A DNA stretch of 62,361 bases from assembly GCA_003134435.1 (NCBI GenBank), contig PLBE01000259.1:76704-139064 (forward strand), written 5' to 3'. Shown here in pieces: positions 1-62,361 of this stretch; within the stretch, counting starts at the first letter, position 1; each line of letters starts with the position of its first letter. The notes beneath the pieces are model-generated. The model was not told the DNA's origin, did no database searches, and saw nothing but the letters and a program-made list of their open reading frames with translations. The translations under genes and the position numbers were made by a program. The DNA is from Acidobacteriaceae bacterium. Lineage in GTDB: Bacteria > Acidobacteriota > Terriglobia > Terriglobales > Acidobacteriaceae.

Positions 1-2
1 CG

Positions 3-2162
3 GACTCTGCCGAAGCGATCTTGCTGAGTACTGGTAAGTTCAATGTGCGCATCGAAAAAGTTTCGATGCGGATTGTCTTCGAGGAAACTTCCGGAAAGAT
101 CATTCTCCAGGACTACCCCGGATACCCGGTGGCATGGAATGGCCAGCAGTTTCGGATTTGGAAAGCAATGCCCCCCAACGAACACTATTTCGGTCTGGGA
201 GACAAAGCCAGCGAACTCGACCACCGAGGGCGGGCCTTTACGAACTGGAACACCGATTGGGGAGGATTCGAAAAGGGCACCGACCCGCTGTATAAGACAA
301 TTCCATTTTTTATTGGAATGTCTGGTCCTTCCGCGTACGGACTCTTCCTTGACAATACGTACTGGTCCAGTTTCGACTTCGGAAAAGAAAATCGCGATGC
401 GCTATCCTTCGGAGCCGAGGGCGGGGAACTCGATTACTACTTCTTCTACGGGCCTGATCCGAAAGCGGTCATCGGCGAATATACGCAATTGACCGGACGC
501 ATGCCCTTGCCGCCGCTTTTCATGCTGGGATACCAGCAAAGTCGCTGGAGTTACTTCCCTGAGACCCGCGTGCGCGAGGTCGCACAGGAGTTTCGCAATC
601 GAAAGATTCCAGCCGACGCCATCTGGCTGGATATCGACTATCAAAAAGACCACACGGTTTTCACTGTGAACCGCGACGCCTTCCCGCACTTCGAGGATAT
701 GATCCACGATTTGGCGCAAGAGGGCTTCAAGACCATCCTCATCACGGATCTCCACATCAAGAAACAGGCAGGCTATAAGCCCTACGACGAAGGCATAGCG
801 AACGACGAATTCGTCAAGAATCCAGACGGTTCAGTCTTCGTGGGCGATGTCTGGCCCGGCCCCAGCGTTTTCCCGGATTTCACCCGCGAAGCGACGAGGA
901 AATGGTGGGGAACACTCTTCACCGACTTCGTCCACATGGGAGTCCGTGGATTCTGGAACGACATGAACGAACCATCCGTCTTCAACGCCGAGCACACCAT
1001 GCCTCTGAACACACTGCATCGCGTGGAAGACGGTCGACAATATCGGGTCGCCGATCATCGCGAGATCCACAATGTCTTCGGAATGGAAAACGTCCGCGCC
1101 ACCCACGACGGCCTGCTGGCGCTCTCTTCCGATATTCGCCCCGTCGTGATGACACGCGCCGGCTATGCCGGAACCCAGCGCTACGCTGCCACATGGACTG
1201 GTGATAACACACCCACGTGGTCGCAATTGGCACTCTCGGTACCCATGCTCTTGAGCCTTGGTGTCTCCGGCTATCCCCTCGCCGGAGATGACATCGGCGG
1301 CTTCGGTGGAAGCCCGACCCCGGAACTTCTGACGCGATGGATCGAACTCGGCACCTTCAACACCATTGCCCGTAGCCACAGTTCTTTGAACACCTCCAAT
1401 CACGAGCCCTGGGCAGACGGACCCGAACAGGAAGCGATACGCCGACGCTACATTGAAAATCGTTACCGGTTGCTTCCTTACATTTACACGAACATGGAAG
1501 AAACGTCTCGAACTGGGTTGCCGCTCATGCGTCCGATGTTTCTTGAGTTCCCTTCGGAAACCACCTTAGCGGCCAATGATCGGGAATTTATGTTCGGGCA
1601 TGACTTGCTCGTCGCTCCGCAACTGAGTGAGGCTCGGGATCCGCTCATCGTCGAACTGCCCGCCGGTGCTTGGTACGACTATTGGACGGGAATACGAGTG
1701 CTTGATAAATCCCCGCTTGCGCTTCATCCAAAGCTCGACCAGCTTCCTGTTTTCGTCCGGGCGGGATCAATCATTCCCAGACAGCCCGTCATCCAACATG
1801 TCGAAGAGATCCCGCAGGGTCCCCTTGAGTTAAATGTCTATCCCGGTCCGGATTGTCACGGCTCGTTGTATGCAGATGATGGGGATACTTTCGCTTACCA
1901 ACGCGGCGTCTACTTTCGTGTTCAGTTTTCGTGCGCGGCAAATGCGGATTCTCTGCAGCTCACCATGTCAAGCGCGGAAGGAACGTATACTCCCTGGTGG
2001 AAGAACGTTCAGGTCACCGTGTTCGGCACTCCCCGGAAGCCAACCCGCGTACTGCTTAACGGCCGGCCCTTCGAACCCTGGCAATTCGATGCGGACAACA
2101 ACTCGGTTTCTGTTCTGTCTCCTTACAGCCGCTCGGGACTGGAACTGAAGATCATCGATTGA
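3..2162 (+). CDS. GH31 alpha-glucosidase/alpha-xylosidase family, 5' truncated
   Basis: Hydrolyses non-reducing terminal alpha-glycosidic bonds of oligosaccharides. The reading frame is open through the left window edge, so the N-terminus lies outside; the first possible in-window start (TTG at 21) is probably internal. The GH31 barrel is clear: the sugar-binding segment IWLDIDYQKD, the catalytic nucleophile Asp of WNDMNEPSVF (codon near nt 960) and the acid/base Asp of TGDNTPTW (near nt 1203) are all present. The C-terminal third (after about nt 1650) is the usual beta-sandwich region. It converges on the GH35/GH27 pair on the other strand. The exact substrate (glucose, xylose or galactose linked) cannot be read from the motifs alone. 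Confidence 0.93.
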   Translation, partial: DSAEAILLSTGKFNVRIEKVSMRIVFEETSGKIILQDYPGYPVAWNGQQFRIWKAMPPNEHYFGLGDKASELDHRGRAFTNWNTDWGGFEKGTDPLYKTIPFFIGMSGPSAYGLFLDNTYWSSFDFGKENRDALSFGAEGGELDYYFFYGPDPKAVIGEYTQLTGRMPLPPLFMLGYQQSRWSYFPETRVREVAQEFRNRKIPADAIWLDIDYQKDHTVFTVNRDAFPHFEDMIHDLAQEGFKTILITDLHIKKQAGYKPYDEGIANDEFVKNPDGSVFVGDVWPGPSVFPDFTREATRKWWGTLFTDFVHMGVRGFWNDMNEPSVFNAEHTMPLNTLHRVEDGRQYRVADHREIHNVFGMENVRATHDGLLALSSDIRPVVMTRAGYAGTQRYAATWTGDNTPTWSQLALSVPMLLSLGVSGYPLAGDDIGGFGGSPTPELLTRWIELGTFNTIARSHSSLNTSNHEPWADGPEQEAIRRRYIENRYRLLPYIYTNMEETSRTGLPLMRPMFLEFPSETTLAANDREFMFGHDLLVAPQLSEARDPLIVELPAGAWYDYWTGIRVLDKSPLALHPKLDQLPVFVRAGSIIPRQPVIQHVEEIPQGPLELNVYPGPDCHGSLYADDGDTFAYQRGVYFRVQFSCAANADSLQLTMSSAEGTYTPWWKNVQVTVFGTPRKPTRVLLNGRPFEPWQFDADNNSVSVLSPYSRSGLELKIID

Positions 2163-2236
2163 CCCCCTTCAAGAATTTGCATTTGCCGCACATTCGAGAA
2201 TGCCCCCCGCCACCAACCCAGCGACCGTGTTTCCAC

Positions 2237-3835
2237 TCAGTAGGTACCAAGTTTCATATGAAGAATCCGCCCGGCACCGCCAAAATCGACGCCAAAATCG
2301 CACTCGTCTCCATTCAATAAGCGCTGGACCTTCCAATGTCCATCTTCATAAACTCCCTCTTCCACCCTCATGAATTGCCAGCGCTCTTTCAAGTTGGGAT
2401 GAGTCAGATTGAATTCAATCCGCGCATCGAACCCCGTGGCCAGGAATTCATCTGGCCCAATTTCCGCGACCAGCAACTCGCCGGTCGGCTGGCTACTGGC
2501 AGAACGCACACCGTCATTGTGCCGTCCAAACGTAGCAATCGCTTTCCATTTTCCGAATCTCAAAGTGTGAGTCGAAACATCTTCCCCTTCCATGGCTGTC
2601 TTCAATTTACCTTCGAACGTCAGACGTGCGATTTCGCGATCCATCGATGCCAGCAAACGGAATGTGCGTTCGAATGGAACCAGTTCAGGATAAGACGATG
2701 CGCTCGCCGGCTCGATATCGGTTCGATCGTTGACGTGATCAAGCCCCCATACCGTGAAACCGATGCCGCCCTCTCCCAGCACGCTGAACGGGTAACGCGC
2801 AAACTCGGGCTGATTTCCATTCTCCGGAACAAAAAGCGCGTTGTCGGGACGGTGATACGCTGAAATAACGCGTCTGTATGTTGTATCCCCAGAAAGATAG
2901 ATATCGGGCGCGATCAGATCAATGGACGGGGCAACGGCCTTCCACAAATCGAGCACGGTATCCACGCCTCCGCCGCTCGGATAGCTCCTTGGCGGATCCG
3001 GTTCGGAATCGTCGGGTGTACGCACCCACGCATTCAAGTACATCGGCAGCACATACTCGCGTTTCCCCGCGGCGGCCACCTGGTCGATGTAGCGCGCAAC
3101 TGCGTATGCCTGAAATCGCTCCCCGGCCGTTGAACCGAATACCTGATCCCATGTACCCGCGGGCAGGTTCAACCTGCGTGTCAGGGCGGCTGGAACATCC
3201 GAAAAATATGACTTCTGCGCAGCCGGCGAAAAATCACGGACGGAATCGAGCGAGCCCGGCTCATTTTCCACCTGCACCATCAACACCGTATGTCGCTCTC
3301 CGTCGATTTCTTTCAGATGCCGCATCAGTGCGGCAAATGCGCGTTTGTCAGCTTCGAGCGTCTCCACGCCGAATGGCGAAAGCGAATCCGTCAAGCGTCC
3401 GCTAGCGTCGATAAGACGCGGATACTTCGCCGTGTCCGTCTTGATCCACTCCGGGACATAGTGACAGCGCGCGTTCTTCCAGGTGCCAAACCAGAGCAAC
3501 ACCACTCGAAGCTTGTGTTCACGCGCCTGCGCCACCACTGCGTCTACGTTGGCGAAGTCAAATTGTCCGGGCTGGGCCTCCAACTGCTCCCAGTAAATCG
3601 GCGCCTCCACGGTGTTTGCATGAATGAACTCCAGCGCTGGCCAAACTTGTGGCAAAACCCCTGGCCATGCGCTGGAGTTGTGAATTTGCCCCCCAAGAAT
3701 GAAGAAGGGTTGCCCGTCCACATAGAGACTATATCGGCCATGTTCCTGCACAAGCCTCGGCATTTCCGCAGCAGCCGCACAGACGGACGCACCGCAGATG
3801 AACATGAGACAGCAGAAACGGAATAAGTAGTTCAT
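2237..3835 (-). CDS. Secreted GH35-like beta-galactosidase
   Basis: 532 residues with an N-terminal signal peptide (hydrophobic segment ending near AAAAEM). The mature start has the GH35/GH42-type barrel opening (FFILGGQIHNSSAWP), then VEAPIYWEQLE, and the proton-donor region VQVENEPGS near residue 190. It is shorter than classical LacZ-type or long GH35 enzymes and resembles the DUF5597-containing GH35 proteins of Acidobacteria and Bacteroidetes. Expected role: removal of terminal beta-galactose in the periplasm or outside the cell. It lies 24 nt downstream of the GH27 alpha-galactosidase on the same strand, so the two are probably one transcript that removes both galactose anomers. The precise subfamily and substrate are inferred. 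Confidence 0.85.
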   Translation of the reverse strand: MNYLFRFCCLMFICGASVCAAAAEMPRLVQEHGRYSLYVDGQPFFILGGQIHNSSAWPGVLPQVWPALEFIHANTVEAPIYWEQLEAQPGQFDFANVDAVVAQAREHKLRVVLLWFGTWKNARCHYVPEWIKTDTAKYPRLIDASGRLTDSLSPFGVETLEADKRAFAALMRHLKEIDGERHTVLMVQVENEPGSLDSVRDFSPAAQKSYFSDVPAALTRRLNLPAGTWDQVFGSTAGERFQAYAVARYIDQVAAAGKREYVLPMYLNAWVRTPDDSEPDPPRSYPSGGGVDTVLDLWKAVAPSIDLIAPDIYLSGDTTYRRVISAYHRPDNALFVPENGNQPEFARYPFSVLGEGGIGFTVWGLDHVNDRTDIEPASASSYPELVPFERTFRLLASMDREIARLTFEGKLKTAMEGEDVSTHTLRFGKWKAIATFGRHNDGVRSASSQPTGELLVAEIGPDEFLATGFDARIEFNLTHPNLKERWQFMRVEEGVYEDGHWKVQRLLNGDECDFGVDFGGAGRILHMKLGTY

Positions 3836-3859
3836 GGCTTCCGGTTTTCCTCGATATTC

Positions 3860-5092
3860 CTAGTTTGTGGGCGGAGCCGCCTTGATCATCACGATGCCGT
3901 GCGGAGGCACAAGTGCCGAGTAGGCACCTTTCAACCTTCCCAGGTCCCGATGCTTCCAGAGGTCGCGAAGCAGCAGCTCATCTGTACGCTTTCGGCCGAT
4001 ATCAGTCCATTGCACGGTCACAATCCGCGGCGCTTTGCCCCGGTTGAACAGGACGATCGCGCGGCTTCCGTCGGCCAGCACACGCATCCAAACTTCACTG
4101 GTCCTCACGGCTCGCACTCTGGTGCCTTCTATGCCCCTCGCATCCTGATCCACCGCGATTACTTCCGGATTGGTGAGGATCTCGCGGGTCTCCGGTGAAA
4201 TGGACCTAAGATCGTTTGTCGCAATCAGCGGGGCCGCGAGAATTGCCCACAGGCTAAACTGCGCCCGCGATTCATCGACTGTCAAACCTGGATGCCCGAT
4301 CTGCAGCAGATCAGGATCGTTCCAATGGCCGGGCCCGGCAAACGACTCCAGCGGTCGTTGCGCATCCAAAATGAGAACCCACCCCCGCGGATAGCCGCCC
4401 AGCTTGTTCATTGTGCTCCGGCCACAATCCCAGCAGTCTTTGCTGTCTCCTGTGGTACGCCAAAGGTTCGCCACCGGAGCAGCCCAGTTCCACGGCTGGT
4501 TGTCACCCCATTCGCACATGCTGAACACCATACGACGGCCGGTCGCCAGAATGGCGCGGCTCATCTTTGTATACGCCTCCTGCGCGCTCATGCCGGCAGT
4601 ATTGCACCAGTCCTCTTTTACGTAATCCACTCCCCATTCCGCGAAAGTGGATGCGTCTTTATCTTCAAAACCTTTGCTGCCGGGAGCGCCTGACACACAG
4701 TCTTCGGTCCCAGCATCAGTATAGAGACCAAAATTCAAACCCTTGCTGTGCACATAATCGGCAAGAGCCTTCATGCCGGAAGGAAATTTGTCCTGATCTG
4801 CTCTCAGTCTGCCCTTGGCATCCCGGCTTTTCGCTTTCCACCCCGCATCCACGATGACATACTCGTAACCGGCGTCCTTCATCCCGCCTCTCACCATCGC
4901 GTCCGCAGTGGATCTCACTCTCGCTTCATCTATCTGCAAGCCAAACGCATTCCAGGAATTCCAGCCCATCGGCGGAGTCCGCGCAAGCCCATTGTCGAGC
5001 GCTGGAGCATTTCCCCAGCAACCCAAAACCGCAACGCTGATTACTACCACCCTCTTGATCCCCGCCAGCGTCCCGTCGACCGTTTTGCACAT
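3860..5092 (-). CDS. Secreted GH27 alpha-galactosidase
   Basis: 410 residues with a signal peptide (KRVVVISVAVLGCWGNAPA). Hallmarks of GH27 are visible: the opening RTPPMGWNSWNAFG, VIVDAGWK, the nucleophile Asp of YVKEDWCN (about residue 160), and the acid/base Asp of GHWNDPDLLQIG (about residue 258). It releases terminal alpha-galactose from galactosides such as galactomannan side chains or raffinose-type sugars. First gene of a two-gene minus-strand operon with the GH35-like enzyme; divergent from the large secreted propeller protein at 5297. No strong ribosome binding site precedes the ATG at 5092; a GTG at about 5050 after AGAGG is an alternative start but would shorten the signal peptide. 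Confidence 0.92.
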   Translation of the reverse strand: MCKTVDGTLAGIKRVVVISVAVLGCWGNAPALDNGLARTPPMGWNSWNAFGLQIDEARVRSTADAMVRGGMKDAGYEYVIVDAGWKAKSRDAKGRLRADQDKFPSGMKALADYVHSKGLNFGLYTDAGTEDCVSGAPGSKGFEDKDASTFAEWGVDYVKEDWCNTAGMSAQEAYTKMSRAILATGRRMVFSMCEWGDNQPWNWAAPVANLWRTTGDSKDCWDCGRSTMNKLGGYPRGWVLILDAQRPLESFAGPGHWNDPDLLQIGHPGLTVDESRAQFSLWAILAAPLIATNDLRSISPETREILTNPEVIAVDQDARGIEGTRVRAVRTSEVWMRVLADGSRAIVLFNRGKAPRIVTVQWTDIGRKRTDELLLRDLWKHRDLGRLKGAYSALVPPHGIVMIKAAPPTN

Positions 5093-5265
5093 GCCAGAAC
5101 ATTAGATCATCGGAGGAGCGGCTTCCTATAAGACATTGCTCCCGGAATCTAACGATCGTGCGCGCCAAGCGCCCGGCGCCACAACCCAGTTAGGTATTTT
5201 TGTCAGAAACTAATGTTCGATTCTTACAGAAAGATCGCCTGGCTTGGCATACGCTCCAATCCGAC

Positions 5266-5283
5266 CTAGTAGGTATCTACTAG
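5266..5283 (+). promoter_or_regulatory. Palindrome flush with the RBS of the 5297 gene
   Basis: Perfect 7-bp arms CTAGTAG and CTACTAG separated by GTAT, ending one base before the Shine-Dalgarno AGGAG (5285-5289). It could be an operator or an mRNA hairpin that affects ribosome access; which one is not determined. Confidence 0.5.
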
Positions 5284-5296
5284 CAGGAGAGCCTCG

Positions 5297-8284
5297 ATGC
5301 TCAAGAAACACCCCTCCCCCTCCTTTTGCGCTGCCCTTCTGGCACTTTCGCTGATCACAGTGCCCGCCTTCACGCAAACCCTGCGCTCTCGCCAAAACAT
5401 CGTAGCCGACAAGTCCGCAGCCGCTGCCAAAGATCAATCTCTGGACTACACCACCAGCTGGATCGGCAATACGTTTGGCGGGAATGACCCCAACTTCCCC
5501 AACAATACTCTTTACCACGTCCCCGAAGACATGGACTCGATTTATGTCACTCCCGACGGCCGAATTTTTTCGAACGTCATTTGGGAGGAAGGCGGACGAG
5601 CGGTATCGGTTTTCAATAAAAACGGAAAGTTGATCAGCCCCTTGAACGATCAGAACGGCAGCCCGAACTGGGCCAACGGCGGTGGCGTGGCTGTGGCGGC
5701 GGTCGGCAACCAGATTTTCGTGGGTTATTCCCCCGGCGGCACCGGCGTCGCGATCCTGGACGCCAATAACATGACCAACACAGGTCTAAGCCTTTCCGGC
5801 AGCAGCACCTTAGACAGCAGCCATGGCATCTTCGGAATGACGATTGCCAAGGGTAAGCTCTACGTCACCGAAAATGACGTGCCGACCGCGACCGGCATCG
5901 GCGTGGTCGAAGTGTTCGACATCAAGACCCTCACGCTGCTAAGCACTTTCCCAGTTGATAACCCCGTCCGCATCGCCGTCGATCAAGCCGGGGGCATGTG
6001 GGTCAGTCACCGGGACACGACGGTGATTCCCTTTGATATCAATGGTCAAATGGGTCTTCCCACAGTCGACCATTACGACAGCAGCGGCAATTGGATCAAT
6101 TCCATCACTCTGCCCGACAGTGGAGAAGTCGGCGCCCTGGCGATCAACAATGACGGTGCCTTACTCGTGGCCGACGATGGCCCCGACCAAAATATCAAGA
6201 TCTATGCCAATCTGCAGGGGAACCCTACTCTCATCAGCACGTTCGGAGTAAAAGGCGGCAATTACGCAGGACCGGTGCCTGGCCGCGTGGGACCACTCTC
6301 CCCGCTCAGATTCCGCGGAATTACAGGAGTCGGAACCGACGCAGAGGGCAACATCTACGTCAGCCAAAGTGGTTTTGGCCTGGATATGGGCGTCGGCCAC
6401 GGCCTCACCCTGCAAAGCTACACTTGGTATGGAACCCTGAATTGGGAGCGCGACGGGCTCGGATGGACTTCGCTCGCCGGGGTCGATCCGCACTCCGACA
6501 CCGATGCTTACGACGCATATCATCACTACAAAATCGACTACACCCAATCGAACCGGGTTGACACACTGGTGGCCGATACTTACAACCGCTTCAATTACCC
6601 CGACGACGTGCGTGTAACCAGCATCATGGGTGGCGGGGAGATCAAGTATATCCACGGTAAGAAATTCCTTCTCGTCCGCGGACAGATTGAAGTGGAGCTT
6701 GAGATTTACCGCTTTGAAGGCAACAGTGAGATCGCTATCCCCTGCGTGGCCTTCGATTACGGCTCCGCGGGCGGCGGCCAGGACTTTGTAGTCCAGCCGA
6801 CCGATGGCGAGTGGATCTGGCGAGACGTCAATGGCGATGGTCAGATGTCCACCACATTCGGTGGGCTCATTTACGACCCCGCTGAATTTACCGAGCCTGC
6901 CAACAATTCCCATCGTGACGGCGCCAACTTCTTCATGGATGACAACGGCGATGTCTGGCAACAGAACTACAACTCAAACACTGAAACTTCCATTCACCTG
7001 CGGCGTTATCAGTTCCAGGGATTCGATCAGTACGGAGCGCCCATCTACGATTTCAATCACATGCAAATCTACAACGTGGGTGTTGGTCAGGACATTCCGG
7101 ATTTGACGACGATCCAACAGGTCGTATTCCAGCCGCATGCCAGCAAGGGCGGAACTTTGTTTGTTTCCGGTACTCCGATCCCCAATACCAACCCACCGCA
7201 GAACTTCGTCCAAATCGCGCGCTACGATCACTGGGACTTGGGAAATAGGAAAGCCACTTGGGTCGTCAACATTCCCTACGATTTAGATCCGAATAACTTC
7301 TGGTCGCCGGAATCCTTCGCGCTCGCCGGGGACTTCTTTTTCGTGGACTTCAACGTTCCTCATTACAACTTGGTCTATTCCACGAAAGACGGGGCATACG
7401 TGGGCAGATTCGCCAGCGGCAAGAATGTAGGTGGTTTATTCAACATCGGCAATTCCGACGAAAGCCACTCCAACTTCGCATTCCAGCGCAGCAGCAACGG
7501 CGAATACGTAGTAATTCAAGAGGAGGATTTCCAGGCGAAGTACCTGATGTACCGCTGGTTTGCGCCTGACTCGCTTCCCGCGCCTCCTCCCCCGCCTCCT
7601 CCGCCGTCCGGCTTTGCCGAGTCCGTGGCCGATGACGAGGCCTTCACGGTGACTTGGTCGCCGGAGCCCTCGGCCCTCACTTATACCCTCAGCAGCAGTC
7701 TAACCAGCGGCGGTCCTTATGCGCCCGTCTCACAAGGTATCTTTACTACTAGCTTTAACCAGGTAGGAGTGCAACCAAATGGAACAAAGTTCTATTTCGT
7801 TGTTGCGGCGCAGTCAGATACTGGTGTAATCGGTCCAAACTCACCAGAGATTGTCGTGATGCCTGTAGCGGCCGGTACCACATATGAAGCCGAGAATGGC
7901 GTCTTGACTGGCTGCGCTCAAACCTATCCCGGAACCCTGGATTCCAATTATCTCCGCGTCGGATGTTTAGCCCCCGGCTCCTCCATCACTCTCAATAATG
8001 TCACGGTGCCGACTACTGGAACTTACGCCATGCGTATTTACTACGGCAACGGAGATAGCAACCCCTCCGACCCGAACTACATTGACGTGTCGGTGAATGG
8101 CGGCGCCGCTGTGACCTCGCCCTACCTCACGTATACCGGGGATTATTCGATTCCGGGTTACGTAATTATGAACGTCCAACTCAACTCCAACGCCGACGGC
8201 GGACCCAATACCATTGAGTTGCAGGCAACTCCGAACGGCTCGCCCGACATCGACCGCATTGTGGTACCGTTCGCGCCGATGTAG
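5297..8284 (+). CDS. Secreted multidomain protein: NHL-like propeller, FN3 and CBM35-like domains
   Basis: 995 residues starting with a signal peptide (cleavage near AFTQT). Residues about 40-350 resemble NHL/SMP-30 propeller blades; a second beta-rich region spans about 400-755. A polyproline linker of eight prolines near residue 765 separates it from an FN3-like module (about 774-855). The C-terminus, from YEAENGVLTG (about 862) to the end, looks like a CBM35/CBM6-type carbohydrate-binding domain. No catalytic site was recognised, so it may be a surface glycan-binding protein or an undescribed enzyme. The start is supported by AGGAG 7 nt upstream. It is divergent from the GH27/GH35 operon and followed by a strong hairpin. 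Confidence 0.8.
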   Translation: MLKKHPSPSFCAALLALSLITVPAFTQTLRSRQNIVADKSAAAAKDQSLDYTTSWIGNTFGGNDPNFPNNTLYHVPEDMDSIYVTPDGRIFSNVIWEEGGRAVSVFNKNGKLISPLNDQNGSPNWANGGGVAVAAVGNQIFVGYSPGGTGVAILDANNMTNTGLSLSGSSTLDSSHGIFGMTIAKGKLYVTENDVPTATGIGVVEVFDIKTLTLLSTFPVDNPVRIAVDQAGGMWVSHRDTTVIPFDINGQMGLPTVDHYDSSGNWINSITLPDSGEVGALAINNDGALLVADDGPDQNIKIYANLQGNPTLISTFGVKGGNYAGPVPGRVGPLSPLRFRGITGVGTDAEGNIYVSQSGFGLDMGVGHGLTLQSYTWYGTLNWERDGLGWTSLAGVDPHSDTDAYDAYHHYKIDYTQSNRVDTLVADTYNRFNYPDDVRVTSIMGGGEIKYIHGKKFLLVRGQIEVELEIYRFEGNSEIAIPCVAFDYGSAGGGQDFVVQPTDGEWIWRDVNGDGQMSTTFGGLIYDPAEFTEPANNSHRDGANFFMDDNGDVWQQNYNSNTETSIHLRRYQFQGFDQYGAPIYDFNHMQIYNVGVGQDIPDLTTIQQVVFQPHASKGGTLFVSGTPIPNTNPPQNFVQIARYDHWDLGNRKATWVVNIPYDLDPNNFWSPESFALAGDFFFVDFNVPHYNLVYSTKDGAYVGRFASGKNVGGLFNIGNSDESHSNFAFQRSSNGEYVVIQEEDFQAKYLMYRWFAPDSLPAPPPPPPPPSGFAESVADDEAFTVTWSPEPSALTYTLSSSLTSGGPYAPVSQGIFTTSFNQVGVQPNGTKFYFVVAAQSDTGVIGPNSPEIVVMPVAAGTTYEAENGVLTGCAQTYPGTLDSNYLRVGCLAPGSSITLNNVTVPTTGTYAMRIYYGNGDSNPSDPNYIDVSVNGGAAVTSPYLTYTGDYSIPGYVIMNVQLNSNADGGPNTIELQATPNGSPDIDRIVVPFAPM

Positions 8285-8289
8285 AACCG

Positions 8290-8333
8290 GAAGCGGGATT
8301 CTGCCATCTGCCTCCACGGCAAAATCCCGCTTC
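8290..8333 (+). terminator. Large stem-loop after the propeller/CBM gene
   Basis: Begins 6 nt after the stop codon. Outer arms GAAGCGGGATT (8290-8300) and AATCCCGCTTC (8323-8333) are perfectly complementary over 11 bp, and an inner TGCC/GGCA pair extends the stem. The T-rich tail is short (TTCTTCTC), so it is a probable but not canonical intrinsic terminator. Confidence 0.65.
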
Positions 8334-8372
8334 TTCTCGAAGCTAAGTTCCTTACAGTGGAGTGCAGGCTCT

Positions 8373-9878
8373 TTGCTATTCTCAGCCACATACACGAAGG
8401 GCTGCACGCTGTTGCTTCTCTCCGCCTTGTACGTAGCTGCTTCCCTTGGTCGCGGCGATGAGCTCGATCCCGAGCTCGATGCCATTGCCAATCTCTGCGC
8501 CCTCAAGCATTGGGACTTGGCCGCACAGAAAGTCCTTCCCTACCGCCAGCGCCATCCCGATTCTGTGACCGCCGCAGTTCTGCAGTCGGAAATACTGATC
8601 CGCCTGGGCCTGCTCTCCGACGCGAACGGGGTTCTGCAACGCGTCTTGCTGATTCATCCCCACTCCATCGAGGCGCTCAGCGCCAGCGCGGAACTCGAGC
8701 GAACGTTGAATGACAAATCAGCCGCCGAAGGACTCTTGCTGCGATGCACCCGGTATGCTCCCCGCTCTGCCCAAGTATGGAGACAGCTCGGCGATCTTTA
8801 TCTGTCTTGGGGAAAAAAAGAGGCGATTGCAGCCTTCCAACATGCGGAAACTCTCGCACCCAACGACGCCGTGGTCAAGGCGGGTATGGCGGCCTCTTAC
8901 CATCAGCACGGCCAGGATTCACTGGCGGAACGCAACTTCCTTCGCGCCATCCGGCTCAATGATGCCGCGCCCAAACCCGATGCCACCGTGAATTACCTCT
9001 ATGCCGAATTTCTTCAGGACAAAACTCGATCCGCAGAAAGCGTATTACAGTATGGACGCGCCCTGCAGCGAGACCCCGATTTGCTGGACGCATATTTCGG
9101 CCGCGCCCGGAGTTTAGTGCGCCTTCACGACTGGGAGCGCGCCGAGGCAGACCTGAGATTTTGCTTGAAGGATGAGAACCTGAAGATCGCGTCACTGAAC
9201 CTTCTCATCAAGGTTGCCGGAGCCCGGGGAAAAGCCGATGAAGCGCAACGATACGCAGATGAGGTGGCGAAACTCTCGAGCGAGGACGACGCGCAAAAAA
9301 CAGCAAACAATCACATCGCTTCCCTGCTACAGAATGCGCATGCTCTGATGCTCGACAAGCACTTCTCTGAAGCAGCGGAAGCTTACCATCATCTCCTGAA
9401 TGACCATCCCGCAGTATCCGAGGCCTGGCTGGAGTTGGGTCGGTGTCAGGTGGCAGCCGGGCAAGTCGATGAAGCGGAAGCCAATGTCAGACATTTTCTC
9501 TCCTTACAAGATAAGTCCGCTTCCGGACATTTGCTCCTCGGCCACATTCTACTGCGCCAAAAGCACCCGGACGAAGCGCGCCGGGAGTTCCTGCGCGCCC
9601 AGGCGATTGATCCCCTGCTCACCGATGCCCGGCTCGGCATCGCGGCTTCGTACATCGTCGAAGACAACTTCAATGAAGCCATCATTGAGCTTCGCAAGTC
9701 CGAAGCGCTACCCGGCATTCATCCAGAGGCCCGGCTCATGCTCACCGAAGCGCTCTACAAGAACCATCAATCGGTAAAAGCACTGCAAGAAATTGACCGG
9801 CTCCTCAAGCTGGATCCCGCCAACCAGGCAGCCCAGCAGATGAAACACTCACTGCTGCAAGCGAACACTGCGCACTGA
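8373..9878 (+). CDS. Secreted or periplasmic TPR-repeat protein
   Basis: About 501 residues of tetratricopeptide repeats, seen as recurring patterns such as AWLELGRCQVAAGQVDEAEANV and ARLGIAASYIVEDNFNEA. TPR arrays scaffold protein-protein contacts; no enzyme domain is visible. The frame is open back to 8214, inside the previous gene, but the likely start is TTG 8373, preceded by GGAG (8359-8362) and followed by a hydrophobic signal-like segment (CTLLLLSALYVAASL). It lies downstream of the propeller/CBM gene but after a strong hairpin, so co-transcription would require read-through. The start codon is uncertain; the TPR assignment is firm. Confidence 0.8.
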   Translation: MLFSATYTKGCTLLLLSALYVAASLGRGDELDPELDAIANLCALKHWDLAAQKVLPYRQRHPDSVTAAVLQSEILIRLGLLSDANGVLQRVLLIHPHSIEALSASAELERTLNDKSAAEGLLLRCTRYAPRSAQVWRQLGDLYLSWGKKEAIAAFQHAETLAPNDAVVKAGMAASYHQHGQDSLAERNFLRAIRLNDAAPKPDATVNYLYAEFLQDKTRSAESVLQYGRALQRDPDLLDAYFGRARSLVRLHDWERAEADLRFCLKDENLKIASLNLLIKVAGARGKADEAQRYADEVAKLSSEDDAQKTANNHIASLLQNAHALMLDKHFSEAAEAYHHLLNDHPAVSEAWLELGRCQVAAGQVDEAEANVRHFLSLQDKSASGHLLLGHILLRQKHPDEARREFLRAQAIDPLLTDARLGIAASYIVEDNFNEAIIELRKSEALPGIHPEARLMLTEALYKNHQSVKALQEIDRLLKLDPANQAAQQMKHSLLQANTAH

Positions 9879-9879
9879 C

Positions 9880-9915
9880 CTGCGCTAACCCCGCGCTAAA
9901 CCCCGCGCTGAAGAC
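9880..9915 (+). repeat. 12-bp tandem repeat, three copies, at a gene 3' end
   Basis: Units at 9880-9891, 9892-9903 and 9904-9915 share the pattern CGCGCTAAACCC, the third copy being degenerate. It starts two bases after the stop codon of the TPR gene. AAACCCCGCG inside it (9898-9907) is also the inverted complement of CGCGGGGTTT at 9958-9967. Confidence 0.7.
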
Positions 9916-10065
9916 GATAGTTTTGTCATAAAAACCCTACCCATCCTTACAGATGCTCGCGGGGTTTCGAGATAGGCTCTCTTCGTTGCCGTCGTTTCTG
10001 AATTCGCTGTAGGCCCATCAGCGATCGAGTCGATAGCCGTTTTGAACGCGGCAAAGGAGAGCAAC

Positions 10066-11169
10066 GTGCCTCGACGAAAAGTCAATGTAGCCATTGTCGG
10101 TTTGGGGTTCGGCAAGGAGTTTATCCCCATCTATCAGCGTCACCCCGACGCGAAGATGTACGCCATCTGCCAACGGACCCAGTCTCGTCTCGACGAAGTC
10201 GGCGACCAGTTCGGTGTCGAAAAGCGCTACTTCGATTATGAGGCACTTCTGCGCGATCCTGAAGTCGACGCGGTGCACATCAACTCCCCCATTCACCTTC
10301 ACGCCGCGCAGAGTATTGCCGCACTTAACGCCGGCAAACATGTAGCGTGCACCGTGCCTGCCGCCACGACGGTCAGTGAGTGTGCCGACATCGTCGCCGC
10401 GGCCCAACGCAGTGGCAAGAACTACATGATGATGGAAACCTCTATCTACACCCGTGAATTCCTTTTCATCCGCGAACTGCGCGATACGGGCAAACTCGGA
10501 CGAATCCAGTTCATGCGGGGTTGCCACCAGCAGGAGATGGCCGGGTGGCCAGGATATTGGGAAGGTCTTCCGCCCATGCACTATGCAACTCATGCCGTCA
10601 GTCCTTGCTTGGCGCTGGTAAAGGGCGAGGCAGAATACGTTGCCTGTTTCGGATCTGGAAGTATCGCGAAGAACCTGGCTGACAAATACGGTTCTCCGTT
10701 TGCGGTGGAGAGCGCGCTATTCAAGATCCGCCGCCAGCAACTGTCTTTCGAGGTGACCCGCTCGCTCTTTGAAACTGCGCGCCAGTACATCGAGAGCTTC
10801 GATGTATACGCCGAGAAGCAGTCGTTTGAGTGGACACGAATCGAAAACGAGCCTTGCATGCTACACATCGGGGAGCAACCTGACCGAGTCACGATTCCAG
10901 ATTTTGCCCGTCTGTTGCCCGAACCCATACAGCGCTTTACCACGAAAGGTGTTTATGATGAAGAACACGCTCATCTCTCCTTCATCCAGGGCGGCGGACA
11001 TGGTGGCTCGCATCCCCATCTCGTCCATGAATTCGTCAGCAGCATTGTGCAGAATCGTCCTTCCTTTCCAGATGTCTTCCAGTCGGTAAACTGGACGTGC
11101 GCCGGAATCTGTGCCCACGAGTCCGCGATGCGCGCGGGTGAAATCGTAAAACTGCCCGTGTTCCACTAG
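10066..11169 (+). CDS. Gfo/Idh/MocA family oxidoreductase
   Basis: 367 residues. The N-terminal Rossmann fold begins VAIVGLGFGKEF (nucleotide-binding GxGxG-like loop), followed by VDAVHINSPIHLHAAQSIAALNAGKHV, the characteristic cofactor/active-site strand of the family; the C-terminal half is the beta-sheet dimerisation domain. Members oxidise or reduce sugar or inositol carbons with NAD(P). GTG 10066 was chosen because AAAGGAGA sits 6 nt upstream; an in-frame TTG at 10042 precedes that site. Cytosolic, no signal peptide. It heads a tight operon with the PD40 propeller (16-nt gap) and the TIM-barrel epimerase, suggesting intracellular conversion of an imported sugar or its keto form. Confidence 0.9.
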   Translation: MPRRKVNVAIVGLGFGKEFIPIYQRHPDAKMYAICQRTQSRLDEVGDQFGVEKRYFDYEALLRDPEVDAVHINSPIHLHAAQSIAALNAGKHVACTVPAATTVSECADIVAAAQRSGKNYMMMETSIYTREFLFIRELRDTGKLGRIQFMRGCHQQEMAGWPGYWEGLPPMHYATHAVSPCLALVKGEAEYVACFGSGSIAKNLADKYGSPFAVESALFKIRRQQLSFEVTRSLFETARQYIESFDVYAEKQSFEWTRIENEPCMLHIGEQPDRVTIPDFARLLPEPIQRFTTKGVYDEEHAHLSFIQGGGHGGSHPHLVHEFVSSIVQNRPSFPDVFQSVNWTCAGICAHESAMRAGEIVKLPVFH

Positions 11170-11185
11170 GCCAGGAGACATATTC

Positions 11186-12121
11186 ATGCCCATCGGTGAG
11201 GCTCCCGATCGCCCCTCGACTCCCTCCGAGATTGCTGCCGGAAGCGAGATTCTGATGACCAGCATCCGTACCGGAAACACGGAGGTCTTTGCCGTCGATC
11301 TCGCATTCGGTGATATGCGGAACCTTACCCGAAGCCCCCACTCTGAGGACCGTTACCCGATCTGGTCACCCGACGGATCGAACGTTGTTTTCACATCGAA
11401 CCGCAACGCGGCACAAACTTGGGACCTTTATGTCATGGATGCCGACGGCAGGAAAGTGCGTCGGCTTACCGCCGTCGCTGACCGTGGTATTTGTTACTTT
11501 CCAACTTGGACCCGCGACCTGATTTACTTCGGATATGCCTCCAGCGATGGGTCCCAGGCAGTCATCGCGTGCGTTAAGCCCGATGGATCCGGATTCCACG
11601 TAATCGGGCCCGGACGCGACCCAGCCATCTCCCCTGACGGGCAGACCATTGCGTTCACCCAGCACACCGGGAAGGGCTATTGCCTGTTCTCCATGAAAGC
11701 TGACGGCACTGCCATCCGCCAGTTCACTGCCCACGAAAATGCGATTGGAGCTGTAACCCCAGCCTGGTCGCCCGACGGACGAAAACTGGTCTACAGCGAC
11801 CAGGTCGGGACGACACTGGAACTCTTCACTTGCGATGCCGACGGCAGCAACCAAGGTCAACTCACGCATCTCAAGCAATTCGCCGCTTCCGCCGCGTGGT
11901 CTCCTGACATGCGACACATTACCTTCCGCCTCACCGACTACGATTACTGGAATTATCCAGACTCCAAAGAGTATGCATACCGTGAGAAGAAAGCCGACAA
12001 ACGTCCGGTCTGGATCATGGAGGCCGACGGCTCACACCCTAGGGTTGTCGAACCGCTGCACTACCAATGTGCGCTCGACGGCAGCCGCCCAGTCTGGAAG
12101 CCCATGAAGGATACACGATGA
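11186..12121 (+). CDS. Cytosolic PD40/TolB-like beta-propeller protein
   Basis: 311 residues without a signal peptide. Repeated blades carry the PD40 signature W-S-P-D-G (PIWSPDGSNVVFTSN, PAWSPDGRKLVYSD, AAWSPDMRHITF) and DLYVMDADG-type turns. TolB proper is periplasmic, so this is a different member of the fold; oligogalacturonate lyase (PL22) also uses such a propeller but is longer, and its active-site pattern was not recognised here. The start ATG 11186 follows AGGAGA. The stop overlaps the next start (ATGA), implying translational coupling with the epimerase-like gene. Function unknown; an enzyme acting on a small sugar acid or a sugar-sensing partner are both possible. Confidence 0.8.
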   Translation: MPIGEAPDRPSTPSEIAAGSEILMTSIRTGNTEVFAVDLAFGDMRNLTRSPHSEDRYPIWSPDGSNVVFTSNRNAAQTWDLYVMDADGRKVRRLTAVADRGICYFPTWTRDLIYFGYASSDGSQAVIACVKPDGSGFHVIGPGRDPAISPDGQTIAFTQHTGKGYCLFSMKADGTAIRQFTAHENAIGAVTPAWSPDGRKLVYSDQVGTTLELFTCDADGSNQGQLTHLKQFAASAAWSPDMRHITFRLTDYDYWNYPDSKEYAYREKKADKRPVWIMEADGSHPRVVEPLHYQCALDGSRPVWKPMKDTR

Positions 12122-12966
12122 AATTTGCCGTGAACGCTTTGATCTGGACGACGGAATTCGATCACCGCAGCTTCTCTCTTCTGCCTCGCCTCCGCCAACA
12201 CGGCTTCGACGGTTTCGAAGTTCCCGTGTTTCACCCCGCAGCTATTCAAGCGGAGCCGATCCGTCGAGCTCTGGCGGCGAACGAACTGGAATGCACTGTC
12301 TGCTCGATCCTTCCCGAGGGCATGAATCCTGTCAGCGACGACGCTGAGATACGCCGCCGAACCCGCCAGCATTTGGTGGACACCATCAAGGTCACTGCCG
12401 ATCTGGGCAGCACGCTTATGGGGGGGCCGGTGTATTCGCCCGTCGGCTACCTCCCCGGTCGCCGCCGGACGTCCGATGAGTGGAAATGGGCAGTTGAGTG
12501 CTTTCAGACTCTCGGAGAACCCCTGCAGCAGAATGGCATTACTCTGGCGCTCGAACCTCTGAACCGCTTTGAGACGTATTTCTTGAATATCGCTGCCGAC
12601 GCAATAAAACTCTGCACAGAGATTAACCATCCCAGCATCGGAGTACTTCTAGATACGTTCCACACAAATATCGAGGAAAAAGACGTTGCCGCGGCCTTCC
12701 ACCAGACCGGGACCATGTTGAAACATGTCCACGCCTGTGAGAACGACCGAGGCATTCCCGGAACCGGGCACGTGGACTTCGTGGGCATAGCTGCAGCACT
12801 GAAACATATCGGCTATGCCGGATGGATTACCATCGAGAGCTTTGGCTACAGCCACAAGGAACTCGCAGCGGCCGCCGCAATCTGGCGAGATCTTGCGCCC
12901 ACGCCCGAGGCCGTGGCATTCGATGGCCTCCCGTTCTTGAACCGGACCTTCCGCTCAGAAGTATAG
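12118..12966 (+). CDS. Sugar isomerase/epimerase, ketose 3-epimerase-like TIM barrel
   Basis: 282 residues starting at the ATG that overlaps the upstream stop by 4 nt. Metal-ligand motifs of the D-tagatose/D-psicose 3-epimerase family are visible in order: LALEPLNRFET, GVLLDTFHTNIEE, HVHACENDRGIPGTGHVDF, and ITIESFG, giving the usual Glu/Asp/His/Glu set. Family members epimerise free ketoses at C3 with Mn or Co. Next to a Gfo/Idh/MocA dehydrogenase the likely job is interconversion of a keto-sugar produced by or fed to that enzyme. A xylose-isomerase-like or hydroxypyruvate-isomerase-like assignment is less well supported because the EPLNRFET motif is typical of the epimerases. Confidence 0.88.
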   Translation: MKFAVNALIWTTEFDHRSFSLLPRLRQHGFDGFEVPVFHPAAIQAEPIRRALAANELECTVCSILPEGMNPVSDDAEIRRRTRQHLVDTIKVTADLGSTLMGGPVYSPVGYLPGRRRTSDEWKWAVECFQTLGEPLQQNGITLALEPLNRFETYFLNIAADAIKLCTEINHPSIGVLLDTFHTNIEEKDVAAAFHQTGTMLKHVHACENDRGIPGTGHVDFVGIAAALKHIGYAGWITIESFGYSHKELAAAAAIWRDLAPTPEAVAFDGLPFLNRTFRSEV

Positions 12967-13425
12967 TGTCACCATCCGCGCTGCAAGCACTGCGCAATGA
13001 GTTTCGCCTTTACGGCGGACGAAATACCTGCTGGCTCCAAAGTCGATTGTGGTCTTATGTCGACCCAAAAAAAAGGACCCCGGGTAGGATCAGCTTAGCA
13101 ATGCGCCCTGGAAATCAGGAGTGAAAATTAGCCCCATTTCGGCTAAAGATCTTATTCGCCAATTCCATTCGACACTCGTGGGATCGCTCGAGGAATTCAA
13201 TGAGCTACACACACGGGTAGAACGCGGAGAATAGAGTCTGAAAGTATTAACCTTACCTTAATATCGGCTTCACAACGCCCACCTAAGATTGCTAGAGACA
13301 CCCTTGAGCGGCGGAAACTTCTGTTTCAGAGAGAGCGCAGTCTCTGAATGAACTGCACTCCGCCAGAAGCCGCCTCCATGCCTCATCCGGTTTCGACGTA
13401 CTCGATTTTCAGGGAGCTGAAGTTC
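12967..13425 (+). promoter_or_regulatory. 459-nt leader region of the TonB receptor operon with two hairpins
   Basis: No gene was recognised here. It contains an inverted repeat TTAGCC-N7-GGCTAA at 13128-13146 and a perfect 8-bp stem TTCAGAGA/TCTCTGAA with an 8-nt loop at 13325-13348, 78 nt before the receptor ATG. An AT-rich TTAATAT (13258-13264) may be a -10 element, but no convincing -35 was found. The receptor RBS AGGGAG is at 13411-13416. Nothing matches a known riboswitch that I recognise. Confidence 0.4.
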
Positions 13426-16323
13426 ATGAAGCCAAAGCACTCATCCTGCAATCTCTCTTGTATCTTCAGGACGTTAATCCTGCTCGCCCTTTGCGCGCTG
13501 CTGGGGGCGGTAGCGGTAGCCCAAGGCGGACACGGAACAATTACCGGACGCGCCGCGGACAGAGTTGGCGCCGTGCTCGCTGGCGCCCAGGTACATTTGG
13601 AGCCAGGCGAAATTTCTACTGCCACCAATGGCCAGGGCGAATTCAATTTCATCGGCCTTGCGCCCGGCAACTACACTCTCACAATTTCTTACGTAGGCTT
13701 CGCGGCCTTTACTGAACAGGTCAAGGTCGTGGCCGGGCAGGCAAGCCACGTCGACGCCAAAATGGAAGTCTCTGCCCAGAGCGAAGAGGTCACCGTTATC
13801 GCTGACCGTCCGCACGGCGAGGCCGAAGCCATCAACCGCCAGCGTACTTCCGACAACATTCTGCAGGTCCTGCCGTCCGACGTAATTACCGCCCTGCCGA
13901 ACGCTAACATCGCCGACGCCGTGGGCCGCCTGCCCAGCGTGACTCTGGAGCGCGACGAGGGCGAAGGCAAGTACGTCCAGATTCGCGGAACCGAGCCGCG
14001 TTTGAACAACCTGACCATCGACGGTGTCAGCGTGTCTTCGCCGGAGGCAGGAGTCCGCCAGGTAAAACTGGATACCATCCCCGCGGATATCGTTGAGTCG
14101 GTGGAAATCAACAAGACTCTATCCGCGAACATGGACGGAGACGCCATCGGTGGCACAGTAAATCTGGTGACCAAGAAGGCTGGCGATCAGCCCACTCTGA
14201 TCCTGGAGGGAATTGGCGGCTTCACTCCCATTGTGAACACCCGCGCCATTGGACAGGTGAGTGGAACCATCGGTCAGCGCTTCGGAACAACCAAGAAATT
14301 TGGTGCGCTATTCTCCGGCAGCTATGACTACAACGGCCGCGGCATCGACGACATCGAGCCGAGCCCCAATGACACCTTAGTCCCCAGCTACGGCAGCATC
14401 GATCTTCGTGAATACCGGTACAAACGCAAACGCTACGGCTTTGGCGGTTCGCTCGATTACAAACTCGGCGATGGAGCCGGACTTTATCTTCACTATTTCT
14501 ACTCCGATTTCAAAGACTTCGGCGACAAGTGGGTGTATGTCTTAAGAGACGGGGACACGCCAAAGTACTCGAGCTCCGAACGCGCGCCAGAATATCGGAT
14601 CGGCAGCGTAGCACTTGGCGGCAAGCATATCTTTACCAACTCATGGTTAGCGTGGGAATTGTCGACGTCTGCCTCGATGCAGGCGGCCGCAGCCGGGAAT
14701 CCGGGACTCGATTTCTCATACAACGGTCCGAGCACCAACCCCGACGGATCTCCGATCTGCAGCAATATTCCAGCCACCAACCCCTACCTTCCACAGTTCA
14801 GCGCCGCCTGCACTGCGCCGGGAACCCCGTTCTACAACCCGGCCAACTGGAACCTGGAGGACGTCAACCTCACTTCGGGCAACACATCCCAGGTCAACCT
14901 GCAGGGCGCGATATCCTATGCGCAAAACTATCATTTGGGAAAACATAACTCGACCTTCGAGTTCGGCCTCAAGGTAAGGAATACACTCAAAGGCCAAAAC
15001 GCCTATTCGCCAACCTACGATCAAAACCAGCTCGCCAACCCGCCGACAACACCGCTCATGTCCCAGTACCTGAGCGGATTCACGAACCCCAATTACTACT
15101 TCAACGATTATCGACTCGGGCCAGTCACCCAGTTCAGCGCGGTCACGGCTGCCCTCCCGAGCCTGGCCGGTCAGGGCATCCTCCCACTCGACGTAGGTGC
15201 CACCCACCTCGCTTCGGATGCGAGCAACTATCAGCTGACCGAGCGAATCTCCTCTGCCTATGCGATGAACACCGTTGAATTTGGCCGCTTCCGTCTGCAG
15301 ACGGGGTTGCGCTTTGAAGCGACCCAGTTGAATACGCTGGGCTACATCGTAACCAATGACGCAAACGGCAATTGGATCTCTACGGTGCCGCAGCCCGCGA
15401 GCCAATGGTATTGGGACCCCCTGCCCAGCGTGCAGCTTCGCTATCGCATGACCGACGACTCCGACCTTCGCGCCGTTTACGGCCGGGGAATATCCAGACC
15501 AGACCCGTACGACTTGGTGCCGTACGTCACGCTTGATAATTCAGGTAGCCCGTACCCCAACGTCAGTGTTGGAAATCCCAACCTGAAACCGGAACATGCC
15601 AACAGCTACGACCTGCTGTATGAGCACTACCTGAAGCCTTATGGCGAAATTCAGGCCGGCTTCTTCTACAAGCAACTAAGCGCACCCATTTACTACCTCG
15701 ACAATCACCAGCTTAGCCCCGGTGATCCCTATTACAATCAGTATCCGAACGACAATTTGAGTTACATCATCAACGGCGTAAATGCACGCCTCCTGGGCTT
15801 CGAAGTGTCCTATATCCAGCACCTGGGTTTCCTGCCGGGGGCGATGAACGGACTGGGTATCTCTGCAAATTACAGTTGGACGACATCGAATTCGGGCAGC
15901 CTGCCACTTCGCAACGACACCCCTGCCCTACAGCGCCAAGCTCCCAACACCTGGAACATTAGCCCGACCTATGACAAGGGTCGCTTCTCAACTCGTGCGG
16001 GTCTCTCCTACAACGGAGCGAGCATTTATCAGTACCAATGGCAGCAATGCGTTCCTGCAAACCCTCCTACTTGTAATGACGATCCGAACGGTCTCGGTCC
16101 CAAAGGCCCGGCGGGCGATATTTACTTCTACCCCCACCTGCAGGTTGACGCACAAGCCAGCTACCGCGTGAAGAAGAATCTCACTTTCCTCGTGCAAGGC
16201 CTGAACCTCACCAACGAAGTGTTTGGCTTCTACAACGGCAGCCCGGACTATGTCCTCCAGCGCGAGTTCTACAATCGGACATATTCTTTCGGCTTGCGCT
16301 GGGAGCCACGCAGGGAGTATTAG
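13426..16323 (+). CDS. TonB-dependent receptor with N-terminal carboxypeptidase-regulatory domain
   Basis: 965 residues of outer-membrane transporter. The ATG at 13426 follows AGGGAG and begins a good signal peptide (LILLALCALLGAVAVAQ); the frame is open further up to 13348. Residues about 32-120 form a CarboxypepD_reg-like beta-sandwich (GTITGRAADRVGAVLAGAQV). The plug follows, with VQIRGTEPRLNNLTIDGV and DAIGGTVNLVTK, then a 22-strand-type barrel ending in an aromatic residue. The plug wording resembles the TIGR01782 receptors of Caulobacter and Xanthomonas. Downstream are a YVTN propeller and a metallophosphoesterase, so the ligand could be a phosphorylated compound or oligosaccharide; this is inference. 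Confidence 0.92.
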   Translation: MKPKHSSCNLSCIFRTLILLALCALLGAVAVAQGGHGTITGRAADRVGAVLAGAQVHLEPGEISTATNGQGEFNFIGLAPGNYTLTISYVGFAAFTEQVKVVAGQASHVDAKMEVSAQSEEVTVIADRPHGEAEAINRQRTSDNILQVLPSDVITALPNANIADAVGRLPSVTLERDEGEGKYVQIRGTEPRLNNLTIDGVSVSSPEAGVRQVKLDTIPADIVESVEINKTLSANMDGDAIGGTVNLVTKKAGDQPTLILEGIGGFTPIVNTRAIGQVSGTIGQRFGTTKKFGALFSGSYDYNGRGIDDIEPSPNDTLVPSYGSIDLREYRYKRKRYGFGGSLDYKLGDGAGLYLHYFYSDFKDFGDKWVYVLRDGDTPKYSSSERAPEYRIGSVALGGKHIFTNSWLAWELSTSASMQAAAAGNPGLDFSYNGPSTNPDGSPICSNIPATNPYLPQFSAACTAPGTPFYNPANWNLEDVNLTSGNTSQVNLQGAISYAQNYHLGKHNSTFEFGLKVRNTLKGQNAYSPTYDQNQLANPPTTPLMSQYLSGFTNPNYYFNDYRLGPVTQFSAVTAALPSLAGQGILPLDVGATHLASDASNYQLTERISSAYAMNTVEFGRFRLQTGLRFEATQLNTLGYIVTNDANGNWISTVPQPASQWYWDPLPSVQLRYRMTDDSDLRAVYGRGISRPDPYDLVPYVTLDNSGSPYPNVSVGNPNLKPEHANSYDLLYEHYLKPYGEIQAGFFYKQLSAPIYYLDNHQLSPGDPYYNQYPNDNLSYIINGVNARLLGFEVSYIQHLGFLPGAMNGLGISANYSWTTSNSGSLPLRNDTPALQRQAPNTWNISPTYDKGRFSTRAGLSYNGASIYQYQWQQCVPANPPTCNDDPNGLGPKGPAGDIYFYPHLQVDAQASYRVKKNLTFLVQGLNLTNEVFGFYNGSPDYVLQREFYNRTYSFGLRWEPRREY

Positions 16324-16426
16324 CGGCGGGCGCCCCGGTCGCAAGGGGACTCCAGGTTCGTTGCTCTGAATTGTATGTTTCACTGACTATAGAGAATGCA
16401 CGGTTGACAATTAAGGAGCCATTCAG

Positions 16427-17419
16427 ATGAAGCACCAGAACCCTTACACCGGGAAACTCGTAGTATCCATAGCTGTCTTCGCATTGGTATTCGTTCTTGT
16501 GAGCATCTCCACCGCTTTCGCCGAGGGATTTGCGATCAGCAAAAAAATCCCCATCCCTGGCCAAGGCAGTTGGGACTATCTGGCGGTCGATGAAGGCGCA
16601 CGACGATTGTACGTTTCCCACGGCACCCGCGTGGAAGTGATTGATGTCGATTCGGGCGCGATTATCGGCCAGATCGAGAACACTCCCGGTGTTCACGGAA
16701 TTGCAATCGCTGCGGAACTGGGACGCGGATTCGTCAGCAACGGGCAGTCCTCAACCGTCACCATCTTCGATCTGAAGACGCTGAAGACGATCGCGGAAGT
16801 TCCGGTCGGCAAGAAACCCGACGCCATCATTTACGATCCCGCCACGTCCAGGGTATTCGTATTCAATGGCGACAGCAACAGCGCCACCGCGATCCAGGCA
16901 GCGGACGGAAAAGTAGCGGGAACGGTCGATCTCGGTGGTGGTCCCGAGTTTGCCGTTGCCGACGCTTCAGGGTATGTTTACGACAACGTGGAAGACGCAA
17001 GCGAGGTCCTGAAAATCAATGCACGCTCGTTGAAGGTGGAGCAGCGCTGGCCCACAACTCCTTGTGCTTCGCCTTCCAGCCTGGCGATGGATCGCCCCAA
17101 TCGGCGGTTGTTCATCGGTTGCCGGAGCAAGGTGATGGCCGTCATGAATGCGGACACCGGAAAAGTGATCGCGACGCTGCCCATCGGCGACCATGTCGAT
17201 GCTACGGCGTTCGATCCCAACTCAAAGCTGGTTTTCAATTCCAATGGCGAAGGCACCATCACCGTGATTCACCAGGACAGCCCCGACAAATACTCCGTTG
17301 TCGAAAATGTGAAGACTTTGCCCAAGGCAAAGACGATGGCGCTCGATCCGAAAACGCATCGACTGTTCCTCTCCACCGCGGAAGCGGGACAATTTGAAGT
17401 GCTGGTGGTGAGCCAATAA
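16427..17419 (+). CDS. Secreted YVTN/YncE-like beta-propeller protein
   Basis: 330 residues with signal peptide (VVSIAVFALVFVLVSISTAFA). The rest is a seven-bladed propeller built of repeats such as RRLYVSHGTRVEVIDVDSGAIIG and LGRGFVSNGQSSTVTIFDLKTLK, characteristic of the YVTN family. Proteins of this family are periplasmic or surface-exposed and often lie beside TonB receptors; the molecular job is not settled. AAGGAG is 8 nt upstream of the ATG. The stop is directly abutted by the start of the metallophosphoesterase (TAAATG), so they are co-translated. Confidence 0.87.
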   Translation: MKHQNPYTGKLVVSIAVFALVFVLVSISTAFAEGFAISKKIPIPGQGSWDYLAVDEGARRLYVSHGTRVEVIDVDSGAIIGQIENTPGVHGIAIAAELGRGFVSNGQSSTVTIFDLKTLKTIAEVPVGKKPDAIIYDPATSRVFVFNGDSNSATAIQAADGKVAGTVDLGGGPEFAVADASGYVYDNVEDASEVLKINARSLKVEQRWPTTPCASPSSLAMDRPNRRLFIGCRSKVMAVMNADTGKVIATLPIGDHVDATAFDPNSKLVFNSNGEGTITVIHQDSPDKYSVVENVKTLPKAKTMALDPKTHRLFLSTAEAGQFEVLVVSQ

Positions 17420-18421
17420 ATGAGACTTTTTCAAGGATTGCCCATGGTCATTCTCAGTCTCTTTCTGGGCGGCGCTGCCTGTTCACGTTCGCACTCGCAG
17501 GCCGCAACGCACTCTGAACCGGTGGAACTGCAACTGCTCGTGAGCCCGCCCTTCCACTTCGTTGTCTATGGAGATTCACGCTTCCATGATCCGAAGGACA
17601 CGGAAGCGGCGAATCCAACTGCTCGCCAGGCGTTGGTGCAGGCGATCGCCCAGACGAGTCCTGCGTTTATCTCCTTCGGCGGCGACATCGTCTACAACGG
17701 CTACGATAAGGACGACTGGAAGGTCTTCGATGCGGAAACCGCGGTATGGCGGGAGAAAAAGATTCCCGTTTACCCCGCCCTGGGCAACCACGATCTGCAC
17801 GGCAACGAGAAGGTTGCACTGGGCAATTACTTCGAACGCTTCCCCGATCTGAAGGGCAGCGTCTATTATTCGGTCCGCGCCGCGAACACGCTGATGTTGG
17901 TGCTCGACAGCGCGCTCGACGAAATTTCTGGTCCACAGGGACAGTGGCTCACTCAGAAGTTAGATCGTCTTCCGGGCGACGTGGACTACGTTCTTGTCGT
18001 GCTCCATCATCCTCCTTACACCAGTTCGTCGGATGACAAAATGTTCGGCGGTGGTCACTCCGCCCGCTCGCAAGAACAGGCCCTGGCCACAATGCTCGAA
18101 GCGCGGCAGCAGAACCTCCGCGCCCGCATTGTCGTTTTCTCGGGACACGTGCATAACTATGAACGCCATGAGCACGGTGGTGTCACCTATTTTGTGACGG
18201 GCGGCGCGGGAGCACATGCCTATCCAATTGAACGTGGTAAGGATGATCCGTTCCAGAGCAAGGAAGTGAACTACCACTACCTGCAGGTGGAAGACGATCA
18301 AGGTACGCTGAAAATCACAATGAACCGTTTGGATTTGACCAGCGGCAAAGCGATGTGGACCCAGCCTGATTCGGTCACAATTTCAGTATCTAAGACAAAG
18401 GCTGCGGCGCAAGGCCAATGA
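17420..18421 (+). CDS. Secreted metallophosphoesterase (calcineurin/purple acid phosphatase-like)
   Basis: 333 residues with an N-terminal export signal (MVILSLFLGGAAC; a weak lipobox is possible because a Cys follows). The dinuclear metal-site motifs occur in the standard order: YGDSRFHD, SFGGDIVYNG, ALGNHDLHG, VLHHPPY and SGHVHNYERH. Members hydrolyse phosphomonoesters or diesters. It begins on the base after the stop of the YVTN propeller and completes a TonB receptor-propeller-phosphatase operon. The last codons and the stop are inside a 15-bp tandem repeat. Substrate unknown; phytate-like or nucleotide esters are plausible but unproven. Confidence 0.9.
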   Translation: MRLFQGLPMVILSLFLGGAACSRSHSQAATHSEPVELQLLVSPPFHFVVYGDSRFHDPKDTEAANPTARQALVQAIAQTSPAFISFGGDIVYNGYDKDDWKVFDAETAVWREKKIPVYPALGNHDLHGNEKVALGNYFERFPDLKGSVYYSVRAANTLMLVLDSALDEISGPQGQWLTQKLDRLPGDVDYVLVVLHHPPYTSSSDDKMFGGGHSARSQEQALATMLEARQQNLRARIVVFSGHVHNYERHEHGGVTYFVTGGAGAHAYPIERGKDDPFQSKEVNYHYLQVEDDQGTLKITMNRLDLTSGKAMWTQPDSVTISVSKTKAAAQGQ

Positions 18422-18474
18422 CCGTTGGGCCAATGACCGTTGGGCAAATGACCGTTGGGCCAATGATCGTTGCG
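18415..18474 (+). repeat. 15-bp tandem repeat spanning the phosphatase stop codon, four copies
   Basis: Unit CCAATGACCGTTGGG at 18415-18429, 18430-18444, 18445-18459 (one change) and a partial fourth copy to 18474. The first copy contains the stop TGA; because the unit is a multiple of three, the later TGAs stay in the same frame. Each unit also has short CCAA/TTGG self-complementarity. Confidence 0.85.
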
Positions 18475-18760
18475 GACGACAAAAGGGAACTTCCAACAAC
18501 AGCCAACCTCGTTCCTGCACTACAACAGCGCCGCCCGTCAAGAAGCAGTCGCAGTCGATGGTAACGATGGCATCCTCACCGAAGTGACGATGCTATGAAC
18601 CGTCCAATCTCAGTCGAGTCAAACTCGATTCCAGACAGCCTTTTGGCCTCGCGAAGCACGCCCCGGATGAGCGCGCTATTCGATTCCGGCCTCTTTCTCC
18701 CGTTTCGCCCAAAACGTCCGATTTTCGCCGAATGCTCCGCCGAGTCCGCCCAAAGACCGA
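18475..18760. other. Intergenic stretch between convergent genes, no feature seen
   Basis: Between the 15-bp repeat and the end of the fucosidase. A 72-codon frame at 18595-18813 overlaps the fucosidase 3' end and shows no RBS or recognisable domain, so it is not called. Confidence 0.4.
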
Positions 18761-20206
18761 CTACCTGGCATCCGTTCCCAGGAATAACTGAAACTCCCGA
18801 ATCCGCGGCGTAGCGGACGCCGAGAGAATATTCAGTCGCACACGCTGCGTGCTCACGCGCGCAAAGAGATCGATCTTCTTATGCCCGATCGTTGTCCCCG
18901 AACAGATCGTTTTCCATCTCTTCCCCTGCATCACCTGGATCGCATACTTCTGCACTTTCTGGCCATCGACCAGCCATTCCATCGTCACCGCGCGATCGAA
19001 AGTAGTCGGATGCGCAAACCCTAAATCGATCGTCGCCGCGTGGGATCCTTCGGAGGGCGACCAGACCGTGTCCGCATCGGAATCAAGCGCCGCGCGATAC
19101 ACCGAAGCATTGGTCGCGCCTGCGGCAAGATTCTTCGCCGCCGCATAGGTCGAACCGAGTGCCTCCCCAAACTCCCTGAGACGCTTTACATCCGTATCCG
19201 GCAGCAGGCCCCGGCGATCCGGCGCCAGTCCAATCATCAATTGCGCTCCGCGACCGACCGTCCGGTGATATGTGTCCAGAAGTTCGCCCACAGTCTTCAC
19301 GCTCGCTTCATCGTTCGGATGCCAGAACCAATGCTCCTTGCGAAGCGGAGTATCCGCCTCGGCGGGACGGTAGCGAAGATAGCCCCGCAGGTCCAGCACA
19401 TTCCAGTTGTCTTCCGAGGCATTGCCGTCTTCGTTGCCTACCCAGCGTATGTCGCCGTATTTAAGCAGCGCCGCATCTGCAAAAATCATTGCGTTCGGTT
19501 GATACACTCGCAGGTTATCGACATAGCGGTCAAAATCGTAGACATGACCTTCACTGCCCGCACCATCCAACCAAAACTCGACCAGTTCTCCATAGCTCGT
19601 GACTAACTCGTTCAGAAGGGCGAGATAATATCCGTCATAAGCCGCGCTGTCTTTATAACTGGGATCGTGCCGGTCCCACGGCGACAGATAGACGCCAAAC
19701 TTCAATCCATACTTGCGCGCGGCCCGGGCAACATCGCGAACCAGATCTCCCTGGCCGCCTTTCCATGGACTCGACTTCACGCTGTACTTGGTCTTGGACG
19801 TTGGCCACAGGCAAAACCCATCATGATGTTTTGCGACAAACACCACATACTTGATTCCGGCCGACTGCGCCGCCCTCATCCATTGCTCCGGATCAGCCTG
19901 GGAGGGATTGAACACCGCCGGGTCCGCCGTGCCATCCCCCCACTCCTGATCGAGAAAAGTGTTCGGTCCGAAATGAATGATCGCCCCCATCTCCAGATCC
20001 TGCCATGCCACCTGCTGCGGACTCGGCTTCACATCGGTGAAATTTTGCGCGACTGCGGCCGTGCACCACAGCATCAGCGTCAAGAGCAGCGATCTGCGAA
20101 TGACCGGGATCATATTGGAGTAGGAGAAGGTTCGGTGAGTGTGCAGAGTTCGGCACCGCAGACGTCTAACTGCGGACGGCAACCCGACAGGACCGGGTTT
20201 CTCCAT
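18761..20206 (-). CDS. Secreted GH29 alpha-L-fucosidase
   Basis: Removes terminal alpha-L-fucose from glycans. The GH29 barrel is clear: IIHFGPNTFLDQEWG, VFVAKHHDGFCLWPT, WDRHDPSY, and the nucleophile Asp of EFWLDGAG (about residue 213 from the 20206 start). The C-terminal about 120 residues look like a discoidin/F5-8C-type beta-sandwich. The ATG at 20206 overlaps the cutC stop (TGATG) and has GGGAGG just upstream, giving a 31-residue leader before the hydrophobic signal segment (RRSLLLTLMLWCTAAVAQ). A later ATG at 20113 would give a conventional signal peptide but lacks an RBS. Coupled to cutC in one transcript. Confidence 0.9.
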   Translation of the reverse strand: MEKPGPVGLPSAVRRLRCRTLHTHRTFSYSNMIPVIRRSLLLTLMLWCTAAVAQNFTDVKPSPQQVAWQDLEMGAIIHFGPNTFLDQEWGDGTADPAVFNPSQADPEQWMRAAQSAGIKYVVFVAKHHDGFCLWPTSKTKYSVKSSPWKGGQGDLVRDVARAARKYGLKFGVYLSPWDRHDPSYKDSAAYDGYYLALLNELVTSYGELVEFWLDGAGSEGHVYDFDRYVDNLRVYQPNAMIFADAALLKYGDIRWVGNEDGNASEDNWNVLDLRGYLRYRPAEADTPLRKEHWFWHPNDEASVKTVGELLDTYHRTVGRGAQLMIGLAPDRRGLLPDTDVKRLREFGEALGSTYAAAKNLAAGATNASVYRAALDSDADTVWSPSEGSHAATIDLGFAHPTTFDRAVTMEWLVDGQKVQKYAIQVMQGKRWKTICSGTTIGHKKIDLFARVSTQRVRLNILSASATPRIREFQLFLGTDAR

Positions 20207-20964
20207 CACCCTCCCTGAGCAACAGCATTGAGCTTCCGAACCAGATCCCCGACCTTCTTCTCAAACAACTCCGAGCGAAAACCGGCAGGACCCGAGCCAT
20301 TCGCGGGCGAGCGCCGGGTGCCGTTGCCGGTCGAACGCAGCCGCGATACTCCCACGGAAGTGTGAATTTCGCGAACCGACGTCGCCCGCACGATGCGCAT
20401 GATGTTCGCGGAACCGATGCCGCCGCAAGGCATGATCACGATCCGATCTTTCGCCGCGTGCGCCAGACGCTTCAACGTCGATAGGGCGTCCGTCGCCTGC
20501 TTCTTGCCTCCTGAAGTCAGGATCCGCGAGGCGCCGGTCTGAACGACTTCCTCCAGCGCCGCCACGGGATTCTTCGAAAGGTCGAAAGCGCGGTGAAAGG
20601 TTACGGGCAAAGGCCGCGCAGCTTCCACCAACATCCTGGCGCGCTCGACATCGATGCGTTGGTTATCGTGAAGCACGCCCAGAACCAGCCCGTTCATCCC
20701 AATCTGTTTGGCCGCGAGGATGTCGTCGCGCATCATCTCCAGTTCATATTCGGTGTAACAAAAATCACCCGGCCGGGGTCGAATCAGAATATGTATCGGA
20801 ATGCCGACGTGGCGCCGCGTCGTTTGCATCAAGCCCGCGCTGGGAGTGATTCCTCCCGACGATAGCTCGCTGCAAAGCTCCAGGCGATCCGCGCCACCCC
20901 GTGCCGCCGCCACGGCGTGATCCACCGATTCCACGCAGATTTCCAGAACACAACGAGTGGACAT
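20206..20964 (-). CDS. cutC: CutC family TIM-barrel protein
   Basis: 252 residues. Strong CutC wording throughout: LEICVESVDHAVAAARGGADRLELC near the start, IPIHILIRPRPGDFCYTEYE, VTFHRAFDL and RIVIMPCGGIG. Historically linked to copper homeostasis, but the fold is a TIM barrel and the biochemical role is disputed. No signal peptide, so it is cytosolic. Its stop overlaps the start of the alpha-fucosidase gene (TGATG), and the next upstream genes are carbohydrate-related, which argues for a sugar-linked job here rather than metal handling; that is inference. Confidence 0.93.
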   Translation of the reverse strand: MSTRCVLEICVESVDHAVAAARGGADRLELCSELSSGGITPSAGLMQTTRRHVGIPIHILIRPRPGDFCYTEYELEMMRDDILAAKQIGMNGLVLGVLHDNQRIDVERARMLVEAARPLPVTFHRAFDLSKNPVAALEEVVQTGASRILTSGGKKQATDALSTLKRLAHAAKDRIVIMPCGGIGSANIMRIVRATSVREIHTSVGVSRLRSTGNGTRRSPANGSGPAGFRSELFEKKVGDLVRKLNAVAQGG

Positions 20965-21039
20965 GAGTTGAACATCCGAACAACAATACTGGACACCAAG
21001 GGCCGAAGTGAACTGCCACCACCGCGGCCCACTGGTCGG

Positions 21040-24000
21040 TTAGAAAGAATAGACGGCGCTCAACTGGATCGTGTGCCCCTGCCACAAGTTGTCACGAGCC
21101 CAGGTCGACGGCGATACTGCGTCCGCCGAACCCTGCCGCGGTACCAGAGACCCGAAGGTTGGATCTGTAACGCCGCCGTCCGGAAGCCACGCGCCATGGT
21201 GCCAGGTTGACCCCGCATTGAAGAGTTCAAACCTCGCCTGGATTCGCTGTCTTTCGGTGATGTTGAAAAACTTCGCGAAACTCAGGTCGAGATCTTCGTA
21301 ATAAGGGCCACGCAGTTCGCCCTTGCCCGCATCGCCGTACGTACCTTGCGGAGCGAGAGAAAAAACGCTGGTATTAAACCACTGGGTGTAGCTCCGGGTG
21401 AAGCCGGACTCCGCATTCCCTGACTGATTGGGTCGATAGCGGCTGCTGAAAACCACGCCCATCTCATCAAATCCGCAGACTGAACAGCCATATGCTGTCA
21501 ACGTTCGGCCCGATGTGATGGTATAGATCCCGCTTGCCTTCCATCCGCCAAGAATATAGTTGGCCGGCCCCAGGGACCAGCGTTTACCCTTGCCCACCGG
21601 CAACTCCCAGGAGCCATTCGCGGTCAGACGGTTCGGTTGGTTGAAACTGGAAGGCCCGTAGTCGGCTCTGGGGTTGTGCGGGTCCTGCACGAACGCATTC
21701 CCGCCACTGAGGTTAAGTCCAGAAAGCTCGTCGAGAGACTTTGACCACGTATACGCAACTGAGTACGTCAGGCCACGGTGGAAGCGCTGTCGCAGTTGAA
21801 CCTGGAGCGAGTTGTAGTTCGACTTCAGAACGTTCGCGTTGGCATACATCATGGACGGAAGACCGGGATACGGCACGCGCGTGTCGATGGGTTGGAAATT
21901 AGGATCGGTGGCGCAGGCGATCTGACTTCCGGTGGCTTGAGAGGCATCGAACAAGTAATTGCAGTTGTCGCTTGGCACTTTTGGCGGCGTGGCTGCATTG
22001 AACGGGAGATACGTCGAAAGACGGAACCCGCGAGAGCCGACATAGCCAACGTCCAACAACAGCGTCGGCCGCAGCGCGTATTGCATGCCCAGCGTCCATT
22101 GCTCGTTATAGGGATTGTGGTTCTGGGGCCAGTTAATCTGATTCAGAATGTAGTTGGTGTTAATAAAGTCGTTGCTATCCCATGATGGCAAGGTAAATAC
22201 TCCAAGCCCTTGAATCGGAGCAGTCCACAGTTGATCGAGGCGCGGCCCTAAAGACATTTTTTCGTTGCCCACTTCGCCTCCGGTCGGGTAGCTCGCGGGC
22301 AATGTATATTGCAGACTATTGGAATCGTAGTTCTGCACCTGGTCGTAATAACGCATGTAGGCGTCGTAGAAGATGCCATATCCGGCGCGTACCACGAAAC
22401 GGTCCGTTTCAAATGGTCTCCACGAAATGCCGATGCGGGGGGCAAAGTCTTTCTTGTCCTGGGGCACAAGAGTGTTCTGAATACAGCAGTTGAGGAACGC
22501 CGGATTGACCGTGGCTCCTTGAGACGCTGCCAGTTGGTCGATACTCTGCACGAAACTCTTGCTCACCCAGTCAATGCTCCCGCCATTCGCGGGATTAAAT
22601 CCCCAGCCGCTGTTGTCGATGCTGTGAAACGCCGGGGGTAACTCGTAACGCAGGCCGAGGTTCACCGTGAGTCGCGGAGTGATTCGAATATCGTCCTGCA
22701 CAAAGAAGTTCCAGTTCGTGCCCACTGTATGCAGGTAGTCCACTCCTAGAGGATACGGTCCGGAGAGACTACTGGGGTCGCTCAGCAGCAGGTCTGCCGC
22801 TGAGTTGCCCAGTCCCGTGCCGGTAGATCCCAGATTGCAACCATTGTCACCACGATTGCAGTTCGCAGTGTACTCCCCGTTCGTGCTGATATTGCCCGTG
22901 CCTAGGTAGTTGTCCTGCTCGAACTCATGTAAACGACGAATATCTGCCCCGACAGTTATGGAGTGCTTGCCGCGAATCAGTTTTAGATTCTCTACAAACT
23001 GGTATGTCCCGCTTTTAGTGGATGTCCCGTTGTTGCCATTGCCGATCCCCTGGTAGGTCTGCCCAAAGTTGACGTTGGGAATCCCGTACAGAGCGGGAGT
23101 CTCCGGCGCGTTGGCAAAACCCAGGTTCGCCTGCAGATTGGGACCATAGGCGGTTTGCGAAGCGGTCTCGAAAAACAAATGGTTGTAGCCAATGCGCGCC
23201 GAGTTAATGGTGTTGGCGCTGAAAGCGTGCTCCCAGTTCAAAGCGAACAGTTGTGCCGTCGTGGAATTTACGGAACCGGTATAAGGAAGCATGTTCGGGT
23301 GCGGCTCATCGTCGCCTCTTACATTCCCAGTAAAGTAGAAGCGGTCTTTGTTGCCAAGATTCTGGTCTACACGCATGGTCTCGTTATTCGTCGTGATGGA
23401 GTTGTGAACCGGAACCAGATAATTGTTACAGGGCATCGTGCAAGTGATGTTCGGGAGGGGATATAGATTGAGTAACTTCTGCCCCATCGCGTTGATCGGA
23501 CCTATCTGGTTATTGCTGAACGCCGTCCGTGTACTTGCATCGCACGCTGGGTTGCACACGGTCGTGCTCGGGTCATAAAGCGGGTAGGGCCAATCGGAAA
23601 AATCTCCCGTACGCTCCTTGGCTGTCGGAACTTGAATCGCAGACTGGATGGGACTTGTCCTTTGCCTGCCCCCGTCGTAGGCGAAAAACCAGAACGTCTT
23701 GTCCTGTCCGTTATAGAGCCACGGGATCCGCACCGGTCCGCCCAGCGTTCCACCAAACTGGTTTTGCTTGAACGGGGCTACCTTGGGGACTGAGCCACCT
23801 TCAAACAGGTAGTGTTCTTCAGCCAGTGGACTCTTCGGATTGAAAGCGTCATTCTGAATATAGTCGTACGCTTGCCCGTGCCACTGGTTGGATCCCGACT
23901 TGATAGCCACGTTGACCTGGCCCGACCCTTGTCCGTATTCCGCAGAATAGAGCCCAGTTTGCACCTTGACTTCCTGGATCGAGAACTCGGATGGCAGGCC

Positions 24001-24672
24001 AGATGCCGTCGTAAAAAAATTGTCCGTGTCGGCCACGCCGTCGACTGTAAAACTCACCGATTCCGGTCGCGCGCCGTTCAGACTCACTTCGGTAAAGCTG
24101 TTGTTCAGCCCGTGATTTGCGAAGTAAAGCTGTGAGCCGCCGCTAACGTTCGAAGCACCCGCGCCTAAACCAAGCAGGTTATTGAAATCGCGACCGCTCG
24201 ACGGCAGTTCCTCAATCGTTTTCTGGTCGAGAACATTGCCGGTCGTAGTGTTGTCCGTCTGCACCATCTGGGCATCGGCCGTGATGGTCATCGTCTCTTG
24301 CACTTGACCGATGTGCAGAATAAAATCCTGCCGCAATGTCTGGTCCACTTCCAGAATCAGACCCGAGCTCACTTCGCTCTTGAACCCGGAAGATTCGACC
24401 CTGACCTCATAACTTCCCGGAATCATGTCCACAATCACGTAGTCGCCACCGGCTGTGGTCGTGAAATGATGGGTCACATTCGTGCTGACGTTGGTGGCAG
24501 TCACCTTAGCCCCTGCGATAGCCGCCCCCGATCCGTCCTTGACGTGCCCGAGGATTGTTCCCTGTGAATTCTGGCCTTGCAGATGCCCCGCCAGCAAGGG
24601 AACCAGAACCAAAATCAGACACAGGCTGACACGAGATGCCACGTCGGGTCGAACTCGAATCCTGCGGATCAT
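21040..24672 (-). CDS. Oar-like TonB-dependent receptor with carboxypeptidase-regulatory domain
   Basis: 1210 residues. Signal peptide ending near GHLQGQ, then a CarboxypepD_reg domain (GTILGHVKDGSGAAIAGAKVT, residues about 35-120), plug (about 130-260, with VSFTVDGVADTDNFF) and a long barrel closing with QLSAVYSF. The terminal Phe fits BAM recognition of outer-membrane barrels. AAGGAG precedes the ATG. Such receptors are the glycan or peptide importers of Acidobacteria, which lack SusD. It is divergent from the DeoR regulator, so sugar-responsive control of both is likely. cutC-GH29 lie downstream on the opposite side of its stop codon, in the same orientation and 75 nt away, possibly continuing the transcript. 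Confidence 0.92.
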   Translation of the reverse strand: MIRRIRVRPDVASRVSLCLILVLVPLLAGHLQGQNSQGTILGHVKDGSGAAIAGAKVTATNVSTNVTHHFTTTAGGDYVIVDMIPGSYEVRVESSGFKSEVSSGLILEVDQTLRQDFILHIGQVQETMTITADAQMVQTDNTTTGNVLDQKTIEELPSSGRDFNNLLGLGAGASNVSGGSQLYFANHGLNNSFTEVSLNGARPESVSFTVDGVADTDNFFTTASGLPSEFSIQEVKVQTGLYSAEYGQGSGQVNVAIKSGSNQWHGQAYDYIQNDAFNPKSPLAEEHYLFEGGSVPKVAPFKQNQFGGTLGGPVRIPWLYNGQDKTFWFFAYDGGRQRTSPIQSAIQVPTAKERTGDFSDWPYPLYDPSTTVCNPACDASTRTAFSNNQIGPINAMGQKLLNLYPLPNITCTMPCNNYLVPVHNSITTNNETMRVDQNLGNKDRFYFTGNVRGDDEPHPNMLPYTGSVNSTTAQLFALNWEHAFSANTINSARIGYNHLFFETASQTAYGPNLQANLGFANAPETPALYGIPNVNFGQTYQGIGNGNNGTSTKSGTYQFVENLKLIRGKHSITVGADIRRLHEFEQDNYLGTGNISTNGEYTANCNRGDNGCNLGSTGTGLGNSAADLLLSDPSSLSGPYPLGVDYLHTVGTNWNFFVQDDIRITPRLTVNLGLRYELPPAFHSIDNSGWGFNPANGGSIDWVSKSFVQSIDQLAASQGATVNPAFLNCCIQNTLVPQDKKDFAPRIGISWRPFETDRFVVRAGYGIFYDAYMRYYDQVQNYDSNSLQYTLPASYPTGGEVGNEKMSLGPRLDQLWTAPIQGLGVFTLPSWDSNDFINTNYILNQINWPQNHNPYNEQWTLGMQYALRPTLLLDVGYVGSRGFRLSTYLPFNAATPPKVPSDNCNYLFDASQATGSQIACATDPNFQPIDTRVPYPGLPSMMYANANVLKSNYNSLQVQLRQRFHRGLTYSVAYTWSKSLDELSGLNLSGGNAFVQDPHNPRADYGPSSFNQPNRLTANGSWELPVGKGKRWSLGPANYILGGWKASGIYTITSGRTLTAYGCSVCGFDEMGVVFSSRYRPNQSGNAESGFTRSYTQWFNTSVFSLAPQGTYGDAGKGELRGPYYEDLDLSFAKFFNITERQRIQARFELFNAGSTWHHGAWLPDGGVTDPTFGSLVPRQGSADAVSPSTWARDNLWQGHTIQLSAVYSF

Positions 24673-24732
24673 AATGCTTCTCCTTAAATGGACTGGGGCT
24701 CGTTACGAACTTCCTGCCCGCCTAGCGCCCGG

Positions 24733-24762
24733 AGGATAGGCGGGATTCTCGACCGTTGTCAA
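24733..24762 (-). promoter_or_regulatory. Sigma70-like promoter of the 24672 TonB receptor
   Basis: On the minus strand a perfect -35 TTGACA (24762-24757) is followed after 18 nt by TATCCT (24738-24733), 60 nt before the receptor ATG. Confidence 0.45.
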
Positions 24763-24790
24763 CCCAAAAATGATTGAATGGTTCTAAAAC

Positions 24791-24807
24791 GATCACTTTT
24801 TATGATC
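24791..24807. promoter_or_regulatory. Possible operator between the TonB receptor and deoR-like gene
   Basis: Inverted repeat GATCA-N7-TGATC in an AT-rich patch of the divergent intergenic region, 29 bp upstream of the receptor -35. A candidate binding site for the adjacent DeoR-type regulator, on position only. Confidence 0.3.
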
Positions 24808-24964
24808 TTTACCACATCCGAACACCTCAAGAAGTGAGTGTCTGCCTAGTTTCTTGTTATCGAAATCTGTAAGTTTTGGTACGATGAAGCCCGTTGCTGC
24901 GCCGGATTCCGTATCCATCGATATCTTTATCTTCTGGTTTTCGACCTGGCGAAGCACAGCCTAC

Positions 24965-25750
24965 ATGTCCAAGCGCCAGGAAACCCGCGACGATCAAATC
25001 CTCAAACTTCTGCTGAGCAAGGGATCGGTCACCGTGGAGGAACTGATCGCTTTGTTGGGAGCCTCCGCGCCCAGCATTCGCCGCGACCTCACCCGCCTCG
25101 AAGAGCGCGGCCTAATCCGCCGCACCCACGGCGGCGCCGCATTAGTCCAGGAACTGCTCTATGAGCCCTTTCGCTATGACACCGCGTTTCAGAACCGTGA
25201 ACATCGCTTCGTAAAAGAAAAACGGCACATCGGTGTGGCCGCCGCCGAACTCGTCCAGGAAAACGACACCATCGGTCTGACCGCCGGGACGACTACGACC
25301 TGGGTGGCGCGCAGCCTGCGTCATCGCAGCAACATCACTATCGTGACCAACGCGGTCAATATCGGTATGGAACTGTGCAACATGCCCGGCCTCAAGATCC
25401 ATTTGACCGGCGGCTATGTGCACTGGCCCTGGTCGTTCTCGCTGATTGGCGCGGCCGCCATTAGTTTTCTCGGCGATAGTTTTCTCGACAAACTTTTTCT
25501 CAGCGTCTCCGGCATCGACGCCGTCCGCGGCACCACCACCAATGAATCGGATGAGGCGCTCACCTTTCGCGCCATGGTCAAACAGGCAAAGCAGATCATC
25601 GTAGTGGCCGATTCCAGTAAACTGGGCATCGTCACTCCCTCTCTGATTTGTCCCATCGCCGACGTCGACGTGCTCGTAACCGATGCTGGCGCTTCCGATG
25701 AGATGGTGGCCAGATTCACTGGCAAGGGAATCCGAGTGATTCGAGTTTGA
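24965..25750 (+). CDS. DeoR family transcriptional regulator
   Basis: 261 residues from ATG 24965; an in-frame start at 24854 would add an extension with no similarity to the family. Residues 1-60 form the winged helix-turn-helix typical of the family (VTVEELIALLGASAPSIRRDLTRLEERGLIRRTHGGA), and the rest is the sugar-phosphate-sensing DeoRC domain with TAGTTTTWVARSL and IIVVADSSKLG. These repressors respond to phosphorylated sugars. It is divergent from a TonB receptor and 99 nt upstream of GH38, so it probably controls the GH38-GH20-GH3 genes and the receptor. Confidence 0.93.
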   Translation: MSKRQETRDDQILKLLLSKGSVTVEELIALLGASAPSIRRDLTRLEERGLIRRTHGGAALVQELLYEPFRYDTAFQNREHRFVKEKRHIGVAAAELVQENDTIGLTAGTTTTWVARSLRHRSNITIVTNAVNIGMELCNMPGLKIHLTGGYVHWPWSFSLIGAAAISFLGDSFLDKLFLSVSGIDAVRGTTTNESDEALTFRAMVKQAKQIIVVADSSKLGIVTPSLICPIADVDVLVTDAGASDEMVARFTGKGIRVIRV

Positions 25751-25849
25751 GTCAAGCCGGGACGCGACAGAGCTTATCTGCGCCGGTTGGAGCGAAGCAA
25801 CATGAACCAGATCCAATCACATTCGGGGACAAAGTCAGGGAGGTTTTCC

Positions 25850-28800
25850 ATGCGACCATTCCGCGCCGCGACCATCTTCGTTCTCTTCGCCTGTCTAGGG
25901 TACATGCAAGCGCAATCACCCACCGGCGAAAAGCCCGCCTCGAGCCAGCAACCGACTCTTTATGTCGTCGGCTACGCTCACCTCGATACTGAATGGCGCT
26001 GGGAATACCCGCAGGTCATCGACGAGTATCTGCGCAAAACGATGGAATACAACTTCCCGCTCTTCGATAAATATCCGCACTACATTTTCAATTTCAGTGG
26101 CGCCAATCGCTACCGCCTGATGAAAGAGTATTTCCCCGCCGATTACGCCAGACTAAAAAAATATGTAGCCCAAGGCCAGTGGTTTCCTGCCGGGTCGTCG
26201 ATGGAGGAGGGTGACGTTAATTCCCCCAGCGCCGAAGCCATCATCCGGCAAATTCTCTACGGCAACAACTGGTTCCGCAAGGAGTTCCACAAAGCCAGTG
26301 CCGAATACATGTTGCCCGACTGCTTCGGATTCCCAGCATCGCTGCCGACGATTCTCGCCCACTCCGGCGTGAGAGGATTTTCTACTCAGAAGCTGACTTG
26401 GGGCTCCTCCGCCCCCGGAGGCGGCCTCCAGTCCCGGGAACTCACGCCTGAGGGCGTGCCCTTCAACGTCGGCGTCTGGGTAGGTCCGGATGGCGAGAGC
26501 GTGTTGGCCGCCCTCAACCCCGGTAACTACGGTGGGAACATCGATACCGACCTCAGCCAGCCCCTGCCCGGCGAACCGCCCAACGCAGCTTGGGAAAATT
26601 TGAAGGAAAAAGTTGCGGAACTTCAGCAGAAATTGCAAAAGGCCGAGCAAGCCAGGCAAACCCTCGATCCCAGCGAAGTCGCTCGTTTCTACGAGCTCAG
26701 CGATCAACAGGAAGCCTGGGCAAAATTTCAGGGCGACCGTGAGTTCGACCGCCATCAAGTCGACTGGGCCGGACGCGTCCAACAAAATGGCAAGGTCACC
26801 GGCGTCTTCACCGACTATCGCTATTACGGCACGGGCGACATCGGCGGTGGCCCTGAGGAAAGTACCGTCCAACGCTTGGAAGCAATCGTCACTCATGGCG
26901 CCGCCAGCTTTCCCCTGCCCCAACGCTTATTTGAAGGCCAAAATGAAACCGTCGGACCCTTGGTGAAGGCGGGCGACGGTCCCGTGCGCGTCATCTCGGC
27001 CGCGGCCGATCAGATGTTTCTCGACATCACGACGAGCGATGCCGCGAAGCTTCCCCGCTACACCGGAGAAATGGAACTCACCAACCACTCCGCCGGCTCC
27101 CTCACATCGCAGGCCTATCAGAAGCGCTGGCTGCGAAAGCAGGAATTGCTGGCCGACGCCGCCGAGAAGTCTTCGCTTGCAGCCGAGTGGCTGGGAGCCA
27201 GGACGTATCCGCTCGACCGCATGAACAACGCATGGACTCTGGCGATGGGCGGTCACTTCCATGACATCGCGGCCGGAACCGCCACCCCCAAGTCCTACGA
27301 GTTCGCCTGGAACGACGACGTGATCGCCATGAACCAGTTCGCGGGCGTGCTCAGCAACGCGACCGAGGCGGTGGCTGCGGGTTTGAACACCGAGACCATG
27401 GGCGTGCCCATCGTGGTCTTCAACCCGCTCAACATCGCGCGCGAAGACGTCGTGGAAGCCGCCATCGACTTTCCAGGAGGCACGCCGCAATCCGTGCGCG
27501 TGACTGGTCCCGACGGCAAGGATGTGGCCGCGCAGTTCTCCAATGGCAAGTTGCTGTTCCTGGCGCGTGTGCCTTCGGTGGGCTATGCGGTGTACGATGT
27601 ACAGCCCCGTGCAGAATCAGTCCGGGATCGTTCGGCGCTGATAGTGTCCGACCGTTCGCTGGAAAACCACTACTACCGCGTCCAGCTAAACTCGGCCGGA
27701 GACGTCTCCAGCATCTTCTATAAGCCCGCCGACAATGCGTCGACCGGCCGCGAACTCCTCTCGTCTCCGGCGCGCTTGGCCATCTCCTATGACAACCCCG
27801 AGCAGTATCCCGCCTGGAACATGGACTGGGATCAGGAACAGGCAGCGCCCAAAACATATGTCGGTGGCCCAGTCCGCGTCCGAGTCGTGGAAGATGGGCC
27901 CGTGCGCGTGGCTGTGGAAGTATCCCGGGAAACTGCGGGATCCAAATTCGTCCAGACCATTCGCCTTTCCGCTGGAGATGCCGGTCAACGCGTCGAGTTC
28001 GGCAATATCATCGATTGGTCCACTCGCGAATCCAACCTCAAGGCTACCTTTCCCCTCACTGCTTCCAACCTGACGGCCACTTATAACTGGGATATCGGAA
28101 CGATTGAGCGCCCGACGGCCGCGCCCAAAAAATTCGAAGTGCCCTCCCACCAGTGGATCGATCTGACGGACGTGAGCGGCGAATTTGGCGCCACTATCCT
28201 CACCGACTGCAAGAACGGGTCCGACAAACCCAACGACAATACCATCCGGCTCACCTTGCTTCGCACCCCCGGCACGCGCGGCGGTTTTGCCGATCAGAGC
28301 ACGCAGGATATTGGGCACCACGAATTCCTTTTCGGTTTCGCCGGACACGCCGGCGATTGGCGTCAGGCTGAAACCGATTGGCAAGGTCAGCGCCTCAACG
28401 ATCCGCTCGTCGCTTTCCAGACGACAAAACACTCCGGAGCGCTGGGCCGCGAGTTCTCTTTGCTCAAGGTAGACAATCCCCGAATCCGCTTGCTGGCTCT
28501 GAAGAAAGCCGAACAGTCCGATGAAGTCATCGCGCGCCTCGTGGAACTGAACGGAAAACCGCAGCGCGACGTGCGCGTATCTTTCGCGTCTGCCCTGTCG
28601 TCCGCGCGCGAAGTAAACGGCCAGGAACAACCGGTTGGTCCGGCCCGCATCGTCGCTGGAGCCTTGGTCACTTCATTCGCCGCCTATCAACCTCGCACCT
28701 TCGCCGTGAAATTGGCGGCTCCGTCCAACAAGGTGGCTCGCGTTCGTTCAACACCAGTTGCCCTGAACTTCGATCTGGCTACCGCCACCGCCGACGGAAC

Positions 28801-29428
28801 GCCCTCGACCGGCGGCTTTGACGGCCACGGCAATGCCTTACCGGCGGAAATGCTCCCCCAACAAATTACCTTTAACGATGTGCCCTTCCATCTGGCAGAA
28901 GCAAACACTGGTGTCCCGAATGCCGTTGTCGCCAAGGGACAGTCCATCTCTTTGCCGGATGGTCGCTACAACCGCGTCTACATTCTCGCTGCCGCCACGG
29001 GCGGCGACCAGTCGGCGAATTTCCAGTTGGGGAACAGCGAACACTCCCTGAACATCGAGGATTGGGCCGGCTTCATTGGACAATGGGACGATCGGCAGTG
29101 GAGTTCAACGGACACATCCAAAGATAACTACGGCGATATGACCGGGCTCAAGCCCGGATTCATCAAGCGTGCGGACCTCGCCTGGTTTTGTTCGCATCAC
29201 CACAACGCGGCCGGCCAGAATGTGCCCTACCAATACTCCTATCTCTTCGCCTATGGGCTCGATTTACCCGCTGGCGCAACAACCATCAAATTGCCCGACA
29301 ATGACAGGATCCGCATTTTCGCCATTTCGGTCGCCGAAGAGAATCCCGTGGTGACGCCGGTGCAGCCCCTGTATGACGTTTTGCCTCCGACCGCGCGCGC
29401 GGCTACCAACTTCGGAATTTCGCAATGA
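25850..29428 (+). CDS. Secreted GH38 alpha-mannosidase
   Basis: 1192 residues. ATG 25850 was chosen: AGGGAGG lies 6 nt upstream and a compact signal peptide follows (RAATIFVLFACLGYMQAQ); the frame extends to 25787 without an RBS. GH38 metal and catalytic motifs are present: VVGYAHLDTEWRWEYP (zinc His/Asp, about residue 43), the nucleophile Asp of MLPDCFGFPASLP (about residue 156), FSTQKLTW, and the second zinc region GGHFHDIAAG (about residue 468). The C-terminal half is the beta-sandwich region. It releases alpha-mannose from N-glycan-type or fungal mannans. Followed closely by GH20. Confidence 0.93.
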   Translation: MRPFRAATIFVLFACLGYMQAQSPTGEKPASSQQPTLYVVGYAHLDTEWRWEYPQVIDEYLRKTMEYNFPLFDKYPHYIFNFSGANRYRLMKEYFPADYARLKKYVAQGQWFPAGSSMEEGDVNSPSAEAIIRQILYGNNWFRKEFHKASAEYMLPDCFGFPASLPTILAHSGVRGFSTQKLTWGSSAPGGGLQSRELTPEGVPFNVGVWVGPDGESVLAALNPGNYGGNIDTDLSQPLPGEPPNAAWENLKEKVAELQQKLQKAEQARQTLDPSEVARFYELSDQQEAWAKFQGDREFDRHQVDWAGRVQQNGKVTGVFTDYRYYGTGDIGGGPEESTVQRLEAIVTHGAASFPLPQRLFEGQNETVGPLVKAGDGPVRVISAAADQMFLDITTSDAAKLPRYTGEMELTNHSAGSLTSQAYQKRWLRKQELLADAAEKSSLAAEWLGARTYPLDRMNNAWTLAMGGHFHDIAAGTATPKSYEFAWNDDVIAMNQFAGVLSNATEAVAAGLNTETMGVPIVVFNPLNIAREDVVEAAIDFPGGTPQSVRVTGPDGKDVAAQFSNGKLLFLARVPSVGYAVYDVQPRAESVRDRSALIVSDRSLENHYYRVQLNSAGDVSSIFYKPADNASTGRELLSSPARLAISYDNPEQYPAWNMDWDQEQAAPKTYVGGPVRVRVVEDGPVRVAVEVSRETAGSKFVQTIRLSAGDAGQRVEFGNIIDWSTRESNLKATFPLTASNLTATYNWDIGTIERPTAAPKKFEVPSHQWIDLTDVSGEFGATILTDCKNGSDKPNDNTIRLTLLRTPGTRGGFADQSTQDIGHHEFLFGFAGHAGDWRQAETDWQGQRLNDPLVAFQTTKHSGALGREFSLLKVDNPRIRLLALKKAEQSDEVIARLVELNGKPQRDVRVSFASALSSAREVNGQEQPVGPARIVAGALVTSFAAYQPRTFAVKLAAPSNKVARVRSTPVALNFDLATATADGTPSTGGFDGHGNALPAEMLPQQITFNDVPFHLAEANTGVPNAVVAKGQSISLPDGRYNRVYILAAATGGDQSANFQLGNSEHSLNIEDWAGFIGQWDDRQWSSTDTSKDNYGDMTGLKPGFIKRADLAWFCSHHHNAAGQNVPYQYSYLFAYGLDLPAGATTIKLPDNDRIRIFAISVAEENPVVTPVQPLYDVLPPTARAATNFGISQ

Positions 29429-29450
29429 ACCACCAGCCTTCCCCCAGCCT

Positions 29451-31568
29451 ATGAAACGAGGTAGCGTGACACGTCGACTAGCACTGGCAGCATCCTTGGC
29501 ATGTCTCACCACATTTTCTATCGCGCAGACTCAGGCAACGTCTTCGCCAAGCGCGGCCGGATTCATCAACACCCTCATGCCCGAACCGGCGCAATTCAAT
29601 ACCGGCGAAGGCCGGCTCGCGATCACCTCATCCTTCACCGCTAGCGCCGACCACTTTCGCGATGCCCGCCTCGAAGCTGCCGTCACGCGCAGCCTGGAAC
29701 GAATCAAGACTCACGCCGCGATCTTGATTTCCACAGCATTGGTAACCGACAACGCCTCCCCAACCATCCTTATCAGCGTCGATGGCCCGGGAGAGACCAT
29801 CCAATCAGTCGACGAAGACGAGTCCTATTCGCTGGACGTCACGACATCGGCTGTCCGTCTTCATGCCGCCACCGTCGTCGGAGCTGTGCGCGGCCTGGAA
29901 ACCTTGCAGCAGCTCATTCAATCCGACGCGACCGGTTATTTCATTCCTGCCATCTCCATCCACGATTCGCCCCGTTTCCACTGGCGCGGCCTCATGGTCG
30001 ACTGTGGACGCCACTTCATACCGGTCGAAGTTCTCAAACACACTCTCGACGGCATGGCCTCGGTGAAACTCAACGTCTTTCACTGGCACCTCAGTGAAGA
30101 CCAGGGCTTCCGCATCGAAAGCAAGGCCTTTCCAAAACTCGCCGGAATGGGCTCCGACGGACTCTTTTATACCCAGGAGCAAGCCCGTGAAATCGTCGCC
30201 TACGCTCGCGACCGCGGCATCCGAGTCGTACCTGAGTTCGACATGCCGGGCCACACCGGTGCCTGGTTTGCCGGATATCCTGAACTCGCCAGCGCACCCG
30301 GTCCCTTTCATGTCGAGCGCGAATTCGGTGTCTTCGATCCCGTCATGGATCCCACTCGCGAAACTACTTACAAGTTTCTCGATACTTTCATCGGCGAAAT
30401 GGCCTCCATTTTCCCCGACCACTTCATGCACATCGGGGGCGACGAGAATAATGGCGTGGAGTGGAAGTCCAACCAGCGCATCCAGCAGTTCATGCGCAAA
30501 CACACCCTCAAGGATACCGCCGCGCTGCAAAACTACTTCAACCAGCGTCTCCTCAAGCTCCTCGATAAGCATGGCAAGCACATGATCGGGTGGGACGAGA
30601 TTCTTACTCCCGACTTGCCTAAAGGCGTGGTCGTCCAAAGTTGGCGCGGCTTCGACTCGCTGGCCGCCGGAGCCCGGAATGGATATAGCGGCATCCTCTC
30701 CGCCGGCTACTACTTGAATCACAAGAACAGCGCTGAGTCCCACTATCTCGTCGATCCGCTTCCCGCGACCAGCAACCTCACTCCCGAGGAGCAGTCTCGC
30801 ATCCTTGGCGGAGAGGCCTGCATGTGGACCGAGCAGGCCGGCCCCCAAACCATCGACTCGCGCATCTGGCCGCGAGCCGCAGTCATCGCTGAACGCCTCT
30901 GGTCCCCTCGTAGCGTCGATAACGTGGACGACATGTACCGCCGTCTGGCGCTTGCATCGCTCCGCCTCGAAGCCTTCGGCCTCACTCACATTTCTCACGA
31001 AGACTTGACCCTCCGCCAGTTGGCCGCAACCGAGCAGATCGGCCCCCTGCACGTCCTGGCTTCCGTGCTCAAACCCGTCACCTTCGGCGAGCAGGCATCC
31101 CTACAACGGCCCAATCAACTTACGCCACTCAATCATTTCGTGGACGCGCTTCCGCCCGATCCGCCATCAGGCCATGATTTCGCGGTCCTGGTCCGCAACT
31201 ATCTTCAGTCCCCCTCCACGCGCCCACAGCAACAGGCCGAACTGACCGCGGAATTCAACACCTGGATCGCAGCCGAGCCCGGGGTCATGCAGCTGATCGC
31301 CGCCTCGCCCCAACTCGCAGAGACCCAGGGTCGGGCCCGCCAGCTCGCCGAACTGGGAACCACAGGCCTGGAAGCCATTTCCTACCTGGCCTCCGGAATG
31401 TCCGCGTCCCCCGGTTGGAAGGCTGGAAAACTCGGGCTCCTGGACGATGCTGAAAAGCCCCAAGCCTTGGTAACATTCACCGTGATCCAGCCGCTCCGAG
31501 ATCTGGTCAACGCCGTTCCGGAAACGCCTGCAGGTAACGTCTCAAACAGTTTTCGATTTGATAGATAG
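29451..31568 (+). CDS. Secreted GH20 beta-N-acetylhexosaminidase
   Basis: 705 residues from ATG 29451, which begins a signal peptide (RRLALAASLACLTTFSIAQ); the frame is open to 29373 inside GH38. An N-terminal GH20b-like domain (about 30-165) precedes the barrel: RFHWRGLMVDCGRHF, LNVFHWHLSEDQGFRIE, PEFDMPGHTGAW, and the catalytic Asp-Glu pair of MHIGGDENNGVEW (about residues 331-332). Cleaves terminal GlcNAc or GalNAc by substrate-assisted catalysis. It starts 22 nt after the GH38 stop, and with GH38 and GH29 forms a set suited to complex glycoprotein glycans or chitin oligomers. Confidence 0.94.
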   Translation: MKRGSVTRRLALAASLACLTTFSIAQTQATSSPSAAGFINTLMPEPAQFNTGEGRLAITSSFTASADHFRDARLEAAVTRSLERIKTHAAILISTALVTDNASPTILISVDGPGETIQSVDEDESYSLDVTTSAVRLHAATVVGAVRGLETLQQLIQSDATGYFIPAISIHDSPRFHWRGLMVDCGRHFIPVEVLKHTLDGMASVKLNVFHWHLSEDQGFRIESKAFPKLAGMGSDGLFYTQEQAREIVAYARDRGIRVVPEFDMPGHTGAWFAGYPELASAPGPFHVEREFGVFDPVMDPTRETTYKFLDTFIGEMASIFPDHFMHIGGDENNGVEWKSNQRIQQFMRKHTLKDTAALQNYFNQRLLKLLDKHGKHMIGWDEILTPDLPKGVVVQSWRGFDSLAAGARNGYSGILSAGYYLNHKNSAESHYLVDPLPATSNLTPEEQSRILGGEACMWTEQAGPQTIDSRIWPRAAVIAERLWSPRSVDNVDDMYRRLALASLRLEAFGLTHISHEDLTLRQLAATEQIGPLHVLASVLKPVTFGEQASLQRPNQLTPLNHFVDALPPDPPSGHDFAVLVRNYLQSPSTRPQQQAELTAEFNTWIAAEPGVMQLIAASPQLAETQGRARQLAELGTTGLEAISYLASGMSASPGWKAGKLGLLDDAEKPQALVTFTVIQPLRDLVNAVPETPAGNVSNSFRFDR

Positions 31569-31624
31569 ATGCTTGCTAAATAGATATTTGATAGTCGACG
31601 TAGCGTAGACCCTCTTAAAATCGC

Positions 31625-31650
31625 TCGGCGAAGCCGATTGAGGTCTCAAT
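31625..31650 (+). promoter_or_regulatory. Two adjacent palindromes over the GH3 ribosome-binding site
   Basis: TCGGC-GAA-GCCGA (31625-31637) runs directly into ATTGAG-GT-CTCAAT (31637-31650), whose arms cover the GAGG Shine-Dalgarno and reach the ATG at 31649. In mRNA they would compete with ribosome binding. Confidence 0.4.
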
Positions 31651-34309
31651 GCCGATCCCGCTGAAGAACATATTAACGACGCTGGCCGTGATTTCCCTCT
31701 TGCCCCTTGCCTGGGCGCAATCGACGAATTATGAGACCGTTCCCGCGTTCCGCGATCCCGATCGTACTCCCCAAGAACGGTCTATGGATCTCGTGGGAAG
31801 ACTCACTCTGCAGGAAAAAGTGCTGCAAATGCAGAACTCGGCTCCCGCCATCACACGCCTGGGCATTCCTGCATACGACTGGTGGAACGAAGCTCTCCAT
31901 GGAGTAGCGCGTGCCGGCCGGGCCACCGTTTTTCCCCAGGCGATTGGACTGGCGGCTACGTGGGATACCGACCTCATGCACCGCATCTCCGAGACGATCT
32001 CCACCGAAGCTCGGTCGAAATATAATCAATCCATCCGCCAGGGCCAAACCGGCCGCTACCACGGGCTCACTTTTTGGTCGCCGAATATCAACATTTTTCG
32101 TGATCCACGCTGGGGTCGTGGCCAGGAAACCTACGGCGAAGATCCCTTCCTCACCTCACGCATGGCCGTGGCTTTCATCCAGGGCATGCAAGGGAACGAC
32201 CCCCAGTATTCGAAAACCGTCGCCACTCCCAAGCATTTCGCGGTTCACAGCGGCCCCGAGCCCTCTCGTCATTCCTTTGACGCCCGTCCCTCAGCGATCG
32301 ACCTCGATCAAACCTATCTCGCCGCCTTTCGCGCGAGTATCGTCGAGGGCCATGCCGGATCGGTTATGTGTTCGTACAACCGGGTCGACGGCGCCCCGGC
32401 ATGCGCCAGTTCCTTTCTTCTCCAGGATCACCTCCGCGGCGCCTGGGGATTTCACGGTTACGTAGTCAGCGACTGCGGCGCCGTCACCGACGTTGTCGAA
32501 GGTCACAAGTACAAGGCCACCTTGGCAGAAGCAGCCGCGGCTGCCGTCAAGGCGGGCACCGATCTCACCTGTGGCGATGAATATTCTTCTTTGATCGAGG
32601 CGGTGCATCGCGGCCTCATCTCCGAAAGTGAAATCGACGCCGCGCTCCGCAGGTTGTTCGCCGCCCGCTTCCGCTTGGGCATGTTCGATCCACCCGAACG
32701 CGTTCCCTACTCCGCGATCCCGGAATCGGATAACGACTCACCGCAACATCGCCAGCTTGCATTGCAAGCCGCGCGCGAATCCATGGTGCTCCTCAAGAAT
32801 GAAAATAATATTTTGCCGCTGAAATCGCCGCGCCGGATTGCCGTCATTGGCCCCTCCGCCGATGATTCCGACATGCTTCTCGCGAACTATCACGGGACCC
32901 CTTCCCACACCGTAACTCCGCTGGCCGGAATGCAAAAACAATTTGGCGATAAAAGTGAGATTCGATTCGCGCTCGGAAGCACGTTCTCCAGCGTGTCAGA
33001 AACCCCCGTCCCGCCCGCCGTCCTCTCGCCTCCGCGCCAGCCGCAAAACGATATGCAATCCGGTGTCCCCATTCATGGATTGCTCGGCCAGTATTTCGCC
33101 GATCCTGACCTTCAAGGCGAGCCCGCTCTGTCTCGCGTCGAACCCCAGGTCTACCTGCAACGCGAAAACGAGGCCCCCGACGTCGAATCGCACCTCCCTC
33201 GCAACGGTTATTCAGTTCGCTGGAGCGGCACCATCCGCGCCCCATACTCCGGTGAATATCAGATTGGTGTCGTCCGCGTTCGCTGTGAGGATTGCCCGGC
33301 GGATGACTCCGTCCAGTTTTTCATCGACGACAAACCGGTCCTCCAAGACGCATCTCCATATTCATCGTCACAAGCAGTCAAGATGCTGCAACTCCAATGG
33401 CGACGAGGCCACAACTACCGTTTGCGACTGGAATATCGCCAGCGCCGTGGGGGCGTGGGCGTAAAGCTGGTCTGGATCCCTCCCGCCAAGCCGCTCCTCG
33501 AAGAAGCGGTGAAGACCATAAAAAGCTGCGATCTGACCGTCGCCTTTGTCGGCCTGAATTCCGAACTCGAAGGCGAAGAGATGCCGGTCAGCATTCCCGG
33601 CTTTTCCGGCGGAGATCGCACCTCTCTGAATCTTCCCGAACCGCAGGAAAAACTTATCGAGGCCGCCACTAGAACCGGCAAGCCCCTGCTTGTCGTCCTG
33701 CTGAGCGGAAGCGCCGTCGCCATCAACTTTGCCCAGGAGCATGCCGCCGCCGTGCTCGCCGCCTGGTATGGCGGAGAAGAAGCCGGCACGGCCATCGCCC
33801 AGACTCTTGCCGGCCAAAACAATCCTGCGGGCCGCCTCCCAATCACGTTCTACCGCTCGGTTGCCGACCTACCTCCGTTCGAAGATTACGCCATGCGTGG
33901 CCGCACCTATCGCTACTTCGCCGGAAATCCCCTCTACCCGTTCGGCTTCGGCCTCAGCTACTCCTCGTTTCATTATTCCGATTTGCGCGCAGTTCCATCT
34001 GACCATGACGGCACCCACTTCCACGTCTCTGCCCTGGTCCAAAACGTATCGACTCGAGAGGGCGACGAGGTAGTCCAACTTTACGTGAATCGCGAAACCC
34101 CGGCTGTCGGCGATTCTATCCGCAATTTGCGCGCCTTTCAGCGCATTCACTTGAGTCCGAAGGAAAGCAAGATGGTCGAGTTCGACCTCGATCGGGCGGA
34201 TCTGCCCGAAACATCCGCTGGAGAGAACAACTCGCCCGCAAAACTCCACATCAGCGTAGGCGGTGGTCAGCCGCTGCCAAGCGCCGCTTACGTCGAAGGA
34301 TCTTTCTGA
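31649..34309 (+). CDS. Secreted GH3 beta-glucosidase/beta-xylosidase with PA14 insert
   Basis: 886 residues with signal peptide (TLAVISLLPLAWAQ). N-terminal GH3 barrel with NEALHGVARAG, FSPNINIFRDPRWGRGQETYGEDP-type wording, KHFAVHSGPE and the nucleophile Asp of VVSDCGAV (about residue 275). A PA14 domain (about residues 470-610, containing GLLGQYFADPDL and RWSGTIRAPYSGEY) is inserted in the second alpha/beta domain. An FN3-like domain closes the protein. The architecture and SDC motif match bacterial beta-xylosidase/beta-glucosidase members. It follows GH20 by 80 nt and is probably the last gene of the DeoR-GH38-GH20-GH3 series. Confidence 0.93.
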   Translation: MPIPLKNILTTLAVISLLPLAWAQSTNYETVPAFRDPDRTPQERSMDLVGRLTLQEKVLQMQNSAPAITRLGIPAYDWWNEALHGVARAGRATVFPQAIGLAATWDTDLMHRISETISTEARSKYNQSIRQGQTGRYHGLTFWSPNINIFRDPRWGRGQETYGEDPFLTSRMAVAFIQGMQGNDPQYSKTVATPKHFAVHSGPEPSRHSFDARPSAIDLDQTYLAAFRASIVEGHAGSVMCSYNRVDGAPACASSFLLQDHLRGAWGFHGYVVSDCGAVTDVVEGHKYKATLAEAAAAAVKAGTDLTCGDEYSSLIEAVHRGLISESEIDAALRRLFAARFRLGMFDPPERVPYSAIPESDNDSPQHRQLALQAARESMVLLKNENNILPLKSPRRIAVIGPSADDSDMLLANYHGTPSHTVTPLAGMQKQFGDKSEIRFALGSTFSSVSETPVPPAVLSPPRQPQNDMQSGVPIHGLLGQYFADPDLQGEPALSRVEPQVYLQRENEAPDVESHLPRNGYSVRWSGTIRAPYSGEYQIGVVRVRCEDCPADDSVQFFIDDKPVLQDASPYSSSQAVKMLQLQWRRGHNYRLRLEYRQRRGGVGVKLVWIPPAKPLLEEAVKTIKSCDLTVAFVGLNSELEGEEMPVSIPGFSGGDRTSLNLPEPQEKLIEAATRTGKPLLVVLLSGSAVAINFAQEHAAAVLAAWYGGEEAGTAIAQTLAGQNNPAGRLPITFYRSVADLPPFEDYAMRGRTYRYFAGNPLYPFGFGLSYSSFHYSDLRAVPSDHDGTHFHVSALVQNVSTREGDEVVQLYVNRETPAVGDSIRNLRAFQRIHLSPKESKMVEFDLDRADLPETSAGENNSPAKLHISVGGGQPLPSAAYVEGSF

Positions 34310-34386
34310 TCTTTGGGGTTCTGCCGTTTTGGAAGACTTCCACAGAATGGGCTTTGCACCGCCAGACGCCGCCACTTCGCTCGCGT

Positions 34387-36957
34387 TTACTCTACCTTCA
34401 AAGTCGGCTGATCGCTCGACGGATTCGCCGGCGAACCAAGCGCGTTGCCTTTGCTGGCCGGGTTGACCACCTGGCTCAGCGGGGCTGATGTGCTGGCCGC
34501 GAACGATGTGCTCCCCTTGTAGATGGCCGTAATGGAATGCGTGCCTGCAGCTAACTTCGTGGTTGTGTAACTGGCCACACCGCCGCTGAGCGCAACTCCC
34601 GCCAGTTCTACAGTGCCATTCTCGAAAACCACCCGTCCTGTCGGCGTTCCGCTGAACTCCGGCGTCACGGTTGCCGTAAAGGTCACCGACTGTCCGAAAG
34701 TCGACGGATTCAGCGTCGAGATCAGCGAAGTCGTGCTGCTGGCCTTGCCGACTAACAACTTCACCGCTTTGGATGTGCTGGAAATGAAGATCGCGTCGCC
34801 ACTATACACTGCATTGATCGCATACGATCCCTTTGCCAAAGAAGTCGACAAGTTCGCTACACCGCCGCTCAGTGTGGCTGTTCCCACAACGCTCGCGCCG
34901 TGCATGAACGTGACCGTGTCTCCGTCGGGCGGAGGGCCGATGCTCGAACTGACGCTGGCGCTGAAAGTCACTGGTTGACCAGCCACGGCCGAACTCGGGG
35001 AACACGTAGCGGTGGTCGTCGTCACTACCTGCACGACCTGATTGAGCGGCGTCGATGTGCTACCGCTATAAGGAGAGGTGCCTTTATAAACGGCTGTGAT
35101 GCTATTGGAACCCGCCGGCAACGCGCTCGTGCTGTACTGTGCACTTCCGTTACTAAGGCTCACTGTCGTCAGCGGCAACACGCCGTCATAGAACGTAACC
35201 GTGCCCGTCGGAACTCCTCCACCCGACTGCGGAGAAACTGTAGCAGTGAAAACCACACTCTTGCCCAGCACCGAGGGATTCACCGACGAAGTCACCCTGG
35301 TGATGGTTGGTGTAGCCCCGCCCGTCCCGGTCAATCCAAAGATCTGCAGTTGCTTGTAGCTGCCCACAAAGACCAGCCCGTTTGCAACCACCGGCACCAC
35401 ATTTGCGTTTGCTCCTATATTCGGCCATGAGCCCGCAGTCGCCTGGTATAACGTGCTCATCGTGCTTCCGCCTGAATCCGGATTGAACGCATACAGCTGA
35501 ATCGGTGCCCCGCCATTGTTCGACGGCGGGCGTGACACGGCCCAGATGATAGGACTAGCAGTCCCGTTGGATGAAATCGTCGTGAAAAATCCCGGATCCT
35601 GCACACTGCTGGCTACGATCTGCGCGCTGGTCACGGGGGTCAACATAACCGCTGGCGACGTCTGCACTTCCCAGACTTCCACGGTATTGCCGCCGCTGCT
35701 CACTACCCGGGCCGTTCCATCCGTTGGATCTACGTAGTAACTTTGCCCGCACCAACAAGCGCCCACCGGGTATTGACCCAACACATTATTAGTCGTGGGC
35801 GAGTATCCACCGAGATTGTCTTCGTTCATCAAATACATCGTTCCAAACTTGCCCGCAGCCACCGCCAGATGCGGTATCGTTCCCAGTTGATCGGGCAACA
35901 CCAACACCCCGCCGGAACCGAAATCCACATCGCCCTGATCCATGCTCGACACATTATCCGGTGTGAAGATGTCAACCATGGAGTTCAGCGTGGGCGAAAC
36001 CTTGACCACGCTCTCCTGAATGTTGGTAACACCGTTGTATGTGTTCCCCGCAGGATCCGAGTTTCCGGTTATAAACAGGACGTTGCCCTCGTCATCGGCC
36101 GCCGGCCCGTAGCCCGACATCCAGATCGACGAGAGAAAGAAACCGTTGACGTCGGTTGCCAGTTCGTCGGTCAGTTCGCTCGACGGAAACGGCGCCAGCG
36201 AACCTGCCGTCCACCCCAACAGCCAGCCGCGCGAAATATAAGCCCCGAAGCCATCGCAGAAGCTGCCAAACGCTGCATAAATACTGCCGTTTTCGAGCAG
36301 CAGTGCTGGCCGCTGCCGCTGGTACGTCGCGTTGAAGTTGTAGATCGATCCGTCGCTCAACGTATGGGACGCCGACACCACTTGAGGCGTCACTCGGTCG
36401 CTCAAACTTCCCAAATCGAGGGCGTGAAGCAGGTACGTCGGACTGCCCGAAATGCTCGTGTAAACCATCGCGTACAACGTGTTGCTGGTCGGATCAATCA
36501 CCGGCGTGGAGTTGATCCCCGCATTCGGCCCGGTGATGTTGCATCCCAGGGGATACCCCACCGGCGAGCCGAAATTCCGATTCAACAACACCGTTCCACT
36601 ATGCACATCGATGACATAGATCGAATTGCTTTCCGTCGCTACATACACCACGTCGTGGAGCCCCTGATAGTTACCGGCTGTGATCTGCACGCCCGGCATC
36701 ACCAGCGGCTGAGCGTCAATCTGGTCATCGACAGCCACATTCTGCAGCAGACCGAACGATGGGCTCGCCACTTGGGTGGGCGTCAGCTGCGACTCATTCC
36801 GGTTCCAGCCAGTGCGGTTGTTATCGTAATGGTAAGTTGTAACTGCAGTCTGACCTACAGCCAACAAAGCGCTCATGTTGATAAGCGCAATGGGAAAACC
36901 AATGGCCAACGCGATCTTCCTGACTATACGGTAATTCCGTCGACGTCCTTTAGGCAT
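34387..36957 (-). CDS. Secreted PQQ-like beta-propeller protein with three Ig-like repeats
   Basis: 856 residues with a signal peptide ending near LLAVGQ. Residues about 40-550 are quinoprotein-like propeller blades (VVYVATESNSIYVIDVHSGTVL, LVFVGSYKQLQIFGL). Three consecutive bacterial Ig-like domains (Big_3_5 type) follow at about 555-645, 650-735 and 740-832, each with the pattern SVxGKSVxFTATVSP...GTVTFYDG...LPAGSNSITAVYKG. No PQQ-binding Trp/Arg set was confirmed, so dehydrogenase activity is not claimed. Proteins of this layout are abundant in Acidobacteria and may act as surface or adhesion proteins. It is convergent with GH3. Confidence 0.8.
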   Translation of the reverse strand: MPKGRRRNYRIVRKIALAIGFPIALINMSALLAVGQTAVTTYHYDNNRTGWNRNESQLTPTQVASPSFGLLQNVAVDDQIDAQPLVMPGVQITAGNYQGLHDVVYVATESNSIYVIDVHSGTVLLNRNFGSPVGYPLGCNITGPNAGINSTPVIDPTSNTLYAMVYTSISGSPTYLLHALDLGSLSDRVTPQVVSASHTLSDGSIYNFNATYQRQRPALLLENGSIYAAFGSFCDGFGAYISRGWLLGWTAGSLAPFPSSELTDELATDVNGFFLSSIWMSGYGPAADDEGNVLFITGNSDPAGNTYNGVTNIQESVVKVSPTLNSMVDIFTPDNVSSMDQGDVDFGSGGVLVLPDQLGTIPHLAVAAGKFGTMYLMNEDNLGGYSPTTNNVLGQYPVGACWCGQSYYVDPTDGTARVVSSGGNTVEVWEVQTSPAVMLTPVTSAQIVASSVQDPGFFTTISSNGTASPIIWAVSRPPSNNGGAPIQLYAFNPDSGGSTMSTLYQATAGSWPNIGANANVVPVVANGLVFVGSYKQLQIFGLTGTGGATPTITRVTSSVNPSVLGKSVVFTATVSPQSGGGVPTGTVTFYDGVLPLTTVSLSNGSAQYSTSALPAGSNSITAVYKGTSPYSGSTSTPLNQVVQVVTTTTATCSPSSAVAGQPVTFSASVSSSIGPPPDGDTVTFMHGASVVGTATLSGGVANLSTSLAKGSYAINAVYSGDAIFISSTSKAVKLLVGKASSTTSLISTLNPSTFGQSVTFTATVTPEFSGTPTGRVVFENGTVELAGVALSGGVASYTTTKLAAGTHSITAIYKGSTSFAASTSAPLSQVVNPASKGNALGSPANPSSDQPTLKVE

Positions 36958-37251
36958 GGTTCTGGCGCCCTCTGTTTCCCAGTCTTTAGTTGTCTACGTG
37001 CCACGCTCAAACGACTATATCGCCGCATCTAGGGGGGAGCAGAAATTTCGGAGCGGGCCTCTACTTTAATGCATTCCGCGGTTCAACGTCAACAAAAACC
37101 CACCTTTGCCGCTGATAGGGCAGATCAGCGCGCCTCACCTTGGCCGCTTTTCCTAAAGTCGTGGAGACTCCATTATGTGCGTGGTCATGCCCATGAATAC
37201 ACGGGGATATCCACGACACTCGCAATCGACCCGACGCCGATCAGCGCTCCT

Positions 37252-37335
37252 GTAACCGGAGCGTAGTAACCGGAGTGTAGTAACCAACGTGTAGTAACCA
37301 ACGTGAGGTAACGGGCGTGCAGTGACTGGATGGAG
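37252..37335 (-). repeat. 14-bp tandem repeat, five clear copies, downstream of the OYE gene
   Basis: Units of GTAACC(GG/AA)(A/C)G(C/T)GTA type at 37252, 37266, 37280, 37294 and 37308, with a decayed sixth from 37322. It ends 38 nt from the stop of the minus-strand flavin oxidoreductase. The rest of the 36958-37251 interval is the upstream region of the propeller gene, where I see no further feature. Confidence 0.85.
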
Positions 37336-37373
37336 TTCCCGCGCCCCGCGAGAGGCACACCGGCCTTTCTCAC

Positions 37374-38444
37374 TCAGAAGCGTGCGCGTTCGTACTGTTT
37401 GGGCCACGCAGTCTGCTGCTTGAGGGCGTGCGCCGCGCGCAGCGGCCAGTTGGGATCGCGCAGCAGTTCGCGAGCCAGCAGGACTATGTCGGCCTGCCCC
37501 GTGGCAATGATGTGCTGCGCCTGCTCCGGCGCGGTGATCATGCCGACGGCTCCAGTGAGGATTCCAGCCTCGCGCCGGATCCGCTCCGCAAAACGAGTCT
37601 GATAGCCGGGGCCAAGAGGGATGTTGGCCTTCGGTACGATGCCTCCCGAGGACGAATCGATAAGATCGACACCGAGCGGCTTGACCTGCCGGGCCAGGGC
37701 GATCGAATCCTCGATGGTCCAACCGCCCTCGGTCCAGTCCGACGCAGAGATGCGGAGCCACAAAGGCAGCCGTTCGGGCCAGACCTTACGAACGGCTGCG
37801 ATGATCTCGCGCAGGATGCGTGTGCGGTTCTCAAAACTGCCGCCGTACTGATCGGTGCGGGTGTTGACCAGCGGCGAGAGAAACTGGTGGATGAGATAGC
37901 CATGCGCAGCGTGGATTTCAACCAGCTCGAAGCCAGCCTCGAGACTGCGGCGAGCGCCCTCCGTAAAAGCGTGGACGATGCCCGCAATGCCCTCGAGTGT
38001 CAGCGCTTCGGGCTGAATGGATTCCGGGGTGAAGCCCTTTGCGGTGGAGGAATAAATGGGACGCCAGCCCCCATCGGCAATCGATACTACCGACCCGCCT
38101 TGAGCGCGCCAGGGAACCGCAGTGGAGGCTTTGAAGCCAGCGTGGGCGAGCTGAGTGCCGGCGACGGCACCGTGCTGGCGGAGGAACCGGACTACACGTG
38201 CGAGATTTTCGATGTGCGCATCCTTCCAGATGCCGAGGTCGGAAGGACTGATGCGGCCCTCGGAAACCACCGCGATGGCTTCGCTAAGGACCGTACCTGC
38301 GCCGCCGACCGCGCGAGCGCCGAGATGGACTAGATGCCAATCGTTGGCGAATCCGTCCTCGCTGGAATACTCGCACATCGGGGAAACAGCAATACGGTTA
38401 CGAAACGTAATATCGCGAATCTGGAAGGAATCGAAAAGGTTCAT
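37374..38444 (-). CDS. NADH:flavin oxidoreductase, old yellow enzyme family (YqjM/NamA-like)
   Basis: 356 residues, cytosolic FMN-dependent ene-reductase. The N-terminus has the YqjM-type signature NRIAVSPMCEYSSEDGFANDWHLVHLGARAVGGAG. The catalytic region VEIHAAHGYLIHQFLSPLVNTRTDQYGGS and the FMN-phosphate loop (GMITAPEQAQHII) are present. It reduces activated C=C bonds of enals, enones or quinones with NAD(P)H. Monocistronic by appearance, with a tandem repeat downstream and the cytochrome oxidase operon upstream on the same strand. Confidence 0.92.
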   Translation of the reverse strand: MNLFDSFQIRDITFRNRIAVSPMCEYSSEDGFANDWHLVHLGARAVGGAGTVLSEAIAVVSEGRISPSDLGIWKDAHIENLARVVRFLRQHGAVAGTQLAHAGFKASTAVPWRAQGGSVVSIADGGWRPIYSSTAKGFTPESIQPEALTLEGIAGIVHAFTEGARRSLEAGFELVEIHAAHGYLIHQFLSPLVNTRTDQYGGSFENRTRILREIIAAVRKVWPERLPLWLRISASDWTEGGWTIEDSIALARQVKPLGVDLIDSSSGGIVPKANIPLGPGYQTRFAERIRREAGILTGAVGMITAPEQAQHIIATGQADIVLLARELLRDPNWPLRAAHALKQQTAWPKQYERARF

Positions 38445-38501
38445 GCCTTATGGATGGTGTTAACAGGCGGAGAGGTGCAAAGGAGTGCGAAGTAAGACCG
38501 T

Positions 38502-38804
38502 CTACCACCCGCGGTCAGAGCCCCGCTCGTCGTCAGACTGCCTCACCTGATTGCGTTTCCGATACACAATAAAAACCATGCCCACCGAGGCGAGCGTGGG
38601 AGGAGCCACAAGAATCAGAATCCCGCTGCGCAAGGCTTGGATCATTCGATTGCCGGCAGAGGCTGCCTGCGTATAGCAGAGCGCGCAACTTTGGGAAAAC
38701 GCCGGCAGCGGAGCAGCAACCATCCCCAGTCCCACTATCGCAATCGCGACCGGCAGGTACGGTCTTCCAACTCGCAGCTTTCGTTTCCACTCTCCCCTTA
38801 ACAT
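38502..38804 (-). CDS. Small two-TM protein at the end of the oxidase operon
   Basis: 100 residues. Two hydrophobic helices (about 17-36 and 60-80) flank a short loop with SCALCYTQAASAG, i.e. a CxxC pair on the likely periplasmic side. I do not recognise a named family; similar small CxxC membrane proteins occur next to cox genes in Acidobacteria (from memory, not checked). Position suggests a role in oxidase assembly or copper/thiol handling, which is inference. Confidence 0.65.
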   Translation of the reverse strand: MLRGEWKRKLRVGRPYLPVAIAIVGLGMVAAPLPAFSQSCALCYTQAASAGNRMIQALRSGILILVAPPTLASVGMVFIVYRKRNQVRQSDDERGSDRGW

Positions 38805-38882
38805 CGCCCCTGACTTTCCCCGTCTGGGAAAACTGTGATTAAGTCCCGGTTAATCCGAGTTTCCCTTATCTCCCTGCTTCGG

Positions 38883-39197
38883 TCATTTCGCGAATGGCGT
38901 GCCCGTAACCATGCGGAAACTGTCAGTCCACCCATATTGCATCCCCAACAGGACACCAACAGTAAAGATAACCACAAACAGCAGAAACGCCCGCTTCTCC
39001 GTCCAAAGATGCATGAAGAACAACACGGCTAGACCCGCCTCGATGCATGCCACCGCCAGCATGCGCGTGAACATTTGCGAAGCGTCAATGTTCTGATAGG
39101 CAATTACAAATTGCAAGCCCGCAAGCGCAAGCAGGCAAACATACACGATCAGGTCTTTCCCGATTCCGTCGCTCTTGTGGTCTTCCGCCGTCGTCAT
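38883..39197 (-). CDS. Cytochrome c oxidase subunit IV (prokaryotic COX4 type)
   Basis: 104 residues with three transmembrane helices (IVYVCLLALAGLQFVIAY, MLAVACIEAGLAVLFFMHL, FLLFVVIFTVGVLLGM). FFMHLWTEKR is typical of the caa3-type subunit IV/CtaF family. It supports assembly or stability of the oxidase. It follows the second subunit III gene by 25 nt. Confidence 0.85.
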   Translation of the reverse strand: MTTAEDHKSDGIGKDLIVYVCLLALAGLQFVIAYQNIDASQMFTRMLAVACIEAGLAVLFFMHLWTEKRAFLLFVVIFTVGVLLGMQYGWTDSFRMVTGTPFAK

Positions 39198-39222
39198 AAG
39201 CAGTCTGCTCCCAGGTGTTTGT

Positions 39223-39840
39223 CTAATGGGTAAGGTTTAAAAGGTAAACCAACGGTACGACGAACATCCAGACCAAATCCACAAAGTGCCAGTAAAGCCC
39301 CAGGACTTCGATGTCGTCCGCATTGTAGCGGCCGCCCTTGTACCGCACACCCACGACCAGTAGCGCGATCACGCCGCCCGTAACGTGCGTAAGATGCAAT
39401 CCGGTGATGCTGAAAAACGAGGCGCCAAACAACCCCGTGCCCCAGGGGTTCTTAAACATGGTCATGCCTTCATCGATCAAGCCCATCCATTCACGAATAT
39501 GCAGGAATGCGAACACAATCCCCAGGGCAGCGGTAATCATCGTCCATCGGAAGGCCGCAGCCTTGTCTCCGGCCCGCGCCGAGCGCAGTCCGATCAGCAT
39601 CGTCAAACTGCTGGTCAAAAGAATAAACGTCATGATCGCTACGTTCGTGATGCTATGGAAAGGCCTCGGCCAGTCCGGAGTGCCGTTCCGCAGGAATCCA
39701 TATGCCACTAGGCACGCCGCAAACGTCATGGTGTCGGCGATAATGAACAGCCACATGGCCAACTTCTTTGTCGGAATCGCAAATGCCGGCCCCAACGTCT
39801 GGCCTGTGGGATGTCCAATAGTCAAATCCGCTTGGCTCAC
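39223..39840 (-). CDS. Cytochrome c oxidase subunit III, second copy
   Basis: 205 residues, five or more helices. Subunit III motifs include KLAMWLFIIADTMTFAACLVAYGF, TGLHLTHVTGGVIALLVVG and the C-terminal LYWHFVDLVWMFVVPLVYLL. It is tandem with another subunit III gene immediately upstream (238/224 residues), so the operon encodes two different copies. Subunit III stabilises subunit I and the D-channel proton supply. Confidence 0.9.
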   Translation of the reverse strand: MSQADLTIGHPTGQTLGPAFAIPTKKLAMWLFIIADTMTFAACLVAYGFLRNGTPDWPRPFHSITNVAIMTFILLTSSLTMLIGLRSARAGDKAAAFRWTMITAALGIVFAFLHIREWMGLIDEGMTMFKNPWGTGLFGASFFSITGLHLTHVTGGVIALLVVGVRYKGGRYNADDIEVLGLYWHFVDLVWMFVVPLVYLLNLTH

Positions 39841-39852
39841 GGCCCCTCCTGA

Positions 39853-39876
39853 GTTATCTCCGAAGTTATCTCCGAA
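39853..39876 (-). repeat. 12-bp tandem duplication between the two subunit III genes
   Basis: GTTATCTCCGAA occurs twice in perfect succession (39853-39864, 39865-39876), 14 nt past the stop of the first subunit III gene and just before the start of the second. Confidence 0.75.
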
Positions 39877-39890
39877 CTGTCTCGAGTCGA

Positions 39891-40565
39891 TTACAGTTTC
39901 ATCCTAAGCAGCAAAAGCAGGTACAACCAAAGAATGCCCATGAAATGCCAGTAACGCGCTGCGGCATCCAACTGGTTCCGCCGCAACACCGACTTGCTAA
40001 GCTTCCGAATCACGTAGATCAATCCACCCAGTCCGCACAACACGTGGAGCGCGTGCGTAACCGTCAGCAAATAAAAAAAAGAACTGCTTGGATTCGTGGC
40101 CAGATACAGCCCTTCCGCCCTCAACTGCGACCACGCGACATACTGACCTGCCACAAATAGCACGCCCAGAAAGAGCGTCACGTACAGCCAGCGTGCCGGA
40201 CTCTCCCCCTGACTCCTCAGCACCACCATGAAACTAGCGATCCGTCGACGCGCCAACTCCAGCGTGACGCTGCTGATGACCAGCACTAGCGTGTTGAAAT
40301 ACAACACTGACGGTAAAGTGAAAGTCTGCCAGTCCAGCGATGAGCCTTTGCGAACCACCAGGGCGCTGGTGAACGCCGCAAACATCATCGTAATGGCGAA
40401 CAGCACCACCCAAATGGCGGTCGAAGAGGGCGGCGGCGAGTATTCGACAGCCACACGCAGGTCGCCGTCCGGCACAATCCCCCCCCCAGCGCCGTTTCCC
40501 GAATGCCTCTCGCCAGCCAAGCGGCGCGAATCAATCTGCGGCGGTTCATGTACCGTGGTTGCCAT
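39891..40565 (-). CDS. Cytochrome c oxidase subunit III, first copy
   Basis: 224 residues from ATG 40565, preceded by AAGGAG; the frame is open to a TTG at 40607 that lacks an RBS. Helices begin at SSTAIWVVLFAITMMFAAF; VTHALHVLCGLGGLIYVI and ARYWHFMGILWLYLLLLL match the last helices of subunit III. It sits between CoxA (stop at 40636) and the second subunit III. Confidence 0.9.
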   Translation of the reverse strand: MATTVHEPPQIDSRRLAGERHSGNGAGGGIVPDGDLRVAVEYSPPPSSTAIWVVLFAITMMFAAFTSALVVRKGSSLDWQTFTLPSVLYFNTLVLVISSVTLELARRRIASFMVVLRSQGESPARWLYVTLFLGVLFVAGQYVAWSQLRAEGLYLATNPSSSFFYLLTVTHALHVLCGLGGLIYVIRKLSKSVLRRNQLDAAARYWHFMGILWLYLLLLLRMKL

Positions 40566-40635
40566 AGTTAGATGAAACTCCTTACCGGACGCCGTTCTTC
40601 TTTGCAACTTAGCGTTGCCGCCGGGAAATAAGAAC

Positions 40636-42420
40636 CTACTTCTCTTCGTTGTCGCTCTTCACCTGCTCCGGCGAAGCCTGCATCACATAGTCGCCGACAG
40701 AACTCTGCACGCCATACTGATAGGGATCGTGGTACACCACTGGATGCTTCCCACCAAAATTGTCAAAAGGTGGCGGCGTAGCCGTGCTCCACTCCAGAGA
40801 CGTAGCCTCCCAGGGGTTATCGGCTGCGGCTTCGCCCCGGAACCGGCTGTGAATCAGGTTATACAGAAAAATAAGTTGCGCCGCGCCCGTGCACAGAGCG
40901 GCTACCGTAATAAAACGATGAACTGGAATGAGCGGTTGCAGGTAGTCGTCCACGAACGACGCGTAGCGGCGCACATTCCCAGCCATGCCCAGATAATGAA
41001 ACGGCATAAAGATGCAATAGGCGCCCACAAAACTGAGCCAGAAATGAGCTTTTCCCAAGGTCTCGTTCATCATTCGTCCGGTCATCTTCGGGAACCAGAA
41101 ATAGGTCCCGGCAAAGATACCGAACATAGCCGCGACGCCCATCACCAGATGGAAATGACCGACCACAAAGTAAGTGGCGTGGAGCATGATATCGATCGAA
41201 GGTTGCGCCAGAAAAAAACCGCTCACTCCTCCGCTGACAAACATCGAAATAAAGCCCAGGGCAAACAGCGACGCCGAGTTAATGCGCAGCCTCGAACCAT
41301 AAAGACTGAAGGTCCATATCAGCACCACGATGGTGGAGGGAATGGTGATGACCAGCGTTGGAAAAGAGAATGCCAGTGACGAGTAAGGATTCATGCCGCT
41401 GACAAACATGTGGTGTCCGTAGACCATGTAACTCAACAAGGCCAGGGCGCCCATCGAATAAATCAATGTTCGCTGGCTCAGCATCTGCTTCCGCATGTTG
41501 GCCAGCAGTACGTGCGAAACGATACCCATGCCAGGCACGATGGCGATGTAGACCTCAGGATGTCCGAAGAACCAGAACAGGTGCTGCCAAAGCAAAGTCG
41601 ATCCGCCCGAGTGCGGCTGGATTTGGTCGTTGATCACCAGATTCGATGCCACAAAAAAACTCGTGCCCGCCACATGGTCGAGAATGGCGAGAATGCATGC
41701 CGGCATTAGCACCGCGAATGCCGTCAGGCCCATGCATGAGGTGATGAACCATGCCCACGCGCTCAGCGGCAGACGCATCAGGCTCAGGCCTTTGACCCTT
41801 AGATCGAGCGTGGTCGTGATGAAGTTCAACGAACCCAGTAACTGCCCGACGCAAAACAACGCAATCGAAGCCATCCAGAGAACCACACCCAAACCTTGCC
41901 CGGGCCCCGCGACCGAACCCACGGCATTGAGCGGCGCGTATTGCGTCCAGCCCCCAAGAGTGGGCCCGTCGCCGAGGAAGAACGACGACATCAGAACCAG
42001 GAAAGCCGTGAATGTCACCCAGAATGACATCATGTTGAAGCGCGGAAATGGCATGTCTTCCGCGCCTACCTGAATGGGCAGGAAGTAGTTGCCAAAAGCT
42101 GCAAAGGGAGCCGTCGTGAGCACAAAGAAGACCATGATGGTGCCGTGCATGGTCATCAATTGCAGGTAATACTCCGGCGTCATCACTCCGCCCGGAGCGC
42201 CGGTTTTCGAAAGCAACTGCAAGCCTGGGATCGCGGCGTTGTTCCATGCCAGGTGGATGCGCATCAGCCACGACAGGAACATCCCGATAAAAGCAGCCAC
42301 CAAAGCCAGCGCGTAATACTGCTTCCCGATGACCTTGTGATCCAGGCTGAACACGTGCTTCCGGATAAAGCTCGTCGGAGGAGCGTGGTGTTGCCCCGCG
42401 TGCACTGACATGTCGTGCAT
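40636..42420 (-). CDS. ctaD: Cytochrome c oxidase subunit I (haem-copper oxidase, A-type)
   Basis: 594 residues, about 12 helices; carries haem a, haem a3 and CuB. Visible ligand regions: MHGTIMVFF (haem a His), FGHPEVYIAIVPG (CuB His, D-channel Glu and cross-linked Tyr, about residue 285), YGHHMFVSG (CuB His pair) and ATYFVVGHFHLVMG (haem His pair). The D-channel entry GAEDMPFPRFN is kept. The segment usually reading PTGIKxF is PSTIVVLIW here, so V365 occupies the position of the K-channel lysine. GAGGTGAGG precedes the ATG. Lies between CoxB and subunit III in a long minus-strand operon. Confidence 0.95.
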   Translation of the reverse strand: MHDMSVHAGQHHAPPTSFIRKHVFSLDHKVIGKQYYALALVAAFIGMFLSWLMRIHLAWNNAAIPGLQLLSKTGAPGGVMTPEYYLQLMTMHGTIMVFFVLTTAPFAAFGNYFLPIQVGAEDMPFPRFNMMSFWVTFTAFLVLMSSFFLGDGPTLGGWTQYAPLNAVGSVAGPGQGLGVVLWMASIALFCVGQLLGSLNFITTTLDLRVKGLSLMRLPLSAWAWFITSCMGLTAFAVLMPACILAILDHVAGTSFFVASNLVINDQIQPHSGGSTLLWQHLFWFFGHPEVYIAIVPGMGIVSHVLLANMRKQMLSQRTLIYSMGALALLSYMVYGHHMFVSGMNPYSSLAFSFPTLVITIPSTIVVLIWTFSLYGSRLRINSASLFALGFISMFVSGGVSGFFLAQPSIDIMLHATYFVVGHFHLVMGVAAMFGIFAGTYFWFPKMTGRMMNETLGKAHFWLSFVGAYCIFMPFHYLGMAGNVRRYASFVDDYLQPLIPVHRFITVAALCTGAAQLIFLYNLIHSRFRGEAAADNPWEATSLEWSTATPPPFDNFGGKHPVVYHDPYQYGVQSSVGDYVMQASPEQVKSDNEEK

Positions 42421-42510
42421 ATCCTCACCTCAGAGATGTTTGTCGATCAGACTCGCTTCGATCCAGCTTGTTCCTCACTCCGTCGATCTCGCGAGAACGG
42501 CAAAAACAAA

Positions 42511-43311
42511 CTACTGCCCTGCTTGCTGTTTAAGCCAATTATCGAAGTCCGGCTGCGACATTACTTCCAGATACGCCTTCATGTTGTAATGTCCCAGACC
42601 ACAGAGCTGCGTACAGACGATCTCGTACTTACCAACCTTGGTGGCCGTGAAGTGCAGCGAAACATCCAATCCCGGCACGAAGTCCTGTTGCACCCGCAAT
42701 TCCCGCACATAAAACGAATGCCCCACATCCTTCGTATGCATCAGCAGATGTACTTCCTTGTTCACCGGAATCGCCATTTCGGCCGCGATGATGTCGTCTC
42801 TGGCATCGACATCGTGCTCGGGGTCAAGACCGAAAATGTTCTGCGTCCCTTCATTGATCATCTCCGGATGCGTAGCTCCAAATTTTCCATCTGCTCCGGC
42901 ATAGCGAAAATAGTAGGCGAACTGTCCCGCTTGCACTTGGATCGGCAACGCGTCGGCGGACGGTGGCGTCAGATACACGTTGGCCCACGCCTTCACTCCA
43001 AAGATCCCCAGGGCCATCACCTCGACTCCAACTACCAGAATTGCCGCGATCACAAGTCCTTTGGCGCCACCGGGAAAATTCTTGAGCTTCGCATCCGGAC
43101 CAGGGTTGGAAAATTTCCAGATGAAAATCGCCAGAACAAACTGCGCCGCGAGAAAAGAGATTCCAGCCTCCGCCATGGTTTCCGACATCTGCTCATCGAT
43201 CAGAGCTCCATGCGTCGAAATGTCCTCCGGCGCAACCCACGTGTGGCGCAGGATAGGAATCGCGGAAAGAATCGCGATGACGATAATCGTGACCGCAAAG
43301 AACTTTGCCAT
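42511..43311 (-). CDS. ctaC: Cytochrome c oxidase subunit II with CuA site
   Basis: 266 residues from ATG 43311 (GGGAGG upstream). Two N-terminal helices (FFAVTIIVIAILSAI and ISFLAAQFVLAIFIW) precede a cupredoxin domain. The binuclear CuA motif is intact: CTQLCGLGHYNM, with the first His in DVGHSFYV. No C-terminal cytochrome c domain is fused, so electron donors are probably the separate cytochrome c or the cupredoxin-like protein encoded upstream. Confidence 0.94.
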   Translation of the reverse strand: MAKFFAVTIIVIAILSAIPILRHTWVAPEDISTHGALIDEQMSETMAEAGISFLAAQFVLAIFIWKFSNPGPDAKLKNFPGGAKGLVIAAILVVGVEVMALGIFGVKAWANVYLTPPSADALPIQVQAGQFAYYFRYAGADGKFGATHPEMINEGTQNIFGLDPEHDVDARDDIIAAEMAIPVNKEVHLLMHTKDVGHSFYVRELRVQQDFVPGLDVSLHFTATKVGKYEIVCTQLCGLGHYNMKAYLEVMSQPDFDNWLKQQAGQ

Positions 43312-43394
43312 ATGCCGTGCCCTCCCGCTGCCACTTGTGCGTGTCACTTGCCCTGGAATGCAGCGGCGGAATAAGTGGACTCCGCCGCATTCCG

Positions 43395-44096
43395 TTAATA
43401 AGCCTTCGCCTTGAACGTGAAGTTGACGTCCTTCGTCTCGTTCCCGGTGATGGTAACGTCCGCCGTCTGCGTGCCGTAGTCTTCGTGCCAGGCGGTGATC
43501 GTGTACTTACCCGGAGGCAGGTTCGGTAGCTTGAAGTCCCCTCCATCCTTGCTCACGTCGTAGTGCGACGTCTTTAACACCACGAACCAGCCGTGCATCC
43601 ACGGATGTATATTGCATTTCACCGGGATGAATTCGGGCTTGTCGTATTTCTCTTTAATCGGCGGCGTGCCCGGTGGTTGGGATTTGTTCCACTCCGTGTT
43701 CACCTTCGGCAGCGGGTGGATGTTGTGCGAAGTCTGATCGTCATTGAGAATTTCGAATTCCTGGTTGACGTGCATTGGCAGAACATGCGGAATGTACTGG
43801 CAACCCTTCTGTGTGTAGGTGATCGTCTGCGACGGAACCTGGCCGTCGTCGGGAGCACCCGACGATAGGTACACCACCACGTTATCCAGTCCGTTATTGG
43901 GCCCGGTTACCACCGTCTCGTTGGTGATGGGAGTCGCGTGCTGCTTGGCACAACTCGGTTCTTTCGACATATCGATAGGTTTTTGTTTTACTGGCGTGCC
44001 CGTGTACGTCACCTTGCCGCTAACCGTTCCGGCAAACATCAGTGACGAACAGACCAACACGATCAATAGAGCCAACAGAGTCTTCTTGGTGCGCAT
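43395..44096 (-). CDS. Exported cupredoxin-like protein with carboxypeptidase-regulatory C-terminus
   Basis: 233 residues from ATG 44096, chosen for the GAGGAGGGG upstream and the signal peptide (TLLALLIVLVCSSLMFAG). A blue-copper-like core has DDQTSHNIHPL (His) and VKCNIHPWMHGW (Cys-x2-His-x2-Met), consistent with a type 1 copper site. The C-terminal about 60 residues (GGDFKLPNLPPGKYTITAWH) resemble a CarboxypepD_reg sandwich. Located between CoxB and a dihaem cytochrome c, it may shuttle electrons to CuA; copper binding is inferred from motif spacing only. Confidence 0.75.
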   Translation of the reverse strand: MRTKKTLLALLIVLVCSSLMFAGTVSGKVTYTGTPVKQKPIDMSKEPSCAKQHATPITNETVVTGPNNGLDNVVVYLSSGAPDDGQVPSQTITYTQKGCQYIPHVLPMHVNQEFEILNDDQTSHNIHPLPKVNTEWNKSQPPGTPPIKEKYDKPEFIPVKCNIHPWMHGWFVVLKTSHYDVSKDGGDFKLPNLPPGKYTITAWHEDYGTQTADVTITGNETKDVNFTFKAKAY

Positions 44097-44147
44097 TTGA
44101 GTAAAACCCCTCCTCGGGTTCTGTCTTCGTTTACCGAGTATCTCCAC

Positions 44148-45101
44148 TTACTGGCCGCCACCAGGCGCCTTGTTGTCGGCCGGTGCAGCCGTCGGCGCCG
44201 CGTTCTTATCCACGTACGGAGGTATGACTCCGTGCGCAGCCATTAGAACTACGTTCTCCTTGCCGTGGCGATGTACCTGCAACGTACGCAGAAAATGGAC
44301 GAGATCCCAGGCGTCGTTCGGCTGAATCACGTCCGCGAAAGAAGGCATCGGCGTGCCGTCCACGCCCGTCATAAAGATCTTGTAGATATCTTGATTCGTA
44401 CTGCCGCACTTAAAGCGCGAATCGTTTCCGCCACCCGCGAAGTTGTAGGGGCGGATCGGTTGGTCCTGGCTATCGGTAAGCGTCGCCGCCGAGGGTCCAT
44501 CGCCTTCTCCGTGCGTGCCATGACACTTCCAGCACTCCAATTTCGCGAATAGTGCCTGTCCGTGCGAAATGCTCTCGATGGTGACCGGGGGCTCAGGCGG
44601 AATCTTGATCGGTTCGCCGGCTTTTTCCTTCTCCCATCGTGGCGAGAAGATTTTGATATACGCGACTAAGTCGGCCCGCTGCTGCTTGGTGAACGTATTC
44701 CATGGCGGCATGTTGGAATTCGTGAAGCCCCGCGCAATACTGTTATACAGATCTTCATCAATCGGCAACGTGCCCGTTAACGTTGAGCGGCACTTGAAAG
44801 TGGCGAGGGTGAAGTTCCGCGGCTTCGGATCCAGCCATACCGCATTCTCGCCATTGCCGTCTCCGTACACGCCGTGACATCCGGCGCAATACCGGCGGTA
44901 GTCGGACTTCGCATCCGCCGCGTGCCCCGTAAGATTGCCGATGTGACTCTCCATCGGCTTGACTGCGACTGGTGGCTTCGGACCGACCAGGGGCTCATCC
45001 TGAGCGGACGCCAGCGTCGCCAACCCAGCCACCAAGAGCACCGCTATCACCGAAGTAAACAAAATCGCTCCCGTCAAACGCCTTGGCCTCAAGCTGTTCA
45101 T
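44148..45101 (-). CDS. Exported dihaem cytochrome c
   Basis: 317 residues from ATG 45101 (AAAGGG upstream), signal peptide ending near TLASAQ. Two class I haem c motifs: CAGCHGVYGDGNG and CWKCHGTHGEGDG, each with a distal Met region (NMPPWN; PMPSFADV). The C-terminus is Pro/Ala-rich (AAPTAAPADNKAPGG). It is encoded between a porin-cytochrome and the cupredoxin of the oxidase operon and is a good candidate electron donor to the oxidase. Confidence 0.92.
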   Translation of the reverse strand: MNSLRPRRLTGAILFTSVIAVLLVAGLATLASAQDEPLVGPKPPVAVKPMESHIGNLTGHAADAKSDYRRYCAGCHGVYGDGNGENAVWLDPKPRNFTLATFKCRSTLTGTLPIDEDLYNSIARGFTNSNMPPWNTFTKQQRADLVAYIKIFSPRWEKEKAGEPIKIPPEPPVTIESISHGQALFAKLECWKCHGTHGEGDGPSAATLTDSQDQPIRPYNFAGGGNDSRFKCGSTNQDIYKIFMTGVDGTPMPSFADVIQPNDAWDLVHFLRTLQVHRHGKENVVLMAAHGVIPPYVDKNAAPTAAPADNKAPGGGQ

Positions 45102-45165
45102 AGTCAGCACCCTTTCAAAAAGTCAACGCCAGCGAACCGACTTCGCCGGCGGGCCATCTCGCTGG

Positions 45166-46593
45166 TTAGAAGTCGAAGTCAATTCCAAACAATAGTTCGC
45201 TGCTGGTCAGGTTCGTCGTGTTGTCAGGCGCCGTTCCGTCCTGGTGCCACCAGTTGTACTCGCCATGGTAGGCAAAGCCAGCACGGCTCGTCATAAACGG
45301 GTTGTAGCGGTAGCCGACCGTGTACGACGTAATATTGCCCAGATTGGATGGAGTCCCAGGCGTCGACTGCTGCGACATCCGGATCGTTTCATAGCGCCCC
45401 AGCAATATCATTTGCGGATTGACTACATAGTGCGGCTCGATCAGAACTCCGTTCCAGGTCGGATTACGCGAGCCGGCGGGCAAGGCGGAAACGCCCGGAA
45501 CGTAGTTGTTCGGGGCCATCCCGTCTGCGTAGTCTCCATAGCCTTGGCCAAACCATGCGCTGTCCTCGCCGTGCTGCGTCACCACCGTGGCATCGATATG
45601 CGGGCCAAAGTAGAACTGCCCCACAAAGCCCTCGCGGCTGTAACCCCGGTTATTGCCACCCGAACCCGGAATCACTCCATTCGGTCCGCCGCCCGAAGGC
45701 CCCGTCAACCAACTGGTCGGCGCTTCCCCAGCCATAACGTAAAAGCCGAGGCGATCCACTCCGAGCTTGCCAGCGTCGAAGGCCTGACTGCCGGTGATGA
45801 ATGTGGAATACGATTCAGCACCGTAGGGCAATCCGACTTGTCCGTCGTTCGAACTCAGCAGCGAAACCGAATAGCGCGTGCGGTCGTTGGCCGAGTGCCC
45901 CATCACTTCGACGCCGAGCTGGTTATCTCCCATTTGCCCGAAGATATTGCCGTCATTTGCCGGAATGAAGTGGTAGAGCTGGTAAATCCCGCCATTTCCT
46001 GTGAGTGTCAGAATGCGCTTTTCGGAGAGCAGGTTGTCAAGTTCGAACTTGCCGAACTTCACATTGAGCCATGGACTGCTCCCGATGTTGTCGAGCCGCG
46101 CCATGACCGTTTCGAAGTGAAACGAGGCGGTTGGATCGGACGAAGGCAACACATAGAAAGAGAAGTTCTTTTCCAGCGTTCCCCCAGTGTGGAAGTCGAG
46201 GCCGCTCAGGTCGAAGCCAGACGAGGTAATCTTCTGTTCACCGCTGAGGCTTTGGTCGGTCGCGACCTTGTTGGTGCTCACCCGATGCCAGATCGGAGTG
46301 ATCCGGAACGTCACCGGCCAATAACCGGGATTCTGCCAGATCGGTGCATCCCGGTCATTCATGAGCTGGTAGCCGTTGTCTTTGAATTTCTGGCCAAAGA
46401 AATTCAACATCGGCCAACTTTCATGACAGGCCGAACAACGCAGACCATACTTCCGCGCGAAAGCCGGCAGCGCGCTCGCCCGCGGACTTGCGCCAACAAC
46501 GATCAAAAGGATGAACGCGAAAGCCGCGGCCATGACGGAATGTCTCCGCGGCGACCTCCGACAGATGAGAAGAGACTGCGCCCACATACGCAT
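45166..46593 (-). CDS. Outer-membrane porin-like protein with N-terminal haem c motif
   Basis: 475 residues from ATG 46593 (AGGAG 7 nt upstream). A signal peptide (AFAFILLIVVGASPRASA) is followed within about 15 residues by CSACH, a haem c attachment motif, and then by a beta-rich chain with alternating hydrophobic strands to the final LLFGIDFDF. The terminal Phe and strand pattern indicate an outer-membrane barrel. First gene of the cytochrome/oxidase operon; the next gene starts 64 nt on. It may move electrons through the outer membrane or anchor a cytochrome there; no named family is claimed. Confidence 0.75.
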   Translation of the reverse strand: MRMWAQSLLICRRSPRRHSVMAAAFAFILLIVVGASPRASALPAFARKYGLRCSACHESWPMLNFFGQKFKDNGYQLMNDRDAPIWQNPGYWPVTFRITPIWHRVSTNKVATDQSLSGEQKITSSGFDLSGLDFHTGGTLEKNFSFYVLPSSDPTASFHFETVMARLDNIGSSPWLNVKFGKFELDNLLSEKRILTLTGNGGIYQLYHFIPANDGNIFGQMGDNQLGVEVMGHSANDRTRYSVSLLSSNDGQVGLPYGAESYSTFITGSQAFDAGKLGVDRLGFYVMAGEAPTSWLTGPSGGGPNGVIPGSGGNNRGYSREGFVGQFYFGPHIDATVVTQHGEDSAWFGQGYGDYADGMAPNNYVPGVSALPAGSRNPTWNGVLIEPHYVVNPQMILLGRYETIRMSQQSTPGTPSNLGNITSYTVGYRYNPFMTSRAGFAYHGEYNWWHQDGTAPDNTTNLTSSELLFGIDFDF

Positions 46594-46914
46594 GCTGCGC
46601 TCCTCACTCAATTTTTTGCAAAAGCTGTAACCCCGGAGCCCTCTAGCGACAACGAACCGCGCGGATTGCGGTCGTAACACCCCTGTCAAACGCTCGCATC
46701 CACCCGCGCTTCTTCGATAAAAAATTGCAAACACCCCACCGGCGCTGGATACTACTACCGCTCGGACTCAACTGCAAGAGGGTTCAAAAAAAAAATTTAC
46801 AAATTGTTTACATCTTGCGTGACTGCGGGATGGCGTTCGAAGTGTTCCCCGAGCTAGTTGACAGTCATCAACCCAGCGTATGAGACTCTTGCAACAGGAA
46901 CACCGGAGTTGGTC
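46594..46914. promoter_or_regulatory. Divergent intergenic region between the oxidase operon and the SH3-like pair
   Basis: 321 nt without a supported gene. It contains an A10 tract (46786-46795) followed by TTTACA twice (46796-46801, 46807-46812), unusually AT-rich for this window and probably a promoter region; no complete -35/-10 pair was convincing. GGAG at 46905-46908 is the RBS for the GTG at 46915. Confidence 0.4.
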
Positions 46915-47934
46915 GTGATCTGGCACAAGAGTTTTGGCGGTGCGGGGCTGAAGCGTTCGCTCTTTTTTCATCGAATTCGACCCGAACGCATTCGTCTCCG
47001 TGTCGTGGCGGCACCCTTTCTTCTGTTCCTTCTTCTCGCTTCCACCGCGACCTCGTCGCACGCCCGCGAGAAAGACGCTCTGCAATACGGCGAGGGCCTG
47101 ATCGTTAATGTTCCTTTGCCGGAACCTGAAGTCGCGCAAGCGGTGGAAGACGTTGCGCAGAATACGATCATCCGCGGAACTAAGGAATACAACAAAGACG
47201 AGTACATTGCGGGAGCGGTCGCAGCCACCTCGACGCCCGTGTTTCCGCCCTGGACCGAAGGCGGCAAAGTATTCTACAAAGTGCGGAAACAGGCGCTTGA
47301 TCCAAGAAATTTCAAGCAGAGCGCCGACGTCGGGACTCTCGCCGTTCGCTACGTCGTACAACCGCAAGGCGACCAGAACACGGTTCTGCGAATTGATGCC
47401 CTGTTTGTCGAAGACTTTCGTCACACCGTTCATCTGTCGAACGGATCGGTCGAAACCAGCGAGTACAAGGACATCCAGGACAAGCTTGCCGCGGTTGAAC
47501 TCGTAAAGAAGGAAACCGCCCAGGCTCTCCAGGCAAAACACGAGCAACTGTCGAAACAAAAAATCGGCACAACCGCTGACACGGTTCTACTGAGCACTCC
47601 CACTCCGACGGCCAATTCCAGCGAAAACGCGACCGCCGACGTTGTCTCTGCGTCGCCGATTTCCTCCACCTCGCAACCGGCGCAGGCATACGACGATTCT
47701 CCTGAATCCCTGGCCCAGCACGTTGCCGAACTGCGTCAGCAGGTCGAGCGCTTGGTTCGTAAGCCCGGAGCAGCGCTCAAATCCGCTCCCTTCCACACCG
47801 CAAGCACGCTGAAGTCTCTGGAACCTGGCGCCGAAGTTCTCATCCTGATTTCAACACCGTACTGGTTCGGCGTCGAAACCCATGACGGAGAGCACGGCTG
47901 GATTCGGCGAGACCAGTTGGAGCAGGTGCCATGA
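46915..47934 (+). CDS. Secreted SH3-like protein of unknown function
   Basis: 339 residues from GTG 46915 (GGAG 6 nt upstream); the frame is open to a TTG at 46858. A signal-like hydrophobic segment (VVAAPFLLFLLLASTATSSHA) precedes an alpha/beta region (about 60-200) without recognised family. A Ser/Thr-rich linker and a coiled-coil-like stretch (LAQHVAELRQQVERLV) follow. The end (LEPGAEVLILISTPYWFGVETHDGEHGWIRRDQL) looks like a bacterial SH3 domain, which often binds cell wall. Its stop overlaps the next start by 4 nt (ATGA), and that neighbour also ends with an SH3-like segment, so the two probably act together. Confidence 0.7.
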   Translation: MIWHKSFGGAGLKRSLFFHRIRPERIRLRVVAAPFLLFLLLASTATSSHAREKDALQYGEGLIVNVPLPEPEVAQAVEDVAQNTIIRGTKEYNKDEYIAGAVAATSTPVFPPWTEGGKVFYKVRKQALDPRNFKQSADVGTLAVRYVVQPQGDQNTVLRIDALFVEDFRHTVHLSNGSVETSEYKDIQDKLAAVELVKKETAQALQAKHEQLSKQKIGTTADTVLLSTPTPTANSSENATADVVSASPISSTSQPAQAYDDSPESLAQHVAELRQQVERLVRKPGAALKSAPFHTASTLKSLEPGAEVLILISTPYWFGVETHDGEHGWIRRDQLEQVP

Positions 47935-49370
47935 CCCGAGTTCCCTGCTCAATTCGTCGCCCACCACTGCGCTCCACACGTTGCGCTGCGCTTCTGCTGG
48001 CCGCGATTCCATTGGCTGTCACTCAGATCGGAATTGCTCAGGAAAAAGCTCAGGCCGCCGCCGTCGAGCGCACTTACCATCAGCCGAAGGTCGCAGTTGA
48101 AAAAGCGCTGAAGGAATTGCAACCTTCGCTCGCCGGTCACCTGCCCGTGCTGGATGGATTCGCGTTGCCCGGCGATCATCCCCTCAACCGCTACCAGCGG
48201 GCCTATTACCAATCTGCGGTTCAGATGAGTTCGACCGCCGCGGGCGGAACCTTAGTGCGGGTAACCACAAAAGTCACGGCTTGGTACGCCGATTCAAATC
48301 CGTCCCACTCTGGATACCAACTCCTCGCTTCCAATGGGCGCCTCGAATCCGATCTCCTGGACCAACTGACCGATCTGCTGGCGAGCAAGTCCAGTCCTGC
48401 GGATGCGGTCGCATATTCTCGCGCCGCTGCGGGCGAAAATTCCGGGCAAAATTCCGGTCAAAATTCCGGTCATGGTTCCAGCCAAGGTTCGGCTCTCGGC
48501 TTTGGGGCACCTTCGTCCAACGCAGCGGTACCGTCAGTATTTGCGCATAAAGCTGCTGCGGAGCCAGCCCTCTCCGCGCCGCTGCCGCAGTCTTCGGAAA
48601 ATGGACGCGGCTTTTCGTCTTTAGCTGACCAGGGTTTGTCGAGTCAGCAGTTGGCGAATTCGAGGAATTCCTTGCCCCCCCCCGACCAGTCCGCCAACCC
48701 CCTGCGAGCCGAAGCCGCGAATCTCGAGGAAGTGCTCAAAAACCAGGCCCATCCGAAGAATCTGGTGGCGGTAAAAAAATCGGGAACTCCGGTTGTTGCG
48801 ACGCCCAGCCTCAGTGGCAAGACTCTTTTTCTTGCCAGCGCCCACGATGAATTTGAAATGCTGGATTTCAATGCGGACTGGGTTCATGTGCGGATCTCCG
48901 GCCTCTCGCGCGGATGGATCTGGCGCACCAGTCTGGAGATGCCAGAGGGAATTTCCGATGTTCCGCCAGCCTCGCCGACCGCCGCACCAGTCGTGGCCGA
49001 TTTGTTTCAGGTGACACGCGAGGAGACCGCGCCCTTCCCCGGCGACTGGGAGCCGCTGCGGGGCAAAAACGTCAAGATTATTTCGGTGCAGAAGATCCAG
49101 GAAAACGAAGCCAACAGCGGCGCTCAAGCGAAACTGGAATTCGCCAAAAGCTTGCTCGATAAAAGCTACGCTGAACTGGCCGCACAACCACAAGATCTGT
49201 CCGGAATCGTATTGATCTTCGACTCCGTGGATGGCGGCATGATCGGGGCCACCCTCCCCACGGTTCAGGCATGGAAGGCAGGCAAATTGTCCGACGCCGC
49301 TCTTTGGCATCAGTGCTATTTTGATCCGCCCGAGACATTCGTTGCGTCCAGTCCTTCCGCTGGCCACTAG
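47931..49370 (+). CDS. Secreted SH3-like protein, translationally coupled partner
   Basis: 479 residues. Signal peptide (AALLLAAIPLAVTQIGIAQ), then a conserved-looking alpha/beta region (about 40-160), a low-complexity NSGQ repeat (about 169-181), and an SH3-like module (about 285-340, with LFLASAHDEFEMLDF and RGWIWRTSLEMP). The last 110 residues form another compact region (NVKIISVQKIQ to the end). No family was recognised. It starts within the stop of the preceding SH3-like gene and lies 199 nt ahead of haem O synthase. Confidence 0.65.
   Translation: MTRVPCSIRRPPLRSTRCAALLLAAIPLAVTQIGIAQEKAQAAAVERTYHQPKVAVEKALKELQPSLAGHLPVLDGFALPGDHPLNRYQRAYYQSAVQMSSTAAGGTLVRVTTKVTAWYADSNPSHSGYQLLASNGRLESDLLDQLTDLLASKSSPADAVAYSRAAAGENSGQNSGQNSGHGSSQGSALGFGAPSSNAAVPSVFAHKAAAEPALSAPLPQSSENGRGFSSLADQGLSSQQLANSRNSLPPPDQSANPLRAEAANLEEVLKNQAHPKNLVAVKKSGTPVVATPSLSGKTLFLASAHDEFEMLDFNADWVHVRISGLSRGWIWRTSLEMPEGISDVPPASPTAAPVVADLFQVTREETAPFPGDWEPLRGKNVKIISVQKIQENEANSGAQAKLEFAKSLLDKSYAELAAQPQDLSGIVLIFDSVDGGMIGATLPTVQAWKAGKLSDAALWHQCYFDPPETFVASSPSAGH
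48437..48472 (+). repeat. In-frame 12-bp coding repeat, three copies plus a decayed fourth
   Basis: Units AAATTCCGG(G/T)CA at 48437, 48449 and 48461 encode NSGQ, NSGQ and NSGH in the SH3-like protein; a fourth degenerate unit follows. A likely length-variable linker. Confidence 0.8.
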
Positions 49371-49569
49371 GTCCCCCTGCTGCTTGCCCCAGGCTGCTAG
49401 AGCCAGCGAGTGGCGACACCGGAAGCAAGAAGTTTTACCTTGACATGGAAACGATGGCGCGATACCAATACTGGTCTTCGTGACGTTGCTCGGGTCCGTC
49501 TGGATTTCTTTGCTGATGGCCTTTTGAACCCAACCGCCCGATGAGGGCGGAAAGGAGCAAAAAGCGAAT

Positions 49570-50481
49570 GTGGGGTCCATGTTGCGACATTTTTCTGCTC
49601 TTCTGCGCGATTACGCCGAACTGACGAAAGCGCGCATTACAACGTTGATCGTCCTGACGGCGTGGTGCGGCTACTTCTTTGGTGCTCACCGGGCAGGCCT
49701 TTCGTCGTGGTCGCTGGGATTGCTTCACGCCCTGCTTGGTGTCGCGCTGGTTTCAAGCGGAACCGCGGCCCTCAACGAAGTTCTTGAATCTGCCGTGGAC
49801 GCGCGCATGCGGCGCACCGCGCTCCGCCCCCTCCCTTCGGGACGCATGACCAGGGCGCATGCCGCGATCGTAGGTCTGGCTCTGACTCTGGGCGGTTCAA
49901 CGTATCTGGCAGTCTATTCCAACTTACTAACTGGGCTATTAGTATTTCTCACCGCACTGGTCTATCTCGCGGCTTATACGCCACTCAAAAAAGTATCCCC
50001 GGTTTGCACATTTGTAGGAGCGTTCCCCGGGGCGATGCCGGTCGTGCTCGGGTGGACCGCCGTGCGCGGCAAGTTGGAAATCGAAGCCCTTGTTCTTTTT
50101 GCCATCATGTTCGTCTGGCAGTTTCCGCATTTTCTTTCGATAGCGTGGCTTTATCGCGAGGACTATGCCCAAGGCGATATTCGAATGTTGCCCGTGGTAC
50201 AGTCCGACGGAAAGTCCACCCTGTGGCGGATTTTGGCTTACTCCGCGGCCTTGATTCCAGTGAGCGTTTTGCCGGTTGCAATGGGTATGGCCGGACGACT
50301 TTATCTGGTTGGCGCCATCCTGATGGGTGCCGCACTGTTCCGGGTGTCCATGGGAATGGCTTCTCAGCGCTTGCCCGCAACCGCTCCTGCGTCGAAACCT
50401 TCGGCTCGCCGCCTGCTCCGCGCCACGATCATCTATCTTCCTGCGTTGTTTGCACTCATGATGGCGAACTCGGGCGGTTAG
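49570..50481 (+). CDS. ctaB: Protohaem IX farnesyltransferase (haem O synthase)
   Basis: 303 residues, UbiA-type prenyltransferase with about nine helices. It farnesylates haem b to haem O for the oxidase encoded nearby. Family motifs: DYAELTKARITTLIVLTAW, the first Asp-rich region NEVLESAVDARMRRTALRPLP, YTPLKKVSP, and the second region FLSIAWLYREDYAQGDIRMLP. GTG 49570 or ATG 49579 could be the start; GGAG lies at 49554-49557. No haem A synthase (ctaA) or copper chaperone gene was found in the window. Confidence 0.95.
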   Translation: MGSMLRHFSALLRDYAELTKARITTLIVLTAWCGYFFGAHRAGLSSWSLGLLHALLGVALVSSGTAALNEVLESAVDARMRRTALRPLPSGRMTRAHAAIVGLALTLGGSTYLAVYSNLLTGLLVFLTALVYLAAYTPLKKVSPVCTFVGAFPGAMPVVLGWTAVRGKLEIEALVLFAIMFVWQFPHFLSIAWLYREDYAQGDIRMLPVVQSDGKSTLWRILAYSAALIPVSVLPVAMGMAGRLYLVGAILMGAALFRVSMGMASQRLPATAPASKPSARRLLRATIIYLPALFALMMANSGG

Positions 50482-50494
50482 CGAATCTGATCAG

Positions 50495-50538
50495 GTGCGG
50501 CGCGGACACTCTTGTCCGCGAAAAGTCAGCGCGTCGAT
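50495..50538. repeat. REP-like dispersed element, copy A
   Basis: Contains the perfect hairpin CGCGGACA-CTCT-TGTCCGCG (50501-50520) followed by AAAAG. 38 of 44 bases match copy B at 58245-58288. It lies 13 nt after the ctaB stop, in the convergent junction with fur. No T-tract follows, so it is not a canonical terminator. Confidence 0.7.
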
Positions 50539-50614
50539 TCTGCTGCCCCATCAGGCGAGTCCTTCGTCAAGTTTAGAAGCTGCCCGTCGGCCTAACTACC
50601 GCTTTTTTTACTTC

Positions 50615-50642
50615 CTTTGCTTCCCGCCTTTTGCTTCCCGCC
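50615..50642. repeat. 14-bp tandem duplication at the fur 3' end
   Basis: (C/T)TTTGCTTCCCGCC at 50615-50628 and 50629-50642, ending 5 nt before the stop of the minus-strand fur-like gene. Confidence 0.7.
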
Positions 50643-50647
50643 ACCAT

Positions 50648-51094
50648 CTAGTGCCGGCATGCGGAGCAGTATCCACCTACTTCAAGTCGCGCTACCACGA
50701 TGTGAAAATTACAGTCGCGCTCCAACTGCTTTTTCAGCGACTCAAATGTCTTGCTGACAAACTCGGTAATCTTCCCGCACCTCAGACACGCCATGTGAAT
50801 ATGATCGCGGCCCAACTTGCGCTCGTAGTAATGACCTTCGCCGTTCAGATGCATCAGGTCGAGTTCGTCGATCAACCCCTGGCGCTTCAGCAGATCGAGT
50901 GTCCGATAGACGGTGCTGCGATCGACCGAAGCGTCCAGCGTTCGCGCCTTGCGCAGGATCTGAGTCGCATCCAGGTGCTTGGTCGCGGTCTCAATCACAC
51001 TCAGAATCGCGCGCCGTGGACCAGTCATCCGGATCCCGCGTTCGGCCAGTTGCATCTGCAAGCGGCCGGGAATCTCCGTCTGGGGCAGGGGCAT
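50648..51094 (-). CDS. Fur family metal-dependent transcriptional regulator
   Basis: 148 residues from ATG 51094 (GGGAG upstream); the frame is open to 51229 but that part shows no family pattern. DNA-binding N-terminus: RGIRMTGPRRAILSVIETATKHLDATQILRKAR and DRSTVYRTLDLLKRQGLI. The metal region GEGHYYERKLGRDHIHMACLRCGKITEF contains the HxH and first CxxC, and YCSACRH at the end is the second CxxC of the structural zinc site. Whether it senses iron, zinc or peroxide cannot be decided from motifs. It is divergent from an outer-membrane protein/cytochrome c pair, with three similar palindromes between. Confidence 0.93.
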   Translation of the reverse strand: MPLPQTEIPGRLQMQLAERGIRMTGPRRAILSVIETATKHLDATQILRKARTLDASVDRSTVYRTLDLLKRQGLIDELDLMHLNGEGHYYERKLGRDHIHMACLRCGKITEFVSKTFESLKKQLERDCNFHIVVARLEVGGYCSACRH

Positions 51095-51115
51095 TGGGCA
51101 ATCTCCCTTTTCGTG

Positions 51116-51132
51116 TTGCGACTCGCTCGCAA
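51116..51132. promoter_or_regulatory. Fur-type operator, site 1
   Basis: TTGCGACTCGCTCGCAA: 6-bp arms with a 5-nt centre, just upstream of the fur-like start codon, suggesting autoregulation. Confidence 0.55.
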
Positions 51133-51139
51133 ATAACCT

Positions 51140-51155
51140 GCGACGAAATCGTCGC
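51140..51155. promoter_or_regulatory. Fur-type operator, site 2
   Basis: GCGACGA-AA-TCGTCGC, perfect 7-bp arms, sharing the GCGAC/GTCGC half-sites with its neighbours. Confidence 0.5.
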
Positions 51156-51162
51156 GCCCCCG

Positions 51163-51192
51163 TTGACAGCGCACCGAGACGCGCTCTACGCT
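51163..51192 (+). promoter_or_regulatory. Sigma70-like promoter for the outer-membrane protein/cytochrome c pair
   Basis: TTGACA at 51163-51168 and TACGCT at 51187-51192 with an 18-nt spacer. The -10 is weak (3 of 6). The predicted start lies just before the site-3 operator. Confidence 0.4.
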
Positions 51193-51210
51193 CGAAATTG
51201 TAATCTGTAA

Positions 51211-51225
51211 TGCGACTCAGTCGCA
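51211..51225. promoter_or_regulatory. Fur-type operator, site 3
   Basis: TGCGACT-C-AGTCGCA, a perfect 7-1-7 palindrome, the geometry typical of Fur-family boxes, about 20 nt after the putative -10 of the plus-strand promoter. Confidence 0.6.
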
Positions 51226-51289
51226 ACACAATCTTGCAAATATATTTGCCTCCGAACAGTCTGACAAAGACATCAGAGACAAGGAGCTC

Positions 51290-52204
51290 ATGGTCGCTCG
51301 CATTTTTTCTCAGTCCATCCCGCGGATGTGTCCCAGCGCCCTCATCTTCATCTTGTCACTACCGCTATGGGCGTCCTCCGCAGTTTGGGGGCAGGAGAGT
51401 CCTTACATCGTCACCTACGACCACTACCTCGAAGAACCAGGCAGCCTGGAGGTGGAATATTTTTCCACATTCGGCACCCAGCGTCGCGGCAACGACTTCG
51501 ATGCCTTCTGGATGGAATTTGAATATGGCGTCACCGCCTGGTGGACGACCGAACTCTACCTCGCCGGACAGACCACCTTCAACGACAGCACCATCCTTAC
51601 CGGGACCCGCTTTGAAAACCGCCTTCGTCTGCTGCAACGCGAGCACATCGTTAATCCAGTGCTCTACCTCGAGTTCGAGAACACCAACGGGGCCGATAAA
51701 ATCTTGAAAGAGGTTGAAGGCCACGATGTAGAGTCCGATTACACCAATCGCAATGGCATACTCCGGCAAGAACACGACCACGAACTCGAAATGAAGCTTC
51801 TGCTTTCCAGCACTTTCAACGGCTGGAATGTCGCCCTGAATCCCATCGTCACCAGGAACCTGCTGCCCAGCGAGCCATGGGAACTTGCTTACGCGCTTGG
51901 TGCCAGCCGTCCGCTCGCGTTGAAGGCTTCACCCAACCGCTGCAATTTTTGTCCAGAGAATTTCATTGCGGGTGCGGAGATCTACGGAGGCCTGGGCGAT
52001 GCGCGGAGCGCCGGTCTTCATCACACGTCTCACTACCTCGCGCCCGTACTGGCGTGGAACCTTCCGTCGGACTGGACCGTTCGTTTTTCCGGCGGCTTCG
52101 GGCTGAATGAGAACAGCCATCGCCTCCTGCTGCGCTGGGGGCTCTCGCGTGAGTTCTCTGGCTTCGGTGAGTTGCTGGAACATTTCTTGGGAGGGAGGCG
52201 ATGA
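51290..52204 (+). CDS. Predicted outer-membrane protein of unknown function
   Basis: 304 residues, AAGGAG upstream of ATG 51290, signal peptide (ALIFILSLPLWASSAVWGQ). The mature chain is rich in amphipathic beta strands (LEVEYFSTFG, WWTTELYLAGQTTF, VRFSGGFGLN), consistent with a barrel. One CxxC (RCNFCPENF) is present mid-chain but no haem motif. No family recognised. The stop overlaps the cytochrome c start by 4 nt, so the pair is translationally coupled; upstream palindromes suggest control by the Fur-type regulator. Confidence 0.7.
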   Translation: MVARIFSQSIPRMCPSALIFILSLPLWASSAVWGQESPYIVTYDHYLEEPGSLEVEYFSTFGTQRRGNDFDAFWMEFEYGVTAWWTTELYLAGQTTFNDSTILTGTRFENRLRLLQREHIVNPVLYLEFENTNGADKILKEVEGHDVESDYTNRNGILRQEHDHELEMKLLLSSTFNGWNVALNPIVTRNLLPSEPWELAYALGASRPLALKASPNRCNFCPENFIAGAEIYGGLGDARSAGLHHTSHYLAPVLAWNLPSDWTVRFSGGFGLNENSHRLLLRWGLSREFSGFGELLEHFLGGRR

Positions 52205-52698
52205 AGAAGCGCTCGATTCTCTTTTTCGCCCTCGCTCGCGTCACTCTGGCAACCGCCGGCGTGATCGTCCTCGGCGCCTGTTTGTCTCTCGCCCAAAGAC
52301 AAAAGGAAAATGCGGCCTCAAGGACGAATCGGCTGGCGGATGCCGCACTGGCCGAGGTCCCCGAGAAAGATCGACAAAGGAGAAATCCGTTCGAGGGCGA
52401 TACCCAGGCCATGGCTGCCGGAGGTAAGCTCTTCGAACAGCACTGTGCCGGCTGCCATGGACCAAAAGCGGGAGGCACTCGACACGGCGCGAGTTTGCTG
52501 CGGGAAGAGGTGCAGCAGTCGACGCCCGGAACGCTATTCTGGATTCTGACCAACGGAGTTGTCCGCCACGGTATGCCCGTTTGGTCGAAGTTGCCGGAAC
52601 CGCAGCGCTGGCAGATTGTCACCTTCTTGCAGTCGTTGCAGCTGCGGCCGCCAAATCCACGGCCCGCACCCCAGAACCAGAGCACACGAGCCCGGTAA
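52201..52698 (+). CDS. Exported monohaem cytochrome c
   Basis: 165 residues with an N-terminal hydrophobic signal (VTLATAGVIVLGACLSLAQ). Class I haem motif CAGCHGPKAGG (about residue 80) and a distal Met in HGMPVWSKLPEPQRWQIVTFLQSL. Starts within the stop of the outer-membrane protein gene. Likely periplasmic electron carrier serving that protein or the nearby oxidase. Confidence 0.88.
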   Translation: MKKRSILFFALARVTLATAGVIVLGACLSLAQRQKENAASRTNRLADAALAEVPEKDRQRRNPFEGDTQAMAAGGKLFEQHCAGCHGPKAGGTRHGASLLREEVQQSTPGTLFWILTNGVVRHGMPVWSKLPEPQRWQIVTFLQSLQLRPPNPRPAPQNQSTRAR

Positions 52699-52804
52699 AA
52701 CAAGCTCAGCCCTGATTCCGACGAGCGAAGATGGCGGGCCTTCGATGTATCAGAGGTCCGATGCCGGGACCGCATGTCCCTCACCCTGCTAAGCTCTTTC
52801 CTGC

Positions 52805-54013
52805 GTGGATCAGAAATTCGACGTCATCATTCTCGGAGCTGGTGCCGCCGGCCTGATGTGTGCCATCGAAGCCGGCAAGCGCGGTCGGCGTGTCCTCGTG
52901 CTGGAGCGCGCGGATCGAATCGGCAGGAAGATTCTGATCTCCGGCGGCGGCCGCTGCAACTTCACCAACCTGCACACCACCCCGGATAATTTTCTTTCGC
53001 ATAATCGTCACTTCGCCAAGTCGGCGCTCGCCCGTTATACTCCGTCGGATTTCTTGCGATTGGTGGAAAAACATCGCATCCCTTATCACGAGAAAAAGCT
53101 TGGCCAGCTCTTTTGCGACCGAGCCGCGAGCGACATTACCGCGATGCTGGAACAGGAATGCCGCGACGCCAAAGTCGAAGTCCGCTGCAATATACGAGTA
53201 GACGAAGTGTGCAAGAACACCGCGATCACGGGCGATGGGCCTGGCAGCCATTTCACCGTTCAAGCCGCTGACAACAGTCTTAGCGCGCCCCGTCTGGTCG
53301 TCGCCACTGGAGGTCTGTCGATTCCGAAAATCGGCGCCACTCCGTTTGGTTACAACCTCGCCCGGCAATTCCGCCTCAACATCATTCCCCCGCGGCCCGC
53401 TTTGGTTCCTCTCGTACTAAATGAACCGGACCGCAATCGCTGGTGCGATCTGGCCGGAGTCTCCCTCGAAGTCGTCGCTTCCACTCACGGCGCGAATCGC
53501 AATCCGAAACAGGCATTCCACGAAAACATGCTCCTTACTCATCACGGCATCAGCGGTCCTGCCATTCTCCAGATCTCTTCTTACTGGGACGCCAAGGACT
53601 CGATTCATCTCGACCTTGCACCCGGACGCAGTCTCTCCGCTGAATTTCGATCCCGCGAGCGTCGCGATCAGGCAACTTGGAAATCACTGCTGCGCGAAGT
53701 TCTGCCGCGCCGTTTCGCGGATCGCTGGCTCGAAACTTATCCTCTAACGGGCCACTCCGAGCTTGCCGTCGCCGACGCCGAGCATCGATTGCATACCTGG
53801 GAGGTCACACCGCAAGGGACTGAGGGCTACGGAAAGGCCGAAGTCACCGCCGGTGGCGTCGATACCAGCGAGCTTTCCGCCAGGACCATGGAATCAGAAA
53901 AAGTGCTCGGCCTCTTTTTCGTTGGAGAACTCGTCGACGTCACTGGCCAACTCGGCGGCTTCAATTTCCAGTGGGCTTGGGCATCAGGATTTTGCGCCGG
54001 ACAAGCAGTTTAA
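52805..54013 (+). CDS. NAD(P)/FAD-dependent oxidoreductase, BaiN/YhiN (HI0933) family
   Basis: 402 residues from GTG 52805. FAD-binding Rossmann start FDVIILGAGAAGLMCAIEAGKRG, then RIGRKILISGGGRCNFTN, the signature of the HI0933/YhiN flavoproteins, with an inserted domain in the middle and a C-terminal GELVDVTGQLGGFNFQWAWASGF that completes the FAD site. Cytosolic. The reaction is uncertain for most members; a bile-acid C=C reductase (BaiN) is one characterised example. Monocistronic between the cytochrome pair and the VOC genes. Confidence 0.92.
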   Translation: MDQKFDVIILGAGAAGLMCAIEAGKRGRRVLVLERADRIGRKILISGGGRCNFTNLHTTPDNFLSHNRHFAKSALARYTPSDFLRLVEKHRIPYHEKKLGQLFCDRAASDITAMLEQECRDAKVEVRCNIRVDEVCKNTAITGDGPGSHFTVQAADNSLSAPRLVVATGGLSIPKIGATPFGYNLARQFRLNIIPPRPALVPLVLNEPDRNRWCDLAGVSLEVVASTHGANRNPKQAFHENMLLTHHGISGPAILQISSYWDAKDSIHLDLAPGRSLSAEFRSRERRDQATWKSLLREVLPRRFADRWLETYPLTGHSELAVADAEHRLHTWEVTPQGTEGYGKAEVTAGGVDTSELSARTMESEKVLGLFFVGELVDVTGQLGGFNFQWAWASGFCAGQAV

Positions 54014-54052
54014 AGCTCGCCCAAGCCTTCTCATCATGAAACGAGGCCTTGT

Positions 54053-54094
54053 CTTAATGCCCGACCCTTAATGCCCCGGCTTTAATGCTAGGAC
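54053..54094. repeat. 14-bp tandem repeat, three copies, across a convergent junction
   Basis: Units of (C/T)TTAATGC(C/T)... at 54053, 54067 and 54081. The third copy contains the stop codon of the minus-strand VOC gene (54088-54090), and the array begins 39 nt after the BaiN-like stop. Confidence 0.75.
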
Positions 54095-54492
54095 TGTTCC
54101 ATCTCCGAAAATCGCTCCCACCCATCCTTGTCGGCTGGCCCCGTGGCATCACTGCCCATCCGGATACGGTGACCATCAGGATCTTCCACATTCATTTCTC
54201 TCGTGCCCCACGGCATATTCGTGGGCTCCAGGCGAATGATCGCGCCGCTTCTCTTATACTCCTCATGCAGCGCGTCCACATCGTCGATGAAAATGGACAT
54301 CCACATGCCCGCCCGCCCTTGCGCTCCCTCGCAGAGAAAAATCTCGACCTTGCCTCGCGTCACACAACCAAATGTTGGCGGATCGCCCCAGTCCCATTTC
54401 TTGGTGAATCCCAGTTTGCTGACGTAGTAGTCCATCGCTGCGGCAAAATCTTTCACATTCAAAATCGGGACCACGCATTCGAATTGGTTCAT
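54088..54492 (-). CDS. VOC family (glyoxalase/bleomycin-resistance fold) protein
   Basis: 134 residues from ATG 54492 (GGGAG upstream); the longer open frame to 54759 lies antisense-like over the next VOC gene and is not real. Motifs of the fold: VPILNVKDFAAAMDYYVSKLGFTKKWDWG, FIDDVDALHEEYKRSGA and the C-terminal NVEDPDGHRIRMG with the metal-ligand Glu. Bleomycin-resistance-like subfamily by appearance; substrate unknown. It follows another VOC gene by 31 nt, in the same transcript. Confidence 0.85.
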   Translation of the reverse strand: MNQFECVVPILNVKDFAAAMDYYVSKLGFTKKWDWGDPPTFGCVTRGKVEIFLCEGAQGRAGMWMSIFIDDVDALHEEYKRSGAIIRLEPTNMPWGTREMNVEDPDGHRIRMGSDATGPADKDGWERFSEMEQS

Positions 54493-54523
54493 GCCACCAC
54501 TCCCGCGTTTTGACTCAAACTCC

Positions 54524-54850
54524 TCACCGGTTGGACAACTGGATCGGATTGCCGTCCGGGTCCTTGCCGTCGCAAAGGCAAAACTCCCCCTCCCGGATCT
54601 TGCCGAAACTCGCGCCCCGCGACACAAGTTTCGCCCGCAACGCCGCGACATCCTTCGCGTGGAAGACAATCTTTGGACCCTTGCGGCCAGGTGATGACGG
54701 ACCGGAATGCAGGGCGATCCTTGCCCCGCCTGCCGCAAACTCCCGCCAGCCCTTTTCATCCGTCACCTGCTTGAGGCCAAGCACTTCGCCGTAGAATTGG
54801 CTCATCGCTTCGATCTGACCAGTAAAAAGAATTACCCGCGCCATCTTCAT
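54524..54850 (-). CDS. VOC family protein
   Basis: 108 residues, cytosolic. VILFTGQIEAMSQFYGEVLGLKQV opens the fold and LCDGKDPDGNPIQL ends it, the standard Glyoxalase_2 pattern. Short single-module form that would dimerise. First of two tandem VOC genes; divergent from the kinase fusion gene. Confidence 0.85.
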   Translation of the reverse strand: MKMARVILFTGQIEAMSQFYGEVLGLKQVTDEKGWREFAAGGARIALHSGPSSPGRKGPKIVFHAKDVAALRAKLVSRGASFGKIREGEFCLCDGKDPDGNPIQLSNR

Positions 54851-54937
54851 GAAAAGGCCACTTCCTTCAGCGTCCGCTTAAGCCTTCAGAGTCTACAATC
54901 CATCTCCCGCCTGGGCAATTCGAAACAAATCGAGTTG

Positions 54938-54981
54938 TTACCTACTTGGGCCGCCGCCGCGAATGTGGCATAATTCGGTCC
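54938..54981 (+). promoter_or_regulatory. Promoter-like 44-bp element upstream of the kinase-TIR-ATPase gene
   Basis: TTGGGC (54946-54951), 17-nt spacer, extended -10 TGGCATAAT (hexamer CATAAT at 54969-54974). The ungapped 44-bp block is closely repeated at 62219-62262, including the last 16 bases without change. The predicted start is about 54981, giving a roughly 140-150 nt leader to the GTG/ATG start; a 65-codon frame (54997-55194) overlaps the gene start and could be an upstream ORF. Confidence 0.6.
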
Positions 54982-55118
54982 GCATCGGCCTGACGAATGA
55001 GGGAACGGATTCCAGCTTGGCTTCCCGATTCGCAGGTTGAGCGGCTCGAATTCAAAACAGATCTGGAATTGCGCCTTGCGATCCCACTCCTTTCCCCGGC
55101 GCAAGCCACGGCAGATTT

Positions 55119-58100
55119 GTGGGATACCGGCGCATGGCAGCGATCACTCAACCACAAACCCGGCAACTCGATCTCGCTCATGTCCTTTTTGTGAACGTGG
55201 CGGGCTCTGCTGTGCCATCTCAGCCCGCTACCCGACTGGAAGGCTTGCAGGAGATCGTCCGCCGCACCCAGGAGTTCGGCAGAGCCCAAGCGCACCAGAT
55301 CACTGTGCTCCCGAGCGGCGACGGTCTCGCATTTGTCTTCCATGGCGATCCTGAGGCGCCGTTGCGCTGCGCTTTGGAAATCAGCCGGGGCGCTCGGGGC
55401 GCGAACAGCGTCCGCTTGCGCATGGCCCTCCATTGCTGGCCCGCCCCTCCCATCGACAACATGAAATTCGACTGCCCCGCCGGCGAAGACGGAATCAACC
55501 TCGCCCAACGAGTGACCGATTGCGGCGACCAGGATCACATCCTGGCTACCGAGCCGGTTGTCACCCTCCTAAAGCAACTCGGACGGTGGAACGATTCCCT
55601 GCACGATCTGGGTGAGATCGAACTGCAACCGGGCGTCCGCATCCATCTCTTTAACTTCTACGATGCGGAGACGGGCAATCCGGCGGTTCCGCAAAAGTTT
55701 ACTCGCCCGGCCACTCCACAGCACGCGGAGTCTCCCGGGAAGAAACACGCGGCCGGCGGCCTGCTCAACGAAACCATCTCTCACTATCGCATTTTGCGCA
55801 AACTCGGCAGCGGCGGCATGGGAGTCGTCTACGAAGCGGAAGATACCCGCCTCGGACGGCACGTTGCCATCAAACTTCTCTCCGAGAAATTTTCCAAAAG
55901 CTCGGCTGCCATCGAGCGCTTTCAGCGCGAGGCTTCTACCGCCTCTTCCCTCAACCATCCCAATATCTGTACCGTCCACGACGTGGGCGAACATGCCGGC
56001 CGGCACTTTATTGTGATGGAGCTTCTGGAAGGCAGGAACTTGCGGGATGTTGTCTTGTCCGGCGCGCTGCCGGCCGAACAACTGACTTCCTTTGGCATCC
56101 AGATCGCCGACGGTTTAGAAGCCGCGCACAAACGCGGCATCGTCCATCGCGACGTCAAACCCGCCAACCTGTTTGTCATCGATCGCGAGCGCGTGAAGAT
56201 TCTCGATTTCGGTCTGGCGAAGTTGACCGGACGTGACCGCAGCGAGCGAGTTCTATCCGACCATCCTCCCAGCGACGATGAGCCCACCCAGAGCGTGACC
56301 GCCGCCGGAGAATTCGTGGGCACCGTATCCTATATGTCCCCGGAACAGGCCCGCGGCGAACCACTCGATCATCGCACCGACCTTTTCTCCTTCGGCGTCG
56401 TGCTCTATGAAATGGCGACCGGAGTGCTCCCCTTCCGCGGTGATACCTCGGCCGTAGTTTTTGATTCGATCCTCAATCGGCTCCCGGCGCCGGCCCGGGG
56501 CGTGAACCCGAAAGTTTCACCCGAGTTGGAGCGCGTGATCGCTCGCGCCCTCGAAAAACATCGCGACCTGCGCTTCCAGTCCGCCGCCGACATGGGCGCG
56601 GAATTGCGCCGTCTGGCCATGCGCGCCAACTCCGTCGCAGCCGTCGCCCCCGACGCCACCACCAATTCCCAGCTTGCTTTCAGCGCACCTGCTCCCCAAC
56701 CTGATGCGAAACCGCAAGCCACCCAAGTCGTCCTCCTCTACCGCCGCAATGCTCAGCCCGACCAGCAGATCATGCGTGCCCTCGAGGAAAAATTGTCGCT
56801 CCAGGGTTACCGCGTCTTCGTCGACCGCCACCTCGCCGTAGGGGTCGATTGGGCGCGCGAGATCGAGAAAAAAATCGCGACCGCCGACGCCGTCATCGCT
56901 TTGCTTTCCGCCGCCTCGGTGCAAAGCGAGATGCTCGCCTATGAAGTTCAGTTGGCGCACTCGTTCTCCGAACGTCAAAACGGCCGTCCGCGCCTTTTGC
57001 CGGTGCGAGTCCAGTTTGACCATGAATTTCCCGATCCCTTGCATTCCGCCCTCGACGGCATCCACTACGCTTCCTGGAACGACGACGCCGATAGTGATCG
57101 CATTGTCGCGGATCTCGCGCGAGCGTTGCAGGCCCCGCCGGAGGCATTCCGCCGCAAGCCCAACCTCGAACCCGTCGGCGGCGCCTTGCCCCTCGATTCC
57201 AAGTTCTACATCGTCCGCCCTACCGACCAGGAATTCTATTCCGCCCTCGGTCGCAACGACAGCATCATTCTCCTAAAGGGGGCCCGCCAGATGGGCAAGA
57301 CTTCCCTCATGGCGCGCGGCCTCCAACAGGCGCGCAAAGCCGGAGCCCGAGTCGTGCTCACCGACTTCCAGAAACTGAACGCCACCCACCTGAAATCAGT
57401 CGAGAGTCTCTTCCTCTGTCTGGCCCAGGCCATCGCCGAACAACTCGATCTCGATGTGGACCCCGAGGAGAACTGGAACGCCCGCCGCGGCCCCAGCATG
57501 AACTTCGAACGCTTTCTTCGACGCCAGATCCTCAGCCAGATCAACCACCGTCTGCTTTGGGGTATGGACGAGGTCGACCGCCTCTTTGCCTGCGATTTTG
57601 GCAGCGAAGTCTTCGGACTCTTTCGCTCCTGGCACAACGAGCGTTCGCTCGATCCCTCCGGACCCTGGCAGAATCTCTCCCTTGCCATCGCCTACGCCAG
57701 CGAGGCTCACCTCTTCATCACCGACGTCAACCAGTCCCCCTTCAACGTCGGGACCCGCCTCGTCTTGTCCGACTTCTCCCTCGACCAGGTCCGCGAATTA
57801 AACCGCCGTTATGGTTTTCCGCTTGCCAACGAGGCGGAGTTGGAACGCTTCTTCGCCCTCTTGGGCGGACAACCCTTCCTCACGCAGCGCGGATTGCACC
57901 AGATGGTCGAGCGCGGTCTTTCCTTCCTCGACTTCGCGGCGGGCGCCTCCCGCGACGAAGGTCCCTACGGCGACCACTTGCGCAGAATCTTTGTCTCTTT
58001 GAACCATGACCCCGCACTCTGCGACGTAGTCCGCAGCGTCATCACCGGACGCCATTCCTCCAGCACCGAGTCCTTCTACCGCCTCCGCAGTTCCGGCATC

Positions 58101-58178
58101 GTCGCCGGCGACTGCGCCCGGGACATGAAACTGCGCTGCCAATTGTATGAACAATACCTGGGCCGGCACCTGATTTAA
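55119..58178 (+). CDS. Cyclase-like / Ser-Thr kinase / TIR / AAA ATPase fusion protein
   Basis: 1019 residues from GTG 55119 (ATG 55134 is an alternative; neither has a strong RBS), no signal peptide or membrane helix. Residues about 15-195 resemble a class III nucleotide cyclase homology domain (LPSGDGLAFVFHGDPEAPLRCALEI, GINLAQRVTDCGDQDHILAT), but the first metal-Asp segment reads VNVAGS, so it is likely inactive and regulatory. Residues 222-490 are a complete kinase: K252, HRD with D345, DFG with D363 and GTVSYMSPEQARG. Residues about 535-665 form a TIR domain (VVLLYRRNAQPDQQIMRALEEKL-type start) with candidate catalytic E609. Residues 690-1019 are an AAA_35-like ATPase with Walker A G721-T728 and Walker B MDE (D817, E818). 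A signalling or immune-type effector is inferred. Confidence 0.9.
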   Translation: MGYRRMAAITQPQTRQLDLAHVLFVNVAGSAVPSQPATRLEGLQEIVRRTQEFGRAQAHQITVLPSGDGLAFVFHGDPEAPLRCALEISRGARGANSVRLRMALHCWPAPPIDNMKFDCPAGEDGINLAQRVTDCGDQDHILATEPVVTLLKQLGRWNDSLHDLGEIELQPGVRIHLFNFYDAETGNPAVPQKFTRPATPQHAESPGKKHAAGGLLNETISHYRILRKLGSGGMGVVYEAEDTRLGRHVAIKLLSEKFSKSSAAIERFQREASTASSLNHPNICTVHDVGEHAGRHFIVMELLEGRNLRDVVLSGALPAEQLTSFGIQIADGLEAAHKRGIVHRDVKPANLFVIDRERVKILDFGLAKLTGRDRSERVLSDHPPSDDEPTQSVTAAGEFVGTVSYMSPEQARGEPLDHRTDLFSFGVVLYEMATGVLPFRGDTSAVVFDSILNRLPAPARGVNPKVSPELERVIARALEKHRDLRFQSAADMGAELRRLAMRANSVAAVAPDATTNSQLAFSAPAPQPDAKPQATQVVLLYRRNAQPDQQIMRALEEKLSLQGYRVFVDRHLAVGVDWAREIEKKIATADAVIALLSAASVQSEMLAYEVQLAHSFSERQNGRPRLLPVRVQFDHEFPDPLHSALDGIHYASWNDDADSDRIVADLARALQAPPEAFRRKPNLEPVGGALPLDSKFYIVRPTDQEFYSALGRNDSIILLKGARQMGKTSLMARGLQQARKAGARVVLTDFQKLNATHLKSVESLFLCLAQAIAEQLDLDVDPEENWNARRGPSMNFERFLRRQILSQINHRLLWGMDEVDRLFACDFGSEVFGLFRSWHNERSLDPSGPWQNLSLAIAYASEAHLFITDVNQSPFNVGTRLVLSDFSLDQVRELNRRYGFPLANEAELERFFALLGGQPFLTQRGLHQMVERGLSFLDFAAGASRDEGPYGDHLRRIFVSLNHDPALCDVVRSVITGRHSSSTESFYRLRSSGIVAGDCARDMKLRCQLYEQYLGRHLI

Positions 58179-58198
58179 AAAAAGATGGCCAGTCCAAA

Positions 58199-58249
58199 GA
58201 ATCGAAACAAGTAAGGAATCGAAACAAGTAAGGAATAGAAACAAGTGTG
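58199..58249. repeat. 17-bp tandem repeat, three copies, after the kinase fusion gene
   Basis: GAATCGAAACAAGTAAG at 58199-58215 and 58216-58232, then a third copy with three changes to 58249. It begins 21 nt after the stop codon and runs directly into the REP-like element. Confidence 0.85.
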
Positions 58250-58288
58250 GCGCGGACACTCCTGTCCGCGAAAAGCCATCGCACCGAT
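58245..58288. repeat. REP-like dispersed element, copy B
   Basis: Hairpin CGCGGACA-CTCC-TGTCCGCG (58251-58270) followed by AAAAG, matching copy A at 50495-50538 in 38 of 44 bases; both copies are followed a little further on by CTGCTGCC. Located in the convergent junction with the last TonB receptor. Confidence 0.7.
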
Positions 58289-58307
58289 ACCGCTCCTGCT
58301 GCCTCCC

Positions 58308-61300
58308 CTAGAACTCCACCCTCACCGAGAACTGTAACGTCCTTTGCAGCGCGCCTTCGGCAAGCCCGGTAATGGAACCACCGCCCGTACAATCCACGCA
58401 ACCATTCGGCTGCCCCAGATTCACTCGGTTGAACGCGTTAAACGCGTCCGCCCGGAAACGCATAGCAATCCCCTCCGTCACCGGAATGATCTTGGCCAGA
58501 CCAATATCGCTTTCGAAAAAACCCGGCCCCGTCAAGGAATCTCGCCCCGCATTTCCGATCTGCCCCGCACCCGGCCGCTTCCACGGACCCATCTTTGGAC
58601 CCGCGATTGGCTGTCCGTCGGACTCAACTCCACAATACTTGCCGTCTGGCGCACAGTCCATCCCCGGCAGAGGCACGACGCCCGCGGTTACAAAATATTG
58701 TTCCCGAGTCCCCAGAATGCCCACCGGGCCCACCCGATTAGGGATGCACGGGTCGCCAGTGTCGGTGTCCACCACGCACGAGGAATATGACGGCGTGAAT
58801 GGAAGCCCGCTCCGCCAGATTGTGATCGCGCTGATTGTCCAGCCCCCGGCAAAGCGATCCGCCACCGGTCCGATGCCGCCCAACCACGCCTTCCCTCGCC
58901 CGATCGGCAACTCCCAGATGTTCGTCATCACAAACCGGTGCCGTATGTCGAAGCTGTCCGGACCGTATCCTATTCCCGGATCGTTCGCGAAGAAGTTCGA
59001 GCTATAGTCGAGCCCTTTGGACCAGGTGTAGTGCGCCAGGAAAGAATATCCCCGGCTGAAGTTCTTGCGTACTTTCGCCTGCAGCGAGTTGTAGTTGTCA
59101 CCGGCGTTATTGCCAAAGTAACGTATATCGAAGAGAGTGGGATTAAACTCCCCAGAAACATCTGGGTAAAAGCCCCTCCCCTCGGGCTGCGTAAGACACC
59201 AGTTGCCGTTGAAAATACCATTCTTCCCACCCTTGCAATTAGGGTAATGGGGGCCGTTCCCGGCGGGTTGGATCAAGTCTTGCAGAAATGGCTGGCTTAG
59301 CAGGTAGTAAGTCCCGGAACTGTTCGTCCCGCCTCCCAGATCGGCGAAAACATGCGTCCCTTTATCTCCCACGTAAGCCAACTCAAAATAGAGATGGGAA
59401 CTGAGTTCGTGCTGCAGCGTTAAATTCCACGAGTCCACCGTCGGGACGCGCACTCGGGCCGGCAGAGCGTAGAGGACAGCGCCACTCGGGGGAACCTTCG
59501 GAGACGCATTGGGATTCCCTTGATTCGCGGCCGCGAGATCCATCAGTGAAAAATGCGGGCCCGTGGCAGGGAAGCTGAAGGCCGGAGGACCTTGCGCCAG
59601 GTTGAATCCTCCCGCCTGAATGTTCTGGGTCACGGTTATCGGAGGATTCTGCGTCGCCGCGATCCCGAAGATGTCGCCCGCATAGCCCGCGTCGAAACTC
59701 CGCCCATATCCGGCCCGAATCACCGTGCTGGAATTGATCAGATAGGCGATCCCCAGCCGCGGGGCAAAGTTCTTCACGCCTCCCGTCAAGCCCCCCGTCT
59801 GCGACACATTGAACAGAGTGGTTGCCGGGTTCCCTTGCTGCGGCCCGTAGTTGCTCAAATCCGGTATCAGAAATCCGCCCGCGCCCGTCACCGATTGCGG
59901 AAAGTAGATTTCCCAGCGCAAACCGTAATTCAGCGTCAGGCGCGAGTTGATCCGCCACGTGTCCTGCCCGTAGAAGCCGAACCTCCTCTGGTGTTCGCCA
60001 GCTTCCGTGGCCGCTGAACTACTCACCGTTCTCTCAAAGGAAGTTACGTCACCGATGAGAAAAGTCGCCAGCCCCAATCCGGGCCCGGGAGTGGGGTCCT
60101 GCCCTGTGATGTTAGGAGCAAAACTGAAGTATCCCGTCGGTGGATACCCGCTGTCGAAGCGATAGTTCTGCAAAAAGCGCAGATCGCCCCCCCACTTGAT
60201 CATGTGATTGCCCAAGCCGCGCGTCCAGTTGTTGGCTACTTGAAATTGTTGTTCCAGTTCCCGCAAAGGGCATTCACAAGAGTTAGCTACATTCGAGTAC
60301 CCGAGCCGAAGATAATCGCTAACACCTTCTTTAAGCCCAGACTGCGCCGGAATCTGGAAATCAGGCGTACCCGTCGCGAAAGGATTGCCGGTGTCGCCGG
60401 CAAAAATTCCCTGGATTCCGATCGGAGGAGTTTGCCCGTAATCCTGAGCATTCACGTTCAGCCGGTAGCGAAAGTACCCAAAGCGAAAGTCCGTAAGCAA
60501 TTTCGGGCTTAGCGAATAAGTGAACCCCGAGGATATCCCCTGGTTCCGCGTTCGGGCCACGCCGGCGAATCCCCCGGGGTTGGTGCCAAGCCCCCCCGCC
60601 ATAGCGCCAAACGCCGGTGTTCCGCTGTCGTAGAAATTACCGAAACTATAGCGGCCAAACACACGCATGCGCGCGCTCGCGTTGTAGTCGCTCCGAACGT
60701 CGAACTGGTCGCCGCTGAACATATCTTGCCCGGTGGCCAGATAGTTGTCGCATATCACCGGATCGGGACAGCTTGGATCAGTCGTGGTCGATAGGCCCGG
60801 TGTGGGCTTCGGCAGGAGCGCGAGGATCGCCGCCGCCTGAGTCGAGACATAACCGTCAGGATCGTGATTCACGGCGTTGTTGGGGCTATTTGGAATCTGG
60901 TCGGGAACGCCGTTAACGGTTGGAAAAGCATGACCCTCCGCATCGGTCAGCGCCGTGCCGTTGAGCAGGCCACCGTATGCCGACAAATCGCAATATGACT
61001 GCGTCGCGCTTCCGGCCGGACCGAGACACGTCATTCTGACGCTATCGGGTGGCACGCTCAGCAGCACGTTCGCCCCCTCCGAGGTCCGCGTCCCCTGATA
61101 ATCGCCAAAAATAAACAGCTTGTTCCTCACCATCGGCCCGCCGATCGATCCTCCAAATATGATGTCTTTGCCGGGGGGAATGCCCGCCGGAGCAAACGGA
61201 TCCTGCGCTTGTCCAAATCCGGTTCGCCGAAATCCGAACCCGTCTCCATGCCACGAATTGCTTCCGCCCTTGGTCTGCACCGTGATCACGCCCGCCGTCG

Positions 61301-62009
61301 CTTGCCCGAATTCCGCGTTGTAGCCCTGCGTCGTGACCTTCATCTCTCCCACCGAATCCAGCGGCGGATTGATCACCGCGATGCCCTCCAGCGGATCGCG
61401 AATTTCCGTTCCGTCAAGTTCAAACGAGCTCCCGCTGAAATGCTGCCCGTTAATGTTGACTGGCTGCCCGCCCTGTGGATTTTGATTCGAAGGGATGAAG
61501 AGTCTGCCCCGCGCCGCCCCCGGCACCAGCAACTCCAGTTGCGTTACATTCAGGTCCAGCAGCGGAAGTTCGTCGACGCTCTGCGAATTAAACAGCGTCG
61601 AAACATCCGTCCGGTCGATCTTTAGTATGCTGATCTCGCCCGGGCCGGGTGTGGCAATCGCGTTCGGATCGCCCGGCTGTAGCGCCGCCTTCACCACAGC
61701 GGTTGAATCCACACTCACGCCCACGTTACTCTGCACCCGCTTGAACCCGTCCGCCCGCACCTCAATCTGGTAGAGATCCGGCGCCAGATTGCTCACGGAG
61801 AAATTCCCGCTCGCGTCGCTCTTGGTCTGGACCCGCGCCCCCGTCTGCACCGATACCAGGTTCACCGACGCCCCGTAGACCGGCGTGCCTGCCGCTGAAG
61901 TCAAATGCCCCCAAACCCCGCCATACACCGATTGTGCCGCCAGAGGCCGCGTCCCAAAACCAAATGCCAGTAGCAAGATTGCCGCCGGGAAGAGTCTCCT
62001 GGTTCTCAT
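58308..62009 (-). CDS. Oar-like TonB-dependent receptor with carboxypeptidase-regulatory domain
   Basis: 1233 residues, GAGGAAG just before the ATG, signal peptide (FPAAILLLAFGFGTRPLAAQ). CarboxypepD_reg domain at about 30-110 (GVWGHLTSAAGTPVYGASVNLV), plug at about 120-260 (QPVNINGQHFSGSSFELDGTEI and ATAGVITVQTKGG), then a barrel ending LQFSVRVEF. Long loops rich in Pro and Gly are typical of acidobacterial receptors. Ligand unknown. It is convergent with the kinase fusion and divergent from a promoter-like element at the window edge. Confidence 0.92.
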   Translation of the reverse strand: MRTRRLFPAAILLLAFGFGTRPLAAQSVYGGVWGHLTSAAGTPVYGASVNLVSVQTGARVQTKSDASGNFSVSNLAPDLYQIEVRADGFKRVQSNVGVSVDSTAVVKAALQPGDPNAIATPGPGEISILKIDRTDVSTLFNSQSVDELPLLDLNVTQLELLVPGAARGRLFIPSNQNPQGGQPVNINGQHFSGSSFELDGTEIRDPLEGIAVINPPLDSVGEMKVTTQGYNAEFGQATAGVITVQTKGGSNSWHGDGFGFRRTGFGQAQDPFAPAGIPPGKDIIFGGSIGGPMVRNKLFIFGDYQGTRTSEGANVLLSVPPDSVRMTCLGPAGSATQSYCDLSAYGGLLNGTALTDAEGHAFPTVNGVPDQIPNSPNNAVNHDPDGYVSTQAAAILALLPKPTPGLSTTTDPSCPDPVICDNYLATGQDMFSGDQFDVRSDYNASARMRVFGRYSFGNFYDSGTPAFGAMAGGLGTNPGGFAGVARTRNQGISSGFTYSLSPKLLTDFRFGYFRYRLNVNAQDYGQTPPIGIQGIFAGDTGNPFATGTPDFQIPAQSGLKEGVSDYLRLGYSNVANSCECPLRELEQQFQVANNWTRGLGNHMIKWGGDLRFLQNYRFDSGYPPTGYFSFAPNITGQDPTPGPGLGLATFLIGDVTSFERTVSSSAATEAGEHQRRFGFYGQDTWRINSRLTLNYGLRWEIYFPQSVTGAGGFLIPDLSNYGPQQGNPATTLFNVSQTGGLTGGVKNFAPRLGIAYLINSSTVIRAGYGRSFDAGYAGDIFGIAATQNPPITVTQNIQAGGFNLAQGPPAFSFPATGPHFSLMDLAAANQGNPNASPKVPPSGAVLYALPARVRVPTVDSWNLTLQHELSSHLYFELAYVGDKGTHVFADLGGGTNSSGTYYLLSQPFLQDLIQPAGNGPHYPNCKGGKNGIFNGNWCLTQPEGRGFYPDVSGEFNPTLFDIRYFGNNAGDNYNSLQAKVRKNFSRGYSFLAHYTWSKGLDYSSNFFANDPGIGYGPDSFDIRHRFVMTNIWELPIGRGKAWLGGIGPVADRFAGGWTISAITIWRSGLPFTPSYSSCVVDTDTGDPCIPNRVGPVGILGTREQYFVTAGVVPLPGMDCAPDGKYCGVESDGQPIAGPKMGPWKRPGAGQIGNAGRDSLTGPGFFESDIGLAKIIPVTEGIAMRFRADAFNAFNRVNLGQPNGCVDCTGGGSITGLAEGALQRTLQFSVRVEF

Positions 62010-62127
62010 AACTTCCTCAGTCTCTTACCACTCCACATCTCTTGCAGGGGCCCGGTTGCCAAACGCCGGATCGCACGCGGGGAGGAGAACTGTAAGAGTC
62101 GAGCTGACAGTCCAACGCGAGGCCACC

Positions 62128-62156
62128 TTTCTAGATCAAGGTGCTGGGATTGTCAA
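62128..62156 (-). promoter_or_regulatory. Sigma70-like promoter of the 62009 TonB receptor
   Basis: Minus strand: TTGACA (62156-62151), 17-nt spacer, TAGAAA (62133-62128), 118 nt before the ATG. The TTGACAA start is the same as for the receptor promoter at 24762. Confidence 0.5.
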
Positions 62157-62218
62157 ACAAATCTTTTGCCGGAACTTCCCTTCATCATTTCAATTATTCC
62201 GACCCGCCCAGTGGACCA

Positions 62219-62262
62219 TTACTTGCTTGGGAGACGCCCCGGAATATGGCATAATTCGGTCC
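62219..62262 (+). promoter_or_regulatory. Promoter-like 44-bp element, second copy, reading out of the window
   Basis: TTGGGA (62227-62232), 17-nt spacer, TGGCATAAT (hexamer at 62250-62255). Same spacing and near-identical sequence to 54938-54981. Confidence 0.6.
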
Positions 62263-62272
62263 CCGTAGACCT

Positions 62273-62361
62273 ATGATCGGGGAGCGGGCTGTCCTGCCCA
62301 CGGCCAGACAGAATGCCTGGGCCGAGTACTTCGCGCCCGCACAGCGAATCGACACGGCACC
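62273..62361 (+). CDS. Possible start of a gene truncated by the right window edge
   Basis: The frame from ATG 62273 is open to the end of the window (29 codons, MIGERAVLPTARQNAWAEYF...). It lies 18 nt after the -10 of the second 44-bp promoter element, so the message would be nearly leaderless; no clear RBS is seen. Product cannot be named. An alternative start beyond the window is equally possible. Confidence 0.3.
   Translation, partial: MIGERAVLPTARQNAWAEYFAPAQRIDTA

Follow-up and report, generated by a model that had tools for sequence, protein, structure and literature searches.

FurX, a Fur-family protein encoded in an Acidobacteriaceae genome, is probably a dedicated, autoregulated and metal-dependent repressor, with iron the probable metal, of the genes for an envelope iron-redox pair composed of an outer-membrane barrel protein and a c-type cytochrome. 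The evidence comprises conservation of the operator, its co-occurrence with FurX, an operator swap, gene neighbourhoods, and invariant metal-ligand and DNA-contact positions; from these sequence comparisons we infer that FurX binds DNA and represses its targets, that the metal is iron and what role the pair plays. The window (the whole stretch of DNA that was analysed, 62,361 nucleotides) contains the following features at this locus:

50648..51094, minus strand: furX, Fur-family regulator, 148 aa, ATG at 51094 (PF01475, E 4.5e-26)
51116-51132: site 1, TTGCGACTCGCTCGCAA, a perfect 6-5-6 palindrome directly upstream of furX
51140-51155: site 2, GCGACGAAATCGTCGC, a 6-4-6 palindrome
51163..51192, plus strand: putative promoter of the pair, TTGACA (51163-51168), 18 bp, weak TACGCT (51187-51192)
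51210-51226: site 3, 17-bp form ATGCGACTCAGTCGCAA, with the 15-bp core TGCGACTCAGTCGCA at 51211-51225
51290..52204, plus strand: predicted outer-membrane barrel protein, 304 aa, no Pfam family, invariant CxxC (C218, C221)
52201..52698, plus strand: c-type cytochrome, 165 aa, one CxxCH (PF13442, E 5.9e-13)

Palindromes between furX and the gene pair

An earlier note on this DNA had placed three palindromes between a Fur-family gene and a plus-strand gene pair, with sites 1 and 2 upstream of the regulator gene, and its coordinates are right on both points. The half-sites that it described as shared are present as TGCGA/TCGCA words common to sites 1, 2 and 3, but the 7-1-7 architecture is limited to site 3, the sole perfect example among the three; two inner pairs of site 1 are mismatched in that frame. 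Site 3, of the TTGCRACTNAGTYGCAA type, is the predicted main operator, and site 1 is probably the autoregulatory operator of furX.

The 195-bp intergenic region contains 4 centres of perfect inverted repeats with 6-bp arms, against a shuffle mean of 0.38. Because at least 4 such centres arose in only 2 of 5000 dinucleotide shuffles, the clustering is above chance. A single perfect 7-1-7 palindrome is weak evidence, since one arises in 54 of 5000 shuffles of the region and six are found in the 62-kb window. On the minus strand, site 2 has the score of a terminator-like hairpin. A fourth perfect palindrome, GCAAATATATTTGC, lies at 51236-51249 between site 3 and the barrel gene, and is absent from the conserved blocks of the 19-locus intergenic alignment described below.

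In relatives, furX orthologues (95-69% identity) adjoin the same gene pair, and the cytochrome gene, the start of which overlaps the barrel gene by 4 bp, stays beside the barrel gene. The putative TTGACA/TACGCT promoter of the pair is absent from the output of a consensus promoter scan; all 19 aligned regions carry T[TG]GAC, with its spacing to site 3 fixed. Transcription of the pair would start near 51199. Site 3 begins about 11 bp after this predicted start, a position that suits repression, so the earlier description of site 3 as overlapping the transcription start holds approximately. The consensus scan returned a promoter-like TTGCGA/TACAAT on the minus strand, running from 51226 to 51197 with its first hexamer within site 3. 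This is a possible furX promoter and, if it serves as such, site 3 could silence transcription in both directions.

Conservation of the sites in relatives

Of the 150 genomes of the window's family that were searched, 67 contain barrel relatives (E up to 1e-3). A scan of named genomes, the titles of which name acidobacterial groups, confirmed 209 stretches, and the best 80 were retained. L143 and L130 were left out of alignment A2 owing to a stop in range. Nineteen divergent loci were aligned in their intergenic regions; the rows for L020 and L082, and those for L022 and L088, are identical, which leaves 17 distinct genomes among the 19 loci.

Site 1, the left half of site 2, the TTGAC box and site 3 are kept across the aligned loci. 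Site 1 appears mostly in a 16-bp form, GTCGCAACTGATCGCAA, and site 3 is conserved as TTGCRACTNAGTYGCAA with some variants, its start lying 45-49 bp from TTGAC in 19 of 19 loci. What persists of site 2 is mainly the left half, TGCGACGAAAT and variants, which makes the full palindrome peculiar to this genome among the aligned rows. A full-operator role for site 2 was rejected on this ground. Among the best 80 of the 209 named stretches, 36 loci have the site-3 pattern ahead of the pair when up to 2 mismatches are allowed, compared with a mean of 0.06 and a maximum of 2 loci in the shuffle control. The conserved site 3 is a palindrome in the promoter region with the 7-1-7 form of a Fur-type operator.

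Box type follows the presence of FurX

In the family search, in which FurX was scored as present at E up to 1e-30, the TTGC-type box was found at 13 of the 16 related loci with FurX in the genome and at 0 of the 14 without it, whereas the Fur-type (TTGAAAAT-type) box was found at 0 of the 16 and 12 of the 14. In L027, L037 and L038, FurX is present and the box was not found within 2 mismatches. The best 80 of the 209 named loci comprise 42 with a TTGC-type box, 10 with a Fur-type box, 7 with a third type only and 21 with none. FurX adjoins the pair in 28 of these 80, and a count made upstream of the barrel gene only gave 20 TTGC-type boxes, 8 loci with none and 0 Fur-type boxes.

Seventeen further genomes were searched for FurX. 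An unlinked FurX of 52-60% identity was recovered for L096, L104, L100 (a fragment), L112, L120, L123, L118, L125 and L127, a set that includes genomes with TTGC-type or intermediate boxes, and the linked control L082 was recovered in the same search. No FurX was found there for L117, for the third-type loci L147 and L157 or for the Fur-type loci L092, L146, L150 and L130; matches in these FurX-negative genomes reached at most 29-34%. The exceptions are L117, in which the box is present and FurX was not found in the genome, and L118, in which FurX is present with the third box type alone at the set threshold. With kinship taken into account, the association between FurX and the box has the same direction and is not significant (5 independent pairs, median p 0.25), in a test that uses pairs on supported branches only, has low power and includes debatable labels for L120 and L125.

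A quick tree of 96 barrel proteins, many branches of which are weak, requires at least 18 changes of operator type. A swap is seen within the window's own genus, where G000 and G147 have FurX and a TTGC box; G028 differs, with FurX not found at the threshold and a TGAAATTCATTTTCA box ahead of the pair. Exact TGAAAWTNAWTTTCA occurs at 25 sites in ten genomes, against 0 for the reversed pattern. The 17 of these loci that were read contain FTR1 (7), feoAB (2), canonical fur (2), the barrel/cytochrome pair (1), a channel-like protein (2), an OprB-type porin (1) and nothing recognised (2). One FTR1 site with a TTGAAAAT-type box is in the window's own genome, and three more of the 25 sites lie, by coordinates, at the pair (G028, G032 and G106). 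Judged from sequence, these bacteria have the TTGAAAAT-type box as their iron Fur box. Its presence at the pair in species that lack FurX suggests that the pair belongs to the iron regulon there, which would make iron the simplest signal for FurX.

Several genes with Fur-type boxes were noted. In L184, an FTR1 iron permease (1539-2786, plus strand) has a C-terminal FtrD-like iron-sulphur domain and a Fur-type box ahead of it, and the own-genome copy of this gene is in L173. A Fur-type box also lies at the start of the OprB-type porin of L183 (own genome, C78; 32-1528, minus strand), which makes two such boxes in the own genome. L174 and L187 each encode a channel-like protein with a Fur-type box; the two proteins are 54% identical to each other, and that of L187 gives a weak Phenol_MetA_deg match.

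When up to 1 mismatch is tolerated, the third pattern, GGACTNANNTAGTCY, precedes the pair in 22 loci among the best 80 of the 209 named (shuffle mean 0.05). As a palindrome, GGACTNANNTAGTC, it was noted in the upstream regions of L091-L157 (for example, at -75 in L096 and at -66 in L148), and it often co-occurs with the TTGC-type box, often 25 bp before that box. We take it to resemble IscR/Rrf2 boxes. A similar site is described in one report (PMC6956336). Across six genomes the third-box pattern gave few matches, mostly no more than the reversed control; an extra match in G017 (L193) precedes a TonB receptor.

FurX is a distinct Fur-family paralogue

FurX scores 91.8 bits against PF01475 (cut-off 23.1), and stays below the NCBIfam equivalog cut-offs for canonical Fur (best 71 bits against 200) and for PerR (62.2 bits against 180). 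It is about 29% identical to canonical Fur and lacks the marks of a canonical iron Fur, namely a classical TTGAAAAT/GATAAT-type box and the position of general iron regulator. Three Fur-family genes, FurX included, are present in its genome. One of them (C137) is 72% identical to a Fur of G106, which is itself preceded by a Fur-type box; FurX differs from this canonical Fur in having TTGCRACT-type boxes at its locus. Another of the Fur-family genes has a peroxidase-family gene downstream on the same strand, which makes a peroxide-sensing role less likely for FurX.

The best PDB sequence matches to FurX are 5fd6/5fd5, which we take to be the Rhizobium manganese regulator Mur. H40, E91, H98 and H100, presumably the regulatory metal ligands, map by alignment to H33, E81, H88 and H90 of Magnetospirillum Fur (MgFur) and are invariant in 67 of 67 distinct FurX proteins, as are C103, C106, C143 and C146, presumably the structural Zn ligands. 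Y63 and R64, also invariant in 67 of 67, are the equivalents of MgFur Tyr56 and Arg57, which contact the bases (PMC4506495). A further residue varies with the operator: in the 54 of 69 proteins that had a site, Ser or Ala at position 60 accompanies the G5 half-site in 31 of 33 loci, and Val in 0 of 21. Because residue 60 changes once on the tree, this correlation amounts to one event and is hence a prediction.

FurX and its box beyond the pair

Twenty FurX regions without an adjoining pair were fetched. A TTGC-type box with up to 2 mismatches is present in 14 of the 20 and absent from 6, as a raw count made without a shuffle comparison. By Pfam, the neighbours of FurX in these regions include TonB-dependent receptors (L224, L225 and L227), a multicopper oxidase (L223), PepSY_TM (L220) and a cytochrome c (L219); large receptor-like barrels adjoin it in L217, L222 and L226, and no Pfam family was matched by its neighbours in L216. 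Peroxide genes are not prominent among the FurX neighbours that were read. In L228, FurX neighbours a set at 666-3042 (minus strand) made up of a DUF6662 barrel, an FMN_bind protein and ApbE, an alternative combination of barrel and redox proteins. PepSY clusters have been reported to be linked to iron reduction, and to be Fur-repressed in two species (PMC8238504).

The earlier note had suggested scanning the genome for further sites near metal-related genes; none was found in the own genome. The 15-mer has a single exact match. When up to 2 mismatches were allowed, it matched at 16 places and the reversed control at 19; for the 17-mer the numbers were 14 and 9. Twelve of the 17-mer matches lie outside the window, 11 of them within ORFs, and the remaining one (L163) precedes an export-protein-like ORF. 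A wider FurX regulon in this genome was rejected because the matches are at control level and mostly within ORFs. A purely local regulon would explain the lack of matches near metal genes. The single locus of the own genome is unlike the situation in relatives, where FurX and the TTGC-type box are found beside TonB receptors and redox genes.

The barrel and the cytochrome

The structure model of the barrel protein (mean pLDDT 79.8, pTM 0.74) has 12 barrel strands and is nearest to FapF and a COG4313 channel (Z 21.9 and 19.4). The model and these matches to solved outer-membrane channels mark it as an outer-membrane beta-barrel, with a leading hydrophobic stretch as the only export signal. A profile of the barrel gave no useful match to PDB sequences, and assignment to DUF6662 was rejected as weak (hhalign probability 73% over 69 columns). 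The CxxC is invariant in 28 of 28 barrel sequences and, by counting strands in the model, would face the periplasm. An Mtr-type porin-cytochrome conduit was rejected because the cytochrome has one CxxCH, that is, a single haem motif, and the barrel only 12 strands. From its regulation and neighbours alone, the pair may change the redox state of iron for uptake, the weakest step of the proposal. A second barrel/cytochrome set was noted in the window at 43398-46734 on the minus strand; it consists of a two-domain cytochrome c, a carboxypeptidase-regulatory-like protein and a barrel protein of 522 aa that is weakly BBP2-like and has a CSACH motif.

Proposed circuit and alternatives

In the circuit that we propose, an ample supply of the metal (most likely Fe2+) would lead dimers of FurX to bind site 3, just downstream of the predicted promoter of the pair, and also site 1 and the half-site at site 2 ahead of furX, so that both the pair and furX would be silenced; shortage of the metal would release both. 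The barrel would admit or hold iron species, and the periplasmic cytochrome would change the redox state of iron, which FTR1 or Feo could then take up. Where relatives lack furX, the pair would be under canonical Fur via a TTGAAAAT-type box. Comparison among relatives supports the autoregulation and the control of the plus-strand pair that the earlier note had predicted. Its choice of 'metal or peroxide' can be narrowed: the Fur box at the pair where FurX is absent favours iron, and peroxide is less likely. A PerR-like peroxide sensor, with the pair answering oxidative stress, would suit the family of FurX and the adjoining cytochrome; we regard it as very unlikely, given that a different Fur-family gene adjoins the peroxidase-family gene, that peroxide genes are not prominent near FurX and that residue 111 of FurX is Glu, in place of the Asp that Bacillus PerR presumably has.

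The same circuit might instead sense manganese, as presumed for Mur, the best PDB match of FurX, or nickel, as Nur does, with the pair serving that metal. The FurX half-sites match the Nur consensus tTGCaa-N5-ttGCAA in outline (PMC3919588). Against this reading, which we consider unlikely, stand the iron Fur box at the pair in FurX-less genomes and the TonB receptors and PepSY_TM near FurX elsewhere, PepSY clusters being reported as linked to iron reduction and as Fur-repressed (PMC8238504). Site 3 could also be bound by another Fur-family protein, such as canonical Fur, with furX a mere neighbour; the main Fur of Magnetospirillum binds a TTGC-type operator as well as the classical Fur box (PMC4506495). 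This appears distinctly improbable, as box type tracks FurX even when FurX is unlinked, the canonical box in the same genome, at FTR1, is of the TTGAAAAT type and a residue of FurX covaries with the half-site base. That the palindromes are chance occurrences or RNA hairpins only, as the number of 7-1-7 palindromes in the window and the terminator-like score of site 2 might suggest, has next to no probability: the clustering exceeds that in shuffles, the spacing is fixed, and conservation across genera already contradicts it. FurX as an iron-responsive repressor is the preferred reading, and the suggestion that site 3 is a Fur-family operator finds support in the comparison, in that the predicted operator is conserved, tracks FurX even when unlinked and resembles a footprinted Fur operator (PMC4506495).

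More tentatively, Acidobacteriota may possess an undescribed iron-controlled outer-membrane redox module for assimilatory iron handling, consisting of a 12-stranded barrel with an invariant CxxC and a single-haem cytochrome c, that has been rewired repeatedly among a Fur paralogue (TTGCRACT), canonical Fur (TTGAAAAT) and a third palindromic regulator (GACTNANNTAGTC), and in which FurX residue 60 (Ser/Ala or Val) sets a TTGCG or TTGCA half-site. Residue 60 is a candidate specificity residue in a Fur paralogue. The locus links two functionally uncharacterised proteins to a metal signal, and offers a natural case of one gene pair switching regulator and operator. Acidobacteriota are abundant in soil; in the literature searched, no report of Fur operators from its soil members was found.

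Comparison with known systems

Fur-type repression is known; what would be new is its setting, with a dedicated paralogue that has its own operator, is interchangeable with the main iron regulator over evolution and is placed over an uncharacterised envelope redox pair. Canonical Fur belongs to the same family as FurX and is the predicted controller of the same pair in FurX-less relatives, but its box is of the TTGAAAAT type and that of FurX is TTGCRACT. The barrel has a 12-stranded fold similar to those of FapF and COG4313 channels at about 10% sequence identity, and is unlike them in its lack of a Pfam match and its invariant CxxC. M. gryphiswaldense Fur protects TTAATCGCAACTCATTCGCAATTGC at feoAB1 in a metal-dependent manner (PMC4506495); the core of this operator, TCGCAACTCATTCGCAA, agrees with the FurX consensus at 15 of 17 positions and with site 3 of the window at 13 of 17, and the Tyr-Arg DNA-contact positions are kept in FurX. 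The Magnetospirillum protein is the cell's Fur, with feoAB as its target, whereas FurX is a second Fur-family protein with one apparent target locus in its genome. The Streptomyces Nur box shares its half-site outline and spacing with the FurX box, but Nur is a nickel regulator of SOD genes (PMC3919588), and no such genes lie beside FurX in the regions read. The flavinylated and PepSY iron-reduction clusters (PMC8238504) likewise place envelope redox proteins under Fur-family control, and PepSY_TM and an FMN_bind/ApbE set adjoin FurX elsewhere; unlike in those clusters, the redox partner here is a single-haem cytochrome c with a barrel.
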